Positions 1 through 64,000 of a stretch of DNA of 64,000 bases are shown here, in pieces (within the stretch, counting starts at the first letter, position 1; each line of letters opens with the position of its first letter). This DNA comes from Methanomicrobia archaeon DTU008 (lineage in GTDB: Archaea; Thermoplasmatota; Thermoplasmata; Methanomassiliicoccales; Methanomassiliicoccaceae), in NCBI GenBank assembly GCA_001512965.1, contig LFRW01000042.1, forward strand, positions 6,185-70,184, given 5' to 3'. The notes under the pieces were generated by a model that saw only the letters and a list, made by a program, of their open reading frames with translations, did not search any database and was not told the DNA's origin. The translations under genes were made by a program, and so were the position numbers.

Positions 1-1139
1 GGGCTCAGCTGCTCGGCGAACTCGTACTCCTCGATCCTCTTCAGGCTGAGCAGGATCGGCTCCAGCGAATCGACCGTGACGATGTACACGCGGTAGTCGC
101 CGTGATTCACCACATATGATTCGAAGACGTGGACCGTGTTGTTCGGCACGACCAGATAGATGTCCTTCTTGACGTCCTTCTCCTTGACGTACTTCTTGAC
201 CTCCTCGGCCTGCTTGTTCACGTAGGCGGCGAAGTTGGACAGGTCCTCGCCCTGGGGGCTCTTGGCGTCGAAGATGACGTACTCGTCGCATATGCGCAGC
301 GTGTTGTCCGGCTTGCCCCTGAACGGCACCTTCTCCTTGCCCAGGTACTCGATGGTGTGCTTGCTGCACAGCGCCCTCAGCGTCTCCTCGACCCTGATCT
401 CGTGGTTCAGCCAGGTCCGCTTCATCTCCTCCATGTGCGCTCTCAGCGCCTCTTCCTTCTCCTTCTCCAAGCGGACCTTGTCCTCCTTCAGGTTGATCAT
501 GAAGGCGGTGACCTCGTTGACCTTGGCGGCGTGCTCCTCCTTCCTCGACGCCTCGGCGCTCTCGAACTGTGTAATGAGCTTGTCCCTATCCTTGATCGAG
601 CGGTCGAGCTCTTCCAGCTTCCTGTTCGCATCGTTCAGTTCAGCAGTGAGCTGCCTGATCCGCTCGGCGTTGCCGTCCCTCGCCGTGGCAGCTTCGGCCA
701 GCCGCCTCTCGAAGTCGGCGATCTCGGCGTTCCTATCTTCGGCCTGGCGCTGCAGCCCGGAGACCTGCGCCCTGAGATCGGCGATGAGCTGGGTGTTCGC
801 GCCCGCAGACGTTTCCAGCTCCCTTATCCTGCTCTCGCGCTCCTTGACCTGGTCCCTCACTTCGTTAAGCGATGTTTGCGCCTTCATCAGCTCGGCCGAC
901 AGCCTCGCTATCTCGCCGTCCTTGGTCCCAGCCTCCGACCTATGCGAAGCTATCAGCCGCTCCAGGTCCTGCCTCTGCTGCGCCCAGCTGTCCCTCTGGC
1001 TGCGCAGCAGCGCCAGCTCGTTGCTGGCCTCGTAGCTCAGCTTGCGTACCCGTCCCCACGAGAACAGTCGGCCGAAGAACCCAAGGTTCTTGACCTCCTC
1101 GAAAAAGGCGTCTAGCGCCGATCCGTTGTCAATGGCCAT
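1..1139 (-). CDS. Coiled-coil protein with C-terminal nuclease-like (RmuC / PD-(D/E)XK-like) region, partial at window edge
   Basis: Reverse strand is open from ATG at 1139 (MAIDNGSALDAFFEEVKNLGFFGRLFSWG...) to the window edge: long heptad-rich coiled coil, then ...LRICDEYVIFDAKSPQGEDLSNFAAYVNKQAEEVKKYV.... Missing from the ORF track because its stop lies outside the window. Confidence 0.75.
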   Translation of the reverse strand, partial: MAIDNGSALDAFFEEVKNLGFFGRLFSWGRVRKLSYEASNELALLRSQRDSWAQQRQDLERLIASHRSEAGTKDGEIARLSAELMKAQTSLNEVRDQVKERESRIRELETSAGANTQLIADLRAQVSGLQRQAEDRNAEIADFERRLAEAATARDGNAERIRQLTAELNDANRKLEELDRSIKDRDKLITQFESAEASRKEEHAAKVNEVTAFMINLKEDKVRLEKEKEEALRAHMEEMKRTWLNHEIRVEETLRALCSKHTIEYLGKEKVPFRGKPDNTLRICDEYVIFDAKSPQGEDLSNFAAYVNKQAEEVKKYVKEKDVKKDIYLVVPNNTVHVFESYVVNHGDYRVYIVTVDSLEPILLSLKRIEEYEFAEQLS

Positions 1140-1197
1140 TGTATATTCCCCACGATGGTATCGCGAACGGCATCTGGGTTCTTAATTCTTGCTTGAA

Positions 1198-1209
1198 TTT
1201 TATATAAAT
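1198..1209. promoter_or_regulatory. TATA-box-like element (TTTATATAAATA) between divergent genes
   Basis: AT-rich archaeal TATA-like sequence in an otherwise GC-rich intergenic region. Confidence 0.4.
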
Positions 1210-1423
1210 AGAATCCCGCAGGGGATCGTGGGCCACATCATGGCGCAGGGTGGGTATGAACGAGGCATCGTACCAAGCGCCCTCGGCGTGTGTTCGACCG
1301 GACGGTGGGAACATGTGCGATATGCTGTGACGCTGCGTTCTTGTTAGAGCGCGGAGCTCTCGCCGAGAGGGCGTTCCGGCCGCCAAGTGTAAGAGCTAGT
1401 GGCTGCCAAGTACGAGCGATACC

Positions 1424-2704
1424 TTGGACGATAGGGCCGCAGGACAGGAGATCGACATCCGCAGCCGGAAGTTCTACAAGCTGCTTCTTCTGTCGGGAGC
1501 CATGGGAGCGGCCGGCGCCCTGCTGACGCTGGCCTTCGTCATCGTCCTTCGCTCCGGCACGCAGCTGATCTGGTACCTCGTCCCTCAGCAGTTCGGGGTG
1601 CCCGACGGCACCGCCCTGCCGTTGTTCGTCATCGGCACCTGCGTCGCCGGGGGCGCGCTGGTGGGCCTCATCACCAGGTACAGCCGCGCCCGGCCCACGC
1701 TGCTGGCCGAGGAGCTGGGCGAATTCGCCGAGTGCGGGCGGCTCGAACCGCGCAACGGCGCGGCCGGGCTGGTGCGGGGGCTGGTGGGCCTCCTGTTCGG
1801 CGGCTCCATCGGGCCCGAGGGACCTCTGACCGGCGGCAGCGGCGCCCTCGGAACGTGGCTCGCGGAGCGTCTTCGGCTGCCCCGCCCGGTCGTGGCCGTC
1901 TCATCGCTGTCGGGCATGAGCGGCATGTTCGGCTCCTTCCTCGGCTCGCCGTTCGGCTTCGCCATGTTCACCATCGAGGCCGGGCTGGAGAAGGGGAAGC
2001 TGTCATGGAAGCTCCTTCTGCCCAGCATCGTGGCCGCCTCGGTCGGCTATGGCGTGTTCTTCGCCCTCACTGGCTACGTGTTCGGCGGCGGCTACGACTT
2101 CGTCCTCGACCTCGTCTACGCCGTGCTGCTGGGCCTGCTGGGCGGCCTGCTGGGCCTGCTGTTCATCCGCCTGTACAGGACGCTGCGGAAGTGGGCCGAT
2201 CGGCGACGCTCGAGGCCCGTCTCGCTGGCGATGCTGGCCGGTCTCGTGCTGGGCATCATGGGAGCATTCTATCCCATGCTGCTGTTCTCGGGCGACTCGC
2301 AGATCCAGGACCTCATCGACGACGCGGCCGCCATGGGCGCGTTCCTTCTCATCGCCATGGCCGTGCTGAAGGTGTTCGTCACGGCGACCTGTCTGGCGTT
2401 CGGCTGGTCCGGCGGGTACATCTTCCCCTCGTTCTTCATGGGGACCGCGCTGGGACTGGCGGTCCATCAGCTGCTGCCGTTCGTTCCGGAGATCGTGTGC
2501 ATCGTGTGCGTCATCTCCGGCGTGTCGGTGGCGCTGCTCAAGTCGCCTATAGCCCTGGCGCTCATCATCCAGGTGCTGTTCGACGTGCGCCTCGCGCCCA
2601 TCATCGCCATCGCCATCCTGGCAGCGTTCCTGCTGACCTACCGGGAGGAGCTGGTGCCTCCGGTCGAGAAGTGTTCCGAGCCTTCGCCCGGTCCGTTGGG
2701 GTGA
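1424..2704 (+). CDS. ClC-family chloride channel/transporter
   Basis: ORF with GSIGPEGPLTGGSGALGTWLAERL and GWSGGYIFPSFFMGTALG motifs typical of ClC proteins; TTG start. Confidence 0.85.
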   Translation: MDDRAAGQEIDIRSRKFYKLLLLSGAMGAAGALLTLAFVIVLRSGTQLIWYLVPQQFGVPDGTALPLFVIGTCVAGGALVGLITRYSRARPTLLAEELGEFAECGRLEPRNGAAGLVRGLVGLLFGGSIGPEGPLTGGSGALGTWLAERLRLPRPVVAVSSLSGMSGMFGSFLGSPFGFAMFTIEAGLEKGKLSWKLLLPSIVAASVGYGVFFALTGYVFGGGYDFVLDLVYAVLLGLLGGLLGLLFIRLYRTLRKWADRRRSRPVSLAMLAGLVLGIMGAFYPMLLFSGDSQIQDLIDDAAAMGAFLLIAMAVLKVFVTATCLAFGWSGGYIFPSFFMGTALGLAVHQLLPFVPEIVCIVCVISGVSVALLKSPIALALIIQVLFDVRLAPIIAIAILAAFLLTYREELVPPVEKCSEPSPGPLG

Positions 2705-3216
2705 GTCCACCTATCCAGCGCGTCCCGCACCGCCGACCAGGCGGCCAGCTTCTCATCGTACCTCATGGCGGCATTGGCCGGCGATGTCGACGGCAGTACC
2801 GTGAAGCTCAATCGCATTCGGACGTCGGGTGACAGACGAACGAGCTCGAACGACCTGGCCGCCTTCTTGCCGTTGAAGAACACGTGGCGTATCCCCGGAT
2901 GATCGAGGAAGAAGCGCTCGAGATCGTTCACCTCCTCGTTGGTGATCGAGGAATCGCTGCTGCCCTCCCGCTCGCATTGGCGGAGCACGTCCCACAGCGC
3001 CATGCCTCGCTGGCGGACGAAGTCCACTCTATCTTCGTACCCGTCGCTGGGAACATCGTCGTACAGAGCGTGGACGATGCGCCAGAAGGAGTTCTGCTTC
3101 CTGGCGTAGCACTGGCGCTTCTCGAGCGATTCGCGGCCGGGCATCGAGCCCAGTATCACCACGCGCTATCGGCCGTCGGCCACCGGGGCATCGGCCTCAG
3201 CATCGGTGCGCCTCAA
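2638..3216 (-). CDS. Uracil/deoxyinosine-DNA glycosylase family protein; frame contains an in-frame TAG at 3166-3168
   Basis: VVILGSMPGRESLEKRQCYARKQNSFWRI...VFFNGKKAARSFE...VLPSTSPANA. The frame continues upstream of the TAG as RRTDAEADAPVADGR[TAG]RVVILGSMPG, from a TTG overlapping the TGA of the upstream gene. Confidence 0.7.
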
Positions 3217-3668
3217 GGCTTGGCAGCCTTCTTCTGGCCCTTGGGTATCAGCCGGACCTTGAGGATGGACTTCTTGGCATCCTCGGCCGGAGCCTCCTTC
3301 GCGGGAGCTTCCGTCACGGGAGCCGTCTCGGCCTTCTCCTTCCTGGGCTTGAGCCCCTTGACCTTCTTGGACGCGTTGCTGGCCGGCCTCTGCTCGGCGG
3401 CGATTATCCTGGCGATTATCTGCTCCTTGGTGCCTGACGGCGAGACTCCAAGCTTGCGGCAGACGTCCTGCAGGACCGGCTTGTTGAACAGACGCAGCGT
3501 TCCCTTGGGGGACCGGTCGGTCTCCGCCAGAAGGTCCTTGATGAGTTCAGCCTTGGTCCCGGACACACGGATCCCCAAGCCGCGGTTCACCTCTATGATG
3601 CGCTCCTTGAGGATGTGTTTTTCCAACAGCGATGTGAGGCTCACGGCCCGGGCATGGCGTTCCAGCAC
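3213..3668 (-). CDS. SAP-domain-like DNA-binding protein
   Basis: Repeated SAP-like helices (LGIRVSGTKAELIKDLLAE; LGVSPSGTKEQIIARIIAAE) with a basic Lys-rich tail. Confidence 0.6.
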   Translation of the reverse strand: MLERHARAVSLTSLLEKHILKERIIEVNRGLGIRVSGTKAELIKDLLAETDRSPKGTLRLFNKPVLQDVCRKLGVSPSGTKEQIIARIIAAEQRPASNASKKVKGLKPRKEKAETAPVTEAPAKEAPAEDAKKSILKVRLIPKGQKKAAKP

Positions 3669-3701
3669 AAAAGTATGTTCATGCCCTTCCCGGGATGGAC
3701 G

Positions 3702-4481
3702 TCACTCCTCGGTTACGTCCATGCTTATCCCTACTATCTTCACCGCGTTTCCGTCCCCGTTCACCATCTTACCCGTCCGCACAAGGAGTTCGCGCACCTT
3801 CCCGTCCCGGCGGATGATGCGGTGCTTTACCTGCAGGTAGCCGTCCAGGGGGATGTTTTCCGGACCGGCCCGCATGAACTCGGAGACCTTTTCGGCGTCG
3901 TCGGGATGCACGAACTCACGGACGTAGTCCTCAGCGTTCCACAGGTATCCGCCCTCCCGCTCTGCGTCGGTTCCGAACAGATCGTAGAACATGTCGTTGA
4001 AGCGGAACTGACCGATGGAGGAGTCGAACTCCCAGCGAGCGATCCTCACCAGGTCCATGGCCATTCGATCCTGCTGCTTCGCCGTCCTTATGCGGTCTTC
4101 GGCCAGCCGTCTGGCCACCGCCTGCTTGATCTTGTGGTCCAGTTCGATGAACTGCGCCTTCACGTCGGCTCCCTTGGGCACATAGAAGGTGACCCCGGCG
4201 TTGAATGCCTCGATCACCACTTCCTCACGCCCCCGGCCGGTGAACAGGATGAACGGGATGTGAGCGTCCTTCCGCCTTACCTTCTTGAGGAGTTCCAGGC
4301 CATCCATGGATGGCATGCAGTAGTCGGATATGATGACGTCATATCGCTTCGCCGTCATCATCCTCAGCGCCTCCTCGGCAGAGGTCGCGGTGTCCGATTG
4401 GATGTCGCCAGATTCTTCCAGGAACGCCTTTGCTAGATCAAGAGAAAGAGGGTCGTCATCGACGCAAAGGACGCGTATCAT
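3702..4481 (-). CDS. Response regulator receiver + PAS domain protein
   Basis: IRVLCVDDDPLSLDLAKAFLEES...DVIISDYCMPSMDGLELLKKVR...ILFTGRG receiver domain; PAS/PAC at C-terminus. Confidence 0.85.
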   Translation of the reverse strand: MIRVLCVDDDPLSLDLAKAFLEESGDIQSDTATSAEEALRMMTAKRYDVIISDYCMPSMDGLELLKKVRRKDAHIPFILFTGRGREEVVIEAFNAGVTFYVPKGADVKAQFIELDHKIKQAVARRLAEDRIRTAKQQDRMAMDLVRIARWEFDSSIGQFRFNDMFYDLFGTDAEREGGYLWNAEDYVREFVHPDDAEKVSEFMRAGPENIPLDGYLQVKHRIIRRDGKVRELLVRTGKMVNGDGNAVKIVGISMDVTEE

Positions 4482-4668
4482 TTTACCAATAGTCTCGTCG
4501 TATAGAACGAGCGTATAAAATCGTTGTCAATGCAAGGGCTCGCGGAAAGGCCCCATGGCCGCCGGGACCGTTCATTACTGGGAAGATGCGGACGTTCCAG
4601 AACGTCGTATGTCGAGCTTCCTCGTACATGTTCATGAAAAAGGGAAATGGTTTGATGCCTTCACCTGT

Positions 4669-6009
4669 TCACCAGCCTCCGTTCCTTGAAGGCATCATGT
4701 TCGGCGGCAGCAGCACCTCATCGATCACGTGGATCACCCCGTTGGTGCAGATGATGTCCGCCGTCACGATGGTGGCGTTGCCGATCCTCCATATCGTCCC
4801 TTCATCCGTATGTTCGACGGTGACGTTCGCCGGTTGACCGTTGAGCATCGTGATCGTGCCGTTCTGCAACTGCCAGGAGAACGTCTCTCCATCCATCAGG
4901 TGGTATGTCAGCAGGGATGTCATGTTCTGCTTGCCCTGGGGGATGTCGCCCATCGCGTCGAACGCCTCGTTGCTGGGGACGAACAGTGTGAACGGGCCGC
5001 TACCATTGAGCTCATCGGCCAGGTTGGCCGCTGACAGCGCCTCGTACGCCCGGCTCAAGGACCCGTTCTCGGCCAGCGCCAGGTTTATCGTCTGCGGGGT
5101 GGCCAGCACCGTGTCGAGGGTGTATATCACGCCGTTGGTGGCTATCAGGTTGCTCCTCACCACCTCGTTGTTGTTTATGAACACCCTCTCCCCGTAGGTG
5201 CGATATACCAGCCTCTGCCCGGACAGGGCTTCGAGCGTCTGGTTCTCGGTGCCGTTGCCATCCACGATCCTTTCCGGAACGACGTGATAGAGAAGCAGCT
5301 GTCTGAGCCTCTCCGTGCTCGCCGTGTCGTTCTCGCGCAGCAAGCTGCTCACGGATTCGTTCGCGCCTTCGAACGCAGCGTTCGTCGGTGCGAACAACGT
5401 GAACGGGCCGCTCGCGTTGAGCTCATCGGTCAGATTCGTGCGGTCCAAGGCCTCGGCGAGCATGGACAGATCGGTATCGTTCTCCACCGTCTGGACAAGC
5501 GTTCTCGGTATGAGGACGCCGTCGATGGCGTGGACGACGCCGTTCGTGGAGTCTGTCTCGCCCATCAACCGGGCGTCATTGATGAACGTCCCCGTCTCGT
5601 TGACGACGACCGTCAGCTCCTCTCCCGTCAGGGAGGTGAGCGTCATGCCGTTGGTCATTCCCTCTTTCGAGATATCGCCTGCCACCACGTGATACTGGAG
5701 CACACTGGTCAGGTTCTCATCGTCGCTCATGAGGCGGTCCCTTTCCATGGAGGGAAGCTCTCCAAAGGCGTCATCGGTCGGGGCGAACACCGTGAAAGGA
5801 CCGGTCCCGTTGAGCACGGAGGTCATGTCCGTCGAGTTCAGCGCCTCCGAGAGAACAGTGAAATTGCCATCCTCCTGCACGTTCTGCACGACCGATTTAG
5901 TGGGCGCAGCCTGTGACCTGAGGTTCAGATCGAACCCTCCCAACGCTACTGCGATCACCAAGGCCGCGGCCACGGCCGCGACTGCCACAATCGCTAGTTT
6001 CCTGTTCAT
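4669..6009 (-). CDS. Secreted/membrane-anchored protein with three fasciclin domains
   Basis: N-terminal hydrophobic segment followed by three repeats of GPFTVFAPTDDAF... / GPFTLFAPTNAAF... / GPFTLFVPSNEAF... with YHVV and NGVIHVIDEVLLP motifs. Confidence 0.85.
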   Translation of the reverse strand: MNRKLAIVAVAAVAAALVIAVALGGFDLNLRSQAAPTKSVVQNVQEDGNFTVLSEALNSTDMTSVLNGTGPFTVFAPTDDAFGELPSMERDRLMSDDENLTSVLQYHVVAGDISKEGMTNGMTLTSLTGEELTVVVNETGTFINDARLMGETDSTNGVVHAIDGVLIPRTLVQTVENDTDLSMLAEALDRTNLTDELNASGPFTLFAPTNAAFEGANESVSSLLRENDTASTERLRQLLLYHVVPERIVDGNGTENQTLEALSGQRLVYRTYGERVFINNNEVVRSNLIATNGVIYTLDTVLATPQTINLALAENGSLSRAYEALSAANLADELNGSGPFTLFVPSNEAFDAMGDIPQGKQNMTSLLTYHLMDGETFSWQLQNGTITMLNGQPANVTVEHTDEGTIWRIGNATIVTADIICTNGVIHVIDEVLLPPNMMPSRNGGW

Positions 6010-6146
6010 GTTCCCACCTCCCCCAAAGGAGAGCGGGACGTCGGTTTACAGCATCCATTATTTAATCCAGGGCCGTCGGAGCGCCGGTCGGCTATAGCGG
6101 TCGTCGCTGAATTAGCAATGGCCCTTGAGGGCGCGGCAGGCTTGGC

Positions 6147-7151
6147 TCAACGCACCGAACTGGCCATGGCCATCATGTTGGCCAACGGCGTCCTTGGCGC
6201 GATGCCGCATCCGGGAGCCAGGACGTCGGTTCCCGCAGATATGATCTCACGGCAGGAGCGAGTGACGTCCTCTGGCGTCTGGAACAATAGGGTGGAGGTC
6301 GGCGACACGTTCCCCACCGCTGCACACCTTCCCGCGGTCTGTTCCTTTACCCATTTCATGTCCATGCACTGGTCCACGCTGATGCCGTCGGCGCCCGTGG
6401 ACATCATCATCTCGAAGTTCATGGCGGTGTCGCCGCATATGTGCAGGATGACCGGAGCGCCCTGTTCATGAATTGCGTTCACCACCTTTCGCTGGAACGG
6501 AAGCGCGAACTCCTTGTACTGGTCAGGTGACAGTATCGTTCCGGATGCCGTGGCGTCGATGAGCGAGATGACCTCCGCCCCCGCCTCCAGTTGCGCCTCG
6601 GCATACAGGACGCACCAGTCGGCACATTTTGCGAGCAGCCCCTTCATCAGGTCGGGGTCGATCATGACGTCCATGATGGCAGCCTCCTCCCCCCTTATCT
6701 GGCCAGCCAGCATGAACGGTGCTATCACCCCGCTGAAGATGGGTATGCTCAATCCCATGCCGCTAAGCGTGCGGAGCGCTTCCAGCACCACCGGAGCGCG
6801 GCCGTCCCGCCGCGGGTCCGGTATGTCCAATGCCTCGACGTCCTCCGCCGATGCGATGATCGGCCGCAGGACCGACGGAGGCCTGTCCAAGGAGTCGTTG
6901 CCGGTGAGAACCCCGAAGGCGGTCGGGTCCAGCGCCACGTCGAACGGCACCTTGACGCTCTCCAGACCAGCTATGCGATTGGCCGCGAGGGCGAGTATCA
7001 GCATCTGCCTGGCATCCCGATTTGCCTCTGGCCAGTAGCATCCGGTCGCTTCCATCAGATCCACGGTGGCGGCCTGCAGGTGAGAGACGACGGGTACGCG
7101 GTCGACAGGTTCCAGCCTAAGTGAGGCGATGAGGCGTTCGCGCTCGTTCAT
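6147..7151 (-). CDS. UroD-family methylcobamide:CoM methyltransferase-like protein (MtaA/MtbA type)
   Basis: MNERERLIASLRLEPVDRVPVVSHLQ...; zinc-ligand-like ILHICGDT; UroD/MtaA fold signature. Confidence 0.75.
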   Translation of the reverse strand: MNERERLIASLRLEPVDRVPVVSHLQAATVDLMEATGCYWPEANRDARQMLILALAANRIAGLESVKVPFDVALDPTAFGVLTGNDSLDRPPSVLRPIIASAEDVEALDIPDPRRDGRAPVVLEALRTLSGMGLSIPIFSGVIAPFMLAGQIRGEEAAIMDVMIDPDLMKGLLAKCADWCVLYAEAQLEAGAEVISLIDATASGTILSPDQYKEFALPFQRKVVNAIHEQGAPVILHICGDTAMNFEMMMSTGADGISVDQCMDMKWVKEQTAGRCAAVGNVSPTSTLLFQTPEDVTRSCREIISAGTDVLAPGCGIAPRTPLANMMAMASSVR

Positions 7152-7280
7152 GCCATGCTATTGGGAGCTCAAGGACTTGAACATTCACCCTGTCCGCAAT
7201 AGGCCGCGACACCCCGGCCGATGGTGGTTGGCATGCCTTCTCGTCAGCGCAGCAGCGATATCGGCCCCTCACCCGTTGGC

Positions 7281-7787
7281 TCATGCGAACTCAGGGACCG
7301 GTTCCTCCAGCACCCTGCGGCTGCTCCTCCGGTACAGATAATCGCCGATCGTGGTGACCTTGCCCTCCACCCAGTCCACCTGGCGGATCGTGAACTCGTC
7401 CTCGGACGTGAGGTTCACCGTGATCTCTTCCTCGGCCGGCATCCCCCGGATGTGCCCGCTCCATCGCAGCACCATGTTGTCTCCGCCGCCATACCGACCG
7501 CTGTGAGCGTGCACCACGCCCATGGAGGTGACGACGAAGTGATGTATCACATCCTCTTCAAGGTCGTAGGCGACGATGTTGTACTCCTCATACGTGCCGA
7601 TGCCTTCCAGATTGCCCTTGAGAACGACCTGCACACCTCTGCCCAGGGCGATGGAGCGGGCGGTTGCCGTTCCCTGACCCTTGGCGACGCTGCCATCCTC
7701 CATGCTGAACTTCGCGCTGACCCGCCATTCACCGGTCAACCGATTGATGATGCTCTCCGCGTTTACCATTATCTCTACCGATATCAA
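7281..7787 (-). CDS. Conserved hypothetical protein (possible DUF1579-like)
   Basis: Single intact ORF with beta-rich lipocalin-like composition; family guess only. Confidence 0.5.
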   Translation of the reverse strand: MISVEIMVNAESIINRLTGEWRVSAKFSMEDGSVAKGQGTATARSIALGRGVQVVLKGNLEGIGTYEEYNIVAYDLEEDVIHHFVVTSMGVVHAHSGRYGGGDNMVLRWSGHIRGMPAEEEITVNLTSEDEFTIRQVDWVEGKVTTIGDYLYRRSSRRVLEEPVPEFA

Positions 7788-7923
7788 TTTGTCATGGCGG
7801 CCTATTATATCTTGGCGGAGGGGGACGATGTGCCTGCGCCGACACCATCGGCGTTCCTTCCTGACCAGGGTGAGGTTTCAATATGGGGCCATGACGTCCC
7901 CTGTCCCGGCCGACCGCGGCCTG

Positions 7924-8520
7924 TCAGGCCCGCCGGCTGACGAAACGGCTGCCTTTGACAAGAAACCGCCATGGCCATTCGGCCCCCTCTCCAGCATACT
8001 CCACGCCTATCCTCTTCGACGTGATCGCCTCGACCTTCTCCCCCGAAGTGAAGAACAACGGGCCATCGGACAGGTCGGTGCCGCTCATGTCCCTGGTCAG
8101 TCCGAAGGCGATGCACAACTTGGAGGGGCCATTGGCCAGCCTGGGCACGTTCTTGGCATCGGGCGACATGCCCCTCGCCTTGGCCATTGCCTCCACGCCT
8201 AGACGGGGCTCCACCGCCCTGATGAACACCGCCTCCGGGGAGCCTTCCCTGCCGGCGACGACGTTGAAGCACAGATATCTGCCGTAGATGGGGTAGATGT
8301 ATGCGTGGCCAGCAGGGCCCCACAGGACCTCGTTCCGGGGCGTACGCCTTCCTCCATAGGCATGTGAGGCGGGATCGTTCACCCCGCAATAGGCTTCCGT
8401 CTCCACCACCATCCCGCATCTGACGCCTTCCGGCGCTCGATGCACCAGCATGGCGCCGAGCAGGTCGGGAGCCACCTCCAGTGCACCCCTGGCGAAGAAA
8501 TCGCATCCCAACCGCGCCAT
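7924..8520 (-). CDS. 3-methyladenine DNA glycosylase (AAG/MPG family)
   Basis: VVETEAYCGVNDPASHAYGGRRTPRNEVLWGPAGHAYIYPIYGRYLCFNVV...RLANGPSKLCIAFGLT. Confidence 0.9.
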   Translation of the reverse strand: MARLGCDFFARGALEVAPDLLGAMLVHRAPEGVRCGMVVETEAYCGVNDPASHAYGGRRTPRNEVLWGPAGHAYIYPIYGRYLCFNVVAGREGSPEAVFIRAVEPRLGVEAMAKARGMSPDAKNVPRLANGPSKLCIAFGLTRDMSGTDLSDGPLFFTSGEKVEAITSKRIGVEYAGEGAEWPWRFLVKGSRFVSRRA

Positions 8521-8876
8521 GATGGGCGAATGGCAGGCCCCGGTCTTGAAGATTGAGGAAAAAGGGGGGAAGGGAAGGTGTTTGGGGGTGATCCTTTGCT
8601 TCGCAAGGGTGGAGAGCGAGGTCGACAGGTGAGAGCATCATCCACCGGGACGCTCGTAAGGGAGGGGGGCTCCCCGACCCGCCCGAACATATCTCTGTTC
8701 TCGTGACATATAATACTTACTAGAATTATCTATAATGATAATCACGTGCTGGATGATCTGCACTGGTCGCTCATTTTCCATTCCATCGTGAGAAATCTCC
8801 ATGAAAGATTCAAATCCAGGAAATGGTTTTTCCTATAGGGCGGTATGTTCGCCCGCATCGCAGTGAAGGCAGACCG

Positions 8877-9491
8877 ATGTTTAGCATCCTGCAGCTGATT
8901 TTCCTATATGGGTTCCTCGGGGGATCCATCAAGTTCATCGACCAGGCATATGACGAGAAGCTGTACCCTATCAAGGCGGCACGCGTGCTGGCAGTCCTTT
9001 CCGGAGCGGTCATGGGATTCGTCATGGCCAAGGACTCCCCGTTCTCCACCGCTTTCTACGCGGCCATGCTGACCTCCCTGGTGCTGGCCCGAAAGATAGA
9101 CAATGATGCCTTTGCCGCAGGGACGGTGGTGGCGGTCGCATCACTGGCGGCGTTCTATCCGTCCTCGGACGTGACCTTCGCGATCATGCCCATCGCCGCG
9201 TTCCTCATCGCCGGGTTCGTGGACGAGGTGGCGGACGACTGGGCACACCGGAGGCGATTGGAGGGGCTTCCTAAGGCGTTCTTCACATATCGCCCGTTCA
9301 GCGACATGGCCCTGCTAGCGCTCATTGCCGTCGGGACCTTCAGCTGGACGTACGTGCTGCCGTACTTCGCGTTCACGCTATCCTATCTGGCGGTCGAACG
9401 TGCAAGTCATCGGGAGGAACATATCATGGGCGGCTTCGAACGCCTGAGGACGCTGTCCGTACAGCATCTTTCCAGGCTCTCCCGCCGCTGA
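8877..9491 (+). CDS. Polytopic membrane protein, unknown function
   Basis: ORF with several hydrophobic segments; no recognised family. Confidence 0.6.
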   Translation: MFSILQLIFLYGFLGGSIKFIDQAYDEKLYPIKAARVLAVLSGAVMGFVMAKDSPFSTAFYAAMLTSLVLARKIDNDAFAAGTVVAVASLAAFYPSSDVTFAIMPIAAFLIAGFVDEVADDWAHRRRLEGLPKAFFTYRPFSDMALLALIAVGTFSWTYVLPYFAFTLSYLAVERASHREEHIMGGFERLRTLSVQHLSRLSRR

Positions 9492-9557
9492 CCGGGCTCC
9501 CCGGCCAAGGACCGGGGCTGCACAATTTTTTAACCTGGCTAGACATGCCCCAAGGGT

Positions 9558-9884
9558 ATGAGCCTCTCGGGAAGCGGAAGGAGCGTGAAGGACAAGACCC
9601 TGAAGGTCTTCGACGCGACGCGGCTGATGGTCCAGTTACTTGAGATAGGAGGCCTGATCGTTTTCTTCGCCGGCATCGGTCTGGACGAGATCCTGTTGAT
9701 GGGTGTGGGCGCGATGCTAGGGTGGGGAGCTACGGCCCTCGCTTATCACAACTTCCAAAAGGATATGGCCAAGCGCACGCCTGACCGACGCGACGCCATG
9801 AGCGTTCCAAAGCTGGCGTTGTACATCGCCTTCACCGTCGCCTCCGCCTTGACCCTGATGACGCTGCTGAGCGTGGTAGTCTAA
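9558..9884 (+). CDS. Small membrane protein, hypothetical
   Basis: ORF with two or three predicted TM segments. Confidence 0.5.
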   Translation: MSLSGSGRSVKDKTLKVFDATRLMVQLLEIGGLIVFFAGIGLDEILLMGVGAMLGWGATALAYHNFQKDMAKRTPDRRDAMSVPKLALYIAFTVASALTLMTLLSVVV

Positions 9885-10135
9885 GGCCGCTTATCGTCCA
9901 GCCGGCATGCCTGACACTTGTCGCCTGCCCGAAGGAACAGCAACAGGGCGGCCACGGCGCCGACGATGCCGATGAACATGAGCAGTCCGCCCTGCACCTC
10001 GGCCAGGCCGATCAGGGTCGGGGTCAGCAAGAGTATGGCCAGCGATGCCGCGGCCAGCAGCCAGATCATCCAGGTTCGCGGGTAGCGCCTGGGCATGACC
10101 GCGCCGCAAACCTTGCAGGTGGTGGTGCTCGGCAT
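9881..10135 (-). CDS. Small zinc-ribbon-like membrane protein
   Basis: CKVCGAVMPRRYPRTW then TM segments then CQAC; convergent overlap with 9558..9884. Confidence 0.5.
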   Translation of the reverse strand: MPSTTTCKVCGAVMPRRYPRTWMIWLLAAASLAILLLTPTLIGLAEVQGGLLMFIGIVGAVAALLLFLRAGDKCQACRLDDKRP

Positions 10136-10222
10136 GCAATGACGATGCGTGTGCCGGTGAGATATACCTTGCCATATCCAGCGACCTCACCTTTTTGTGC
10201 TGGTCGCTCGCATCGTGATATC

Positions 10223-10933
10223 ATGCTAGAGGAGCGGAGCATAACCATCGTTCCCAGGGAAAAGCGGCATACCCGGGACTACGGATGGCTCAAGACCAGC
10301 TGGTTGTTCTCCTTCAACGACTACCAGGACAGGGAGAACATGGCCTTTGGCAACCTCCGGGTGTTCAACGACGACGTCGTGCGGCCAGGGGAGGGCTTCG
10401 CCGATCACCGCCACAGCGAGATGGAGATCGTCACCTTCGTTCTGGATGGGGAGATCTCGCACCAGGACAGCGCTGGCAAACAAGGGACAGTGGGCAAGGA
10501 CCAGGTGCAGAGGATGAGCGCGGGCACCGGGGTCATACATTCGGAGTTCAACCGCGGAAGCGTGCCCGTCCACCTATATCAGATCTGGTTCTTTCCCAAC
10601 AAGAGGGGCCTGCTGCCGACGTACGCTCAGGGCTCGTTCCCGAAGGAGGAAAGGCGCGATCGCCTGCAGACCCTGGCATCGGGCGAGGGCCGTGGAGGGC
10701 TGGAAATGGCGGCCGACGCGACGCTGTACGCCTGCGACCTCGGCCAGGGAGGCGAGGTCGAGGCCGGCGGCAGGGACCGTCTCCTCTTCATCTACCTGAC
10801 CTCCGGCTCCGTCACGGTAGAAGGGAGAGAGGTCGGCATGAACGATCAGGTGCGCATGAAAGGCGGCACGACCATCCGGTCGAACACAGGGGCGGAGATG
10901 GTGGTGATCGACATGCCAGATGTGCAGAGGTGA
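10223..10933 (+). CDS. Pirin-family protein
   Basis: HTRDYGWLKTSWLFSFNDYQDRENMAFGNLRVFNDDVVRPGEGFADHRHSEMEIVTFVLDGEISHQDSAG. Confidence 0.9.
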   Translation: MLEERSITIVPREKRHTRDYGWLKTSWLFSFNDYQDRENMAFGNLRVFNDDVVRPGEGFADHRHSEMEIVTFVLDGEISHQDSAGKQGTVGKDQVQRMSAGTGVIHSEFNRGSVPVHLYQIWFFPNKRGLLPTYAQGSFPKEERRDRLQTLASGEGRGGLEMAADATLYACDLGQGGEVEAGGRDRLLFIYLTSGSVTVEGREVGMNDQVRMKGGTTIRSNTGAEMVVIDMPDVQR

Positions 10934-10948
10934 GGAGCTGGCGAGGCC

Positions 10949-12436
10949 GTGCGCCTTCCTTACGCCGATGAAAGCGATGAAGGTGTTGACGTCACTACGC
11001 ATGGGCGCGACGCTGGACGAAAGCTCACCACATTCGACCTCACCAATCTGGTGATCGGATCCATCATCGGGGCCGACATCTACATAGCCACCGCCATAGG
11101 CTCCCGGCTGATCGGCCCCGCCTCCCTCATCGTGTGGGTGGCCGCTGGAGCGGTGGCCCTGACCATCGCACTGTCGTTCTCCTATTGCGCGATGCTGCAC
11201 CCTAAGGTCGGCGGGCCGTACGCCTATGTCAACGCCGTTGCTGGCCCCTTCGCCGGGTTCATGGCGGGATGGGCGCTCCTTCTTGCCGAATGGCTATCCC
11301 TGTCAGTGTTCCCCGTCGCCTTCGTCCAGTACCTGACCGCTCTAATGCCAGGGGTGGAACCGATGGGGCAAGTGGGCCTGAAGGCCCTGTTCATCGGCAT
11401 CGTGATGGTGACCAACATCGTCGGGATAAAGGCGGCAGGACGGGCCAACGATGTGCTGACGATCGTCAAGCTGACCCCGTTGGCCCTCATCATAGTGGGC
11501 GGCATCGCCTACGCCGCGGTGCAGCCGAACGCGGCGGCGTCCCACCTCACCCCCTTCATGACCGGCGGGACGGCCGATGTCGGACAGGCCCTCGTGCTCA
11601 TATTCTGGGCGTTCGCGGGGTTCGAGCTGAGCACGCTCCCTGCCGATGAGGTGGACAGACCTGAGAGCAGCATACCAAGGGCCATAGGGACGGGCATGCT
11701 GGTGGTGACGGCGTTCTACCTGCTTACCAACATGGCCGTAGTGATCTCTCTCGACCAGTCCAGCCTGGCGGCGTCATCCTCGCCCCTGATGGACGCCGCG
11801 GCGTCCATATTCTCCTTCCTGGGAGGTGCTTCGTCGGCCGTGGTGCTCTTCGTGGGAGCGGCCGCCTTGCTCTCCATACTCGGCGCCGATGAGTCGGGCA
11901 CTCTGGGGACCTCTCGACTGGCCTATGCCATGTCGATCGACGGCTACCTGCCGCATGTGCTCGCCCGCCTGCATCCCCGTTTTGGAACGCCATACCTGAG
12001 CGTCATCGCCATCGGCGTCACCGCCTTCATCGCTTCGCTTCTGGGAGGCATCCCGGCCCTGATCAACTCGGCCGTACTGCTGCTCGGCCTGGTATACCTC
12101 GTAACCTGCATCTCCGCGATGGTGCTGCTGCGCCGGAGCCCCGGAAGGAGCTCCTCGCTTCGCGGGAGGCGCGTCATACCAGTTGCCGGGGCGGCGCTGT
12201 CCATCATGTTGATCCTGCTCGTCAGCGCCGACGTCATGCTGATAGGCCTGGTCCTCCTGGCGATAGGCGTGCCCGTCTACGTGCTGTTCTCGCCGAAGAA
12301 GGAGCTTACGGAGCTGAAGGAGATGTTCCTATCAAGGGAGGAGAGGGAGAGATGGGCGCACCACCAGATGGAGCGATTCCTCGCCCTTCCGCTTCACCGC
12401 ATCGGCACATATCTCCGCGACAAGGGCGACCATTGA
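10949..12436 (+). CDS. APC-family amino acid permease
   Basis: TTFDLTNLVIGSIIGADIYIATA...; 12-TM pattern; FAGFELSTLPADEVDRPESSIPRAI. Confidence 0.85.
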   Translation: MRLPYADESDEGVDVTTHGRDAGRKLTTFDLTNLVIGSIIGADIYIATAIGSRLIGPASLIVWVAAGAVALTIALSFSYCAMLHPKVGGPYAYVNAVAGPFAGFMAGWALLLAEWLSLSVFPVAFVQYLTALMPGVEPMGQVGLKALFIGIVMVTNIVGIKAAGRANDVLTIVKLTPLALIIVGGIAYAAVQPNAAASHLTPFMTGGTADVGQALVLIFWAFAGFELSTLPADEVDRPESSIPRAIGTGMLVVTAFYLLTNMAVVISLDQSSLAASSSPLMDAAASIFSFLGGASSAVVLFVGAAALLSILGADESGTLGTSRLAYAMSIDGYLPHVLARLHPRFGTPYLSVIAIGVTAFIASLLGGIPALINSAVLLLGLVYLVTCISAMVLLRRSPGRSSSLRGRRVIPVAGAALSIMLILLVSADVMLIGLVLLAIGVPVYVLFSPKKELTELKEMFLSREERERWAHHQMERFLALPLHRIGTYLRDKGDH

Positions 12437-12462
12437 TATCGGGGGCATGCCATGACCGGGCG

Positions 12463-13236
12463 ATGCCCGAGCTGCCCGAGGTGGAGACCTTCAAGCGATA
12501 CATCGAGAGGACATCGCTGAGGCGTCCCATGGTCCATCTGGACGTTAGGAACGACCTGATCATACGGGGCATCCAACGCATGGACCTGATAGACGCGGTG
12601 GAGGGCGGCGAACTCCTTTCCGCCCGCCGCCATGGGAAATGGCTGTTCCTTGAACTGAGCGGGGGAGGCTGGCTCACCTGGCATTTCGGCATGACCGGGC
12701 GGCCGGTGTTCTTCGAAGGAGAGTTCGAGCCACGATTCGCCAGGGCGCTGTTCCGCTTCCAACATGGCGCGCTGGCCTTCGTTGACCCGCGCATGCTGGG
12801 ACGGCTCGGCCTGACCGGATCGCCTGACGAGTTCATCAAGGAGAGGAGGCTTGGCCCCGACGCGCTGGACATCACCCTCGACAGGTTCGTCGAGACGTTC
12901 CGCTCTTCCCGGGGCCCGGTCAAGACCGTCCTGATGGACCAGAGGAAGCTGGCCGGCGTCGGGAACCTGTACTCCGACGAGGTGCTGTTCCAGTGCCGCC
13001 TGGACCCTCTCAGGGACGTCAGATCGCTGTCGGAACAGGACCTGGTATGCATGCATCGGGCGATGCGCCGGGTGTTGAAGCGGTCCGTGCTCGTAGGGAC
13101 GGATTTCGACCTCCTGCCCCGCTCCTACCTTCTGCGAGTTCGTGGCCGCGGAGCCAGGTGCCCGCGGTGCGGCTCCGTCGTTCAGACTGTCAAGCTTGGG
13201 GGGCGCACATCGTATTACTGCCCCGGGTGCGTGTGA
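12463..13236 (+). CDS. Formamidopyrimidine-DNA glycosylase/endonuclease VIII family
   Basis: MPELPEVETFKRYIERT...; C-terminal zinc finger CPRCGSVVQTVKLGGRTSYYCPGC. Confidence 0.9.
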   Translation: MPELPEVETFKRYIERTSLRRPMVHLDVRNDLIIRGIQRMDLIDAVEGGELLSARRHGKWLFLELSGGGWLTWHFGMTGRPVFFEGEFEPRFARALFRFQHGALAFVDPRMLGRLGLTGSPDEFIKERRLGPDALDITLDRFVETFRSSRGPVKTVLMDQRKLAGVGNLYSDEVLFQCRLDPLRDVRSLSEQDLVCMHRAMRRVLKRSVLVGTDFDLLPRSYLLRVRGRGARCPRCGSVVQTVKLGGRTSYYCPGCV

Positions 13237-13252
13237 GGGGCAACTTATCTCT

Positions 13253-13954
13253 ATGAGGTGCCATTCCGATGGCGTGCGGATAGAAATATTGGGAACGAGA
13301 GGCCACATGGAGCATACCGCCGCTCGCCACATGTTCCATTCCGGCGTGCTGGTGAACGACGTGCTGTTCGACCTTGGAGAGCGCTCCTTCCTGGATCGAG
13401 GTCCAAGGGCCGTGTTCCTCACCCACCTCCATGCGGACCACGCCTTCTTCACCGAGGAGGAGTTCGGCCCCCTTCCCGTCCCCACGTATGCACCGCAGCG
13501 GTGGAGATCGCATCCCGAGGTGAAGGTGGTCCATGGTAGCCGCGAGGTGGACGGCCTCACCATCATCCCGGTACCGACGGTTCACAGCTCCTCGTACCGC
13601 TCCTGCGCCTATCTCGTGGAAGATGGCATCAGTCGCATAATGTACACCGGCGACCTCGTCTCCGTGCAACGGAGATACCGCGACCGCCTTCCCGAGATGG
13701 ACCTGGTCATCACCGACGGTTCGTTCATCCGGCATGGGGGCCTGGTGCGAAAGGATGAGAGGGGAAGGCCGCACGGCCATACTGGCATCCCCGATCTGGT
13801 GCGGTTCTTCACACCGCTCTCGCCTCGCATAGTGTTCACTCACTTCGGCAGCTGGTTCTTCAAGGATGTAGAAGGGTCCGTTCGGGCCATCGAGGCCTTG
13901 AGCACGACAGCCCAGGTCGAGGCGGCATATGATGGCATGATCATCGAAATGTGA
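13253..13954 (+). CDS. MBL-fold metal-dependent hydrolase
   Basis: AVFLTHLHADHAFF; YTGDLVSV; FTHFGSWF. Confidence 0.75.
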   Translation: MRCHSDGVRIEILGTRGHMEHTAARHMFHSGVLVNDVLFDLGERSFLDRGPRAVFLTHLHADHAFFTEEEFGPLPVPTYAPQRWRSHPEVKVVHGSREVDGLTIIPVPTVHSSSYRSCAYLVEDGISRIMYTGDLVSVQRRYRDRLPEMDLVITDGSFIRHGGLVRKDERGRPHGHTGIPDLVRFFTPLSPRIVFTHFGSWFFKDVEGSVRAIEALSTTAQVEAAYDGMIIEM

Positions 13955-13995
13955 GGCGTCACCATCTTATCCGGTCGATTACGTAGGAGGAGAGG

Positions 13996-14877
13996 ATGAA
14001 CCGAACGGTGCGGTTTGAGAGACCGGACATGCCCCGCCTCCTGTCCCAGGGATATTCGGCAGTGGACATGCACTACCATACCAATCACTCGGACGGTTCA
14101 CCGTCCGTCAAGACCGTGCTGAAACATGCCTGGCGGAAGGGATGCGGAGTGGCCATCACCGACCATAACGCCGTCTCCGGGGTGCGGGAGGCGGCGGACG
14201 CCGACAGCGGGGTGATGGTGGTCCCTGGCATAGAGGTCAGCGCCGCTGACGGGCCTCACATCCTGCTATACTTCTACACCGTCAATGACCTGGAGCACTT
14301 CTACCGGCGCCATATCCATGAGAACAAGCGGAAGAGCCCCTGCCTCGCCATCTACCTTGACAGCGAGGCGATCATCGAACGCTCACAGGAATACGAGTGC
14401 GTCCGATCGGCCGCCCATCCCTATGGATACCTGGTGTTCAACAAGGGCGTGCAGCGGTGCATCGACCGCTGCTACCTGCCGCCGACGTTCATCGATGAGT
14501 TCGACGCCGTGGAGGTGATCTGCGGGGGCATGTCGAGAGATATGAACATGAAGGCCGCGGAGCTATCCGAGGACAAGCAGCTAGGCCGCACCGCCGGGAC
14601 GGACGGGCACCTGCTGCGTGACCTGGGGACCGTGGTCACCTGCTCCCAGGCGCAGGACGTCGATGGTTTCCTATCCGACGTCGTGAAGCGCCGCAACATC
14701 GTGATCGGCAGGGAGAAGGGGGCGCTGGCCAAGGGAGCGACGGGTACCGCGCTCATGAGCAAGTATGTCAAGTACACCGTCCCGTCCCTGCAGATCCATT
14801 ATGAGCAGAACGTTCCACGCCTGAGGCATGCGTACAGGCAGTGGAGACGGTCAAAGGATGTCCGAGAACAGCCGTGA
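13996..14877 (+). CDS. PHP-domain phosphoesterase
   Basis: VDMHYHTNHSDGSPSVKTVLKHAWRKGCGVAITDHNAVSG; AGTDGHLL. Confidence 0.8.
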   Translation: MNRTVRFERPDMPRLLSQGYSAVDMHYHTNHSDGSPSVKTVLKHAWRKGCGVAITDHNAVSGVREAADADSGVMVVPGIEVSAADGPHILLYFYTVNDLEHFYRRHIHENKRKSPCLAIYLDSEAIIERSQEYECVRSAAHPYGYLVFNKGVQRCIDRCYLPPTFIDEFDAVEVICGGMSRDMNMKAAELSEDKQLGRTAGTDGHLLRDLGTVVTCSQAQDVDGFLSDVVKRRNIVIGREKGALAKGATGTALMSKYVKYTVPSLQIHYEQNVPRLRHAYRQWRRSKDVREQP

Positions 14878-16299
14878 AACGAACATGCGGAAGCGTACCA
14901 GGAGAGGGCGTCTATCGCAGTCCTCCTTCGTCAGTTCACGGCATAGGGAGAGGTCGTCCAGGAACGAGGCCTTCTGCATACCGGCCACCTCATTGGAGTA
15001 AAGCACGGCGTTCGTCTCGAAGTTCAGCTCGAACGACCGGACGTCCCAGTTTGCGCTGCCTATGGATGCGATCCGTCCGTCGACCACGACCGTCTTCGCA
15101 TGTATGAACCCGCTTCCGTACAAGTAGCCTCTTACGCCCGCGGGCAGCAGCTCGCAGAGGTATGACAGCGACACCCAGTGCACGAAGGGGTGGTCTGGCT
15201 TGTCAGGGATCATGATGCGCACGTCTATGCCGGACAGGGATGCCATTATGAGCGCTTCCCGCACGCTCTCGTCCGGGACGAAATATGGGGACTGGATGTA
15301 GATGCTCTCCTCGGCCTCGTGTATCATCTTGAGGTAGGATAGCTTGATAGGCGACCACGGGGTGTCGGGCCCGCTGCTGACGATCTGTACTGGCACCCTT
15401 CCGCGGCGGGGCACGTCCTTGGGGAAGTATCTCTCCTCGACGTCCATCTTGTCTCTTGACGCCTCGTTCCAATCGAGGAGGAACCGGAGCTGGAGAGCCT
15501 GCGCGGCCATGCCGTCTATGCGCAGGGCGGCATCTCTCCAGTATCCCCACCTGCGCACCTTGCCCAGATACTCGTTCCCTACGTTGTAGCCTCCGATGAA
15601 GCTGATGCGGCCGTCGATGACCGTTATCTTGCGATGGTTGCGAAAGTTGATGCGGTGATTGAGGAACGGGAGGAAGGAAAGCAGCGGAGGGAAGAAGACC
15701 TCCACCTTGACCCCTGCCTCGCGCAGGGAGGAGATGCAGCGCATGGGCAGCCGGGTGCCCACGCCGTCCACCAGGAGGCGGACCTCCACGCCCTCGCGGC
15801 TCTTTCGCTTCAAGAGGTCCAGGAATGAACATCCGAGCCTGTCGTGGCGAATGATGTAGTACTGAACATGCACATGCTCCCTGGCACCCTCTATTGCCGC
15901 GAACAGTGCGTTGAAGTACTCCTTTCCATCGGAGAAGAACGTTACATCATTATCATGCGTGAGGAAGGCGTCGCTATTGTTGACCAGCAGGTTGACCATG
16001 TCGTCATGCGACCTCATGCCGACCTCTTCAAGGGATGATGTGGCGGTCAGATAGTCGATGCGGTGCGCATCGATCAGGTCATGCACGTACATCCGATCCC
16101 GGGCCGACTTGCGGGCCGCCTGCTTCTTCTTCCGGAAGTTCTGACCGAAGATGATGAACAGTATTATGCCGGCCACGGGCAACAGGATCATGATGAGCAG
16201 CCATGCCACCGCCTTTCGCGGCCTCTTCTCCTCGAAGAACACCAGTATGAGCGCCGCTATGGAATTGAATATCAGGATCCAGTCGAGAGTGGTCAGCAC
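14851..16299 (-). CDS. Cardiolipin synthase / phospholipase D family protein
   Basis: Two HKD motifs (NHRKITVIDGRISFIGGYNVGNEYLG; HAKTVVVDGRIASIGSANWDVRSFELNFE) after N-terminal TMs. Confidence 0.9.
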   Translation of the reverse strand: MLTTLDWILIFNSIAALILVFFEEKRPRKAVAWLLIMILLPVAGIILFIIFGQNFRKKKQAARKSARDRMYVHDLIDAHRIDYLTATSSLEEVGMRSHDDMVNLLVNNSDAFLTHDNDVTFFSDGKEYFNALFAAIEGAREHVHVQYYIIRHDRLGCSFLDLLKRKSREGVEVRLLVDGVGTRLPMRCISSLREAGVKVEVFFPPLLSFLPFLNHRINFRNHRKITVIDGRISFIGGYNVGNEYLGKVRRWGYWRDAALRIDGMAAQALQLRFLLDWNEASRDKMDVEERYFPKDVPRRGRVPVQIVSSGPDTPWSPIKLSYLKMIHEAEESIYIQSPYFVPDESVREALIMASLSGIDVRIMIPDKPDHPFVHWVSLSYLCELLPAGVRGYLYGSGFIHAKTVVVDGRIASIGSANWDVRSFELNFETNAVLYSNEVAGMQKASFLDDLSLCRELTKEDCDRRPLLVRFRMFVSRLFSDIL

Positions 16300-16438
16300 G
16301 GCTGCAACCTTTTTTTACTAGGGACCATGGGCGATATCTAGTTAGCCATGCTCATGAAGGGCTGTGGATGGCATAAGGCGGTCAATGGGCCAAGGCAGGT
16401 CATGTGGAGCATCCATGCAATCGCCCCGTGGCGAACGC

Positions 16439-17509
16439 TCACGATCGGCCGAGGGCTGCCAGGGGATCCTTGAGGCCGGAGCCTGTCACGATCAGTACCG
16501 TCCTGCCGGGCGGTCTTTCGATCTTGTGGTATGCGGCCAGGGATGCAGCGGCCGACGGTTCGGCGAACACCCCTTCCTTGCCAAGCTCCCGTACGGCGGA
16601 TATCAGCTCGTCATCCTCGACCTCCACCCCGAGGCCGCCGGAGCTTCGCATGGCCGCGATGGCGGAAAGGCCATTGTATGGCTCCTTGACCAATATGGCG
16701 GATGCTATCGATTCCGCTTCCTCCGGCGGCCGCAGGGGGGCATGGCTCCTCCACGCCTCCACGATCGGCGCCGCGGCGGCCGCCTGGGCGGCCACCATGC
16801 GCGGCGTCCCGTCCGCAACCCCGAGCGATCGGAGTTCCTCGAACCCCTTGTGGATGGCGGTAAGCAGCCCTCCAGTGCCGGTCGGCACAATGATCGTGTC
16901 CGGAACCCCCATCTCCTCGAAGATCTCATACGCCACGGTCTTCAGCCCTTCCAGGAAGTACGGGTTGAGGCCCGTGGTGGCCAGGTAGACACCTTTGTCC
17001 GCCTCCTCCTTCATCCTTCGGACAGCTTCCTGAAACCCCCCTTCCACCCTGACCAGGCAGGCTCCGTACGCCCTTATCTGGGCCACCTTCTCATCTGGCA
17101 CGTCCGCCGGAAGGAACACCCTCGCGGTGAGGTTGGCGTAGGCGCAGTAGGCGGCCACGCTCGCTCCCATGTTTCCGGTGGAGGCCACCGCCACCGTTCT
17201 GACCCCATCACGCAGGGCATGGGATAGGACTACCGAGGTGCCCCTGTCCTTGAACGAACCGGTAGGATTGTTGCCTTCCACCTTGAGATATACCTCGTCC
17301 TTCACATCACGGCGTCGTATGAGGGGGGTCCCGCCCTCATACATCGTCACACGGCGTTCCACTGGCAGCATGGAGCGGTAACGCCACACCCCCACACCTT
17401 CCGGCTTCCAGAGAAGCCTATCGCCGATGAAGAGAAGGGCCGAGCCGCATCGGGGGCAGATGTAATGGAAATCATGGTGCATCGCTCCACAGTTGATGCA
17501 GCGGAACAT
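16439..17509 (-). CDS. Threonine synthase-like PLP enzyme
   Basis: NPTGSFKDRGTSVVLSHAL; VASTGNMGASVAAYCAYA; N-terminal zinc ribbon CINCG...CPRCGS. Confidence 0.85.
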   Translation of the reverse strand: MFRCINCGAMHHDFHYICPRCGSALLFIGDRLLWKPEGVGVWRYRSMLPVERRVTMYEGGTPLIRRRDVKDEVYLKVEGNNPTGSFKDRGTSVVLSHALRDGVRTVAVASTGNMGASVAAYCAYANLTARVFLPADVPDEKVAQIRAYGACLVRVEGGFQEAVRRMKEEADKGVYLATTGLNPYFLEGLKTVAYEIFEEMGVPDTIIVPTGTGGLLTAIHKGFEELRSLGVADGTPRMVAAQAAAAAPIVEAWRSHAPLRPPEEAESIASAILVKEPYNGLSAIAAMRSSGGLGVEVEDDELISAVRELGKEGVFAEPSAAASLAAYHKIERPPGRTVLIVTGSGLKDPLAALGRS

Positions 17510-17597
17510 GCTCTCAGATTAAACCGCTGCACGTTTAATCGTTTCCGCTCCGGCAGAATAGACTGCTTCATCTCTCGAAGAAGAATGATATTCTCGT

Positions 17598-18074
17598 ATG
17601 CCATACCTTCCTCCCGTGACGGACGACATCATCCTGGTTGCCGGAGGCGTGGAGATGCTTGATTCCGTTAAGGGCATGTGGAGCAAACTGACCAGGGACG
17701 CCTCAGTGCACTCCACGCACTTCTCCAGATATTTTCGTGAGAAGAGCTGGGAAGAGAGGAAAGAGGAGTTTCTCAAAAAGGCCGGCCTTGGCCGATTGAA
17801 TGTGGACATCGCCACCCATGCCGGAAAGGAGCTGGGCTTCTGCATCAGCACCGTCATCGATGGGGCGGGAGAGGTGGAGTCCCTTTTCGTGGAAGAGTGT
17901 TCAAGAGGCCGAAAGGTGGGGGAGATGCTGATGCAACGGTCGATAAGGTGGATGAAGGACAATGGGGCAAGGACCATGGCCGTCTTCACCGTATATGGGA
18001 ACGAGGATGTTCTGGCCTTCTACGCCAAGCAGGGCTTCCACCCCATCTCGATAATGTTGATCCACGATGCCTGA
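17598..18074 (+). CDS. GNAT-family N-acetyltransferase
   Basis: GEVESLFVEECSRGRKVGEMLMQRSIRWMKDNGARTMAVFTVYGNEDVLAFYAKQGF. Confidence 0.75.
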   Translation: MPYLPPVTDDIILVAGGVEMLDSVKGMWSKLTRDASVHSTHFSRYFREKSWEERKEEFLKKAGLGRLNVDIATHAGKELGFCISTVIDGAGEVESLFVEECSRGRKVGEMLMQRSIRWMKDNGARTMAVFTVYGNEDVLAFYAKQGFHPISIMLIHDA

Positions 18075-18271
18075 CGAATGTCATGTCGGGCTCCCCTGCG
18101 AGGACGCGGCCGTACCAGATTTGCAGGCGGTCTCGAAGGTCCTCTTGCCTGCGATGTGCAGTAGGGAAGGCATGCATCCGAGGTCTTGACCATATTGCCA
18201 AGGTCGCGGTGCAGCCCTGACACCCCAATGTTCATATGTCTCGGGTTGGCAAGCACTGGCGGAGGCAGAAG

Positions 18272-18460
18272 ATGGGCTTGAAGAAGGGTGCCAAATGCCC
18301 CAAGGCAGGCTGCAACTACTATGTGGAGGCGGCAAGCGCCAAGGATGCCTTGCAGGGGCTGCGGGAGCACATGATGGAAGAGCATGGAGAGGAGATGCCC
18401 GAGGAGCTTGGCGGGACCATCTCAGGCGACATCAAGGCCAGGGAAAGATCGAGGAGTTAG
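18272..18460 (+). CDS. Small zinc-binding protein (DUF1059-like)
   Basis: MGLKKGAKCPKAGCNYYVEAASAKDALQGLREHMMEEHGEEMPEEL, C..C...H...H pattern; terminates at TAG. Confidence 0.5.
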   Translation: MGLKKGAKCPKAGCNYYVEAASAKDALQGLREHMMEEHGEEMPEELGGTISGDIKARERSRS

Positions 18461-18613
18461 GCCTCTCCAGGGTCGCTGCGCGCGGACAGCGTCCGACACC
18501 ATCCTGCGTTTGAACGAAGGCCAGGCCTCGGTCGCAGCCGCCGTTCGCCGTCAGAACCATACTGGGCCGTTGTGATTCATCCTTCGCATCCTGATGGGAT
18601 GCGAGGCATGCAA

Positions 18614-19432
18614 ATGGACGATATCAAGGTCATCAGCGGTCCGGCGAAACAGGGCAAGAGGGAACCGCTGCAGGGTGTGAAGCATAAGATAATGGTCATG
18701 AGCGGCAAGGGCGGAGTGGGGAAATCGACGGTGGCCGCGAACATCGCGGTTGGGCTGGTCCAACGCGGCCATGCCGTCGGCCTGCTCGATGCTGACGTTC
18801 ACGGACCTAGCATCCCCCGGCTGCTCGGCGCCACCGAGGAGCGGCTGATGATGAGCGGTGACCGCATCCAGCCGGCCGAGGTGCTTCCTCGCCTCAAGGT
18901 GATGTCCATCGCCTACTTCCTGGAAGAGAAGGACGCGCCCGTGGTCTGGCGCGGCCCTGTAAAGATGGGTGCGCTGAGGCAGTTCATCGAGGACGTGGAT
19001 TGGGGCGAGCTCGACTATCTGATCGTGGACCTGCCCCCGGGCACCGGCGATGAGTCGCTCAGCATCGCTCAGCTGGTACCCAAGGCGGACGGAGCGGTGA
19101 TCGTCACAACTCCCCAGGACATCGCGCTGATAAGCGTCAGGAGGTCCATCCGCTTTGCCGGACTGATAGGGCTAAAGGTGTTGGGGCTGGTCGATAACAT
19201 GAACGGGTACGTATGCCCCCACTGCGGACAGGCCGCGGAAGGGCTGGGGGGCAGCCTGGCGTTCCAGGCTGCCATGGAGTACGGCGTGCCGTATCTGGGC
19301 AAGATGCCTCTGGACCCCAGGGTCGCAAGGAGCGCCGAGTCCGGCAGGCCGTTCATTCTCGATCGGGATCCCTCCGCCGACATGTTCGAACCCATATTGG
19401 ACAGGATAGTGGAGAGGGTGGAGAACGGCTAG
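18614..19432 (+). CDS. Mrp/NBP35-family Fe-S carrier ATPase
   Basis: KIMVMSGKGGVGKSTVAANIAVGL; LLDADVHGPSIPRLLG; NGYVCPHCG; start codon uncertain. Confidence 0.9.
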   Translation: MDDIKVISGPAKQGKREPLQGVKHKIMVMSGKGGVGKSTVAANIAVGLVQRGHAVGLLDADVHGPSIPRLLGATEERLMMSGDRIQPAEVLPRLKVMSIAYFLEEKDAPVVWRGPVKMGALRQFIEDVDWGELDYLIVDLPPGTGDESLSIAQLVPKADGAVIVTTPQDIALISVRRSIRFAGLIGLKVLGLVDNMNGYVCPHCGQAAEGLGGSLAFQAAMEYGVPYLGKMPLDPRVARSAESGRPFILDRDPSADMFEPILDRIVERVENG

Positions 19433-20289
19433 CCCCGGATGATGGCTTGAAGGCCCTCCCACAGCAGTTCCGTCGCCCTGCCAGCCGCTCCCCCTTCCAC
19501 GGCTAGACCGGATGACGCTCTGCGGTATACCTCCTCGTCAAAAGGGATCCTGCCAAGAAGCGGGACGCCCTCTCGCTTGGCAAAGACCTCCATCTCCTCG
19601 GCCACCTCGGGATGGAGGTCCCATCGGTTGATGGCCAGTACCGGCTGGACGTCCATCTGCCTGCATAAGGACAGGGCCCTCTCGAGGTCGACGCCTCCCG
19701 AACGCGTGGGTTCGGCCACCAGCAAGGCGATGTCCGCGCCGGAGAGGGCCGCTATGGTCGGGCATCCTATCCCTGGAGGCCCGTCGATCAGCAGCAAGGG
19801 CGCCGAGGATCCGATGGCATGCCTCCTCGCCCGGCGCTTCAACAGATTGACCAGCTTTCCGGAGTTGCCCTCCCCCGGCCCCAGACGAGCATGGAAGAGC
19901 ATGCCGTTGGGAGTATCCGTTACCATCCATCTTCCAGACACCTTGTCCACCATCGTTATGGCATTGGAAGGGCACATCCTTGCGCACAGGTCGCAGCCCT
20001 CGCAGGATAGGGCATCTATCGAAGGGCTCTCCCCCATCGACACCGCGTCGAACCGGCATATCTTCTTGCACAGGCCGCAGCGGTCGCATCGCTCGGGATC
20101 CAGAAGGGCGACGCGGGAGGCGATGAAATCGTGCTCCTCGACCCGTCTCCCATGGACTAGGAGATGCAGATTGGGGGCGTCCACGTCACAGTCGGCGAGC
20201 ACCGCTCCGGCGGCCAGCCGCGAGAGGGCGGCCGTGATCGTGGTCTTCCCAGTGCCGCCCTTGCCGCTTAGCACCACCACCTCCTTCAT
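19429..20289 (-). CDS. MinD-superfamily P-loop ATPase with inserted ferredoxin domain
   Basis: LSGKGGTGKTTITAAL and two 4Fe-4S clusters CDRCGLCKKICRFD / CEGCDLCARMCP. Confidence 0.9.
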   Translation of the reverse strand: MKEVVVLSGKGGTGKTTITAALSRLAAGAVLADCDVDAPNLHLLVHGRRVEEHDFIASRVALLDPERCDRCGLCKKICRFDAVSMGESPSIDALSCEGCDLCARMCPSNAITMVDKVSGRWMVTDTPNGMLFHARLGPGEGNSGKLVNLLKRRARRHAIGSSAPLLLIDGPPGIGCPTIAALSGADIALLVAEPTRSGGVDLERALSLCRQMDVQPVLAINRWDLHPEVAEEMEVFAKREGVPLLGRIPFDEEVYRRASSGLAVEGGAAGRATELLWEGLQAIIRG

Positions 20290-21116
20290 CTGCTCACCTC
20301 TCGCATCACCGCCGCCCAAAGATCATGGAACATCTTTCGATCCCCTGCCTCTTCCACCAGCAGCGCTCCCTGGCCATGCCGCCACGCGATGTCCCGCCTG
20401 AACGGTATGGAGCCAAGGACAACGGCGTCGCGGGAGGCGCAGATGGAGCCGATGTCCACGCCGCCCATGCCGGCCTTGTTGATCACCACCCCATGCGGGA
20501 CCTTCAACTGCTCCAGAACATCGAGGGCAAGGTTGAGGTCATGGGCCCCGAAGGGTGTCGGCTCGGCCACCATGATGGCATAATCGCTTCCCTTCACCGC
20601 CTCCACCATGTTGCAGGAGGTTCCCGGGGGGCAGTCCATGACCACGGTCCTGCCCTGGGGAAGGGACTCCTTGACGGCCTTCAGCAATGGGATGGCATTT
20701 GGTTCCCCTATCTTGAGGCGCCCATAGACCAGGTGCCGTCGTCCCGAAACGGATCTGACCAGACACCCGACCTCATGGTCCATCTCCGTGATCGCCTTGC
20801 AGGGGCACAGGATGACGCACGCCCCGCACCCATGGCAGAGCTCCTCATGGACCTTGATGCGCTGGGGCAGTCGGACGAGGGCATTGAACGCGCATACCCT
20901 GGCACACTCCCCGCACATATCACAGATGCCCTCATCGATGGATGGGACCGGCCTTGACGCCGGAAACGTGGTGTAGGGGGCATCCCCGAAGTACAAGAAC
21001 GCGTTCGGCTCCTCTACGTCCAGGTCGGCCAGGTCGACTCCGGCCACGGTGGAGAGATTGACGGATACCAGTGTCTTGCCGGTCCCGCCTTTCCCGCTGG
21101 CAACGGCTATCCTCAT
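20286..21116 (-). CDS. MinD-superfamily P-loop ATPase with inserted ferredoxin domain (second copy)
   Basis: MRIAVASGKGGTGKTLVSVNL; CDMCGECARVCAFN / CHGCGACVILCP. Confidence 0.9.
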   Translation of the reverse strand: MRIAVASGKGGTGKTLVSVNLSTVAGVDLADLDVEEPNAFLYFGDAPYTTFPASRPVPSIDEGICDMCGECARVCAFNALVRLPQRIKVHEELCHGCGACVILCPCKAITEMDHEVGCLVRSVSGRRHLVYGRLKIGEPNAIPLLKAVKESLPQGRTVVMDCPPGTSCNMVEAVKGSDYAIMVAEPTPFGAHDLNLALDVLEQLKVPHGVVINKAGMGGVDIGSICASRDAVVLGSIPFRRDIAWRHGQGALLVEEAGDRKMFHDLWAAVMREVSR

Positions 21117-21155
21117 GGACCGCTCCCGGGCATCGACGATGGCCCCGGACGGTGT

Positions 21156-21515
21156 TCAATGGGCATGGTCGCGGCAAGCGTTGTTCCTGTCGGCCTTCTC
21201 CAGCACCCCGTCCTTCCAGCTCTCGATCGTCTGCTGAACGGTTCCGCTGGCTCCGACGTAGACATCGATGCCGTAGCCGTTCAACATATCGATGGCCTTC
21301 GGCCCAAGACCCCCGGCAAGGACGATGTTGACGTTCTCCTTCTGCAGTTGTTCGGGAGGCGTTCCGACACCGCCCATATGCTCGCTTCGGTTCTCGAGCA
21401 CCTTGACCTCGCCCGTTGCAAGGTCATACAGCGTGAACGTTGCAGCCCTTCCGAAATGCTGGCATACGGTCTCTTCCATTCCGCGGCCTCCCTCAGTAGG
21501 TATACAGACTATCAT
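21156..21515 (-). CDS. NifX/NifB-associated dinitrogenase iron-molybdenum cofactor-binding family protein
   Basis: MIVCIPTEGGRGMEETVCQHFGRAATFTLYDL...NIVLAGGLGPKAIDMLNGYGIDVYVGASGTV. Confidence 0.85.
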   Translation of the reverse strand: MIVCIPTEGGRGMEETVCQHFGRAATFTLYDLATGEVKVLENRSEHMGGVGTPPEQLQKENVNIVLAGGLGPKAIDMLNGYGIDVYVGASGTVQQTIESWKDGVLEKADRNNACRDHAH

Positions 21516-21535
21516 CTCGATCCCTCTGGTCTATA

Positions 21536-21898
21536 TCAGGCCTGATCGATGCCGGCCGAAGGCCCCGGTCGGCCTTCCCGGTAGCGTTGCAGCACATCGC
21601 AGACCTTGCCTGAGGCGCCAACATGATGGCGGATGCCTGCCTCGTCGAGCGCCTGCGTCGCTTTTGGCCCAAGGCTTCCGGTGATGACCATCGTCACTCC
21701 AAGGTCCATCATGAGCTGGGCCGCCTTCAGCCCGGCCCCCTCCGCGGCGTCCCGAGCGGGGTTCTCCACCACGTATATGTTCTTGCCCTCCGCTATCACA
21801 AAATAGCCACAACGACCGAAGTGATGGTCCATCTCCTCATCTACGCTCGTTCCCGTCGCCGAGATGGCCACTCGTTCCGTTCCACCGGCCATGTTCAA
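21536..21898 (-). CDS. NifX/NifB-associated dinitrogenase iron-molybdenum cofactor-binding family protein (second copy)
   Basis: ISATGTSVDEEMDHHFGRCGYFVI...VITGSLGPKATQALDEAGIRHHVGASGKV. Confidence 0.85.
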   Translation of the reverse strand: MNMAGGTERVAISATGTSVDEEMDHHFGRCGYFVIAEGKNIYVVENPARDAAEGAGLKAAQLMMDLGVTMVITGSLGPKATQALDEAGIRHHVGASGKVCDVLQRYREGRPGPSAGIDQA

Positions 21899-22133
21899 TC
21901 GCCTCTTGTCAGGTAAAAGGTTTCAGGGGGAGCCTCATCACGCGATCGTTCGAGCAATGGAGGAGGACAAGGTAGGAGTCGACCGAGGATAAGCGAACAG
22001 ACTCCCCCCTCGGACTGGGCGGCGGATCGGTACGTCATGTTGCAATGTTACACCGAAGATGAGGGTCGTGCTCAGTCCCATGAGCGCTCATTGTCCTCGG
22101 CCATCGATAAACTATTGGCGAATATGTTCGCCT

Positions 22134-22763
22134 CTACCTGCCTATATGCTTGCTGATAAGGCGCCTTTCCGCCCTCCGGAGGACAACGTCGATGGTCGAG
22201 CGGGCCATGCCGAGCTTGTTGGAGAGGTCGGCGAGGGTGGCGGTGCGGGGAATGTCGTAATAGCCTAGATCATACGCGGTCCTCAGCACCTTTTCCTGAT
22301 GATATGTCAGCGGCCCGTCCTCCTCCTGGTCCCGCAATCCGAGCATCTCCACCTCGCATCCCATCTCCTTCAGCCTCGCTATGAGCCGGCCAATGTTGTC
22401 CGAGCGTGGCGCTATAACGGTCCATGCCACCTTGCCATCGGGCTGGGATACCGCCGAGTCAAGGAAGCAGTCCGCCTCGTTGAGCAGATTGCATATCAGG
22501 CAGGCGTTGTTTGTCACCGTGGCTATGTGCTTTCCCGGCCCGATCGTGGCCAGGTTCACATGGCAGTCCGGACTGATGGCCTTGATCATGTCCTCCAGCG
22601 AACGGTCGTCCTCTTCGTCGGGCATATCTATCCGCAGCAGGCCGCGGCCTGTGTTCGTGTCGGAGGGCACGCACCTCAGAACCTTGATGGAGGCGTTGCA
22701 CCTGACGGACAGTTCGCCTATCCAGTTGCCCGGTATCCTCAGCAGCAGCTTGGCCGTTCGCAT
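22134..22763 (-). CDS. HTH_10 (bacterio-opsin activator type) transcription regulator
   Basis: C-terminal ...TYHQEKVLRTAYDLGYYDIPRTATLADLSNKLGMARSTIDVVLRRAERRLI. Confidence 0.8.
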   Translation of the reverse strand: MRTAKLLLRIPGNWIGELSVRCNASIKVLRCVPSDTNTGRGLLRIDMPDEEDDRSLEDMIKAISPDCHVNLATIGPGKHIATVTNNACLICNLLNEADCFLDSAVSQPDGKVAWTVIAPRSDNIGRLIARLKEMGCEVEMLGLRDQEEDGPLTYHQEKVLRTAYDLGYYDIPRTATLADLSNKLGMARSTIDVVLRRAERRLISKHIGR

Positions 22764-22944
22764 CGGTACGCCATCACGCTATCTGATTATGTATTGTTCG
22801 CCAAAACTCGCTGATGCAGACCTCGATGCTCCTCTCCCGTCAGGCAGGTGACATTTATTATCGGCCGACCTCATGGCAGCATCGAGGGTTGGTTCCCATG
22901 TCCATGATCGTTCTCAGACCTGGACCATCGCCGGAGGCCGGCTC

Positions 22945-24258
22945 ATGACTCCCCGAGAGCGGATGACAGTGGCCCTGGAAAGGGGCGTCCCAGACCGTGT
23001 GCCGGTATTCCTTCGGGACCTCACCCTCGGGCTGGACGTTGCCGGCCTTGGCACTCCGGAGGTGTGCGCGGGAGCCTTCGACGCCGAGCTGTCGGCACGC
23101 TCGGTTGTGGCAGCGCAGCGAGAGCTTGGCCACGATGCAGTGGTTGGCAGCATCCAATACTGCGGGATGGAGGTGGAGATGCTGGGAGGAGAGGTCATGT
23201 TCCCTCCATACGGCATACCGTCGGTGATCAGGGCCCCGTTCGATTCCCCCGAGAAGGTGGATGATGCTGAACTTCCGGACGCTTCTCGCGACGCGCCCCT
23301 TTCCAACATCGTCAGGTCGTATGGCCTCGTCGACCGACGCATCGGCAGGGAAGTGGCCATACTGGGGAACGTGGAAGGGCCCCTCACCAAGGCGGGCATA
23401 CTGAGAGGGCTCGACACCCTGGCCCTGGACATGGTCAGCGATCCGGACGTCTTCCTCAAGACCGTGCGGTTCTCGGTGGACCTGACCAAAGACCTATGCT
23501 CCGCCCTATGCAGGGCCGGCGTCAACACCGCCATGTTCGTGGCGGCCGCGACCGACAACCCCGATATCCTTGGAGGGGAAGTGTTCGAGCGGCACACCTT
23601 GCCAGGCCTGCGGGCGGTCGTCGACACCGTACGAAAGGAAGGGCTGCCCACCGTCTTCCACCCTCACGGCCTGTTCTCCAGCGGCCCTGGGTCCGCCCTG
23701 TTGGAGGCCTCGCTGGACACCGGGATCGTCGGTTTCCAGTTCGCCGAGGGGAACGACCTCGTCGAAGCCAAGCGGCGATGGGGCGGCCAGACATGCATCA
23801 TGGGAGGGGTGAACGCCTTCACCACCCTGCTCCTTGGCCCGCTTGAGGCAATAAGGGCTGAGACCAGGAGATACCTGGAGGGATGCATGGATGGAGGGGG
23901 CTATGTCATGATGTGTTCCTGCTCCCTTCATAGGGGAATGCCCCTTGACCACGTGAAGGAGATGGTGATGACTTGCGCATCCCAAGGCGAGTATGGAAGG
24001 ACGCGAAGCGGCGACGGGGGCCCTCCTCCGGGGCAAGGCGGCCGGTGGACGACATGCCCAGCATGCGGCCACCACTACGACCTCATCGGCGGAAGAGGGC
24101 TGGCATGCCTGGGATGCCCATCGGCGATCGGAGGATGCGGGATGACGCGATGCCCCAGATGCGATGAGGAGGCGCCCATCGACCGCGGCGCATCGACATG
24201 GCTCTCGTCGCTGCTGCGTCGACACCGGGCCCAATATGGCAGGGCTTCCTTCCGATGA
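22945..24258 (+). CDS. UroD-family (MtaA-like) protein with C-terminal Cys-rich zinc ribbon extension
   Basis: MTPRERMTVALERGVPDRVPVFLRDLTLGLDVAGL...; C-terminal TTCPACGHHYDLIGGRGLACLGCPSAIGGCGMTRCPRCDEEAP. Confidence 0.7.
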   Translation: MTPRERMTVALERGVPDRVPVFLRDLTLGLDVAGLGTPEVCAGAFDAELSARSVVAAQRELGHDAVVGSIQYCGMEVEMLGGEVMFPPYGIPSVIRAPFDSPEKVDDAELPDASRDAPLSNIVRSYGLVDRRIGREVAILGNVEGPLTKAGILRGLDTLALDMVSDPDVFLKTVRFSVDLTKDLCSALCRAGVNTAMFVAAATDNPDILGGEVFERHTLPGLRAVVDTVRKEGLPTVFHPHGLFSSGPGSALLEASLDTGIVGFQFAEGNDLVEAKRRWGGQTCIMGGVNAFTTLLLGPLEAIRAETRRYLEGCMDGGGYVMMCSCSLHRGMPLDHVKEMVMTCASQGEYGRTRSGDGGPPPGQGGRWTTCPACGHHYDLIGGRGLACLGCPSAIGGCGMTRCPRCDEEAPIDRGASTWLSSLLRRHRAQYGRASFR

Positions 24259-24287
24259 CAATATAAAATACCTCACACGAGCATAGA

Positions 24288-24665
24288 ATGAACGAGATGA
24301 ATCGGATCGCCTACGTCCTCGTCCTGATCCTGGCCATATTCCTGATCCTGATGGGCGGCATCTTCATGATCGCATCTGGCATAGAGAACATCGTCACCGG
24401 GGTGGCGATGCTAGGTGTCGCCGCCATTCTGTTCTTCTTCCTCTACCGCAGCGAGAGGATCGAGGCGTCACGACCCAGGTTGATAAGTCAGACCTTCAAC
24501 GTGAAGATGGGGGGCTCCGGCCAGCTGGAGCAGAAACGGCTGACCTGCCGCTCATGCGGCGCTCCCCTGGAGGACAAGGACCTCAAGGTGGTTCAAGGGG
24601 GAGTGGTGGTCACCTGCCCGTATTGTGGCAGCGTCTACGCGCTCGAGGAGGCGCCTAAGTGGTGA
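24288..24665 (+). CDS. Small two-TM protein with C-terminal zinc ribbon
   Basis: Two N-terminal hydrophobic segments; CRSCGAPLEDKDLKVVQGGVVVTCPYCGSVY; overlaps the next gene. Confidence 0.65.
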   Translation: MNEMNRIAYVLVLILAIFLILMGGIFMIASGIENIVTGVAMLGVAAILFFFLYRSERIEASRPRLISQTFNVKMGGSGQLEQKRLTCRSCGAPLEDKDLKVVQGGVVVTCPYCGSVYALEEAPKW

Positions 24666-26263
24666 GCCACCGTTACCTCATGGCCGCCCTGTCGATCGTC
24701 GCCGTGTTGCTTGCCGCCGGTCCCCTGGCGGGTACGGCCTCCGCGCAGGACATCTCCTTCACCCTGGACGACGAGCGGTTGCTCGTTACGGTAAATAAGG
24801 ATGGCAGCGTCGACCTTAATTACACGTTCTCCTTCGGTAACGTCACCTATCTGGACGGAGTGGACATAGGGCTGCCTAACGAACATTATAACCTGCTCAC
24901 CGCAACAGCGACCATCGTGGTCGGAGGGGAGGAAAGGCGGCTGACCGACATCAGGGAGTCGCCGTTCATCGACGTGGGCGTAGCGGTGGAGTTCGATGAG
25001 GACACCATGAACGAGATCGTTTCTGCCGGAGAGTTCGAACTCAAGTTCCACGTCAACAACCCCCAGATGGTGTATCGCAATGAGATGCGGGAAGGCACCG
25101 CCGGCGTGGTCGTCAGGCCCACTTGGTTCTCGGAGGAGTTCCAGACCGGCCCGACGGCCAGGATGAACGTGACCATTCTGCTGCCCGAGGGCATGAGCAA
25201 CAGGTCAGAGGTCCTGTGGCTCGAGAGCGATCCGTTCGACCCCATCTACGTGGATGAAGCGACCGGGCGCCTGGCCGCCAGCTGGCAGTTCATCAACGTC
25301 CCTCCTTCACAGCAGGCCTCTGGAGCATATGACGTGGGCGTAGGATTCCCGGAGCATTATGTGGACGTGGTGTTCGATCCGCCCCAGGGCGATCTTCTTG
25401 GCGATCTCGGAGAACTGATCTGCCTGTTGATGCCCCTCATCATCATCGCCGCCATCATCGGGATCGTCATCGTCAGCGCGCGATCCGCCAACAGGCGGCG
25501 GGAGGACTACTTCGAGCCGAAGATGAACGTGGTGGGGGCAGGACCACGCCGCGACCTGACGGCTGTCGAGGCCGCGGTGGTGGCGGAAAGGCCGTTGGAG
25601 ATGGTCGCGACCATGATCCTGTTCGGACTGGAGAGGAAGGGCATGGTGAAGGTCCTGTCGGACGAGAGACTGATGAAGCTCCAGCGCCTTGTGGACAGGG
25701 GAGAGCATGAGTATGAGACGAACTACATGCTCGCGATCACCGCGGACGGTACGCTGGACCGCGTTCTACTGCGCCATGCCCTGGTTCAGCTGATCAACGA
25801 GACCTCGAAGAAGCTCAAGGGCTTCGACCTGGATGCCACGAGAAGATATTACGAGGGGATCGCAGAGAAGGCGTGGCAGCAGGTGAAGGATGCGGGGACG
25901 CCTGAGGAGTTCGCCCACGTGCTCAAGGAGAGGAACGAGTGGATGATGCTCGACCCGGACTACCAGGGGAGGATGGGGAGGGACATCCTGCCATTGCCCA
26001 TCCTCATCGGCCATCCGCGTCCATCGACAGGCGGCGGCGGTTTGCCGCCCGTCGGGGACATGGCCAAAGGCTATGTCGATAGGGTGAGGACCACCAGCCA
26101 GAACCTGGTCAACGACATGCGCGGCCTGGCCCAGGACGTGGTAGGCCAGACCGCTCCAAGGCCTTCTCCCGCGGCAGGGACCAGGGTGTCGACTGGCGGC
26201 CGCTCGTGCCATTGTGCGTGTGCATGTGCCTGTGCATGCGCATGCGCCGGGGGTGGACGGTGA
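24659..26263 (+). CDS. DUF2207-like membrane protein with Cys-Ala repeat C-terminal tail
   Basis: Signal peptide, extracytoplasmic beta domain, TM segment, cytoplasmic region, terminating in GGRSCHCACACACACACAGGGR; GTG start. Confidence 0.75.
   Translation: MVSHRYLMAALSIVAVLLAAGPLAGTASAQDISFTLDDERLLVTVNKDGSVDLNYTFSFGNVTYLDGVDIGLPNEHYNLLTATATIVVGGEERRLTDIRESPFIDVGVAVEFDEDTMNEIVSAGEFELKFHVNNPQMVYRNEMREGTAGVVVRPTWFSEEFQTGPTARMNVTILLPEGMSNRSEVLWLESDPFDPIYVDEATGRLAASWQFINVPPSQQASGAYDVGVGFPEHYVDVVFDPPQGDLLGDLGELICLLMPLIIIAAIIGIVIVSARSANRRREDYFEPKMNVVGAGPRRDLTAVEAAVVAERPLEMVATMILFGLERKGMVKVLSDERLMKLQRLVDRGEHEYETNYMLAITADGTLDRVLLRHALVQLINETSKKLKGFDLDATRRYYEGIAEKAWQQVKDAGTPEEFAHVLKERNEWMMLDPDYQGRMGRDILPLPILIGHPRPSTGGGGLPPVGDMAKGYVDRVRTTSQNLVNDMRGLAQDVVGQTAPRPSPAAGTRVSTGGRSCHCACACACACACAGGGR
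26207..26251 (+). repeat. TGYGCN hexamer tract encoding (Cys-Ala)n
   Basis: TGC CAT TGT GCG TGT GCA TGT GCC TGT GCA TGC GCA TGC GCC. Confidence 0.8.
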
Positions 26264-27600
26264 TGGGGCTGAAGGAGAGATGGGCCGAGCTTACCGGGGC
26301 AAGGCTGGAGCCCGGCGCATATCGCTATGACGGGGAAGGGGAGCTGTCCCATCATCGCTTCCACCTTAGGGTGGACTCCGCCCACCGTGGTATCCTGATC
26401 GTCGACGCCTCCGGCCTGGTCGAGCTCAACGGCACCGCGCTGGAATATGCCAGATGCATGCTGGAGGGAAAGAGCGAGAAGCAGGCGGTGAAGCACATGA
26501 TGCGCATGTACCGCCATCTGGACGCGGCGACCGCGGCGGAGCATTACCGACAAGTGAGGGAGCGCATCGTTCGATTCGTCAATGGCGACACGGAGCTGAT
26601 GGACATCATAGGCTCCGAGTCGGCCACCATCGGAGCGGACGATTTCCCGGCCCCCTACCGCATGGACCTGATACTCACATACCGCTGCCAGAATCGATGC
26701 GGACATTGCTACAATGAGCCAAGGGAGCTTCGGGAGCTCACGTCGGAGGAGTGGAAGGAGGTCATCGACCGGCTGTGGAAGTATGGCGTTCCCCATATCG
26801 TGTTCACGGGCGGAGAGCCCACGCTCATCCCGTTCCTAGGCGACCTGATAGCACGTGCCGAGGCGAACGGCCAGGTGGCGGGCCTGGTGACCAATGGGAG
26901 GATGCTGTCCCGACCCGGCCTCGTCGACAGCCTGGTGAAGGCCGGCCTGGACCATGTGCAGATAACCGTATTGTCCCACCGGCCGGAAACGCACGATCGC
27001 CTGGTGTGCGACGAGGGTGCGTGGGAGGAGACCGTGAGAGGGCTGGAGGCATCGCTGGCCGGGGACCTCTACGTCAGCACGAACACCACCATCATGCGCT
27101 CCACCCTGCCAGACATCGAAGGGACCATGCGATTCCTCATCGATAAGGGGGTGAGGAACATCGCCTTCAACGGCCTCATACGCTCAGGTAAGGGGAAGGA
27201 GGCCGAAGGCATCTCCCCCGACGAGATGACGGAGGTGCTGCTCCGCCTGAAGGAGATCGCCGATGATGCGGGGGCCAGGATGACCTGGTACACGCCCACA
27301 CCATACTGTCAGCTAAACCCCATCAACCTGGGCCTTGGCATCAAGCAGTGCACCGCCTGCTCCCTGAACATGGCTGTGGAGCCGGATGGCACCGTGCTGC
27401 CATGCCAGAGCTTCTATGTTCCGGTCGGAAATGTGCTTACCGACCGCTGGGACGACATATGGGAGCACGACCTCTGCCGCTCCATCCGCGAACGCGAGTA
27501 TCTCGACGGGGAATGTGTGGAATGCGGGCTGCGGGACACCTGCGGCGGAGGCTGCCCTCTCGCTCGCCAGCAAGGGGAGTACGGGCTCGACGGGCAATGA
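26263..27600 (+). CDS. Radical SAM/SPASM protein with PqqD-like N-terminal domain; putative peptide-modifying enzyme
   Basis: LILTYRCQNRCGHCYNEPRE (CxxxCxxC); SPASM-like CTACSLNMAVEPDGTVLPCQS...CVECGLRDTCGGGCPLAR; ATG overlaps the upstream TGA (TGATG). Confidence 0.85.
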   Translation: MGLKERWAELTGARLEPGAYRYDGEGELSHHRFHLRVDSAHRGILIVDASGLVELNGTALEYARCMLEGKSEKQAVKHMMRMYRHLDAATAAEHYRQVRERIVRFVNGDTELMDIIGSESATIGADDFPAPYRMDLILTYRCQNRCGHCYNEPRELRELTSEEWKEVIDRLWKYGVPHIVFTGGEPTLIPFLGDLIARAEANGQVAGLVTNGRMLSRPGLVDSLVKAGLDHVQITVLSHRPETHDRLVCDEGAWEETVRGLEASLAGDLYVSTNTTIMRSTLPDIEGTMRFLIDKGVRNIAFNGLIRSGKGKEAEGISPDEMTEVLLRLKEIADDAGARMTWYTPTPYCQLNPINLGLGIKQCTACSLNMAVEPDGTVLPCQSFYVPVGNVLTDRWDDIWEHDLCRSIREREYLDGECVECGLRDTCGGGCPLARQQGEYGLDGQ

Positions 27601-28494
27601 CTACCTCTTCACGATCAGGGCGTAGAGGACGGGTGTGAAGGTGTAAAGCGTCCCGCCGGCCAAGGCAGCATGCCATGCGTCACGGAGAGGCTCCGCGCTC
27701 TTTCCGGCCGTACCCTCTATCCAATCCCATTCCCCTCCCGCTTCCCTCCTGGTGCGCTCAAGGTCCCATGATCCAGGATGGACGCCTACCTCGGCGTCGA
27801 CGCCGCATGATGAGCATAATGCCCTGAGCCTTCGCCCCATGTGCGGATCCGCGCCTTCCGCCCGGAGGCTCTCGACCATGAGGTCCTTGAGAGGATGGAG
27901 GGGTTCCGGATGATCGATGCGGCCTCCGTGGTCCGGTTCCGCAAGCAAGAGGACCGCGTGGCGGGAGACCCTGAGCATCTCTCCCAGGGCCCTCTCGGGG
28001 TCATGCAGCCACATCAACAGGAAGGAGCATTGAACGATGTCGAAGGACCGGTCACGGAACGGCAGTGCATGGGCGTCGCCGCGAATGGAACGAAGACCTC
28101 TGGAACGGCATTTCGCGGTGGCCTCGGGATCTATGTCCAGGCACGTGACGTTCAGCCTGTCGGACAGAGATGCCGCCACGACGCCGGGGCCGCTGCCGAC
28201 GTCCAGCGCCGAGGGGATGGGTGGAAGATATGGCAGGACCCGGGTGTCCAGGAGCCACCTCCAGTGCTCTGTCAGCCAGCCGGACTGCCTCTCCAGCTGC
28301 CCGGCCAAGGTCGCCCCGGGGACGCTCATGCATGCTACATCGCGTAGAAGCAGTTCACCGTTTCGGTCGGCGCCCTCGAACAGCTTATTAATAGGCAAGG
28401 GGCCAGTTGGGGGAATCATGCGCGATCCGAGAATGAACCGTCTGGCCGACGTCCTTATCGACCATTCGATAAGGCTGCGGAAGGGAGAGGTCAT
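27601..28494 (-). CDS. SAM-dependent class I methyltransferase
   Basis: SALDVGSGPGVVAASLSDRLNVTCLDIDPEAT...RSFDIVQCSFLLMWLHDPERALGEMLRVSR; start codon uncertain. Confidence 0.75.
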   Translation of the reverse strand: MTSPFRSLIEWSIRTSARRFILGSRMIPPTGPLPINKLFEGADRNGELLLRDVACMSVPGATLAGQLERQSGWLTEHWRWLLDTRVLPYLPPIPSALDVGSGPGVVAASLSDRLNVTCLDIDPEATAKCRSRGLRSIRGDAHALPFRDRSFDIVQCSFLLMWLHDPERALGEMLRVSRHAVLLLAEPDHGGRIDHPEPLHPLKDLMVESLRAEGADPHMGRRLRALCSSCGVDAEVGVHPGSWDLERTRREAGGEWDWIEGTAGKSAEPLRDAWHAALAGGTLYTFTPVLYALIVKR

Positions 28495-29536
28495 CTATAT
28501 CGAGACGTTCGACACCCCAGACGAGATGGTGGAGGCGCTGCTGGAGAAGGTATATGCGGCCGGCGGCGTGCCCCTCGTGTCGCAGAAGTCCTGGAGGGTG
28601 CTGAGGAGCTTCTTCAAGGGATCCGACGAGGACACCATGCGGCTGACCGGCGAGATCGAGCTGCATAAGATGAAGAGCGCTCAGGCCTACATCTGCATCG
28701 AGGGCTTCGAGAACATCACCGAGACCTCGGACGTGCCATCTGACCGGCTGGCGCTGTACAAGAAACATTGGTGGAAACCCGTTCACAGCGATTGGAGGGT
28801 TCCCAAGACCCGTTGGGTGAAGCTCAGATGGCCTACGCGCTCCATGGCCCAGCAGGCGGAGATGTCCAGTGACGGTTTCGAGGAGCTGTACTTCAAGACC
28901 TGTACCCTCGACTATGGCAAGATGTCTGCGGCGATGGACCGCCTGGTCGACCTTATGGCCCGCACCGACCGTGTCCGCCTGGTATCCCCTGGAACGGACC
29001 TATCGTTCTCCATCAAGGGCATCCCGGCCATCAAGTGCGCGGGGGAGATGAACCTGCCCGATGGCGAGGTATATACCGCTCCCGTCCGAGATTCCGTCAA
29101 CGGGGTCATACGTTACAACGCTCGCACCATCTACGACGGCAAGGTGTTCGATGACGTGGAGTTGACCTTCCGCGACGGAAGGATAGTCAGGGCGACGTCG
29201 TCGGACACCGATGCGTTGAACCGCATCCTCGACACCGACGAAGGCGCCCGCTACGTCGGCGAGTTCGCCATCGGCGTCAACCCTTACATCACCAGGCCCA
29301 TGCTTGACCGCCTGTTCGACGAGAAGATCGCGGGCTCCATACATTTCACGCCAGGATCGTCGTACGATGATGCCTTCAACGGCAACCGCTCCGCGGTGCA
29401 CTGGGACATGGTGCTCATCCAAACCCCGGAGTGGGGAGGCGGGGAGATCTACTTCGATGACGTGCTCGTTCGAAAGGACGGCCGCTTCGTCGTGGAGGAG
29501 CTGTCGCCCCTGAATCCCGAGAACCTTGCCGACTGA
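28418..29536 (+). CDS. M29-family (thermophilic) aminopeptidase
   Basis: MRDPRMNRLADVLIDHSIRLRKGEVIYIETFDT...VGEFAIGVNPYITRPMLDRLFDEKIAGSIHFTPGSSY...HWDMV. Confidence 0.9.
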   Translation: MRDPRMNRLADVLIDHSIRLRKGEVIYIETFDTPDEMVEALLEKVYAAGGVPLVSQKSWRVLRSFFKGSDEDTMRLTGEIELHKMKSAQAYICIEGFENITETSDVPSDRLALYKKHWWKPVHSDWRVPKTRWVKLRWPTRSMAQQAEMSSDGFEELYFKTCTLDYGKMSAAMDRLVDLMARTDRVRLVSPGTDLSFSIKGIPAIKCAGEMNLPDGEVYTAPVRDSVNGVIRYNARTIYDGKVFDDVELTFRDGRIVRATSSDTDALNRILDTDEGARYVGEFAIGVNPYITRPMLDRLFDEKIAGSIHFTPGSSYDDAFNGNRSAVHWDMVLIQTPEWGGGEIYFDDVLVRKDGRFVVEELSPLNPENLAD

Positions 29537-29663
29537 CCGTTGAACGAGATCGAGGGTCAGGCGCTCACCGCCTGGCGCGATCGCTCGGCGGGGCCGGAGG
29601 AAGAAGCGACGTGTCCGGCGGTGGCGACAGTTTGAACTACCGGCGGGAACGAAACGACAGGGC

Positions 29664-30521
29664 ATGAGCGATATTGCTGGCAAGACCGTGCTGATCACGG
29701 GCTCCACCGATGGCATAGGCAAGCGGACCGCCCATGACCTGGCCGCCATGGGTGCGACGGTGCTGATGCATGGGCGGAACGCCGAGAAGGGAGCCGTCGC
29801 GATGGAGGAGATCGCGGAGTCCACGGGCAACGACAGGCTGCGATACTACAACGCGGACCTCTCCTCGCTGGACGACGTTCGCTGGCTGGCCTCCCGGCTG
29901 GAGGGCGACGACATTGACGTGTTGATCAACAACGCTGGCATCGGTACGGGGCCCCAGGGGGCGGGAAGGGAGTTGAGCCATGACGGTCACGAGCTGAGGT
30001 TGGCCGTGAACTATCTGGCGCCGTTCCTCCTCTCCCACCTCCTGCTGCCCAACCTGCGCCGCGCAGAGCCTTCGCGGATAGTCAACGTGGCATCGCTGGG
30101 GCAAAGCAGGGTGGACCTCGATGACCTGATGATGGAGAGGGGCTACGACCCGTGGGACGCCTATGGACGGAGCAAGCTGGCCCTTGTGATGTTCACCATC
30201 GAGCTGGCGGAGAGGCTCGGCGACACCTCCATAACCGTCAACGCGGTCCATCCAGGCACCCTCCTCGATACCGAGATGGTGAGGGAATCGGGAACGCGGC
30301 CACGCGGCGATGTGCAAGAGGGGGCCGATTCATTGAGGTTCCTGGCGACCTCCCCGTCCCTGGATGGCCTGACCGGCCGCTTCTTCGACAGGCGGCGAGA
30401 GACCAGGGCGGATGGGCAGGCCTACGACGCCACGGCCCGCAGGGCGCTGTACCGGAAGAGCGTGCAGCTTACTGGATTGGCGCCGGAGCATGTGCTCCCC
30501 GAGCAGGCGGCCGCCCGTTAG
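29664..30521 (+). CDS. Short-chain dehydrogenase/reductase
   Basis: KTVLITGSTDGIGKRTAHDLAAMGATV; LINNAGIG; YGRSKLALVMF. Confidence 0.9.
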   Translation: MSDIAGKTVLITGSTDGIGKRTAHDLAAMGATVLMHGRNAEKGAVAMEEIAESTGNDRLRYYNADLSSLDDVRWLASRLEGDDIDVLINNAGIGTGPQGAGRELSHDGHELRLAVNYLAPFLLSHLLLPNLRRAEPSRIVNVASLGQSRVDLDDLMMERGYDPWDAYGRSKLALVMFTIELAERLGDTSITVNAVHPGTLLDTEMVRESGTRPRGDVQEGADSLRFLATSPSLDGLTGRFFDRRRETRADGQAYDATARRALYRKSVQLTGLAPEHVLPEQAAAR

Positions 30522-30576
30522 GGGCCGGCGAGGCCGGGCATCAACCATCAAATATCATGCGGGCGATGTTGATGGC

Positions 30577-30774
30577 ATGCAAGAAGGGAAGGGATATATC
30601 AACGAGGTCGCAGAAAGGGCCGGAGTGGCCGTAGGAATGGTCCTAAGGATAGGACTGGAACTTGTATCAGGCTTCGGAGATGGTCTCAGGCAAGGCATGA
30701 AGGGTTGCGAAGAGGGAGAGGCCCCTAAGGAAGCGTCCGAGGAGACCCCTCGAGAGGAAGAGAGTTCAGGATGA
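30577..30774 (+). CDS. Small hypothetical protein
   Basis: MQEGKGYINEVAERAGVAVGMVLRIGLELVSGFGDGLRQGMKG... amphipathic with acidic tail; coding by composition only. Confidence 0.35.
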   Translation: MQEGKGYINEVAERAGVAVGMVLRIGLELVSGFGDGLRQGMKGCEEGEAPKEASEETPREEESSG

Positions 30775-30788
30775 AGCGTGGCCGGTGA

Positions 30789-31271
30789 TCAAGCCCCTGG
30801 TTCCGCATCGAAAAGGATCTTGCCCTCCTCGAACAGCTCCAGGCTGTTCAGCTCCCCGATGAGCACTCCGTTCTCATCCACGACCGGTAGGTCATTGAGG
30901 TGCTCGTTGACCATGATGTCCAGGGCGGTGGTGAGCTTCGTATCCTTGCAGACCGTGCTGCCCTTCACCATGATATGGCCTGCCTCCTCCTTGAGGGCAT
31001 CGAGCAGGAATCTCATGAACGATATGCCACCATCCTTTCTCACGCCCACACGGTAGCCGATAAGGCGCAGGATCGTCTCGGTGTTCACCGTCCCGATGTA
31101 CCGGCCTTGTTCATCCACGACATAGACCTTGCGTGACAGGGGATTTGCGATCATCTTCTCGATGACCTCCCTGATCGATGCCTTCGGTCCCACCGTGGCC
31201 GCGGTCTGCACCAGCTTGGCGGCGACATCGCCCACCAGCAGCTCGCTGAACTTCTTCTCCGTGTAGGGCAT
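30789..31271 (-). CDS. CBS-domain pair protein
   Basis: SIREVIEKMIANPLSRKVYVVDEQGRYIGTVNTETIL...ALDIMVNEHLNDLPVVDENGVLIGELNSLELF. Confidence 0.85.
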   Translation of the reverse strand: MPYTEKKFSELLVGDVAAKLVQTAATVGPKASIREVIEKMIANPLSRKVYVVDEQGRYIGTVNTETILRLIGYRVGVRKDGGISFMRFLLDALKEEAGHIMVKGSTVCKDTKLTTALDIMVNEHLNDLPVVDENGVLIGELNSLELFEEGKILFDAEPGA

Positions 31272-31310
31272 ATGAGACTGGAGTATCCCCTTGATTCATT
31301 ATTTTTGCTG

Positions 31311-32273
31311 TCATGATGAGAGAAGCACCAGAGGCAGGTATGCGACATACAGCAGCACGAACATAATGCCTATCGAGCGTCTCAAGCATCTCTTCCTGTA
31401 TGCCACCCCCAGCAGGAGCGCCCCTATGAGCACCTGAGCCAGAGCCCCGTAGACGAATTGCCCCTCTGAGATCGCCAGGGGGACGATGATGGAGTTGGAG
31501 CCCAGGACCAGGGTGGTATTGGTGAATATGGTGCCTATTATGTTGCCCAGTGCAAGGTCGGAATTCCCTCTCAACGAGGCGAGGAGGCTGGATGCCAACT
31601 CTGGAGTGGTGGTGCCGAAGGTGATAACCGTAAGACCGATGATGAACTCGCTCACCCCCAATATCATGGCGATCTCCGTGGCCGAGTCGACGGCCAGCTC
31701 GGTGCCCAGCACCAGCGTCAGGATCCCGATGACCACGTAGAGGGTGCTGACGAAGATGGGCTTCACCTTCGGACGTGCGGACTCGAACTCCTCCACCACC
31801 TCTCGACTGGGTCGGCAGCACATCAGGGAGCGAAGCGTCAATGCCAATAGGATGATGAAGATGAGGATGAGGAGAGCACCCTCGAGCCTGGAGATGGTGC
31901 CGTCAACGGCCATGACGGCCGTGGCTGCCAGGGCCGCTAACATGAATATCGCTTCCCGCCGGATCTCCTCGAACTTCACCAATAGCGGGTATACGATCGC
32001 GCAGGCTCCCAGAATGTAAGTCGCGTTCGCTATGTTAGCGCCGAAGACGTTGCCAGCCGATATCGAGCTCACTCCTTCCAACCCCGAGACTATGGCCAGC
32101 ATCAGTTCGGGGGCCGAGGTGCCGATCCCCACTATCGTCAGTCCGATCACCATTGGACTTACCCCGAAATGAGCGGCCAGTTCGGACGCTCCTTCCACCA
32201 GCCAACGCGCTCCCAGGTAGATGAGCAATATAGCGAAAAGGAGAATTGTCAGGGGGACGAGCATATCTATCAC
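31311..32273 (-). CDS. Calcium/sodium antiporter (CaCA family)
   Basis: GLTIVGIGTSAPELMLAIVSGLEG...GLTVITFGTTTPELASSLLASLRGNSDLALGNIIGTIFTNTTLVLG. Confidence 0.9.
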   Translation of the reverse strand: MIDMLVPLTILLFAILLIYLGARWLVEGASELAAHFGVSPMVIGLTIVGIGTSAPELMLAIVSGLEGVSSISAGNVFGANIANATYILGACAIVYPLLVKFEEIRREAIFMLAALAATAVMAVDGTISRLEGALLILIFIILLALTLRSLMCCRPSREVVEEFESARPKVKPIFVSTLYVVIGILTLVLGTELAVDSATEIAMILGVSEFIIGLTVITFGTTTPELASSLLASLRGNSDLALGNIIGTIFTNTTLVLGSNSIIVPLAISEGQFVYGALAQVLIGALLLGVAYRKRCLRRSIGIMFVLLYVAYLPLVLLSS

Positions 32274-32334
32274 AATGTGAGGCGAGTAGATATTTCAAAC
32301 TGGTGGGGGGTAGCGAGTCTGAGGGATTCAGAAT

Positions 32335-32377
32335 TCTTCACGGCCAGCTTCGCCGTTATCAACGTCAATGGCGATTA
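32335..32377 (+). repeat. Left copy of imperfect terminal inverted repeat (43 nt)
   Basis: TCTTCACGGCCAGCTTCGCCGTTATCAACGTCAATGGCGATTA matches the reverse complement of 39430-39472 at about 30/43 positions. Confidence 0.5.
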
Positions 32378-33453
32378 GGACGACGGAGTAGATAGTCCAG
32401 ACTAACCCCTTTGCTAACAATCGTCCACACTGTTGGTTCAAGAAGTGGTCCAATCTACGCACTCATCGCAAGGCAAGCCGGGGTTGGAAAGATTACATCA
32501 CTCGCGCTGAGACAGTGTTGCCAGCGAAGGTTAAGCCGGAGCAGGCGGCGGCGTGGTGGATCGATCCAGGCTCATGCGACATCGAGGACATCGACGTTCC
32601 CGGCAAGCCGAAACGAAACACCAACGGCCTCGGGACAAATGCCCAGCGCGCAGCGCTGGCCAAGATCCCCGTTACAGCCACTGTGGGCGAGGAAGCGAAG
32701 GTACGACGGAACCTCATAAAGGCGTTCACGAACGAGGAGCTCATCACGCTAGGGCGGGCCGGGACCAAGATACATGTTTACCCACGAACGCACAAGGCGG
32801 CTGGGACATATGAAGCCGCACAGAACCGGATCGCCGTCGATCACGATAACGCGTTCGCACAGACGACGGTCACACATGAGGTCGTGCACGCGTTGAGAGA
32901 TAAGGACATGTCCCGCCGGGGGATCCTCGCGAAGTCCAACATCCCAGGGATCGAGGAATCCCTCACCGTCGCAGAACAGCAAGCCCGGACGGACACGCCT
33001 GGACTGTCGGGATGTTACTGGAACTGCCTGGTGTTCGACCAAAAGAGCAAACGATGGAGGAGGCCTACCGACAGAGAGGCCATGAAGATGGCTGAAGAGG
33101 ATCACAAGCTCTTCACCGGCGGCAAGGGGAAGGGACTGACCGGGGAAGCGGCGCTGCGCTCGGTCGAGCGCAACTGGTCGAAGTCGCACATCGCCCGGCT
33201 GTCGTACAAGTCCAATGGCAAGATGGCCATCAACCAGGCGTCGGAGGTCTACATGGGCATCGAGCCGTTGAGCAAGGCGCAGCCTCGGACATCCAGGAAG
33301 AAGGCCGCAGGGGCCGCTTCCGTGCCCGTTAGCAGGCCGACGGCGGTGGCGGCAGAGAAGAGGACTCCTAGACGTGCTAAAGGCCGCGGAATGCCGTCCA
33401 AACCAGCTAGAGGTGGTAAGAAGGAGTGGTCGATACGGCAGCGGAAGCGATGA
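32368..33453 (+). CDS. Putative zincin-like (HEVVH) protein with basic C-terminal tail; in-frame TAG at 32389-32391
   Basis: VTHEVVHALRDKD...EESLTVAEQQAR; the ORF track starts at GTG 32515, but the frame is open upstream to a TAG, and an ATG lies 7 codons before the TAG. Confidence 0.5.
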
Positions 33454-33470
33454 GGACTATGTGATCGATT

Positions 33471-33752
33471 TCAGATGTCAAACCATCCGAAGTCATTGCA
33501 GATGATATACTCGTAACGTTCTATGTGGTGGGTCCCGGACATTCTTATCCGTCGATACTCTAGACCATATATATCGCAGAACTGGGCGATCTCCTCTGAC
33601 CTATCATAGGTCACCATGAACGGGCCCTTGATGCGGCTCACCGGCTCGAACAGGCGCTCATGGTCCACCACGTTGTTAGTGTAAAGCCGTCTGCCAGCCG
33701 ACTTCTTCGATGTCTTGTTGAGAATACCGCGATGATGGTGGTGTTGGTCATT
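33471..33752 (-). pseudogene. Remnant of D12-class DNA adenine methyltransferase (C-terminal fragment)
   Basis: RGILNKTSKKSAGRRLYTNNVVDHERLFEPVSRIKGPFMVTYDRSEEIAQFCDIYGLEYRRIRMSGTHHIERYEYIICND resembles the C-terminal third of Dam-like enzymes; N-terminal FxGxG and DPPY region absent. Confidence 0.55.
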
Positions 33753-34075
33753 TCACCACCTCCAAAGTCCAAATACGACCAGAGGCATCATCACGGTCCG
33801 GCTTGGCACTTCAACCGCTCCATGGCTGCGAACATTAGGCATGGACGAGAATGCACGCTTACGAAGCCTGTCAAATACCGATCATTTCGAACGCTACGGT
33901 CACTATTGGGTCGAAAATCACCATCCGATGGAATGGCGATGAAGAGAGGCTCGAGCATCTTATATCCAAGGACCATCATGCCTTGGTGCCTTGGGAGCGA
34001 GCTCAAGGATTGCCAATGATCCAGAAAGAAGGCGACGTGCTCCATCAAGGATGATCGACCTGGTGGCCGAACCGA

Positions 34076-35290
34076 ATGATTAGCAGGACTTCAACAATTG
34101 CCAGATTCACCGACTCACCATAGCTCTACCTCTTCAACCGCTCGAACGAGGCTGTCAGAAGGGTAAAAACAGCGTGCGGCTGGAGAGAGGACGCCATCGC
34201 AGTCTCCGATGCCAGCAAAATCCTGGACGCCCAATCTGCGTTCGAATACGAGTACCTCCGGCTGAGAACGAGGCCGGAGCTGGACGGCGCCCAGGGGGCC
34301 GTCAGGATCGCCGATCTCTTTTGTGGATGCGGCGGCCTGGCCCTGGGATTCGAGCAGGCCGGTTTTAGGTCCGTCTATGCGGCCGACCTCAACAAAACGG
34401 CCTGCAAGACCTATGAGACCAACTTCCATCATCCTGTGTTCTGCGGCGACATTGCCGACCTGGAACGGCTGCCAGAAAGACCGGAACTTATCGTGGGAGG
34501 GCCGCCTTGTCAAGGCTTCTCACCGCTGGGTAAGATGTCGGCATCCGAGGTCATGCAGCAGAATCATATCAGCATGAACAAGCTGTGGCAGCATTACTTC
34601 CGACTGGTGGAGGATTCGATGCCCAGAGCGTTCATTGTCGAGAACGTTCCGCAACTCCTTACTTCCAAGGAATATCCTCTCATTGTCAAGAAAGCCGAAG
34701 AACTGGGCTACAATGTAGTGTCGGGCGTCCTTAAGGCGGAAATGTATGGTGTCCCACAGAAGAGGACCAGGGGATTCATAATAGGGGCCCTGGATTTCTA
34801 TCCGGCCTTGCCGGGCCCCACCAAGGAACGAAAGACCGTCAGGGACGCTATTGGCGATCTTCCCCCTAAGCCGACGGGCGAGAACCTGCATATCGGCAGG
34901 AATCCGACCCCCAAATCTCTGGAACGCTACCGTTGCATTCCTCCCGGCGGCAATCGGTTCGATCTGGTCAGGAAACGCCCCGACATATGCCCGGAATGTT
35001 GGCTCAAGAAGAAAACGGGCAGTACGGACGTGTTCGGCCGCATGGAGTGGGATAAACCGTCCCTCACCATTCGAACGGAGTTCTACAAGCCGGAGAAGGG
35101 TTGTTACCTCCACCCAAGCGAGGATTGCCCCATCACCTATAGAGAGGCCGCCCGGCTCCAAACGTTCCCCGATGACTTTGTGTTCGAGGGCAGTAAGATC
35201 GAGATCGCCCGTATGATCGGAAACTCCGTCCCGCCCAAGCTCGCATACCACGTGGCAAAGGCCGTGTTGAAGGGGCTCAGGAGAGATTAA
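34076..35290 (+). CDS. DNA (cytosine-5-)-methyltransferase; in-frame TAG at 34121-34123
   Basis: IADLFCGCGGLALGFEQAGF (motif I), GGPPCQGFSPLG (motif IV), FIVENVPQLL (motif VI), IGNSVPPKLAYHVAKAV (motif X). The only in-frame ATG upstream of motif I is at 34076, with TAG as codon 16. Confidence 0.85.
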
Positions 35291-35967
35291 CGGAACGTCC
35301 ACGAACCTGTTTCCACCTTCACCGGAAGGGTGTGCCTCTTGATGAGCTTGGAAATGACCTCTTGGACCGTGATGCCCTGTTGTGCGGCCTCGCTCTTAGC
35401 TCTCGCCAAAGCATCATCGTCCAGTTCTATCACCACAATATTCGCAGACTTCTCAGGATATGCGAACAGGCAGCCGTCGCATCCCTCCTGAACGCACGTT
35501 CCACAGGCTTGCTTTTTGAGGTTGTTGCAGTTACGGCATAGAAGTTGGCCGTTCGATGCAACGGTATCGCCTAGCTTATCGAACGGGATCCTGTGGTCCC
35601 ACATGAGGGTTTGTTCCACATCCTCCATGCTGCTGCCGTTCGCCCTCAATTTGCATATGGCACATTTGGGACCGCCTCGACGCAGTATCACGCTCTTATC
35701 GGCTTTTGAGAAATACGGCCTTCGCCTGGTGGCGAATAACGGCATGTGGCCGGTGAGCTGATAATAGGTTGTACCCCGGTCAATGAAAACGTTGATAGGG
35801 TAACCGAACTCATTTCTCAGCTCCCTGGTCCGCCGGGCCCATTCGGGTTGGCCGACATGGTCCCTGAGTTCATCTGATGGAACAGGCTCCCCCGACCAGA
35901 GCAGCTTGAGAATCTTAGCGTAAACCCCTCCAACATTGGTAGGATGGTCAGACAGATCGGACGCCAT
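35287..35967 (-). CDS. HNH endonuclease, probable type II restriction enzyme partner of the C5 methyltransferase
   Basis: CAICKLRANGSSMEDVEQTLMWDHRIPFDKLGDTVASNGQLLCRNCNNLKKQACGTC; tail-to-tail with the methyltransferase sharing TTAA. Confidence 0.8.
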   Translation of the reverse strand: MASDLSDHPTNVGGVYAKILKLLWSGEPVPSDELRDHVGQPEWARRTRELRNEFGYPINVFIDRGTTYYQLTGHMPLFATRRRPYFSKADKSVILRRGGPKCAICKLRANGSSMEDVEQTLMWDHRIPFDKLGDTVASNGQLLCRNCNNLKKQACGTCVQEGCDGCLFAYPEKSANIVVIELDDDALARAKSEAAQQGITVQEVISKLIKRHTLPVKVETGSWTFR

Positions 35968-36007
35968 GGGCCCATAGATATATAATTCAACAAAAGATAA
36001 TTTGGGA

Positions 36008-36034
36008 CCTATTAGTCCTATAGGTCCTATAGGT
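36008..36034. repeat. Three tandem 9-mers (CCTATTAGT CCTATAGGT CCTATAGGT) upstream of the HNH gene
   Basis: Direct repeat read from sequence; each exact unit plus the preceding T or A is near-palindromic. Confidence 0.75.
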
Positions 36035-36241
36035 ATTTTCCACGGCGCTGAAACCGACTAAGGACCATTTCTCCTTGATATCGACAGACATCTCGACCAC
36101 AGTTGGCGCCCTCGGCGCAGGCCCGAAAATATGCGCAATCAGCGCCATTCTTCCGTTCCGTGGTAATAAGGCCATTGATTTGAAAAACCGAATTGTAATA
36201 AGAACCGCTTCTAGGTCTGCCGATGACACTGAGAACAAACT

Positions 36242-36386
36242 GGCTTTTGTATAAGCCGATTAGTTTCCGGTAATGTATGAGGAATAAGGGCGGCGCGGCG
36301 AGATCTTGCCCGGAACCCGCATGGAAGCTTCGCGCCGCCCAATGGTTCATGTCCGGAGTTAGTAGAAAAGAGCACTCACTAACTGT
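36242..36386. ncRNA. Candidate structured RNA or palindromic element
   Basis: Perfect 10-bp inverted repeat GGGCGGCGCG (36288-36297)/CGCGCCGCCC (36331-36340), plus AGTTAGT/ACTAACT (36357-36363/36378-36384) and CCGG/CCGG, inside an AT-rich intergenic region. Confidence 0.35.
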
Positions 36387-36411
36387 AGATTAACTTCCAC
36401 TGATGAAATGC

Positions 36412-37113
36412 TCAGCTCTTGAGGGGACTTCTACCCATACTCACCAATTTGCTATTCATCTCATCGATTGTTTCCCGGCTTTTTTTCGGTAGCACATAGT
36501 AGTAATCAAATAGCTGTTCAAGTACGGTTAATATAAATTCAGCCTCCATAGGTTCAACCTCCACTATGGATCCCGAATTTTCGTCCTTGATCGGATGAGC
36601 GCCAAAATTACCAACCTCCCTTACTGCATCGAGCTGGAGTCGTAAGTCTGATGGAAGTCCCTTTAGGGCTTCTTCGACTTTTCCACTCAATTTAGACTTG
36701 GAATAACCCTTGTCGCTCAACATCCTTTCCAAGCAACGACGCGAAAGTGCGGCGCTAGCATTTTCGCTATATGGAAGCACCATAGCCGATTCGTTGAAAT
36801 CCTTAGCAATATCTTCGGGGACTTCGCAAGGGGCCCGCCTGCTAGATGTGAATGGGAATGCCAGCCTAGTTGTGACTTTGCCATCATCTTCAATGTCTAA
36901 ACTGATGACCGGCCTCTGGCAGCTTGGACATCGGGAAACGTTGATAGTAATATGTTTTCCACTCGTTCCTCCCCAGCCAGTAACCATCATCTTTGTATTG
37001 TATGGACGGAGAAGTTCATCCTCTGGAAAAAGGCAATATCCTTCAGCGTCCTTGAAATGAACGGACTTATTGCAGTGTGGGCAGACCCCATCTGAATCAA
37101 CTATGTAGCTCAT
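36412..37113 (-). CDS. DUF4145-like protein with N-terminal zinc ribbon
   Basis: CPHCNKSVHF...CPSCQRP; C-terminal ASAALSRRCLERMLSDKGYSKSKLSGKVEEALKG...VREVGNFGAHP. Confidence 0.7.
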   Translation of the reverse strand: MSYIVDSDGVCPHCNKSVHFKDAEGYCLFPEDELLRPYNTKMMVTGWGGTSGKHITINVSRCPSCQRPVISLDIEDDGKVTTRLAFPFTSSRRAPCEVPEDIAKDFNESAMVLPYSENASAALSRRCLERMLSDKGYSKSKLSGKVEEALKGLPSDLRLQLDAVREVGNFGAHPIKDENSGSIVEVEPMEAEFILTVLEQLFDYYYVLPKKSRETIDEMNSKLVSMGRSPLKS

Positions 37114-37304
37114 AATGATTTATGAATAATTAGTTCTGTATATAATTATTAGCTAATCACCTAAGGCATTTTTCATTCACTTTCGGTTGCCTTCACCCGT
37201 TTTTTTGAACTGGCCAGTTCCGACTATTCTACCAGCATATTAGAGTGATTTTCGGCCACCTCCCCCCGGACCGGTTATAACGTTGCATTACTACCCACGC
37301 CATC

Positions 37305-37532
37305 ATGGAGTATGGCATCCGTCTAGAGAAGACCATCAGAACGGCACGTGATCGCCTGGAGCAGTGGGTCGGCTCAGGGAATCGAGAGACCTGCCTCGGG
37401 GTATACCTGCTCGATTAGATCCTTGACAGTGTAGAAACGGCCACGGCGGCCGAGGTGTCCATGCTGCTTAGCATACCTCCTGAGCCGCCTAAGCGGGATT
37501 GGTGCAGGGGATGTAGGGGGTGCTCGAAGTGA
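37305..37532 (+). CDS. Small ORF with in-frame TAG (37416-37418) and C-terminal CRGCRGC
   Basis: MEYGIRLEKTIRTARDRLEQWVGSGNRETCLGVYLLD[TAG]ILDSVETATAAEVSMLLSIPPEPPKRDWCRGCRGCSK, TGA stop; TTATAA box about 27 nt upstream of ATG. Confidence 0.4.
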
Positions 37533-37589
37533 GCGTGGATGAGGCCATGACCGAACTCCGGCGGGAGATCCGGGAACTGCGTGAGGATC

Positions 37590-37871
37590 TTATTCTCCTC
37601 CTCCATTCAGAATCTCCTCGATCTCCGCCAGCTTCTCCGCGACCGCCCTTCCCTTCGGGGTGAGCTCTAGGAATTTTCGCCTGGGGAACTCAGTCTCCCT
37701 TTCTTCCATGATTAAATCCTCGGCAACCAGAGACCTAACCCGGCTTATCGTGGTGCCCGCTCCCTTTGCAAGCCTGCTTGATAGCTCTGTAGTAAATATT
37801 CGCCCCTCCTTGAGTAGGACAAGCATAATGCCAATCGCTTGTGTATCCTCGAAGAGTTGCGCCCTATACAT
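37590..37871 (-). CDS. Winged-helix/MarR-like transcription regulator
   Basis: LFEDTQAIGIMLVLLKEGRIFTTELSSRLAKGAGTTISRVRSLVAEDLIMEERETEFPRRKFLELTPKGRAVAEKL. Confidence 0.7.
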   Translation of the reverse strand: MYRAQLFEDTQAIGIMLVLLKEGRIFTTELSSRLAKGAGTTISRVRSLVAEDLIMEERETEFPRRKFLELTPKGRAVAEKLAEIEEILNGGGE

Positions 37872-37929
37872 TGCAGAAACCCGAATCCGTTATTAATATA
37901 GGGCTAAATTGTACTATCTTTCCTAGTAC

Positions 37930-37945
37930 GCATTGCAGAATGCGG
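37930..37945 (+). promoter_or_regulatory. Operator-like site GCATTGCAGAATGCGG
   Basis: Arms GCATT/AATGC; matches the reverse complement of 37986-38001 at 13/16. Confidence 0.45.
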
Positions 37946-37985
37946 ATACCTTTATGATATACTACACCTATCCCCCCTCTGCACT

Positions 37986-38001
37986 CCGCAATATGGAATG
38001 C
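37986..38001 (-). promoter_or_regulatory. Second operator-like site in inverted orientation (GCATTCCATATTGCGG on minus strand)
   Basis: 13/16 identity to the site at 37930-37945; lies between the divergent HTH and integrase-side genes. Confidence 0.45.
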
Positions 38002-38155
38002 AAATGGCAGTAAGCCACCACGTAAGGCTGCCGAAGATTGAGAGCATCCAATAGCGAGCATTGACGCTTAACGGCCAGGGAGATGTTCCGAGGTCCCCGG
38101 GGGTTGTGTGGTAGCGCCCCCGGCCTACGCGCTCCCTGGCGAACATCAGGAGGTC

Positions 38156-38308
38156 ATGAAGATGGAACGGACGCTGAACCACAAGAAGAACGAATCAGCA
38201 ACGGCCATCGACCTCATCGTTCTGACCAATGGCCGGGTGGGGAGTCCATCAGCAATCTTCTCCTCCATACTACGCCCCGCCGGCCTTACACCTCAGGAGG
38301 CGATTTGA
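38156..38308 (+). CDS. Small ORF upstream of integrase
   Basis: MKMERTLNHKKNESATAIDLIVLTNGRVGSPSAIFSSILRPAGLTPQEAI; ends next to the integrase start. Confidence 0.4.
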   Translation: MKMERTLNHKKNESATAIDLIVLTNGRVGSPSAIFSSILRPAGLTPQEAI

Positions 38309-38309
38309 T

Positions 38310-39530
38310 TTGAGCGCCCGCGGATATGGGACCGGAGGTAACCATGCGAAAAAGCGCAAGGCAATCCCGGCCAAGGGGGTGGCGTCACTGAAGCTGGGAC
38401 GCTATCCCTTCGCCGCGGGCATACCATATTTCATGGAACGAAAGAAAGGCGTCTGGCGTGGGAGGACCACGGCCCCGACGAGGAAGAGGACCCTGGACCT
38501 CATGGCCCGGACGTTCGAGGACCTGAAGGCTCGAGGAGATGTCATCACGACCGACCCTCGATACATCGGCGAGTCGGACATCAGAGCGTATGCGGATGAT
38601 ATCAAGCGCCTGGACCCTGAGACCCAGGCGCAAAGGCTTCGGTTGCTTAACGACTTTCTCTGTTCGTTTGGAAACAGGCGAATGGACGATATGATCCGCT
38701 CGGGCGAGTTTCTGATACCGTCGGCTGGTCCCAAACCTGTCAGGACCATGAGCGCCGATGATCTCGCGAAGATATTCGAGGTCGTCGGTCGGATGGAAGG
38801 CTGGACCGGTTCGATGTGCCGTGGCATGTGTGCGATCTACTTCGCCTCTGGTCTGCGGCCCAGCGAGCTGCGTCTCGCCGAGTATAAGGACCTCGACCTC
38901 AAGAAAGAGAGGATCTTTGTCTCCCATCCGAAGGGAGAAGGCAACTGGGCATCTAGGGTCTGGGTCGATTTCATCCGCGCCGACATGATGCCCCTCATCA
39001 GGTCGTACGACAAGGAGAGGGCGGAGTATCTCAGGGAGAACGGCGTAAGCGACGCGAAGTACCTGTTCCCCAACATACACTGGCGCACTGGATACTACTC
39101 AGAGAACCGCTTCCGGCAATTGGCGAGGCTGATCTCCGCGGAGGCTGGTGTGGACTTCTCCCTCAAGATGTTCCGCTCTACCCTATGCAGCCTGACCGTC
39201 AACGGGGACCTGTCGCGATTGCCGGCGATGGGCATGCAATTGCGCCACTCGAGCCCTGAGATCACCAAGAAGTACTATGCGGACATCGAGCGCGGGAACG
39301 TCGGCAAGCAGCTGAGACCCGCGTGGAAGGAGACACCGATCGTGACACCGATGGCGATGTATGCAGGACCGTCGGTCCCGAACACCAACGATTTCCGCAG
39401 AAACCATCTGGACTGTTTTGGCGACGAAACCATCGTTATTGACTTCGATAACGCTTATACTGGCTGGGAAGAGTGGCGGACCCGGGGGGATTCGAACCCC
39501 CGTCATCGGCTCCGAAGGCCGAAAGGATAA
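38310..39530 (+). CDS. Tyrosine recombinase/integrase
   Basis: ASGLRPSELRLAEYKDLDLKKERIFVSHPKG; FRSTLCSLTVNGDLSRLPAMGMQLRHSSPEITKKYYADIE; TTG start preceded by AGGAGG; C-terminus WRTRGDSNPRHRLRRPKG is antisense tRNA. Confidence 0.85.
   Translation: MSARGYGTGGNHAKKRKAIPAKGVASLKLGRYPFAAGIPYFMERKKGVWRGRTTAPTRKRTLDLMARTFEDLKARGDVITTDPRYIGESDIRAYADDIKRLDPETQAQRLRLLNDFLCSFGNRRMDDMIRSGEFLIPSAGPKPVRTMSADDLAKIFEVVGRMEGWTGSMCRGMCAIYFASGLRPSELRLAEYKDLDLKKERIFVSHPKGEGNWASRVWVDFIRADMMPLIRSYDKERAEYLRENGVSDAKYLFPNIHWRTGYYSENRFRQLARLISAEAGVDFSLKMFRSTLCSLTVNGDLSRLPAMGMQLRHSSPEITKKYYADIERGNVGKQLRPAWKETPIVTPMAMYAGPSVPNTNDFRRNHLDCFGDETIVIDFDNAYTGWEEWRTRGDSNPRHRLRRPKG
39430..39472 (-). repeat. Right copy of imperfect terminal inverted repeat
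   Basis: Reverse complement TCTTCCCAGCCAGTATAAGCGTTATCGAAGTCAATAACGATGG; see 32335-32377. Confidence 0.5.
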
Positions 39531-39551
39531 TCCAGGCTACCCCACGAGTCC
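39474..39551 (-). tRNA. tRNA-Arg (anticodon TCG)
   Basis: GGACTCGTGGGGTAGCCTGGATTATCCTTTCGGCCTTCGGAGCCGATGACGGGGGTTCGAATCCCCCCGGGTCCGCCA; loop CTTCGGA; CCA encoded. Confidence 0.95.
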
Positions 39552-39815
39552 GTGCGTGTTCACATGCGAGAGCGTTTCAGCATTTAAGGATATCGAACCG
39601 ACGACCGCTCCCAGGCCCCCATCGCCGTTATTCCCAGAACCTACCCGCCGACCATAGCGTCGCGGCCAGAGGACCATGGGAGCTGCAACATCCTCCGTCC
39701 CAGGACCATGTTCTGGACGATTCCCGTGGGATCCGTATCGGTGCTCCATATCCCCAGCCAAGCCGAAGGTGTTGGTCAGAAGGTTTAAACTCATTCGGAA
39801 GAATCACCAGACATT

Positions 39816-40862
39816 ATGAAGCGCGTCACCATGGGTCATGGAGCAGGGGGCGAGCTCATGCATGAGCTGCTCTCGCACCACATCATCCCGTTCCTGCCTC
39901 AGTTCACCGTCGACGTTCCTCTGCGCTCCTTTGACGATTCTGCCGTCGTGGACGACATCGTGTTCACCACCGATGGACATACCGTCAAGCCATTGTTCTT
40001 TCCAGGAGGCGACATCGGCTCCCTGGCGGTCTGCGGAACCATCAACGACATATCGGTGATGGGCGCCCAGCCTCTGGCGCTGGCTCAGTCGATAATCTTG
40101 GAAGAGGGACTGGAGATCGGCGTCCTGGAGAGGGCCATGAAATCGGTGGGACAGTACTCGGAGCTCGCCGGCGTGCCGGTGGTCACCGGCGACACCAAGG
40201 TCATGGAGTCGGGCGCGCTGGACAAGATGGTGATAACCACGTCGGCGGTTGGCAAGCGCAGCCGCTTCCTCGATCATGACCTAGAGGTGGCGAATGAATA
40301 TCGACCCGTGTCGTCCAGGTGGCTTACCGACGACAATATCCGCGAGGGCGACGTCATCATCGCCTCCGGCACCATGGGGGACCATGGCATCGCCCTGTTA
40401 TCATTCCGAGAGGGCTATGGCTTCGAGACCGAGGTAAAAAGCGACATAGCGCCCCTCAACCGCCTGGTAGAGGATGTCCTGCGGGTCGGAGGCGCCGTCA
40501 GCATGAAGGATCCCACCCGCGGCGGGTTTGCCAACGCCATCAATGAATGGTCTTCCAAGTCAGGCATCGGCATCGAGATTGATGAGGCGGCCGTTCCGGT
40601 GGCCGAACCGGTCAGGAACGCCTGTGAGCTACTCGGGCTGGATCCATTGAGCGTAGGCAACGAGGGCAAGATGATCATAGGCGTGGTCCCGGAAATGGCC
40701 GATGAGGTGCTCAAGGTGTTGCACCGCAGCCCCCTGGGAAAGAACGCTGCCATCGTCGGGAAGGCCACCAGCAAGTTCGATTGCGTCGTATTGCGCACCG
40801 AGGTCGGCGGCCACCGCATTCTCGAGGCGCCGGTCGGCGACCCGGTGCCAAGGATCTGCTGA
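39816..40862 (+). CDS. hypE: Hydrogenase expression/formation protein HypE
   Basis: MGHGAGGELMHELLSHHI...SFDDSAVVDDIVFTTDGHTVKPLFFPGGDIGSLAVCGTINDISVMGAQPLAL; C-terminus ends PRIC. Confidence 0.95.
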   Translation: MKRVTMGHGAGGELMHELLSHHIIPFLPQFTVDVPLRSFDDSAVVDDIVFTTDGHTVKPLFFPGGDIGSLAVCGTINDISVMGAQPLALAQSIILEEGLEIGVLERAMKSVGQYSELAGVPVVTGDTKVMESGALDKMVITTSAVGKRSRFLDHDLEVANEYRPVSSRWLTDDNIREGDVIIASGTMGDHGIALLSFREGYGFETEVKSDIAPLNRLVEDVLRVGGAVSMKDPTRGGFANAINEWSSKSGIGIEIDEAAVPVAEPVRNACELLGLDPLSVGNEGKMIIGVVPEMADEVLKVLHRSPLGKNAAIVGKATSKFDCVVLRTEVGGHRILEAPVGDPVPRIC

Positions 40863-41489
40863 TCACAGCAGCGACTCGATCCAGTAACAGATGATGAAGG
40901 CGCCGAAGCCCGCCAGGGCCATGCGGAAGCCTTGTTTCCAAGGGTTCCGGCCGCCGGAGCGGCCCATCATCGCGCCCACCACGAACAGGATGAGGAAGGC
41001 CAATCCCACGCTGATCAACGATGCGGCCCTTACCCCTTCCTGCCCCAATACGAGGAACGGGGTCAATGTGATGAGGCCGGCGACCAGTGGGGCCACCAGG
41101 TTGACGGCGGCTATGAGCAGGGTTGTCAGCTGGGATGTCCGGCCGATGTTGGTGTCCTCCAGCGAATGGAGCATTGCTCGCTCCATCTCGCGGATCCTCA
41201 GGTTCTGCTCCATGGTCTCCGCCTCGTAGACGCTGACGCCGGTCGATATGCCGAGAGCCACGCTGCTGGTGATTATCGTGGCGATGATGATCCTGAGATC
41301 GGGGGAATCGCCGAAAGCTGATGCGATAAGAATGCCCAGGATGACGAAGGTGCTGTCGAATATCGTGTTGACGAAGAATCGGCGGAGAGTCGGTCCGGTC
41401 TGGGGCGCCCTCATGACTGCCCGTATTCTATCGCCGAAATCGTTCTGCGCCGCCACTTTCACCGCACCCGCACGACATCGTATGAGCAT
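40863..41489 (-). CDS. VIT1/CCC1-like membrane protein
   Basis: FVNTIFDSTFVILGILIASAF...ITSSVALGISTGVSVYEAE; five-TM pattern. Confidence 0.65.
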   Translation of the reverse strand: MLIRCRAGAVKVAAQNDFGDRIRAVMRAPQTGPTLRRFFVNTIFDSTFVILGILIASAFGDSPDLRIIIATIITSSVALGISTGVSVYEAETMEQNLRIREMERAMLHSLEDTNIGRTSQLTTLLIAAVNLVAPLVAGLITLTPFLVLGQEGVRAASLISVGLAFLILFVVGAMMGRSGGRNPWKQGFRMALAGFGAFIICYWIESLL

Positions 41490-41671
41490 GCAGCATTTGA
41501 AAGTTAGGGGTCATCGTCCATCGGCCATTCCCCGTCCCAGGCATGCGGTCACCAGGCATCCCCTCGACGAAAATATCCTATCGTCCTGGCTAGCGTCGGT
41601 GCATGACGGTCCTTGATACGATCTCGTCCCAGCTAGCTTTTAATACTCTCTGTTCATTGCACACACCGCAC

Positions 41672-41747
41672 GGGCTCATGGTCTAGCGGTTATGACGTTG
41701 CCCTTACACGGCGAAGACCGCCGGTTCGAATCCGGCTGAGCCCACCA
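41672..41747 (+). tRNA. tRNA-Val (anticodon TAC)
   Basis: GGGCTCATGGTCTAGCGGTTATGACGTTGCCCTTACACGGCGAAGACCGCCGGTTCGAATCCGGCTGAGCCCACCA. Confidence 0.95.
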
Positions 41748-41875
41748 CATCCTTTTTATGATGTATGCCGAAGGGTCCGCCATGGACCCTTTTCGTATTG
41801 TTTGAGAGGAGAAATACCAGGATAATGGTAGATGGTCGAGGACATATATTACGTAGGGCGCATGCGGCCAGAACG

Positions 41876-43087
41876 ATGCAGCGCTCCATCCCTACTCATG
41901 CGAGCATACCCCATGGCTCCATGAAGCTGGTACTGGCGGCCATCTCACTAGCGCTGTTCATGGACTCGCTGGTCTACGGCATGATCGCTCCTGTCGTGCC
42001 ATACTATGCCGATGTGATAGGGGCATCGGACCTCGAGATCGGGATAATATTCTCTGCCTATCCGATCGTCCAGCTCCTTACGCTGATGCCAGTGGGGGCC
42101 CTCTCCGACCGCTACGGCAGGAAGCCCTTCATCCTCCTTGGCCTGGTGACCTTGGTCATATCGACGGTGGCCTTCGCCATTTCCGTGAACGTGCCTCAGC
42201 TGATCCTTACTCGAGGCCTCCAGGGCCTGGCCGCGTCGTGCACCATGACGGCCGGCCTCGCCCTCATCTCGGAAGGGGCGCCGCCCGATAAAATGGGAGG
42301 GACCCTGGGGATCGCGACCGCCTCTCAGGGCGCCGGCATCATGGCCGGGCCGTTGTTCGGAGGGTCCTTGGCGGAGGTGGGAGGGTACAACTTCCCCTTC
42401 CTGGTCGCCGCCGCGCTCACCTTGGCGATCCTGTCGCTCACCGTGATCGCGCTCCGAGGGTACAGGCCACAATGCCCGGGAAGGGTCGAATGCGGCCGAA
42501 CCGATTGGGGAGAGGTGCTCAGGGAAAGGACGGTGTTCGCGATCGTCCTCATAGTCGTCATCTGGGCCATCGGCATCGGCATCCTCGAGCCTGCCTACCC
42601 TCTGCACATGAGCGAGAACTTCGGGGCGACCGCCTCAATGATCGGGGCGTTCTTCACCGCCATGAGCATACCCAACGTGCTATCCCCGCCGTTCTTCGGC
42701 AGGCTGTCCGACCGGATAGGCAGAAAGATGTTAGTGGTCGTGGCCGCGTTGCTGTTCGCGGTTCTGTTCTCCATCCTGTCGATGATGGATAGCTTCACAT
42801 TGTTGTTGCTGGTGGGCACCCTGCTGGGACTGACCTCCGGAATGCTTTGGGCGCCGAGCCTGTCGCTCACCATCGAGTCCATATCCAGGCGCGTGGGGAA
42901 AGGCTCGGACGGTATCGCCACGGGCATCTACAACAGCGCGTGGGCCATCGGCCTCGCCGGAGGGCCGTTCATCTTCGGCCTCCTGGTGGACCCGATAGGG
43001 CTCATACCCATCTCCCTGGCCTACTCCGTCATCGCGGCCGCGGTCGCGATAGCGTCCATATGGCTGATCACGGAGAGCCGGGATTGA
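41876..43087 (+). CDS. MFS transporter (tetracycline-resistance-like fold)
   Basis: PVGALSDRYGRKPFILLG; FFGRLSDRIGRKMLVV; 12 TM; start codon uncertain. Confidence 0.85.
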   Translation: MQRSIPTHASIPHGSMKLVLAAISLALFMDSLVYGMIAPVVPYYADVIGASDLEIGIIFSAYPIVQLLTLMPVGALSDRYGRKPFILLGLVTLVISTVAFAISVNVPQLILTRGLQGLAASCTMTAGLALISEGAPPDKMGGTLGIATASQGAGIMAGPLFGGSLAEVGGYNFPFLVAAALTLAILSLTVIALRGYRPQCPGRVECGRTDWGEVLRERTVFAIVLIVVIWAIGIGILEPAYPLHMSENFGATASMIGAFFTAMSIPNVLSPPFFGRLSDRIGRKMLVVVAALLFAVLFSILSMMDSFTLLLLVGTLLGLTSGMLWAPSLSLTIESISRRVGKGSDGIATGIYNSAWAIGLAGGPFIFGLLVDPIGLIPISLAYSVIAAAVAIASIWLITESRD

Positions 43088-43221
43088 GCGCCTCGGACGC
43101 CTGGAGCGGCCCGCGCAGATGTGCGGAGAGCATGGACCATGGGTGCGCCGTACTCAAGGATCTGTGAGCAGGACCTTTTCCACAATGGCCTAACGTCCGC
43201 CTTGGCCTGGGTACTACTGAC

Positions 43222-44016
43222 CTAGACGGACCGCCTCTGATCGGTCCCGGCCCTGGGTCCGGTATGGGCGGGCAACACCCTGGGCAGGCCGCCGTGGTCG
43301 ATGACGTCCACTTCGATGCCGTAGACGTCGGCGATCAGCTCGGAGGTGATGATGGCGGGCGGCCCCCGGGCCGCGATCCGCCCGTCCTTCATGAACACCA
43401 GCTCGTCCGAGCAGCTGGCGGCCAGGTTGATGTCGTGCATGGTCATGACGGTGCACACGCCCCTGCTCCGGACGGCTTCGGCCAACAGACGCACCGTGCG
43501 ATGCTGGTTGACCAGGTCCAGGCTGCTGGTCGGTTCGTCGAGGACCATGGTCCTGGCCCCCTGCACCATCGCCCGGGCGATAAGGGCCCTCTGCAGCTCC
43601 CCACCGCTGATCTCATCGACATAGCGCATCGACAGGCTTTCCATCCCCACCGCCCCGAGGGCGTCCCTGGTCAGCTCGAGGTCGCTCCTGCTCGGTCCCC
43701 ATCCCATGTGCGGACGGCGGCCGATGAGCACGGTGTCGAAGACCGTGGTATGGGTGGCGGAGAACCGCTGCGGCACATAGCATATCCTCCTGGCCGCCTC
43801 CATCCTGGTCAAGGAGGATAGGTCCTCCCCGTCCACGGTGACGCGGCCCTGGTCGGGCCGCAGGAGGCCGCACAGGCACTTCAGCAGGGTGGTCTTGCCG
43901 GCGCCGTTCGGTCCTAGGATGGCATATATGCGGTCGCCGTGGAACTCCAGCTCGATGTCTTCGATGACCGGGCGGCCGTTGTAGCCGAAGGAGAGGGCCT
44001 CAGCCCTGATCGACAT
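43222..44016 (-). CDS. ABC transporter ATPase, FecE/BtuD (iron-siderophore/cobalamin) type
   Basis: Walker A GPNGAGKTTL; ISGGELQRALIARAM; MVLDEPTSSLD. Confidence 0.9.
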   Translation of the reverse strand: MSIRAEALSFGYNGRPVIEDIELEFHGDRIYAILGPNGAGKTTLLKCLCGLLRPDQGRVTVDGEDLSSLTRMEAARRICYVPQRFSATHTTVFDTVLIGRRPHMGWGPSRSDLELTRDALGAVGMESLSMRYVDEISGGELQRALIARAMVQGARTMVLDEPTSSLDLVNQHRTVRLLAEAVRSRGVCTVMTMHDINLAASCSDELVFMKDGRIAARGPPAIITSELIADVYGIEVDVIDHGGLPRVLPAHTGPRAGTDQRRSV

Positions 44017-44614
44017 TCCTATACCCCCTGACCAGTATGTAGATGAAGAGCGGTCCGCCGATGAACGACGTGATGATGCCCACGGGAATGACGAAGCTGG
44101 GCAGCCCGGAGGCAAAGAACCAGTTCAGCATGTCCCCCACGTTCCTTCCCACGGTATCGGAGACCAGCAGTATGAGCGAGCCCAGCAGCATGGAGCCGGG
44201 AATGAGGAACCGGTGGTCGTTGCCGATCAGCCTCCTTATCACGTGGGGCGCGAGAAGTCCGATGAAGCCGATGACGCCCACGAACGACACCGCCACGGCG
44301 GTGAGCAGCGACGCCATCACCAGGCTGGCGATCCGCAGCATATCGGTGTTGACCCCCAGCCCCGAGGCCATCTCGTCCCCCGCGTCCATGGCGTTGAAGT
44401 CCCACCTCTTCAGGAAGAAGAACAGGGCGGCCGCGGCCAGGACGGCCAGCAGTATGAGGTTCTGGTCCCAGTTGATCTTTCCCAGGTCCCCGAACTGCCA
44501 GTGGACGATGTTGGCCAGCGCGCTCTCGTTGGAGAAGTACTGGAGAGCGGCCAGGCCCGCGCCGAAGACCGAGCTGATGGCCACACCGGTCAGGACGATC
44601 GCTTCCGGCGCCAC
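44000..44614 (-). pseudogene. FecCD/BtuC-type ABC permease, N-terminally truncated
   Basis: VAPEAIVLTGVAISSVFGAGLAALQYF...SFVGVIGFIGLLAPHVIRRLIGNDHRFLIPGSMLLGSLILLVSDTVGR. Only the C-terminal ~205 aa; the upstream half is replaced by the APC permease gene. Confidence 0.75.
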
Positions 44615-45840
44615 TGAGCCAGATACAAGGCCAGGCCGACAAGCATGACGAGGCCGCCGGCGATGACCGCCCCGGGTGGCAGGGTGAAGGAGAGAACGAG
44701 GCATCCCAGCAGGCCGGCGAAGGCCGACCATCGCCCCAGCATGCGCTCGCTCCTCGACAGCGTGATGGCCGAGAGGTTGGTGATGGCGTAGTACAGAAGC
44801 ACGGTGAAGGCGCTGAACCCTATGGCCGAGCGGACGTCGACGGTGAGCACGATTATGATCAAGATTACCCCCACCGTGACACCGGCGAGATGAGGGACCT
44901 TGTGGACCGGATGCACCTTCGCCATGTAGGAGGGCATCCGGTGGTCGGCGGCCATGGCGAACAGCGTTCGGTCGATGCCGGCCATCAGCGAGAGCATGAC
45001 GCCCAGAGTGGCCATCGAGGCGCCGAGGGTCACGAACCAGCTCCACCGACCAAAGCCTGCCTCTGAGATGGTAAATGCGAGGGGTCGGTCGGAAAGGGAC
45101 AATGCCTCCGCCCCCACGGCAGACAATGCGGATATCGATACCGCCGCATAGATCAGCAGCACCATGCCGAGGGACAGGAACATCGCCCTTGGTATGTTCC
45201 TCTCGGGAGCCTTCACCTCCTCTCCAAGGGTGGCGATCCGAGCATAGCCAGCGAAGGCGAGGAACCAGATGCCCGCCGATTGCAGGACGCCGTAGATGCT
45301 GTCAGGACCACTGAAGGAGATCGTGCCTTCAGGACCGGGTGCTCCGCTCAATGCCATGATGCAGACGGCGATGAGGGAGAGGACCACGATGAGGACCAGT
45401 GCCTTGACCGCGGCTGCGGTCTTCTCCACTCCAAGATGGTTCAAGAGCGTAAGCGTCACCACGGCCAGGGCTGCAAACCATTCCGCCTGCCCGGGGAAGA
45501 TGTAGTTGCCGAAGGTGAGGGCGGCCGCGGCGCAGCTGGCGAGCTTTCCCACTATGAAGGCCCAGCCGGACATCCATCCCCAGGCTTCCCCGAGCCGCTT
45601 GTCGGAATAGACATAGGTCCCGCCCGATACCGGATATAGGCGTGCCAGCTGGGCCGAGGACATCGCATTGAACAGTGCCACCAGGCCGGCGATGAGGAGA
45701 CCGATCAGCATTCCGGCGGATGCGGCTCCGGCAGCCGGGGCTATCGCCGCGAACACCCCTGTGCCGAGCATCGAGCCCAATCCGATGAAGATGGCATCCG
45801 TCAGACTCAATCGGCGGGCTAGCCTGTCGGATGCGTTCAT
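44590..45840 (-). CDS. APC-family amino acid permease
   Basis: LSLTDAIFIGLGSMLGTGVFAAIAPAAG; 12 TM. Confidence 0.9.
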   Translation of the reverse strand: MNASDRLARRLSLTDAIFIGLGSMLGTGVFAAIAPAAGAASAGMLIGLLIAGLVALFNAMSSAQLARLYPVSGGTYVYSDKRLGEAWGWMSGWAFIVGKLASCAAAALTFGNYIFPGQAEWFAALAVVTLTLLNHLGVEKTAAAVKALVLIVVLSLIAVCIMALSGAPGPEGTISFSGPDSIYGVLQSAGIWFLAFAGYARIATLGEEVKAPERNIPRAMFLSLGMVLLIYAAVSISALSAVGAEALSLSDRPLAFTISEAGFGRWSWFVTLGASMATLGVMLSLMAGIDRTLFAMAADHRMPSYMAKVHPVHKVPHLAGVTVGVILIIIVLTVDVRSAIGFSAFTVLLYYAITNLSAITLSRSERMLGRWSAFAGLLGCLVLSFTLPPGAVIAGGLVMLVGLALYLAQWRRKRSS

Positions 45841-45946
45841 GCAGGGTCGTTCGGAGCTGCGAAGATGAACATGTTTCGTCACTTCAGGGAAAGCGCACGG
45901 GACTCTCGGAAAACCTTTCAATAGCCAACGGTCAAAAGGGAAATCG

Positions 45947-47254
45947 ATGAGAAAGGCGACATGGGCGCCGATCGCCGCCATCATCCTGGTAGGGGCGGCG
46001 GTGGCATATGTGCTCATCAGCACCCAGCCGCAGGGATCGGCACCGCCGATAGAGGATGAGCTCCGGCTGGAACCTATAGCAGAAGGGCTGGTACATCCGG
46101 TCGCAGCGGCGATCGCCCCGGGGATCGATGACCGCGTGTTCATCGTCGACCAGATCGGTACGGTCCACATGCTGATGGACGATGGCACCCTGGTCGACGA
46201 GCCGTTCATCGACCTTCGGGACGACATCGTTGAGCTTAACCCCATTTACGACGAGCGAGGGTTGCTCAGCATCGCATTCCATCCGGATTACCCATCCGAC
46301 CGCCGCGTGTATGCCTTCTACACATCACCTCCGGGGGACGGCGCTCCAGAAGGCCATGATCACACCAACGTCGTCGTGGAGATGACCACCTCGGAGGATG
46401 GCCTTTCGGTCGACGAGTCCAGCGCTCGAACCGTCCTGTCGATCGATCATCCGGCCCCCAACCACAATGGCGGCCAGGTGCTCTTCGGCCCTGATGGATA
46501 CCTCTATGTGACGATAGGAGACGGCGGAGGAGCGAACGACGAGGGGGCTGGGCATAACGCCGCGTCCGGCAACGGCCAAGACACTGGAGTGCTGTTCGGT
46601 AAGGTGCTGCGCCTGGACGTGGAAGCCGGAGATGACGTGGCGTATCGCATCCCGGAGGACAATCCGTTCGTCGATGGGGGTGGCCTTCCAGAGATCTTCG
46701 CCTACGGGTTCCGCAATCCAGCCTACGCGGCGTTCGACCCCGAGACCGGGGGTCTGTTCGTCGCCGATGCCGGCCAGGCCCGCTATGAGGAGGTGAACAT
46801 TGTCGTGAAGGGAGGCAACTATGGGTGGAGGGTGAGGGAGGGCGCCCATTGCTTCGACCCCGATGACCCGCGCGGCGATCCCACGGGTTGCCCGGAGCGT
46901 GATGCGAGAGGGGAGGAGTTCAAGGACCCCATCGGGGAGTTCAAGAACTCCGCCATACCCGGAGGGGAAGGCGCCACGGTCATCGGCGGCGCCCCCTATC
47001 ATGGCACCATCGATTCCCTGGAGGGCGGATACGTGTTCGGAGCCTTCCGCAGCGGTGGCAGCCCGCTGTTCGTCCTCATGCCCTCAGATGGGAACTGGAC
47101 CCGCCACTCCGTTCCGGTGGACGGCCCATCGGGCCTGGTCCCCGGCTACCTGCTCGCCGTATCCCTTGACGATCGTGGCGAGATCCTGGTGCTGGGCGCC
47201 AGCACAGCAGGTCCGAGCGGAACGACCGGGAAGGTATGGAGGCTGGTCGCCTGA
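45947..47254 (+). CDS. PQQ-dependent sugar dehydrogenase-like (glucose/sorbosone dehydrogenase fold) protein with N-terminal TM
   Basis: DERGLLSIAFHPDYPSDRRVYAFYT; HNGGQVLFGPDGYLYVTIGDGG; EIFAYGFRNPAYAAFDPETG; NYGWRVREG. Confidence 0.85.
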   Translation: MRKATWAPIAAIILVGAAVAYVLISTQPQGSAPPIEDELRLEPIAEGLVHPVAAAIAPGIDDRVFIVDQIGTVHMLMDDGTLVDEPFIDLRDDIVELNPIYDERGLLSIAFHPDYPSDRRVYAFYTSPPGDGAPEGHDHTNVVVEMTTSEDGLSVDESSARTVLSIDHPAPNHNGGQVLFGPDGYLYVTIGDGGGANDEGAGHNAASGNGQDTGVLFGKVLRLDVEAGDDVAYRIPEDNPFVDGGGLPEIFAYGFRNPAYAAFDPETGGLFVADAGQARYEEVNIVVKGGNYGWRVREGAHCFDPDDPRGDPTGCPERDARGEEFKDPIGEFKNSAIPGGEGATVIGGAPYHGTIDSLEGGYVFGAFRSGGSPLFVLMPSDGNWTRHSVPVDGPSGLVPGYLLAVSLDDRGEILVLGASTAGPSGTTGKVWRLVA

Positions 47255-47380
47255 CCTCCCTGCCATAGCGATCTACGAGGCATCGCATGTCATGGAGCCG
47301 TCGCCAGGATCGTTGGCGATGGCATCGTGCATCGCTCTCCCTAACGCTTCAGCGGTTGAGAGCGGATCAGGGTTCCGCTC

Positions 47381-48016
47381 TCATCTCGGCTGATCCCGGC
47401 ATTCTGAATTGTTGTTCTTCCACCTGCCGTAGGCTACCCATGCGATGAATGCCACGCCGATCGCGGCAAGGATGACAAGGTCCCAGCCCTCCAGACTTTC
47501 CGATATGCGCAGGTAGCTCGCGCCGAGCAGGTATCCGGCGACCGTCAGGACGCTGTTCCAGATGAGCGCCCCTACGAACGTGAAGATGACGAAACGGGTA
47601 AAGCCCATCTTGGCGATCCCGGCCGGGAAGGATATGACCGACCGTATGCCGGGCAGGGAGTGGCCAAGCAGTATGCCATAGTTGCCCCAGCGGTCGAACC
47701 AGGCATCGGCCTTGCATAGGCTGTCATGCCCGAAGCCGAAGTAACGGCCGTAGCGGTCCACGAACGGACGCCCCAGCCTCCGGCCGATGAGATATGCTAC
47801 CGATGACCCGCTGGTCGCCCCCGCAGAACTGATCAGCACCACCAAGACGATATTGAACCGTCCAACGGAAGCAAGATATCCGGCCAAGGGCACAATGATC
47901 TCGCTTGGGATCGGCGTGAAGATGCCTTCTATGAACATCGCCAGGAAGATGCCCAGGTAGCCAGACTGGTCTATCAATCCGATGACTAGATCATTGAGCG
48001 TCTCCAGTATACTCAT
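47381..48016 (-). CDS. DedA/SNARE-associated family membrane protein
   Basis: FIEGIFTPIPSEIIVPLAGYLAS; SAGATSGSSVAYLIGRRLGRPFVDRYGRYFG; SLPGIRSVISFPAG. Confidence 0.9.
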   Translation of the reverse strand: MSILETLNDLVIGLIDQSGYLGIFLAMFIEGIFTPIPSEIIVPLAGYLASVGRFNIVLVVLISSAGATSGSSVAYLIGRRLGRPFVDRYGRYFGFGHDSLCKADAWFDRWGNYGILLGHSLPGIRSVISFPAGIAKMGFTRFVIFTFVGALIWNSVLTVAGYLLGASYLRISESLEGWDLVILAAIGVAFIAWVAYGRWKNNNSECRDQPR

Positions 48017-48124
48017 GGGGCATCCCCGGTCTTCCAAGGGCAATGGAGGCTACGATATAAAATATGGCAGGAGACGACCGGCCGCAAATCTATTGAACAT
48101 GGGCACCGTTCAGGATGCACTCCC

Positions 48125-49333
48125 ATGGTAGATTTTCGTCCCTTCCACGGAACCCTGCCCCGCTTGGGCAGTGACGAGAGCATCACTGAGCGCATATCCC
48201 CTCCGTATGACATCATCTCGGAGGAGGAGCGGGCGAGGCTGCAGGGGATGATGTACAACATCACCCGTATCACCCTAGGCGGCCTGAACGGCAGGTACGA
48301 GGACGCCGCCAGGCTCCTGGACGGATGGATATCGTCCGGTAAATTGGAACGGGACGGCAAGGAGTGCTATTACCTGTACAGGCAGAGCTTCCAGGTCAAT
48401 GAAGGATGGAGGTCGAGGATAGGGATCATCGGCATACTGAGGACGGAAAGTTACGATGATGGCAACGTCATACCCCATGAGGAGACGTTCTCGAACGTCA
48501 AGGAGGATCGCCTCAACCTGCTCAGGGCGACCGCCACCCACTGCGAGTCCATCTTCGGCCTCATCGACCGCTCTGACATCGATCTTGAAGAGGTATGCAA
48601 GCAGGCTGAGGGTCTGTTCGACGTCACCGATGACATGGGCACCGTCCACCAGATCCTCCGCGTCAGCGAGCCGGCGACCGTCGCGGCATTGAAGAACATG
48701 TTCTCCTCGAAGAAAATGCTCATCGCCGACGGGCATCATCGCTACGAGACCGCCTACCGCTACTCCCAGGAGAACCCCGGAGATGAGATGAAGGCATACG
48801 TGCTTTGCACGATGGTCTCCTCCCAGGACAGCGGCATGTTCGTCCACCCTACCCACCGCCTGGTGAAGGGTTTGGACTATCGGCCCGATGATCTGCTGAA
48901 CAGGATGCGGGAACGTTTCACGGTTCGAGAGGTGCGGGACGCGGAGCAGATGGAGGAAATGCTGATGGAAGCCTCCAACCCGACCTTCGGCCTGATGTTG
49001 AAGGATGGGAGCATGCATGTGGCGGAGTATACCGCTCCTCAGGACGATATCCTCTGGTCGGTCGACGCATACATCTGCCAAGAGGTCATATTCAATGAGG
49101 TGCTCCGATCCATGTCCGCTGGCGGCAGCCTCACGGTGGAGCATGACCATGAAATATCCACGGCGGCCAGGCGCATGGCCGACGGGGAACTGGACCTTGC
49201 AGTGATCATCCGCGCGCCTTCCCTCGAGCTGGTGTGGAAGGTGGCGGAGAGCGGACGAAAGATGCCCAAGAAGACCACATATTTCTGGCCAAAGGTCTGG
49301 TCCGGGTTCGTGCTCTACCAGATGGGACGATGA
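48125..49333 (+). CDS. DUF1015-family protein
   Basis: VDFRPFHGTLPRLGSDESITERISPPYDIISEEER; LIADGHHRYETAYRYSQE. Confidence 0.85.
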   Translation: MVDFRPFHGTLPRLGSDESITERISPPYDIISEEERARLQGMMYNITRITLGGLNGRYEDAARLLDGWISSGKLERDGKECYYLYRQSFQVNEGWRSRIGIIGILRTESYDDGNVIPHEETFSNVKEDRLNLLRATATHCESIFGLIDRSDIDLEEVCKQAEGLFDVTDDMGTVHQILRVSEPATVAALKNMFSSKKMLIADGHHRYETAYRYSQENPGDEMKAYVLCTMVSSQDSGMFVHPTHRLVKGLDYRPDDLLNRMRERFTVREVRDAEQMEEMLMEASNPTFGLMLKDGSMHVAEYTAPQDDILWSVDAYICQEVIFNEVLRSMSAGGSLTVEHDHEISTAARRMADGELDLAVIIRAPSLELVWKVAESGRKMPKKTTYFWPKVWSGFVLYQMGR

Positions 49334-49464
49334 TGTTAATTATCTAAAATGATATTATTTGATCCCATGAATACCTATATGTAACAGATGCTCCAAACTA
49401 GAATTCGCGAGGTCCACGGGGAACTCGTCGAGAATCTGGGGGGAGAAAAACGTTTGGGAGCAGG

Positions 49465-49560
49465 ATGGAAGTGGCACATGAGAGGCGGAGGTCGATCTAT
49501 CTTTTCGCCTTCATCCTGCTCCTATTGATCACATTGGTAGTGGTGCCTGGCACCGTTTGA
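49465..49560 (+). CDS. Putative 31-aa single-TM miniprotein
   Basis: MEVAHERRRSIYLFAFILLLLITLVVVPGTV in the gap between DUF1015 and the surface protein. Confidence 0.35.
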   Translation: MEVAHERRRSIYLFAFILLLLITLVVVPGTV

Positions 49561-49606
49561 AGCTCGCACCGGTGCCCCGGCACCTCTCTTTTTATCGCCG
49601 CCCGCG

Positions 49607-51289
49607 TCACAGGCGTTCATTGGGGCCGAACACGTCGTCCTCATATTCGTACCGGCGATCGTCGGGCTCGAAATCATCGAGTGTGTGCTCGGTCCGACGG
49701 GGTCGCCTTTCCGCCTTTTCCATCTTCCTCCACGAGCGGGGCTTACCCTTCATCTGCCTCTTTGGAGGGGACCAGCGACGTTTCCTGCCTCGCTCTCTCC
49801 TCACATAATATATAATCATCACCAGGGCGATGGCCAGAATGGCGACGGCCCATCCGATCATGGTGATGAGCTCTGACGAGGCCAGCTGCACCGCTCCCAC
49901 CGACCTTTCGGCACCTGGCACAACGTTGACGGGCATGGTCCTGGTCACATAGCCGGATAACGACACCGTGATCGTCTGGTTCCCCGATGGGGCCTCCAGG
50001 CGGAAGGAGCCGTCGTCGGCGGTGACCGTGCTCGGGCCGCCTGGCATGTAGACCCGGGCGTTGGCCAGCGGAGATCCATCGGCGTCCTGGACGTAACCGA
50101 TCACGTATCCGCCGGAGATCGTGTTGAACGACCATGTATGATTCGCCCATTTCCCGCTGTGGTCGACGGCGACCACGCGGACCATGTACGTCGTTCCGAC
50201 CGCCAGGGGGGCGTCGGGAACGAAGATCAAGGTGTCGCCCTCACACCGCACCGTTCCATCGACCCCGAGCACGCCGATGGTGCTGGCCTCCGGGTCGATG
50301 GGTTTGGAGTATCGTATCCAGATCTCGGTCCCTATCACGGCCCCATTGACGGGAAATGCGTCCTCGATGCTCAGCGGCACGGTGTTGAAGGAAATGCTCT
50401 TTCGGGCGGTGTTATTGGCTGAATCGATCGCCACGATATCCAACGTGTACTGTCCTTCCTTGAGCTCATTGAACCGTATCTCGCGTTTGGAGGCGGCCAC
50501 GGTGGTCTGATACGCTCCGTTGAGGTACACGTCGAAGCCGACTATGTTGCCGCCTTCATCGCTGGCCGTCCACTCCACCGTGACGGTACCGCTATCGGGA
50601 CCGTTTCCGATCTGTAGTGGAAGTATCTCCAGCGTTGGGATGGTGGTGTCGACCGAGAACACGACGGTCCGCTCCGTGGAGTTGCCGAACCAGTCGTATG
50701 CCGTGATCTTGACTGTGTATCCGGCGTTCTCGAGATCCTCCAGCGTGTACGACGATTCGGTGCCGTTCAACCTGACAGTCTTGAGATGGTCGCCGCCCTT
50801 CGTCACCTCGACGATGAAACGAGAGATGGGGGATGCGTCGTAAGCATTCCACAGGATGGGGACATCCGTAGTGTTGAGGGCATAGCCATTGGACGGCGAG
50901 ACTATCTCCAGCTTAGGGTCCGAGGTATCGACGAAGAACGTGACCGTTAACCACTGCGAGTCGGTCCCTGTGAACGCCCATATCTCCACACTGTGGGACC
51001 CATCCCCCAGTCCGGTCAGCTCCACGCTACTTTTTGCATCGGTGCCGCTGAGAGGGACCTTATCGAGATAGATCACACAGGACACGTCGGGTAAGAGGGT
51101 CTCCCATTCCAACGTCACCGTACTGTCGCCGATGACCTCGTTGGCCTGTGGCGAGATTATCCTGACCAGCGGTTGCGGTTCGTCGGCCGCCGCCGAAGCC
51201 ATCATGGGCGACGCGATGACGCACATGACCAGCAGAGCTGCTAATGCTCTAATTCTCATCCCATCCCATCCAAAAAAGGGAAAGCGCAT
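49607..51289 (-). CDS. Surface protein with Ig-like/cadherin-like repeats, carboxypeptidase-regulatory-like domain and C-terminal TM
   Basis: Signal peptide; repeated FSVDT..PTLEI units; GYVQDADGSPLANARVYMPGGPSTVTADDGSFRLEAPSGNQTITVSLSGY; TM before basic tail. Confidence 0.75.
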   Translation of the reverse strand: MRFPFFGWDGMRIRALAALLVMCVIASPMMASAAADEPQPLVRIISPQANEVIGDSTVTLEWETLLPDVSCVIYLDKVPLSGTDAKSSVELTGLGDGSHSVEIWAFTGTDSQWLTVTFFVDTSDPKLEIVSPSNGYALNTTDVPILWNAYDASPISRFIVEVTKGGDHLKTVRLNGTESSYTLEDLENAGYTVKITAYDWFGNSTERTVVFSVDTTIPTLEILPLQIGNGPDSGTVTVEWTASDEGGNIVGFDVYLNGAYQTTVAASKREIRFNELKEGQYTLDIVAIDSANNTARKSISFNTVPLSIEDAFPVNGAVIGTEIWIRYSKPIDPEASTIGVLGVDGTVRCEGDTLIFVPDAPLAVGTTYMVRVVAVDHSGKWANHTWSFNTISGGYVIGYVQDADGSPLANARVYMPGGPSTVTADDGSFRLEAPSGNQTITVSLSGYVTRTMPVNVVPGAERSVGAVQLASSELITMIGWAVAILAIALVMIIYYVRRERGRKRRWSPPKRQMKGKPRSWRKMEKAERRPRRTEHTLDDFEPDDRRYEYEDDVFGPNERL

Positions 51290-51323
51290 GCTTGTTTATA
51301 AAATAACGGAAGTGGATTAGAAA

Positions 51324-51398
51324 TGGAGCCACTGGAGGGAATTGAACCCTCGACCTACGCCTTACCAAGGCGTCGCTATACCTCTAAGCCACAGTGGC
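51324..51398 (-). tRNA. tRNA-Thr (anticodon GGT)
   Basis: GCCACTGTGGCTTAGAGGTATAGCGACGCCTTGGTAAGGCGTAGGTCGAGGGTTCAATTCCCTCCAGTGGCTCCA. Confidence 0.95.
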
Positions 51399-51538
51399 AG
51401 TGGAGACCACGAAACCGCTTGACAGTTATATAGGTTTCGTCCCCGATGGCGGAGCCTATACTGGCCATGGAACTCGAGCACGGATCCGGGCCGACCGCTC
51501 ATCAAGAGAGACGAGTTCGCCGACCGGTTGCAGTGCGA

Positions 51539-51931
51539 TCAACCGGCCAGGGGCGTCGACAGTATGCCCAGGGATTCGTAGGAGAGGACCATCAGGCCCT
51601 TTTCAGCATGCTTCCTCAGACGACTGTACACCTCAAGGTACGCTTCGGTCGGAACGATGACCGCAACCAGTATGTCCTCGTCCCCTGCATCGATGTACTC
51701 TTGCTCCGCGAGCTCCCGTCGCCAGCTGAGGTCCGACTCCACGAACTCCACGCTTATCAGAAGGTCCTCTAGGGCGGTTATGATGATGCCACGGTTCTCA
51801 TCCCCTATTATCTCGTAGCCGATCACGAGATCGGGGTCATCTTCCTCTATCTGCTCGATGCGCTGCAGAATGACATCTTCGATGTCGATCAACACTCCCA
51901 ATTCGTCCTTCATCGTAGATAAAAGGTTCAT
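51539..51931 (-). CDS. Hypothetical acidic protein
   Basis: Intact ORF; no family recognised. Confidence 0.55.
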   Translation of the reverse strand: MNLLSTMKDELGVLIDIEDVILQRIEQIEEDDPDLVIGYEIIGDENRGIIITALEDLLISVEFVESDLSWRRELAEQEYIDAGDEDILVAVIVPTEAYLEVYSRLRKHAEKGLMVLSYESLGILSTPLAG

Positions 51932-52010
51932 CCGATGGCGCCATCTTTTCGTTCTTTGATAGCCACGGCATCAGCAATGCTTATGACCGTCCCGCCGGTA
52001 AGGGAGGGGC

Positions 52011-53921
52011 ATGAAGGATGAGATGAGCGCGTTCGACATCCTCGCCATGACCTCGGAGATGCAGATACTTAAGGGAGGCTATCTTGACAAGATCTTCCAT
52101 TGGGACGGCAGGAACATCCTGCTGCGCATCAACACGCCCACCGCCGGGCGGAAGGAGCTCGTTCTGCAAGACCTCCGCTGGCTCTACATCTCGCCCGACC
52201 GGCCGGAGATGCCCGACACGCCATCCCAGTTCGCGGTACACCTCAGGAAGATACTGACCAATGGCCGCATATCCTCGATCCAGCAGAGGGAGTTCGACAG
52301 GGTCGTGGTGATGGACATCGAGAAGGGTCCGACATCCTTCCAGATCATCATCGAGCTGTTCGGAGGCGGCAACCTCATCGTCACCTCCGAGGGCAAGATC
52401 GTCAGCTCGGTCGTGTCAAGAAAATGGCGGCATCGCGAGATACGGCCTGGCGTCGAGTACGTCTTCCCTCCCTCCAGGTTCGACCCCACCTCCATGGACG
52501 CCGCCTCGTTCCGGCGCACGGTGCTCGGGTCGACGTCCGATACCGTACGCACCCTGGCCACCGCCATCAATGTGGGAGGGCAGACCGCCGAGGAGGCATG
52601 CAGGAGGGCAGGGGTCGATAAGAGCACCAAGGCTAAGGAACTGACGGACGATGACCTCTCTAGATTATACGACGCGCTAATCCTCATGTTGAACGAGGCC
52701 GCCACCGCCCGCCGCCCCCGCGAGGTGTTGAAGGACGGAAAGCCCATAGATGTCACGCCCATCCCGCTGCTGCTTTACGCCACGGAGGAGGCAAGGGAGC
52801 ACAAGAGCTTCTCCGACGCCATCCACAGCTACATCTCATCCATGGAGCCCCCGAAGGAGGAGGACGCAGAGCTGGCAAGGCTGCAGAGGCAGCTGGAACA
52901 GCAGAGAAAGGCCATAGAGGCCCAGGAAGCCGAGGCCCGCGTGTTCGTGGAGATGGCCGAGGCCATCTACTCCGACTACCTGGGCACGGAGGCTCTGCTG
53001 AAGGCCGCATCGAGGCTCTCGGGAATGAAGTGGGATGCTGCGCGTACGGAAGGCGTGAAGATCCCGGGGGTGCTGTCGGTGGACCCCGAGAGGCATATGC
53101 TCAAGGCCTCCATATCGGGCAAGGAAGTGGAACTGGACTACACCCTCGGCGTTGAAGGCAACGCCGATCGATTGTACCGCATATCGAAGGAGTTCAAGGA
53201 CAAGATGGAAGGCGCCAGGAACGCCCTCAAGGACACCGAGGCCCGGCTGGCGAAACGTATCAAGGAGGGTGAGAGGGAGAGACTGGCCGAGAAGCATGTT
53301 GCGCGCAAGACCAAGGAGTTCTGGTTCGAGCGATACAAATGGTTCATCACCTCGGGAGGGAAGTTGGTCATGTCAGGAAGGGACGCCCGTTCCAACGACC
53401 AGCTGGTGAAAAAGCATCTGAAGCCCGCCGATCGATATGCGCACGCCGACATCCACGGCGCCCCGAGCGTGGTGGTGAAGGAGGGCGAGAACGCCACCGA
53501 GCAAGAGATGGAGGAGGCATGCGCCTTCGCCCTGGCGCATTCCAAGGCCTGGACGGCGGGGGCCAGTGAGGGGACGGCGTACTGGGTGCTTCCAGACCAG
53601 GTGAGCAAGATGGCCCAGGCAGGGGAGTTCGTCCCCCGGGGAGCGTTCATCATCAGGGGCAAGAGGAACTATCTCTACCATCTCCCCCTCGAGCTGGCCA
53701 TCGGGGAGATTGAGTACGAGGGAGCAAGGAAGGTCATGTGTGCCCCACCGTCGGCGGTGAGGGGTAGATCGTCCAAGTATGTCATCATCCGTCCGGGAAA
53801 GACCGACCGCAGCAAAGCGTCGTCACAGCTGGCCCGCGCCTTCGAGGTGCCGGAGGAAGAGATATCACGGATCCTGCCGCCTGGGGATGTTGAGATCGTG
53901 GAGCGGGTCGGCATGGATTGA
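52011..53921 (+). CDS. rqcH: RqcH/NFACT-family ribosome quality control protein
   Basis: MSAFDILAMTSEMQILKGGYLDKIFHW; C-terminal FITSGGKLVMSGRDARSNDQLVKKHLKPADRYAHADIHGAPSVVVKEG. Confidence 0.9.
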   Translation: MKDEMSAFDILAMTSEMQILKGGYLDKIFHWDGRNILLRINTPTAGRKELVLQDLRWLYISPDRPEMPDTPSQFAVHLRKILTNGRISSIQQREFDRVVVMDIEKGPTSFQIIIELFGGGNLIVTSEGKIVSSVVSRKWRHREIRPGVEYVFPPSRFDPTSMDAASFRRTVLGSTSDTVRTLATAINVGGQTAEEACRRAGVDKSTKAKELTDDDLSRLYDALILMLNEAATARRPREVLKDGKPIDVTPIPLLLYATEEAREHKSFSDAIHSYISSMEPPKEEDAELARLQRQLEQQRKAIEAQEAEARVFVEMAEAIYSDYLGTEALLKAASRLSGMKWDAARTEGVKIPGVLSVDPERHMLKASISGKEVELDYTLGVEGNADRLYRISKEFKDKMEGARNALKDTEARLAKRIKEGERERLAEKHVARKTKEFWFERYKWFITSGGKLVMSGRDARSNDQLVKKHLKPADRYAHADIHGAPSVVVKEGENATEQEMEEACAFALAHSKAWTAGASEGTAYWVLPDQVSKMAQAGEFVPRGAFIIRGKRNYLYHLPLELAIGEIEYEGARKVMCAPPSAVRGRSSKYVIIRPGKTDRSKASSQLARAFEVPEEEISRILPPGDVEIVERVGMD

Positions 53922-53929
53922 GAGAAGAA

Positions 53930-54006
53930 TGGCGCCCGCGCTGGGATTCGAACCCAAGTCCAAAGATCCGCAATCTTTTAGGATATCCAAGCTACCCCAC
54001 GCGGGC
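53930..54006 (-). tRNA. tRNA-Arg (anticodon GCG)
   Basis: GCCCGCGTGGGGTAGCTTGGATATCCTAAAAGATTGCGGATCTTTGGACTTGGGTTCGAATCCCAGCGCGGGCGCCA. Confidence 0.95.
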
Positions 54007-54135
54007 CTGATTCCTGATTCATGTCACCCTTTAATACCTTTCGCCTCGAGACCCCCACGCCTCTCATTATCAATGCAGATAGTGGTAGGAAAAGGGGCTT
54101 AATCCTTGCCCCCTTAGGTAGGGCATAGGGATGCA

Positions 54136-54441
54136 ATGAAAGACTATCGCATATGGGTGGAGGTCGCAGGGAGGAAAAGGAAATGCCACCGCTGCGATGG
54201 CGAGATAGACAAGGGGGTCATGTTCATCCGCTCCGGCGACCGCGAGTCGCCACGCCGCGCCCGTTCCATATGTGCGTCGTGCTTCGAGGAGGTCATGGAC
54301 GACCTCTCACATGATTTTCAAGCCTTGAAGTCCTCCGCGGCGCAGTGTGCCGATATGGCCTTCGTCCCGATAGGCCCTCGATGCTTCGCCTGCGGTATGA
54401 CGCCAGAACGCTGTCAGTGCGGACGTGAGGCTTACCGCTAA
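54136..54441 (+). CDS. Hypothetical Cys-rich zinc-binding protein
   Basis: CHRCDGEI...CASCFEEV...CFACGMTPERCQCG. Confidence 0.55.
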   Translation: MKDYRIWVEVAGRKRKCHRCDGEIDKGVMFIRSGDRESPRRARSICASCFEEVMDDLSHDFQALKSSAAQCADMAFVPIGPRCFACGMTPERCQCGREAYR

Positions 54442-55298
54442 TACGTCGTGATCATGTCCAACTTCCCCTTCCGCCTGGCATTGCGGTCGGCAAGGTGGAA
54501 CATCGCCAGGGACAGTGCGGCGAAGACCAGGGTGGACGCCAGAAGGAAAGATAGGATCGTCAGGTCGCCAAAGTCCTGAAGGCCTCCCAGCATGGCGATC
54601 CCTTCTCCAGGGTACAGTGAGCGCCGTATCAGCTCCAGCCAGTACGTCACCGGTATCATGAGGCCGATGGCCTGCCCCCATGCAGGCAGCACCGTGATGG
54701 GGAAGACCGCACCGCACAGCAGGTACACCAGTCCGCCCACGCCTTCGTTGATGGAGGTGGAGTGCTTGGCCGTAAGCATGGATATGCCGGCCAGGGCCAG
54801 GCCCAGGGAGACGAGGCAGGCGAGCCCGAGCAGCATTGCTATCGCGAACAGCGGCCAGTCCACGAGCATGGGGTCGAAGGGGAGGCCGAGGACCAGGATG
54901 CCGAACGCCATTGATATGACGACCGCCAGCGCCGCCAGCGCCACCTTGCCCGTGGCGCGGCCGATGATGTATACATACAGCGAGACGGGGGAGATGTAGA
55001 TGTTGCGCAGCGTCTGGTAGTGCTCCCTATCGGCATGGATGACGTATGTGATCCCGAAAACCACGCTGGATACGAACATGTAGAACGTGGCCCCCAGGTA
55101 GACGTAGGAGAAGAACGCGGGGTCGGAAGACACATCCTGCTTGATGATGAGATACATTATCACCAGTATGAGGGTCGTCGCTATGGGGCGTATGAAGGAA
55201 TAGAGGAGGAAGAGGGCCGGGCGGGCCCAGTTGGACTCTATCTGCCATCCCAGCCAGGCAGCTAGTCGCAGCGTCCGGAGGTGGTCCCTCACTGCCAT
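54438..55298 (-). CDS. ABC-2 type transporter permease
   Basis: Six-TM ABC-2 pattern, co-directional with a second permease and ATPase. Confidence 0.85.
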   Translation of the reverse strand: MAVRDHLRTLRLAAWLGWQIESNWARPALFLLYSFIRPIATTLILVIMYLIIKQDVSSDPAFFSYVYLGATFYMFVSSVVFGITYVIHADREHYQTLRNIYISPVSLYVYIIGRATGKVALAALAVVISMAFGILVLGLPFDPMLVDWPLFAIAMLLGLACLVSLGLALAGISMLTAKHSTSINEGVGGLVYLLCGAVFPITVLPAWGQAIGLMIPVTYWLELIRRSLYPGEGIAMLGGLQDFGDLTILSFLLASTLVFAALSLAMFHLADRNARRKGKLDMITTY

Positions 55299-56101
55299 CT
55301 CAGGGTCAGCCTCCCCTCCCTGCGACCGCGCTGTTCCATGCGGTCCAGAGAGAACGCCGCAAGCCAGATGAAGATCGCCGCCTGCAACGCCAATATGACG
55401 ACCTCCACCGTGACAGGGAGCAGGCCTCCTGCCAGCTCACCGAACAGCAGTTGGCGCATCGCGTCCAGGCCCAGCGTTATCGGTATGAGGGACGCTACGG
55501 CCGAGACCACCATGCCCAGCTCCCTGACCGGGAAGTAGAAGCCGGACATCAGGTAGACAGGTTCCTGCAGCAGATTGGAGATGTTCCAGGCATCTCGGCC
55601 GTACATCAGGAACAGGGAGGATAACGCCATCCCCATGCCATAGACGGCCAGCATCGTGAGGGTGAACACCGCCACGAGCGCAAGCGGGTCCGCCATCATT
55701 ATGTGCACCTGGAAGATGAGCACCCCCAGGACCAGGGTGCTTAGGGCCCTGACCGCCGATGTGAAGAGGCCTCCCAGGGCCATGCCTGCCAGCAGGGCCA
55801 TTCTCGACATGGGGGCCACCATGAACAACTGGAGGTTTCCCACCTCCCGCTCCCAGAACAGCTGGGCCGCCATCCCCCACAGCACGTTCAGCCAGAACGC
55901 GGTCATTGCCCCGCCCAGCACGACGAAGCCTTCGAAGACGGGGTCTGCGCCCAACGCGCGGTAGTAGAATATGTAGGCGGCCACGCCCAGCAGTGGAAGC
56001 AGGACGTCGAACACCACCCAGGACGGCTCCCTGGTCGCCCCGACGGTCCTGGCGTAGGCGCGCGCCAGGCCGGCCCGGATATTGAGGGCCCAGTCGCTCA
56101 T
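55289..56101 (-). CDS. ABC-2 type transporter permease
   Basis: WEREVGNLQLFMVAPMSRMALLAGMALGG; overlaps neighbours by a few nt. Confidence 0.85.
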   Translation of the reverse strand: MSDWALNIRAGLARAYARTVGATREPSWVVFDVLLPLLGVAAYIFYYRALGADPVFEGFVVLGGAMTAFWLNVLWGMAAQLFWEREVGNLQLFMVAPMSRMALLAGMALGGLFTSAVRALSTLVLGVLIFQVHIMMADPLALVAVFTLTMLAVYGMGMALSSLFLMYGRDAWNISNLLQEPVYLMSGFYFPVRELGMVVSAVASLIPITLGLDAMRQLLFGELAGGLLPVTVEVVILALQAAIFIWLAAFSLDRMEQRGRREGRLTLRWQ

Positions 56102-57051
56102 TCCAGCCCTCTTCCCACCAGATGCATGAACGCATCCTCCAGCGTTGGCTCGTTCTTGCTCAGTCCGACGACCTTCCCGCCCGCCGCCACCACGGCGGAT
56201 ATCACGTCAGCTATCACGGATTCATCTTCCAGCACCATGCGGACCTTCAGATGGCCGTTCGATGGCCTGGCGGTCAATCCCCTGACGCCGGTCAAGGAGG
56301 ATAGGCGCGCCGTGTCGATAGGGGTCGTCTCGATGAGGAAGGACGAGTCGTTGCCCACCCGGCGCTTGAGCCCGGCAGGCGTATCGACCGCCACGATCCT
56401 CCCGCGGTCGATTATGGCCACCCGGTCGCACAGCTCCTCCGCCTCCCTCATGTAATGGGTGGTCAGCATCATGGTGCGGCCTTCGCGCTCGCGGACCCAC
56501 CTGCGAAGATAGTTCCTTATCGAGATGCTCGTCGTGACATCCAGGCCGAGCGTCGGTTCGTCAAGAAATATCAGATCTGGATCGGTCGAGAACCCCCTTA
56601 TGATGTTCATCTTCTGACGCTGTCCCGTGGAGACGGTCCGGAGCTTGACGTCGGCCTTGTCCTCGAGGCCGAACTCCTCGAGCAGAGCATCGATGCGCTG
56701 CTTCGCGACCTTGCCCTGGACGCCATAGAACTGGGTGAACATCCAAAGGTTCTCGCGTATGGTCAAGAGCCCATAGCCAGATATCTCTCCCCCGGAGACC
56801 ATGTTGATGCGTTTCCTGATCTGCTTCGCCTCGGAGTCGACATCGTATCCCAATACGCGAGCGGTTCCGCTGGATGGAAGGAGAAGGGTGCACAGTATCT
56901 TTATCAACGTGGTCTTGCCGGCGCCGTTGGGGCCAAGGAGACCGAACAGTTCGCCCTCTTCCACAGTGAGGTCTACATCGTCGAGGGCTACGATCTCCTT
57001 CCGTCCGGAGAATACCCTGCTCAGGGACCGAACTTCAATGGCTGAGGACAC
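56098..57051 (-). CDS. ABC-2 exporter ATPase (daunorubicin-type)
   Basis: GLLGPNGAGKTTLIKILCTLLLPSSGTARVLGYDV; LSTGQRQ-like VSTGQRQKMNI; LIFLDEPTLGLD. Confidence 0.9.
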   Translation of the reverse strand: MSSAIEVRSLSRVFSGRKEIVALDDVDLTVEEGELFGLLGPNGAGKTTLIKILCTLLLPSSGTARVLGYDVDSEAKQIRKRINMVSGGEISGYGLLTIRENLWMFTQFYGVQGKVAKQRIDALLEEFGLEDKADVKLRTVSTGQRQKMNIIRGFSTDPDLIFLDEPTLGLDVTTSISIRNYLRRWVREREGRTMMLTTHYMREAEELCDRVAIIDRGRIVAVDTPAGLKRRVGNDSSFLIETTPIDTARLSSLTGVRGLTARPSNGHLKVRMVLEDESVIADVISAVVAAGGKVVGLSKNEPTLEDAFMHLVGRGLE

Positions 57052-57087
57052 CCTGGCAGGATTGGTTTCCTGATTAAAAACGATAGC

Positions 57088-57279
57088 TTAGTGTTCCATG
57101 TTCTGCCAGTAGGTGGTGACGTACCCGGCGACGCGGTTGCGCAAGGTCGTCGACTCTACATTGGTCAGCTTGGATACCAGCATCTTGTTGTTCTCGAAAT
57201 CGTCATTGAACACCGAAGGATATTTCTGAACGAGTTCGAGAGCAATTCTCTTGATGTAAGTGGAGCGGATGTTTCCCAT
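57088..57279 (-). CDS. rps17e: Ribosomal protein S17e
   Basis: [58 protein letters not shown]. Confidence 0.95.
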
Positions 57280-57321
57280 GAATTCACCTGGGCTAGGAGG
57301 TTGGTTAAGGAAAAACCATAT

Positions 57322-58035
57322 TTAATCCTTTTCAGAACCCGCCGAAACACCCAGTCCGCCACGCTTCCGCAGGTCGTTGCGAGGGCGGCCGCACGACAGC
57401 GGGCCTTCTGGGCACCTTCCCCTGGAGACGCACGGGGGGCCGGCATTGGAGAAGATCGATGGCGAGACCTCTTGCACCTGGCGGAGCATCTCGTCCGCCA
57501 CCGCCCTCAATTCCCACTGCGCCCGGTTGCAGCATCTCAGCTCGAAGAAGTGCCACAGCTCCCTTGCGTTCATGGTGACCGTTATGTTGGTGACGCAAGC
57601 GTTTGGGAGCACGTAGCGGGCGTCTTCCTTCGGCACCCTCTCACTTAGGAAACGATATTCCTCCCATATGCGGTCCATCAGTTCGCGGTACCGGCTCGCT
57701 GCCTCCTCATCCCTGCCGATGCTCTCCGGCATCACGTAGTCGGCGTTCTCCATCTTCACGTAACGTTGTGATTGCTGGGAAAACGAGGCTATACGGTGTC
57801 TTACCAGCTGATGCGAGCTTGCCCTGCTAATCCCTTCGATGGAGAACGTGAACGCGGCATGCTCTATGACGGAATGATGGCCTGCGCTCAGGGGGGCCCT
57901 GAGGCGTCTTTCGATCCTCCCCTCGTCCTCTTCCTGCATGAGCTCCGATGCGCCTGAGCCGGAATAGCAGGAATGGGCGGCCGCGGCGCATAGACGCTCC
58001 GCGTTCTGGGTGTAAGAAAGGAGAGTGACTCGCAC
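57322..58035 (-). CDS. thyX: Flavin-dependent thymidylate synthase ThyX
   Basis: HHSVIEHAAFTFSIEGISRASSHQLVRHRIASFSQQSQRYV. Confidence 0.95.
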   Translation of the reverse strand: MRVTLLSYTQNAERLCAAAAHSCYSGSGASELMQEEDEGRIERRLRAPLSAGHHSVIEHAAFTFSIEGISRASSHQLVRHRIASFSQQSQRYVKMENADYVMPESIGRDEEAASRYRELMDRIWEEYRFLSERVPKEDARYVLPNACVTNITVTMNARELWHFFELRCCNRAQWELRAVADEMLRQVQEVSPSIFSNAGPPCVSRGRCPEGPLSCGRPRNDLRKRGGLGVSAGSEKD

Positions 58036-58065
58036 ACTACCCCATATGCGAGGGCGTTAAAAGCT

Positions 58066-58782
58066 TCATCGCAGATGCTGATGGAAGTGGAATCTTGCCA
58101 CGGCATTGCCCGTGCCGTCCCCTTCCTTGTCCGGGGGGCCGCCCATCAGCTCCTTCAGGCGGACCACTCGCAAGTCGTCCCGCCCCAGTAGCCTGACGAT
58201 GCCTTCGACATGACCGTCCCCGACCACTGCCACCACCGACGGCCAACGCGAGGCGGCGGCATCGATGCGGCGGGCCATGACCACGTTCCGCTCGTCTATG
58301 AGCACTCGCTTCATGGTGGGGAACTGCCTGCCCATCTCCTCCAGGTAGCGCTCTTCGTTCTCCTGAAAGTCGCTCAGCTCCTTCTCCACGGTGCGGCGGT
58401 TGAGAAAGAGCGAGACGAACGCGGACGTCATCAGACGGACCTTCTCGGAGGGCGGCATCTCCTTCCACAGCTTACGGAACATCCTAGAGGCGTCCTCGTC
58501 GATCATCAATACCTCCGAGCCCACCTTCCTGGCCGCATCCACCGCGGCCAGCATCTCGGCTCCCGCCTCGCCGCCGTAGCTTCGGGCCAACCGTTTCTGG
58601 AACACCGAGAGCAGGCGATATGGCAGGGGGGCGTTGATGCGCTCCTTGGGCGGCTCGACCAGCGCCTGGTAGCGCGGGGGGTCCAGCTCCACGCATACCG
58701 CGTCAGGTCTCTCCGCTTCGATGATGCTGCGCACCTGGGCAGAGATGTTGAAAACATGCCCGACCCCTATCAGGACGATCAT
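58066..58782 (-). CDS. TraB/GumN-family protein
   Basis: MIVLIGVGHVFNISAQVRSIIEAERPDAVCVELDPPRY; ...ERNVVMARRIDAAASRWPSVVAVVGDGHVEGI. Confidence 0.85.
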   Translation of the reverse strand: MIVLIGVGHVFNISAQVRSIIEAERPDAVCVELDPPRYQALVEPPKERINAPLPYRLLSVFQKRLARSYGGEAGAEMLAAVDAARKVGSEVLMIDEDASRMFRKLWKEMPPSEKVRLMTSAFVSLFLNRRTVEKELSDFQENEERYLEEMGRQFPTMKRVLIDERNVVMARRIDAAASRWPSVVAVVGDGHVEGIVRLLGRDDLRVVRLKELMGGPPDKEGDGTGNAVARFHFHQHLR

Positions 58783-59027
58783 TGACGATTCATCACCGAA
58801 CATAATCAATAAGGTTTGGGTACCGCCGGCCACTGGCCGGCAGGGCAGAAGTCTCGCTCATGCCTTGGCCCTGGGACAGCGGCCATGATCGCGGATTAGA
58901 GCCCATGAGGCCACATTTCCCCTGATGTCTACTTTATTAATGATTGAAAAACATCCTATTAACAAAAACGGTAATTCCCATCAAGTTACTATTAATATCG
59001 ACATATCATTTTATAGCGTCAACATGA

Positions 59028-59414
59028 ATGATACCGCTCATGCCGATTGTCAGCGTTTCCTTGACCGAGAAAAATCTTGAGACCCTGGACATGCTCCAGA
59101 AGACCTATGGACTGACCGGACGGAGCGAAGCTGTCCGCGTATGCATCCGGTCCGCCGAGGCCGAGGTCAGGGAGCGCGGCACGCTCCATGGCGATGTTGA
59201 AGGGGTCCTCATAACCGTGCACTTGGCCGATGGCGCTGACGAGCACAGGCATGAGTATCAGGAGATCATCACCACGCAGGTCCATTCTCATCTCAAGAAC
59301 GGAAAGTGTCTCAACGTGTTCCTGGTCCGAGGACAGGCCGCGATCGTCAAGACGATGCTCGCCGAACTGCAGGGAAGCGAGCAGATGGAGTATGTCAAGT
59401 TCATCCCGTCATGA
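59028..59414 (+). CDS. nikR: NikR-family ribbon-helix-helix regulator
   Basis: IVSVSLTEKNLETLDMLQKTYGLTGRSEAVRVCIRSAEAE; DEHRHEYQEIITTQVHSHLKNGKCLNVFLVRG. Confidence 0.85.
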   Translation: MIPLMPIVSVSLTEKNLETLDMLQKTYGLTGRSEAVRVCIRSAEAEVRERGTLHGDVEGVLITVHLADGADEHRHEYQEIITTQVHSHLKNGKCLNVFLVRGQAAIVKTMLAELQGSEQMEYVKFIPS

Positions 59415-59538
59415 ATGCAAGGGTACATGGAACGGGCAATGCGGGGCTCGAGCATGTCATCGCGATCCGTTCGACCTCGCTCCCCTGGCCATGGATGGCT
59501 CCGCAACCTAAATCAACATGGTTTGATTCTTCTCCCCC

Positions 59539-60192
59539 ATGAAACCGCAGTGGGGCCTCGTCGCCTTCGATATGGACGGAGTGTTGGTGGACTACACCTC
59601 CTCATGGACGTGGGTGCACGACCACTTCAAGATCGACAATGAGGAGACGCTGCTGGCGTACATCCAGGGCCGCATCGATGACCGGGAGTTCATGCGCCAG
59701 GACATCAGGCGGTGGATGGAGCTGAAGGCGGACATCTGCCGCAGCGATCTGGAGACGATCCTGGAGCCGGTCCCCATCATCGGTGGCATATCCGAGACGG
59801 TCGAGGCCTTGCATGACGCGGGGGCGAAGGTGGTGATCGTCAGCGGCGGTCTGGACATGACCGCCGAACGCATAGCCCGCGAGAACGGTTTCGATGGTTA
59901 TCTCGCCAACAGCGTGGAGTGCGACCCCAGCGGCGCACTTACCGGAGAGGGCGTGCTAAGGGTGGACCTCACCAACAAGGGCGCGGCCCTGAGGCACTTC
60001 CAAGAGCTGTATGGTGTGGACCAGATGAGCACCGTGTCCATCGGCAACAGCTTCGTGGACGTGTCGATGTTCGCGCTGTCGGGCCTGGCTATCGCGTTCA
60101 ACCCCATCGATGAGCAGGTCAAGAAGAACGCTGACGTGGTGATCAACGCCAAGGACCTTCGGGAACTTCTACCCTACATCCTGAGAGATTGA
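59539..60192 (+). CDS. HAD-family phosphatase (phosphoserine phosphatase-like)
   Basis: LVAFDMDGVLVDYTSSW; VVIVSGGLDMTAERIARENGFD; VSIGNSFVDVSMF. Confidence 0.85.
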   Translation: MKPQWGLVAFDMDGVLVDYTSSWTWVHDHFKIDNEETLLAYIQGRIDDREFMRQDIRRWMELKADICRSDLETILEPVPIIGGISETVEALHDAGAKVVIVSGGLDMTAERIARENGFDGYLANSVECDPSGALTGEGVLRVDLTNKGAALRHFQELYGVDQMSTVSIGNSFVDVSMFALSGLAIAFNPIDEQVKKNADVVINAKDLRELLPYILRD

Positions 60193-60845
60193 TCCCGATA
60201 TCCGTGCTCACCTATCAGCGGCACGAACACCACGCCACCCAGGCCGGTGCGCTCCAGGCTGTCCCCTTTGCGGGTGACCAGCACAAGGTCCTGATAGCCT
60301 TGCCCTCCCACGGGGATGAGCATTCGACCATTGTCCGCCAGCTGTTCCTCCAGAGGCTTGGGGACGTCCGGTGCGGCGGCGGCAACTGTTATGCGATCGT
60401 AGGGAGCGTGCTCCGGAAGACCGAGGGAGCCATCGGCGATGACCACATCGACGACGTCATCATAGCCCAGGCGCTCCATGGTCTCCTTCGCCCTCCTTCC
60501 GAGCGGTTCCAGGCGCTCCACGGTGTACACCATCCCTCCCGGGCGGACCAGTTCCCCCATCAGGGCTGCATGGTAGCCGGAACCGGCCCCGATCTCCAGC
60601 ACCTTGTTGCCGGGCTGCAGGTCAAGGGCCTGCAGCATGATCCCCACCATATGTGGCGCGGATATCGTCTGCCCCATGCCTATCGGAAGCGGAGAATCGA
60701 TGTAGGCCTGGTCGCGCATGTCGGGAGGAAGGAACTCGTGACGCGGGACGCGCTCCATGGCCTCCAACACCCTCTCGTCCGTCACGTATCCTCGTGACCT
60801 GAGTCCGTTGACCAGCCTGCTCCGCTCCGCCTCGTACATGATCAT
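60174..60845 (-). CDS. pcm: Protein-L-isoaspartate O-methyltransferase
   Basis: VPRHEFLPPDMRDQAYIDSPLPIGMGQTISAPHMVGIMLQALDLQPGNKVLEIGAGSGYHAALM. Confidence 0.95.
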   Translation of the reverse strand: MIMYEAERSRLVNGLRSRGYVTDERVLEAMERVPRHEFLPPDMRDQAYIDSPLPIGMGQTISAPHMVGIMLQALDLQPGNKVLEIGAGSGYHAALMGELVRPGGMVYTVERLEPLGRRAKETMERLGYDDVVDVVIADGSLGLPEHAPYDRITVAAAAPDVPKPLEEQLADNGRMLIPVGGQGYQDLVLVTRKGDSLERTGLGGVVFVPLIGEHGYRDQSLRM

Positions 60846-61447
60846 GCCTTGGTGGACCGAACCGCCTTGGTATAGATCCTCACGATGTCCCTGGCGGGAA
60901 CCCCTCCTCTGCGGACGGTCCCCTCCTTGGAACGGATATTGTGTATGACAACGTTGTCTCGCCCCACGGTCATGAGGTCGCCGACATAGAACTCCTCATC
61001 GGGCAGTGCTTCCAGCTCTGCCGCCAGGGTGCGGGAGTGCTTGTTCACCGATATCTTGACGATGACCTTGTCGAACCTTTTCGCCCATAGGGTGTCGACG
61101 TCCTCCACCGCGGAACTCTGCACCCTCCGGCCGTCGCTCTCGATGGCAGTGATCAAGAGATGGTTCTCCCCCAGATACACCTCGTCGTCGACGGAGATCA
61201 TATCGCCCGACATCAGCTCGATGTGGTCCTTTTTAGAGGTCCCACGTTCAGAGATGACTATGGGCACCCTGATATGTTCTGGCTCCCTGACCACGGTGAC
61301 ATAGACCTGCCCGCATTCCTGGCACTTGACCGTGGCCTCAAGAACCTCCTGTTTCCTGCCCAGCTTGCCCTTCAGCACCTCATGTACCGCATGCTCATCG
61401 CAGTTGGGACAGTCCAGGTAAACGGCGTTTGGTACCGACATTTTCAT
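60842..61447 (-). CDS. HVO_0476-type zinc finger protein
   Basis: YLDCPNCDEHAVHEVLKGKLGRKQEVLEATVKCQECGQVYVTVVREPE. Confidence 0.75.
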   Translation of the reverse strand: MKMSVPNAVYLDCPNCDEHAVHEVLKGKLGRKQEVLEATVKCQECGQVYVTVVREPEHIRVPIVISERGTSKKDHIELMSGDMISVDDEVYLGENHLLITAIESDGRRVQSSAVEDVDTLWAKRFDKVIVKISVNKHSRTLAAELEALPDEEFYVGDLMTVGRDNVVIHNIRSKEGTVRRGGVPARDIVRIYTKAVRSTKA

Positions 61448-61481
61448 CCGGGCTATCCATGCACCTGTCTTAAAAATAAAC

Positions 61482-62060
61482 CTATCGCCCTCGGCGAGAG
61501 GGGAAGGGGCCCCCGTGACCGGGAACTATCATGTCTCCGGCACGGCAGATGCGCTCCATGCTGGACAGTGCGAGCTGGGGATCGACGTTTATCCCCGGCG
61601 GCAGCCACCGCTCATGATTGTCCCTCGTCGGCATGGCGTCCCCCGCGATCGCGAACACGGCGCCGTCCGTCCTCGCCACGACGCTCATGCTCCCCAAGGT
61701 ATGGCCTGGAGTGTGCAGCAGCGAGACCCCTGGGGCCAGTTCCATGTCCTCCGTCACCGGTTCGATGCCTTCGAAGGGGCGCTCCTCCGCCCTGGCCAAT
61801 TTTCTTGCCCTGGGAAACAGGTCCAGGTTCCCCATGTGGTCGTGGTGAAGATGGGTGAGCACGACGACATCTATCTCGGAGGGAGAGATGCGGGCTCTCT
61901 CCAGGCCTTCCATGAGCTTGCTCCGGTTCTCCCGGCTGGAGGTGTCGACCAATATCCTGGCCTCCGGGGACAGGACGAGCGTGGAGGTCGAATGGGCCTC
62001 CACGACCCTCTTCCCCTCTCGGCGAATTCGCCCTGTAACCACTGTAACTACCTGGTTCAT
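61482..62060 (-). CDS. MBL-fold metallohydrolase
   Basis: VVLTHLHHDHMGNLDLFPRA; LLHTPGHTLGSMSVV; AGDAMPTRDN. Confidence 0.85.
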   Translation of the reverse strand: MNQVVTVVTGRIRREGKRVVEAHSTSTLVLSPEARILVDTSSRENRSKLMEGLERARISPSEIDVVVLTHLHHDHMGNLDLFPRARKLARAEERPFEGIEPVTEDMELAPGVSLLHTPGHTLGSMSVVARTDGAVFAIAGDAMPTRDNHERWLPPGINVDPQLALSSMERICRAGDMIVPGHGGPFPSRRGR

Positions 62061-62962
62061 CGCACTTCCACCTCGAATCCGCAGGGGCAGTTCATCCTGC
62101 CGTTCCTGTACTGCATCCTCTCTCCGCACTGCGGACACTTAGCATGTTCGGCGAAATATTCCAGCCACGCCTTCCTCACGTCGGCATGCTCCTCCGTCCG
62201 AATGGCCTCCAGGGCGTTCTTGAGCGCGGGCGTCGTGGCGAGCGGTTCCAGCACTTCCACGTCGGTCGGGCGGAAGGCGGCCGCGCTCCTGGAGGCAACG
62301 TTCCTTGCCAATGCACCAGCGACGATGGCTCCGACGATGAAGCCCACCAGATGGGCCTCCCACGCCACCCCGCTGTTCGACAGGCCGGCATACTGCACCA
62401 CCGAAAGGATGAACCAGCTCAGGCCGGCAAGCCACACCGGGACGTTGGGCAGGAACAGGAAGCCCAGTATCATCGGTATCTGGTCGCGGGGATACAGCAG
62501 CAGCAAGGCGCCCATGACGCCGGATATGGCTCCAGAGGCGCCGAGCACGAGCGTTCGCGGTTCGGCGGCCAGCACCAGTCCCATGAAGAGGGTGCCCGCC
62601 ACTCCCGATATGAAGTAGACCGCGGCGAAGCGCGCCTTGCCTATGCGCTGTTCCAGCGGCATGCCGAGAAGGAACAGGAACAGCATGTTGCCGAGCAGAT
62701 GCGCGACGAAGTCGGCATGCAGGAACATGGACGTGAACAGCGTATAGACCCGTCCATTTGTGAGGTCCTCCGGCCGGAAGGCCAGCTCTTGCACTGCCGG
62801 CGATGTTATGGCGAAGGATGCGAACGGCGCGGTGAGGATCTCGACGAAGAATATGGCGATGTTGCCTATGAGCAGCATCGGGGTAAGGTCAGAGTGCTTC
62901 CTCATCCCCAGCACCAGTGTGGCGGCGATTATGACCATGACCAAGTAGGAAGCAAGCTCCAT
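62057..62962 (-). CDS. Rhomboid-family intramembrane serine protease with C-terminal zinc ribbon
   Basis: FTSMFLHADFVAHLLGNMLFLFLLGMPLEQRIGKARF; LGASGAISGVMGALLLLYP; CPQCGERMQYRNGRMNCPCG. Confidence 0.9.
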   Translation of the reverse strand: MELASYLVMVIIAATLVLGMRKHSDLTPMLLIGNIAIFFVEILTAPFASFAITSPAVQELAFRPEDLTNGRVYTLFTSMFLHADFVAHLLGNMLFLFLLGMPLEQRIGKARFAAVYFISGVAGTLFMGLVLAAEPRTLVLGASGAISGVMGALLLLYPRDQIPMILGFLFLPNVPVWLAGLSWFILSVVQYAGLSNSGVAWEAHLVGFIVGAIVAGALARNVASRSAAAFRPTDVEVLEPLATTPALKNALEAIRTEEHADVRKAWLEYFAEHAKCPQCGERMQYRNGRMNCPCGFEVEVR

Positions 62963-63037
62963 GGGCGTGCATATTCCATCGTGTTTAAAGCTAATTTGGT
63001 CCCGTTAGCGTCCCTGAGCTTAAGATGTACCTACGGC

Positions 63038-63625
63038 ATGCGGTGGGCGAACATGCGATATCGCCGAGAGTTCGACATAGTCGAGTGCCAAGAGGTGTAT
63101 CCTCCATCGGAGGACACCTTCCTGCTATTGGAAGCGCTGGAGGTCAGCAGCGACGAGGCTGTCCTGGAGATGGGGCCAGGCACCGGCTTGATTACCTGCC
63201 ACCTTGCTGCCTGCGCCGCCTCGGTGGTGGCCGCTGACATCAATCCCAAGGCGGTGAAGTGCACCGATGCGAACCTCCGTCGAAACCGGTTGCCGGGCGA
63301 GGTCAGGATGAGCGATCTGTTCCAGAACGTGCCGGAGAGGTTCGACGTCATCGTGTTCAATCCCCCCTACTGCCCCGGGACCGAACGGGACCGCCTGGCA
63401 TTATCCTGGGCGGGAGGGCCAAAGGGCGTGGAGGTGACGGCTCGATTCCTGGCCGACGCCCCTGAACACCTCCTCCCGGACGGAAGGATCATCATCCTGC
63501 TGTCCACGGAGATGGAGGCGCAGGCCCTGGAAGAGGCGTTGAGGCCTTTCCGCCGCACCGTACTGGGGCGCCGGCGGCTGTTCTTCGAGGAGCTATGGGT
63601 CGAGGAACTGCGCCCGTTGGACTGA
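63038..63625 (+). CDS. HemK2/Mtq2-like NPPY methyltransferase
   Basis: VYPPSEDTFLLLEALE...VLEMGPGTGLITCHLA...FDVIVFNPPYCPGTERD. Confidence 0.9.
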   Translation: MRWANMRYRREFDIVECQEVYPPSEDTFLLLEALEVSSDEAVLEMGPGTGLITCHLAACAASVVAADINPKAVKCTDANLRRNRLPGEVRMSDLFQNVPERFDVIVFNPPYCPGTERDRLALSWAGGPKGVEVTARFLADAPEHLLPDGRIIILLSTEMEAQALEEALRPFRRTVLGRRRLFFEELWVEELRPLD

Positions 63626-63787
63626 CAGACCGGGACGTCTACTTCCCAGCGACATCGCAGGCTTGCGACGATGCCGTCCGCCATCTTCGGCATGGCGGCC
63701 TTGAGCGGCCAGCGCAGCTAACGAGCCGCCCTGCTCGGCCACTAGGATGGTCTCGATCGACCTCGCCGATGCAGGCCCATTGAGGGT

Positions 63788-64000
63788 TCAGGACAGAAGC
63801 TTCTTCAGCTCCTCCCTGAGCAGTTCGTTCGCCGCCTTGCCGTCCAGGCGGCCCCGGAGTTCGGCCATGACGGGCCCCATCAATGGGCCTACGGCGCCCA
63901 TGCCCTTCTCCCTTACGAACGCTTCACGCTCACGGACCACCTTGGCGACGATCTCCCTGGCCTCATCGACGCTCATCGCTGACAGGCCCAGTTCCTTCAC
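63788..64000 (-). CDS. GatB/YqeY-domain-like protein, partial at window edge
   Basis: SVDEAREIVAKVVREREAFVREKGMGAVGPLMGPVMAELRGRLDGKAANELLREELKKLL. Confidence 0.75.
   Translation of the reverse strand: MKELGLSAMSVDEAREIVAKVVREREAFVREKGMGAVGPLMGPVMAELRGRLDGKAANELLREELKKLLS

Follow-up and report, generated by a model that had tools for sequence, protein, structure and literature searches.

A C5 DNA methyltransferase gene without a canonical start codon downstream of an in-frame TAG in a Methanomassiliicoccales genome

The methyltransferase gene and its neighbourhood

The window (the whole 64,000-nucleotide stretch that we analysed) belongs to the genome of Methanomicrobia archaeon DTU008, a 1.76-Mb assembly that is 99% complete and comprises 59 contigs. 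A plus-strand frame in the window stays open for 388 codons after a TAG and closes at the TAA at 35288–35290 (Table 1). The frame matches Pfam DNA_methylase (PF00145; E 2e-65), as well as NCBIfam dcm (TIGR00675) and PADLOC MTase_II. Motif I (IADLFCGCGGLALGF) begins at the isoleucine codon at 34307, and motifs IV (PCQ), VI (ENV), VIII (QxRxR), IX, and X are also present. The original prediction, made from the sequence alone, had held that the methyltransferase motifs are intact, and both the profile match and motif inspection bear this out: the catalytic motifs are all intact, and the 327-codon catalytic part is undamaged and coding-like in its codon use. Assignment of the catalytic domain is secure from about 34301 onwards, and the enzyme is presumably active.

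The predicted structure of the 388-residue frame, for which rows from plasmid records were left out of the alignment, has a pLDDT above 95 from residue 60 and of about 45–56 over residues 1–59. No alignment row covers the leader well, so the pLDDT is a weak test of the leader. The model resembles M.HaeIII and M.HhaI (3ubt, E 1.2e-23, TMt 0.72).

The methyltransferase gene is convergent with an intact HNH gene, and the two overlap by 4 bp in a shared TTAA stop. The adjacent endonuclease gene recurs at homolog loci: relatives of the HNH gene are found close to the methyltransferase at 36 of them, and an annotated convergent HNH gene stands beside the homologs on a Sphingomonas plasmid (L028), where the overlap is also 4 bp, and on a Halorussus plasmid (L029). 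The methyltransferase and the HNH protein thus probably form an ordinary type II restriction–modification pair, as judged from gene content and order. The neighbourhood is a small defence island with an integrase and a tRNA-Arg gene. A direct repeat matching the 3' end of tRNA-Arg, sought as the far border of the island, was not found.

On the other side of the methyltransferase gene, between it and the ORF at 32515–33453, a short coding-like frame on the minus strand (33480–33740) has no family match and is possibly a gene remnant. A D12-type methyltransferase remnant, suspected by eye on the minus strand near 33560–33740, had no match among Pfam families or PDB sequences and was discarded.

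Table 1 Features of the methyltransferase locus (positions in the window).
Feature	Position	Strand	Basis
15 codons from ATG 34076 to the TAG	34076..34120	+	Codon use non-coding-like
In-frame TAG, interpreted as a normal stop ahead of the gene	34121..34123	+	Sequence; TAG stop frequency
Open leader without canonical start	34124..34279	+	Moderately coding-like codons; homologs not detected; low-confidence predicted structure
C5 cytosine DNA methyltransferase, most likely extent, with putative near-cognate CTG start	34280..35290	+	Pfam, NCBIfam, PADLOC, homolog L040, model
HNH endonuclease, probable type II restriction partner	35287..35967	-	Pfam HNH 6.7e-7; PADLOC REase_II 1.9e-26
DUF4145 protein, PADLOC PD-T7-4-like, probable second defence gene	36412..37113	-	Pfam, PADLOC
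HxlR-like winged-helix regulator	37590..37871	-	Pfam
Tyrosine recombinase (phage integrase family), overlaps the tRNA-Arg gene	38229..39530	+	Pfam
tRNA-Arg (TCG), probable integration site	39474..39551	-	

Start codons and homologs

The frame, the TAG, the position of motif I, and the ATG upstream at 34076 are all as originally described, and so is the lack of any in-frame ATG, GTG, or TTG between the TAG and motif I. The internal start of the ORF track at 34436, previously called ATG, reads GTG. The chance that 61 unselected codons contain no canonical start is 5–7%, as estimated from base composition; therefore, its lack over such a length is unremarkable in the absence of selection. The near-cognate codons between the TAG and motif I are ATC at 34196, 34220, and 34307, and CTG at 34223, 34262, and 34280.

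A canonical start is present upstream of motif I in 129 of 130 distinct homologs and absent in one, so a gene lacking it is unusual in the family. The nearest one is at most 20 codons from motif I in 121 of the 130 (median 6), indicating that the homologs do without residues ahead of motif I. The closest homolog (L040, from the Thermoleophilia MAG JAUSDE010000094.1) is 64% identical over the catalytic domain and starts with a TTG one codon off the position equivalent to CTG 34280. This TTG abuts the stop of the upstream gene (TAATTG). The abutting gene encodes an HhH-GPD (endonuclease III-like) glycosylase (L040:3317-3970), and at another locus (L010) a glycosylase-like sequence, recognized by eye, lies in frame ahead of motif I.

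We judge it slightly better than an even chance that the gene is an ordinary methyltransferase of a restriction–modification pair, with the TAG a true stop upstream of it and a near-cognate start by motif I. Ribosomes would initiate past the TAG, on a near-cognate codon shortly before motif I. CTG 34280 is the favoured candidate, because its position corresponds to that of the TTG of L040, and the product would then begin M-DGAQGAVRIADLFCG; ATC 34196, or GTC and ATC at 34301 and 34307, are less likely starts. Use of a near-cognate codon, a proposal drawn from comparison of sequences, is consistent with the homolog starts near motif I and with a fold predicted confidently only from residue 60 onwards. 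A start-codon change of this kind occurs elsewhere in the family, since Tychonema sp. (L097, 3992–4010) has ATT at the exact site of its siblings' ATG start. In addition, the HNH partner is intact, and an active pair would therefore need the methyltransferase to be expressed. CTG 34280 sits behind a modest GAGG, and Shine–Dalgarno-like pairing scored for the candidate starts singles out none of them. Counting against this codon, coding-like codon use reaches back to about 34175, beyond what such a start needs. CUG accounts for 0.024% of starts in bacteria and yields 0.86% of AUG output in E. coli (PMC11497404). Since CUG initiation is inefficient, expression of the methyltransferase would be weak, or the start may indeed be lost.

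Loss of the start is a close rival of near-cognate initiation, and a distinctly possible, if not a probable, account of the locus. A canonical start would have been removed by a point change or an assembly miscall, leaving the gene silent or only seemingly start-less, and the leader would be its former 5' part or plain intergenic DNA. In accordance, frame positions 34196, 34280, and 34301 are each one base from a standard start, just one of the 130 relatives lacks a canonical start, and the genome is an assembly of 59 contigs. However, neither the catalytic part, with its coding-like codons, nor the HNH gene is damaged, and a silenced methyltransferase next to a live restriction enzyme would harm the host.

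On the Halorussus caseinilyticus plasmid, the annotated methyltransferase (L029:3010) lacks motif I and has an intact convergent HNH gene alongside; the 5' end is truncated, and the frame that follows opens with ATT.

Codon use and homology on the two sides of the TAG

The original prediction had proposed looking for homologs that align across the TAG and the first 15 residues, and none reaches there. The 61-residue leader itself was sought among homologs of the methyltransferase and is carried by none. Three candidate matches were rejected. First, seven homologs (mostly from Desulfobacterota-type genomes) have a 40-residue N-terminal extension, which the leader does not resemble beyond shuffles (p 0.29–0.89). 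Second, the tblastn matches at L149 and L150, which seemingly reach query residue 2–8, cross stops, and the open frames there extend only 12–17 codons upstream. Third, a Rhizobium match of the leader (E = 4) has no methyltransferase beside it.

Codon use differs between the two sides of the TAG. The codon score of 34076–34120 is -0.47 (GC3 0.47), a value that places it in the bottom 2% of true coding windows, as against +0.31 for 34124–34306 and +0.23 for the catalytic part. Among open windows, 5–7% of those in shadow frames and 14% of the intergenic ones score as high as the leader, and the coding-like score of the leader is only moderately significant. The signal extends back to about 34175, with a significance of about 5% when judged by shadow frames and of 14% when judged by intergenic windows, and fades upstream. 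An amber gene would have coding or homologous sequence both before and after its TAG, and this is not found here.

A leader without homolog, together with a codon signal that fades upstream of about 34175, could also mean that a different frame encodes the true N-terminus, with a frameshift or an assembly indel in the leader linking the two. We regard this as highly improbable, as the two other plus-strand frames have no coding score over 34177–34300, and the homologs show no requirement for sequence ahead of motif I.

Pyrrolysine decoding and the missing pyl cluster

The headline of the original prediction was that the TAG may be decoded. PylS scores above the curated cut-off in five of five same-genus genomes and in 13 of 14 same-family genomes, and the genome under study retains one mtmB with an in-frame TAG (C16:26432-27781). 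The suspicion of pyrrolysine was therefore reasonable. The pattern of kinship and the content of PylS and MtmB also point to Methanomassiliicoccales. In addition, Pyl proteins beyond the methylamine methyltransferases have been proposed, as predictions, in Methanomassiliicoccales (PMC4153887), and the leader that separates the TAG from motif I has moderately coding-like codon use. Nevertheless, decoding of the TAG as pyrrolysine (or its suppression), with a protein that begins at ATG 34076, appears very unlikely. In the genome under study, the best match to PylS scores 34.5 bits (cut-off 178) and that to PylB 33.3 bits (cut-off 348), indicating that both are absent; the tRNA pattern, which would miss an atypical tRNA-Pyl, finds no tRNA with a CTA anticodon; and the remaining cluster is missing at the syntenic place, the pyl locus through which alone pylC and pylD were sought. 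Thus, the pyl system that the prediction proposed looking for was not found, and the non-coding-like codons before the TAG and a leader that no homolog carries likewise speak against its headline.

The frequency of TAG as a stop points the same way. TAG closes 9 of 44 ORFs in the window and 30 of 138 long ORFs sampled genome-wide (about 22%). The share is 18–26% of long ORFs in two PylS-bearing relatives (samples G002 and G003). TAG stop usage in three other Methanomassiliicoccales is at most 11% (PMC3941956), a level exceeded in all the sampled genomes of the clade studied here (G000, the source genome, G002, and G003). Most likely, then, TAG 34121 is a genuine stop outside the gene. Of the three options put forward at the outset, a CTG-type start is the best supported, TAG decoding is disfavoured, and a pseudogene that has lost its start keeps the intermediate standing given to start loss above.

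The reference pyl locus is that of a same-genus genome (L236, G003:C11), in which the pyl genes other than pylS were identified by position. In the source genome, the flanks of this locus are directly joined at G000:C16:28391-28399 (L251/L252) with a 9-bp microhomology, GCGCCAGCT. Missing at the junction are 8.8 kb with pylS, the other pyl genes, and a second mtmB. We consider that the loss of the cluster is likely a real deletion, because a 9-bp overlap is short for a collapse by the assembler; a chimeric join or a strain mixture is a less likely alternative. The junction replaces the first residues of an mtmC-like gene, which by eye is apparently still in frame, and truncates a membrane-protein gene.

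It is barely conceivable that members of the species that bear pyl translate the leader through the TAG as pyrrolysine, so that protecting host DNA against the cell's own restriction enzyme would be tied to the methylamine-linked supply of pyrrolysine. If so, strains losing pyl would be left either to live with the restriction–modification pair or to silence it.

Significance and comparison with known systems

The methyltransferase and the pair most likely belong to known kinds, and the locus is a minor peculiarity, not a new type of gene. A rule that accepts canonical starts only misannotates a complete methyltransferase here and removes its SAM-binding motif. Pending evidence at the protein level, the odd start is a curiosity; CTG initiation, if proven in an archaeal restriction–modification gene, would offer a useful example of a start codon that keeps methyltransferase expression weak. 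The loss of pyl with retention of an mtmB that contains a TAG matters more than the start of the methyltransferase. Provided that the deletion is real, it is a natural test of the consequences of losing the 22nd amino acid in a clade that uses pyrrolysine.

The locus resembles the Pyl-decoded mtmB, mtbB, and mttB of Methanomassiliicoccales in its in-frame TAG and in having near relatives with pyl genes. Unlike in those genes, the conserved protein does not include the TAG, the codons preceding the TAG are non-coding-like, and the pyl cluster is absent. Compared with other C5 DNA methyltransferases, of which L040 is the nearest, the protein has all the catalytic motifs, and its N-terminus would fall at the same position if CTG 34280 is the start; in contrast to these relatives, it has no ATG, GTG, or TTG start and follows a 61-codon open leader after the TAG. 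The HNH protein is only about 30–50% identical, over the matched parts, to those of the type II HNH pairs of Sphingomonas and Halorussus, but the pair resembles them in its convergent genes, its overlapping ends, and its matches to PADLOC MTase_II and REase_II.
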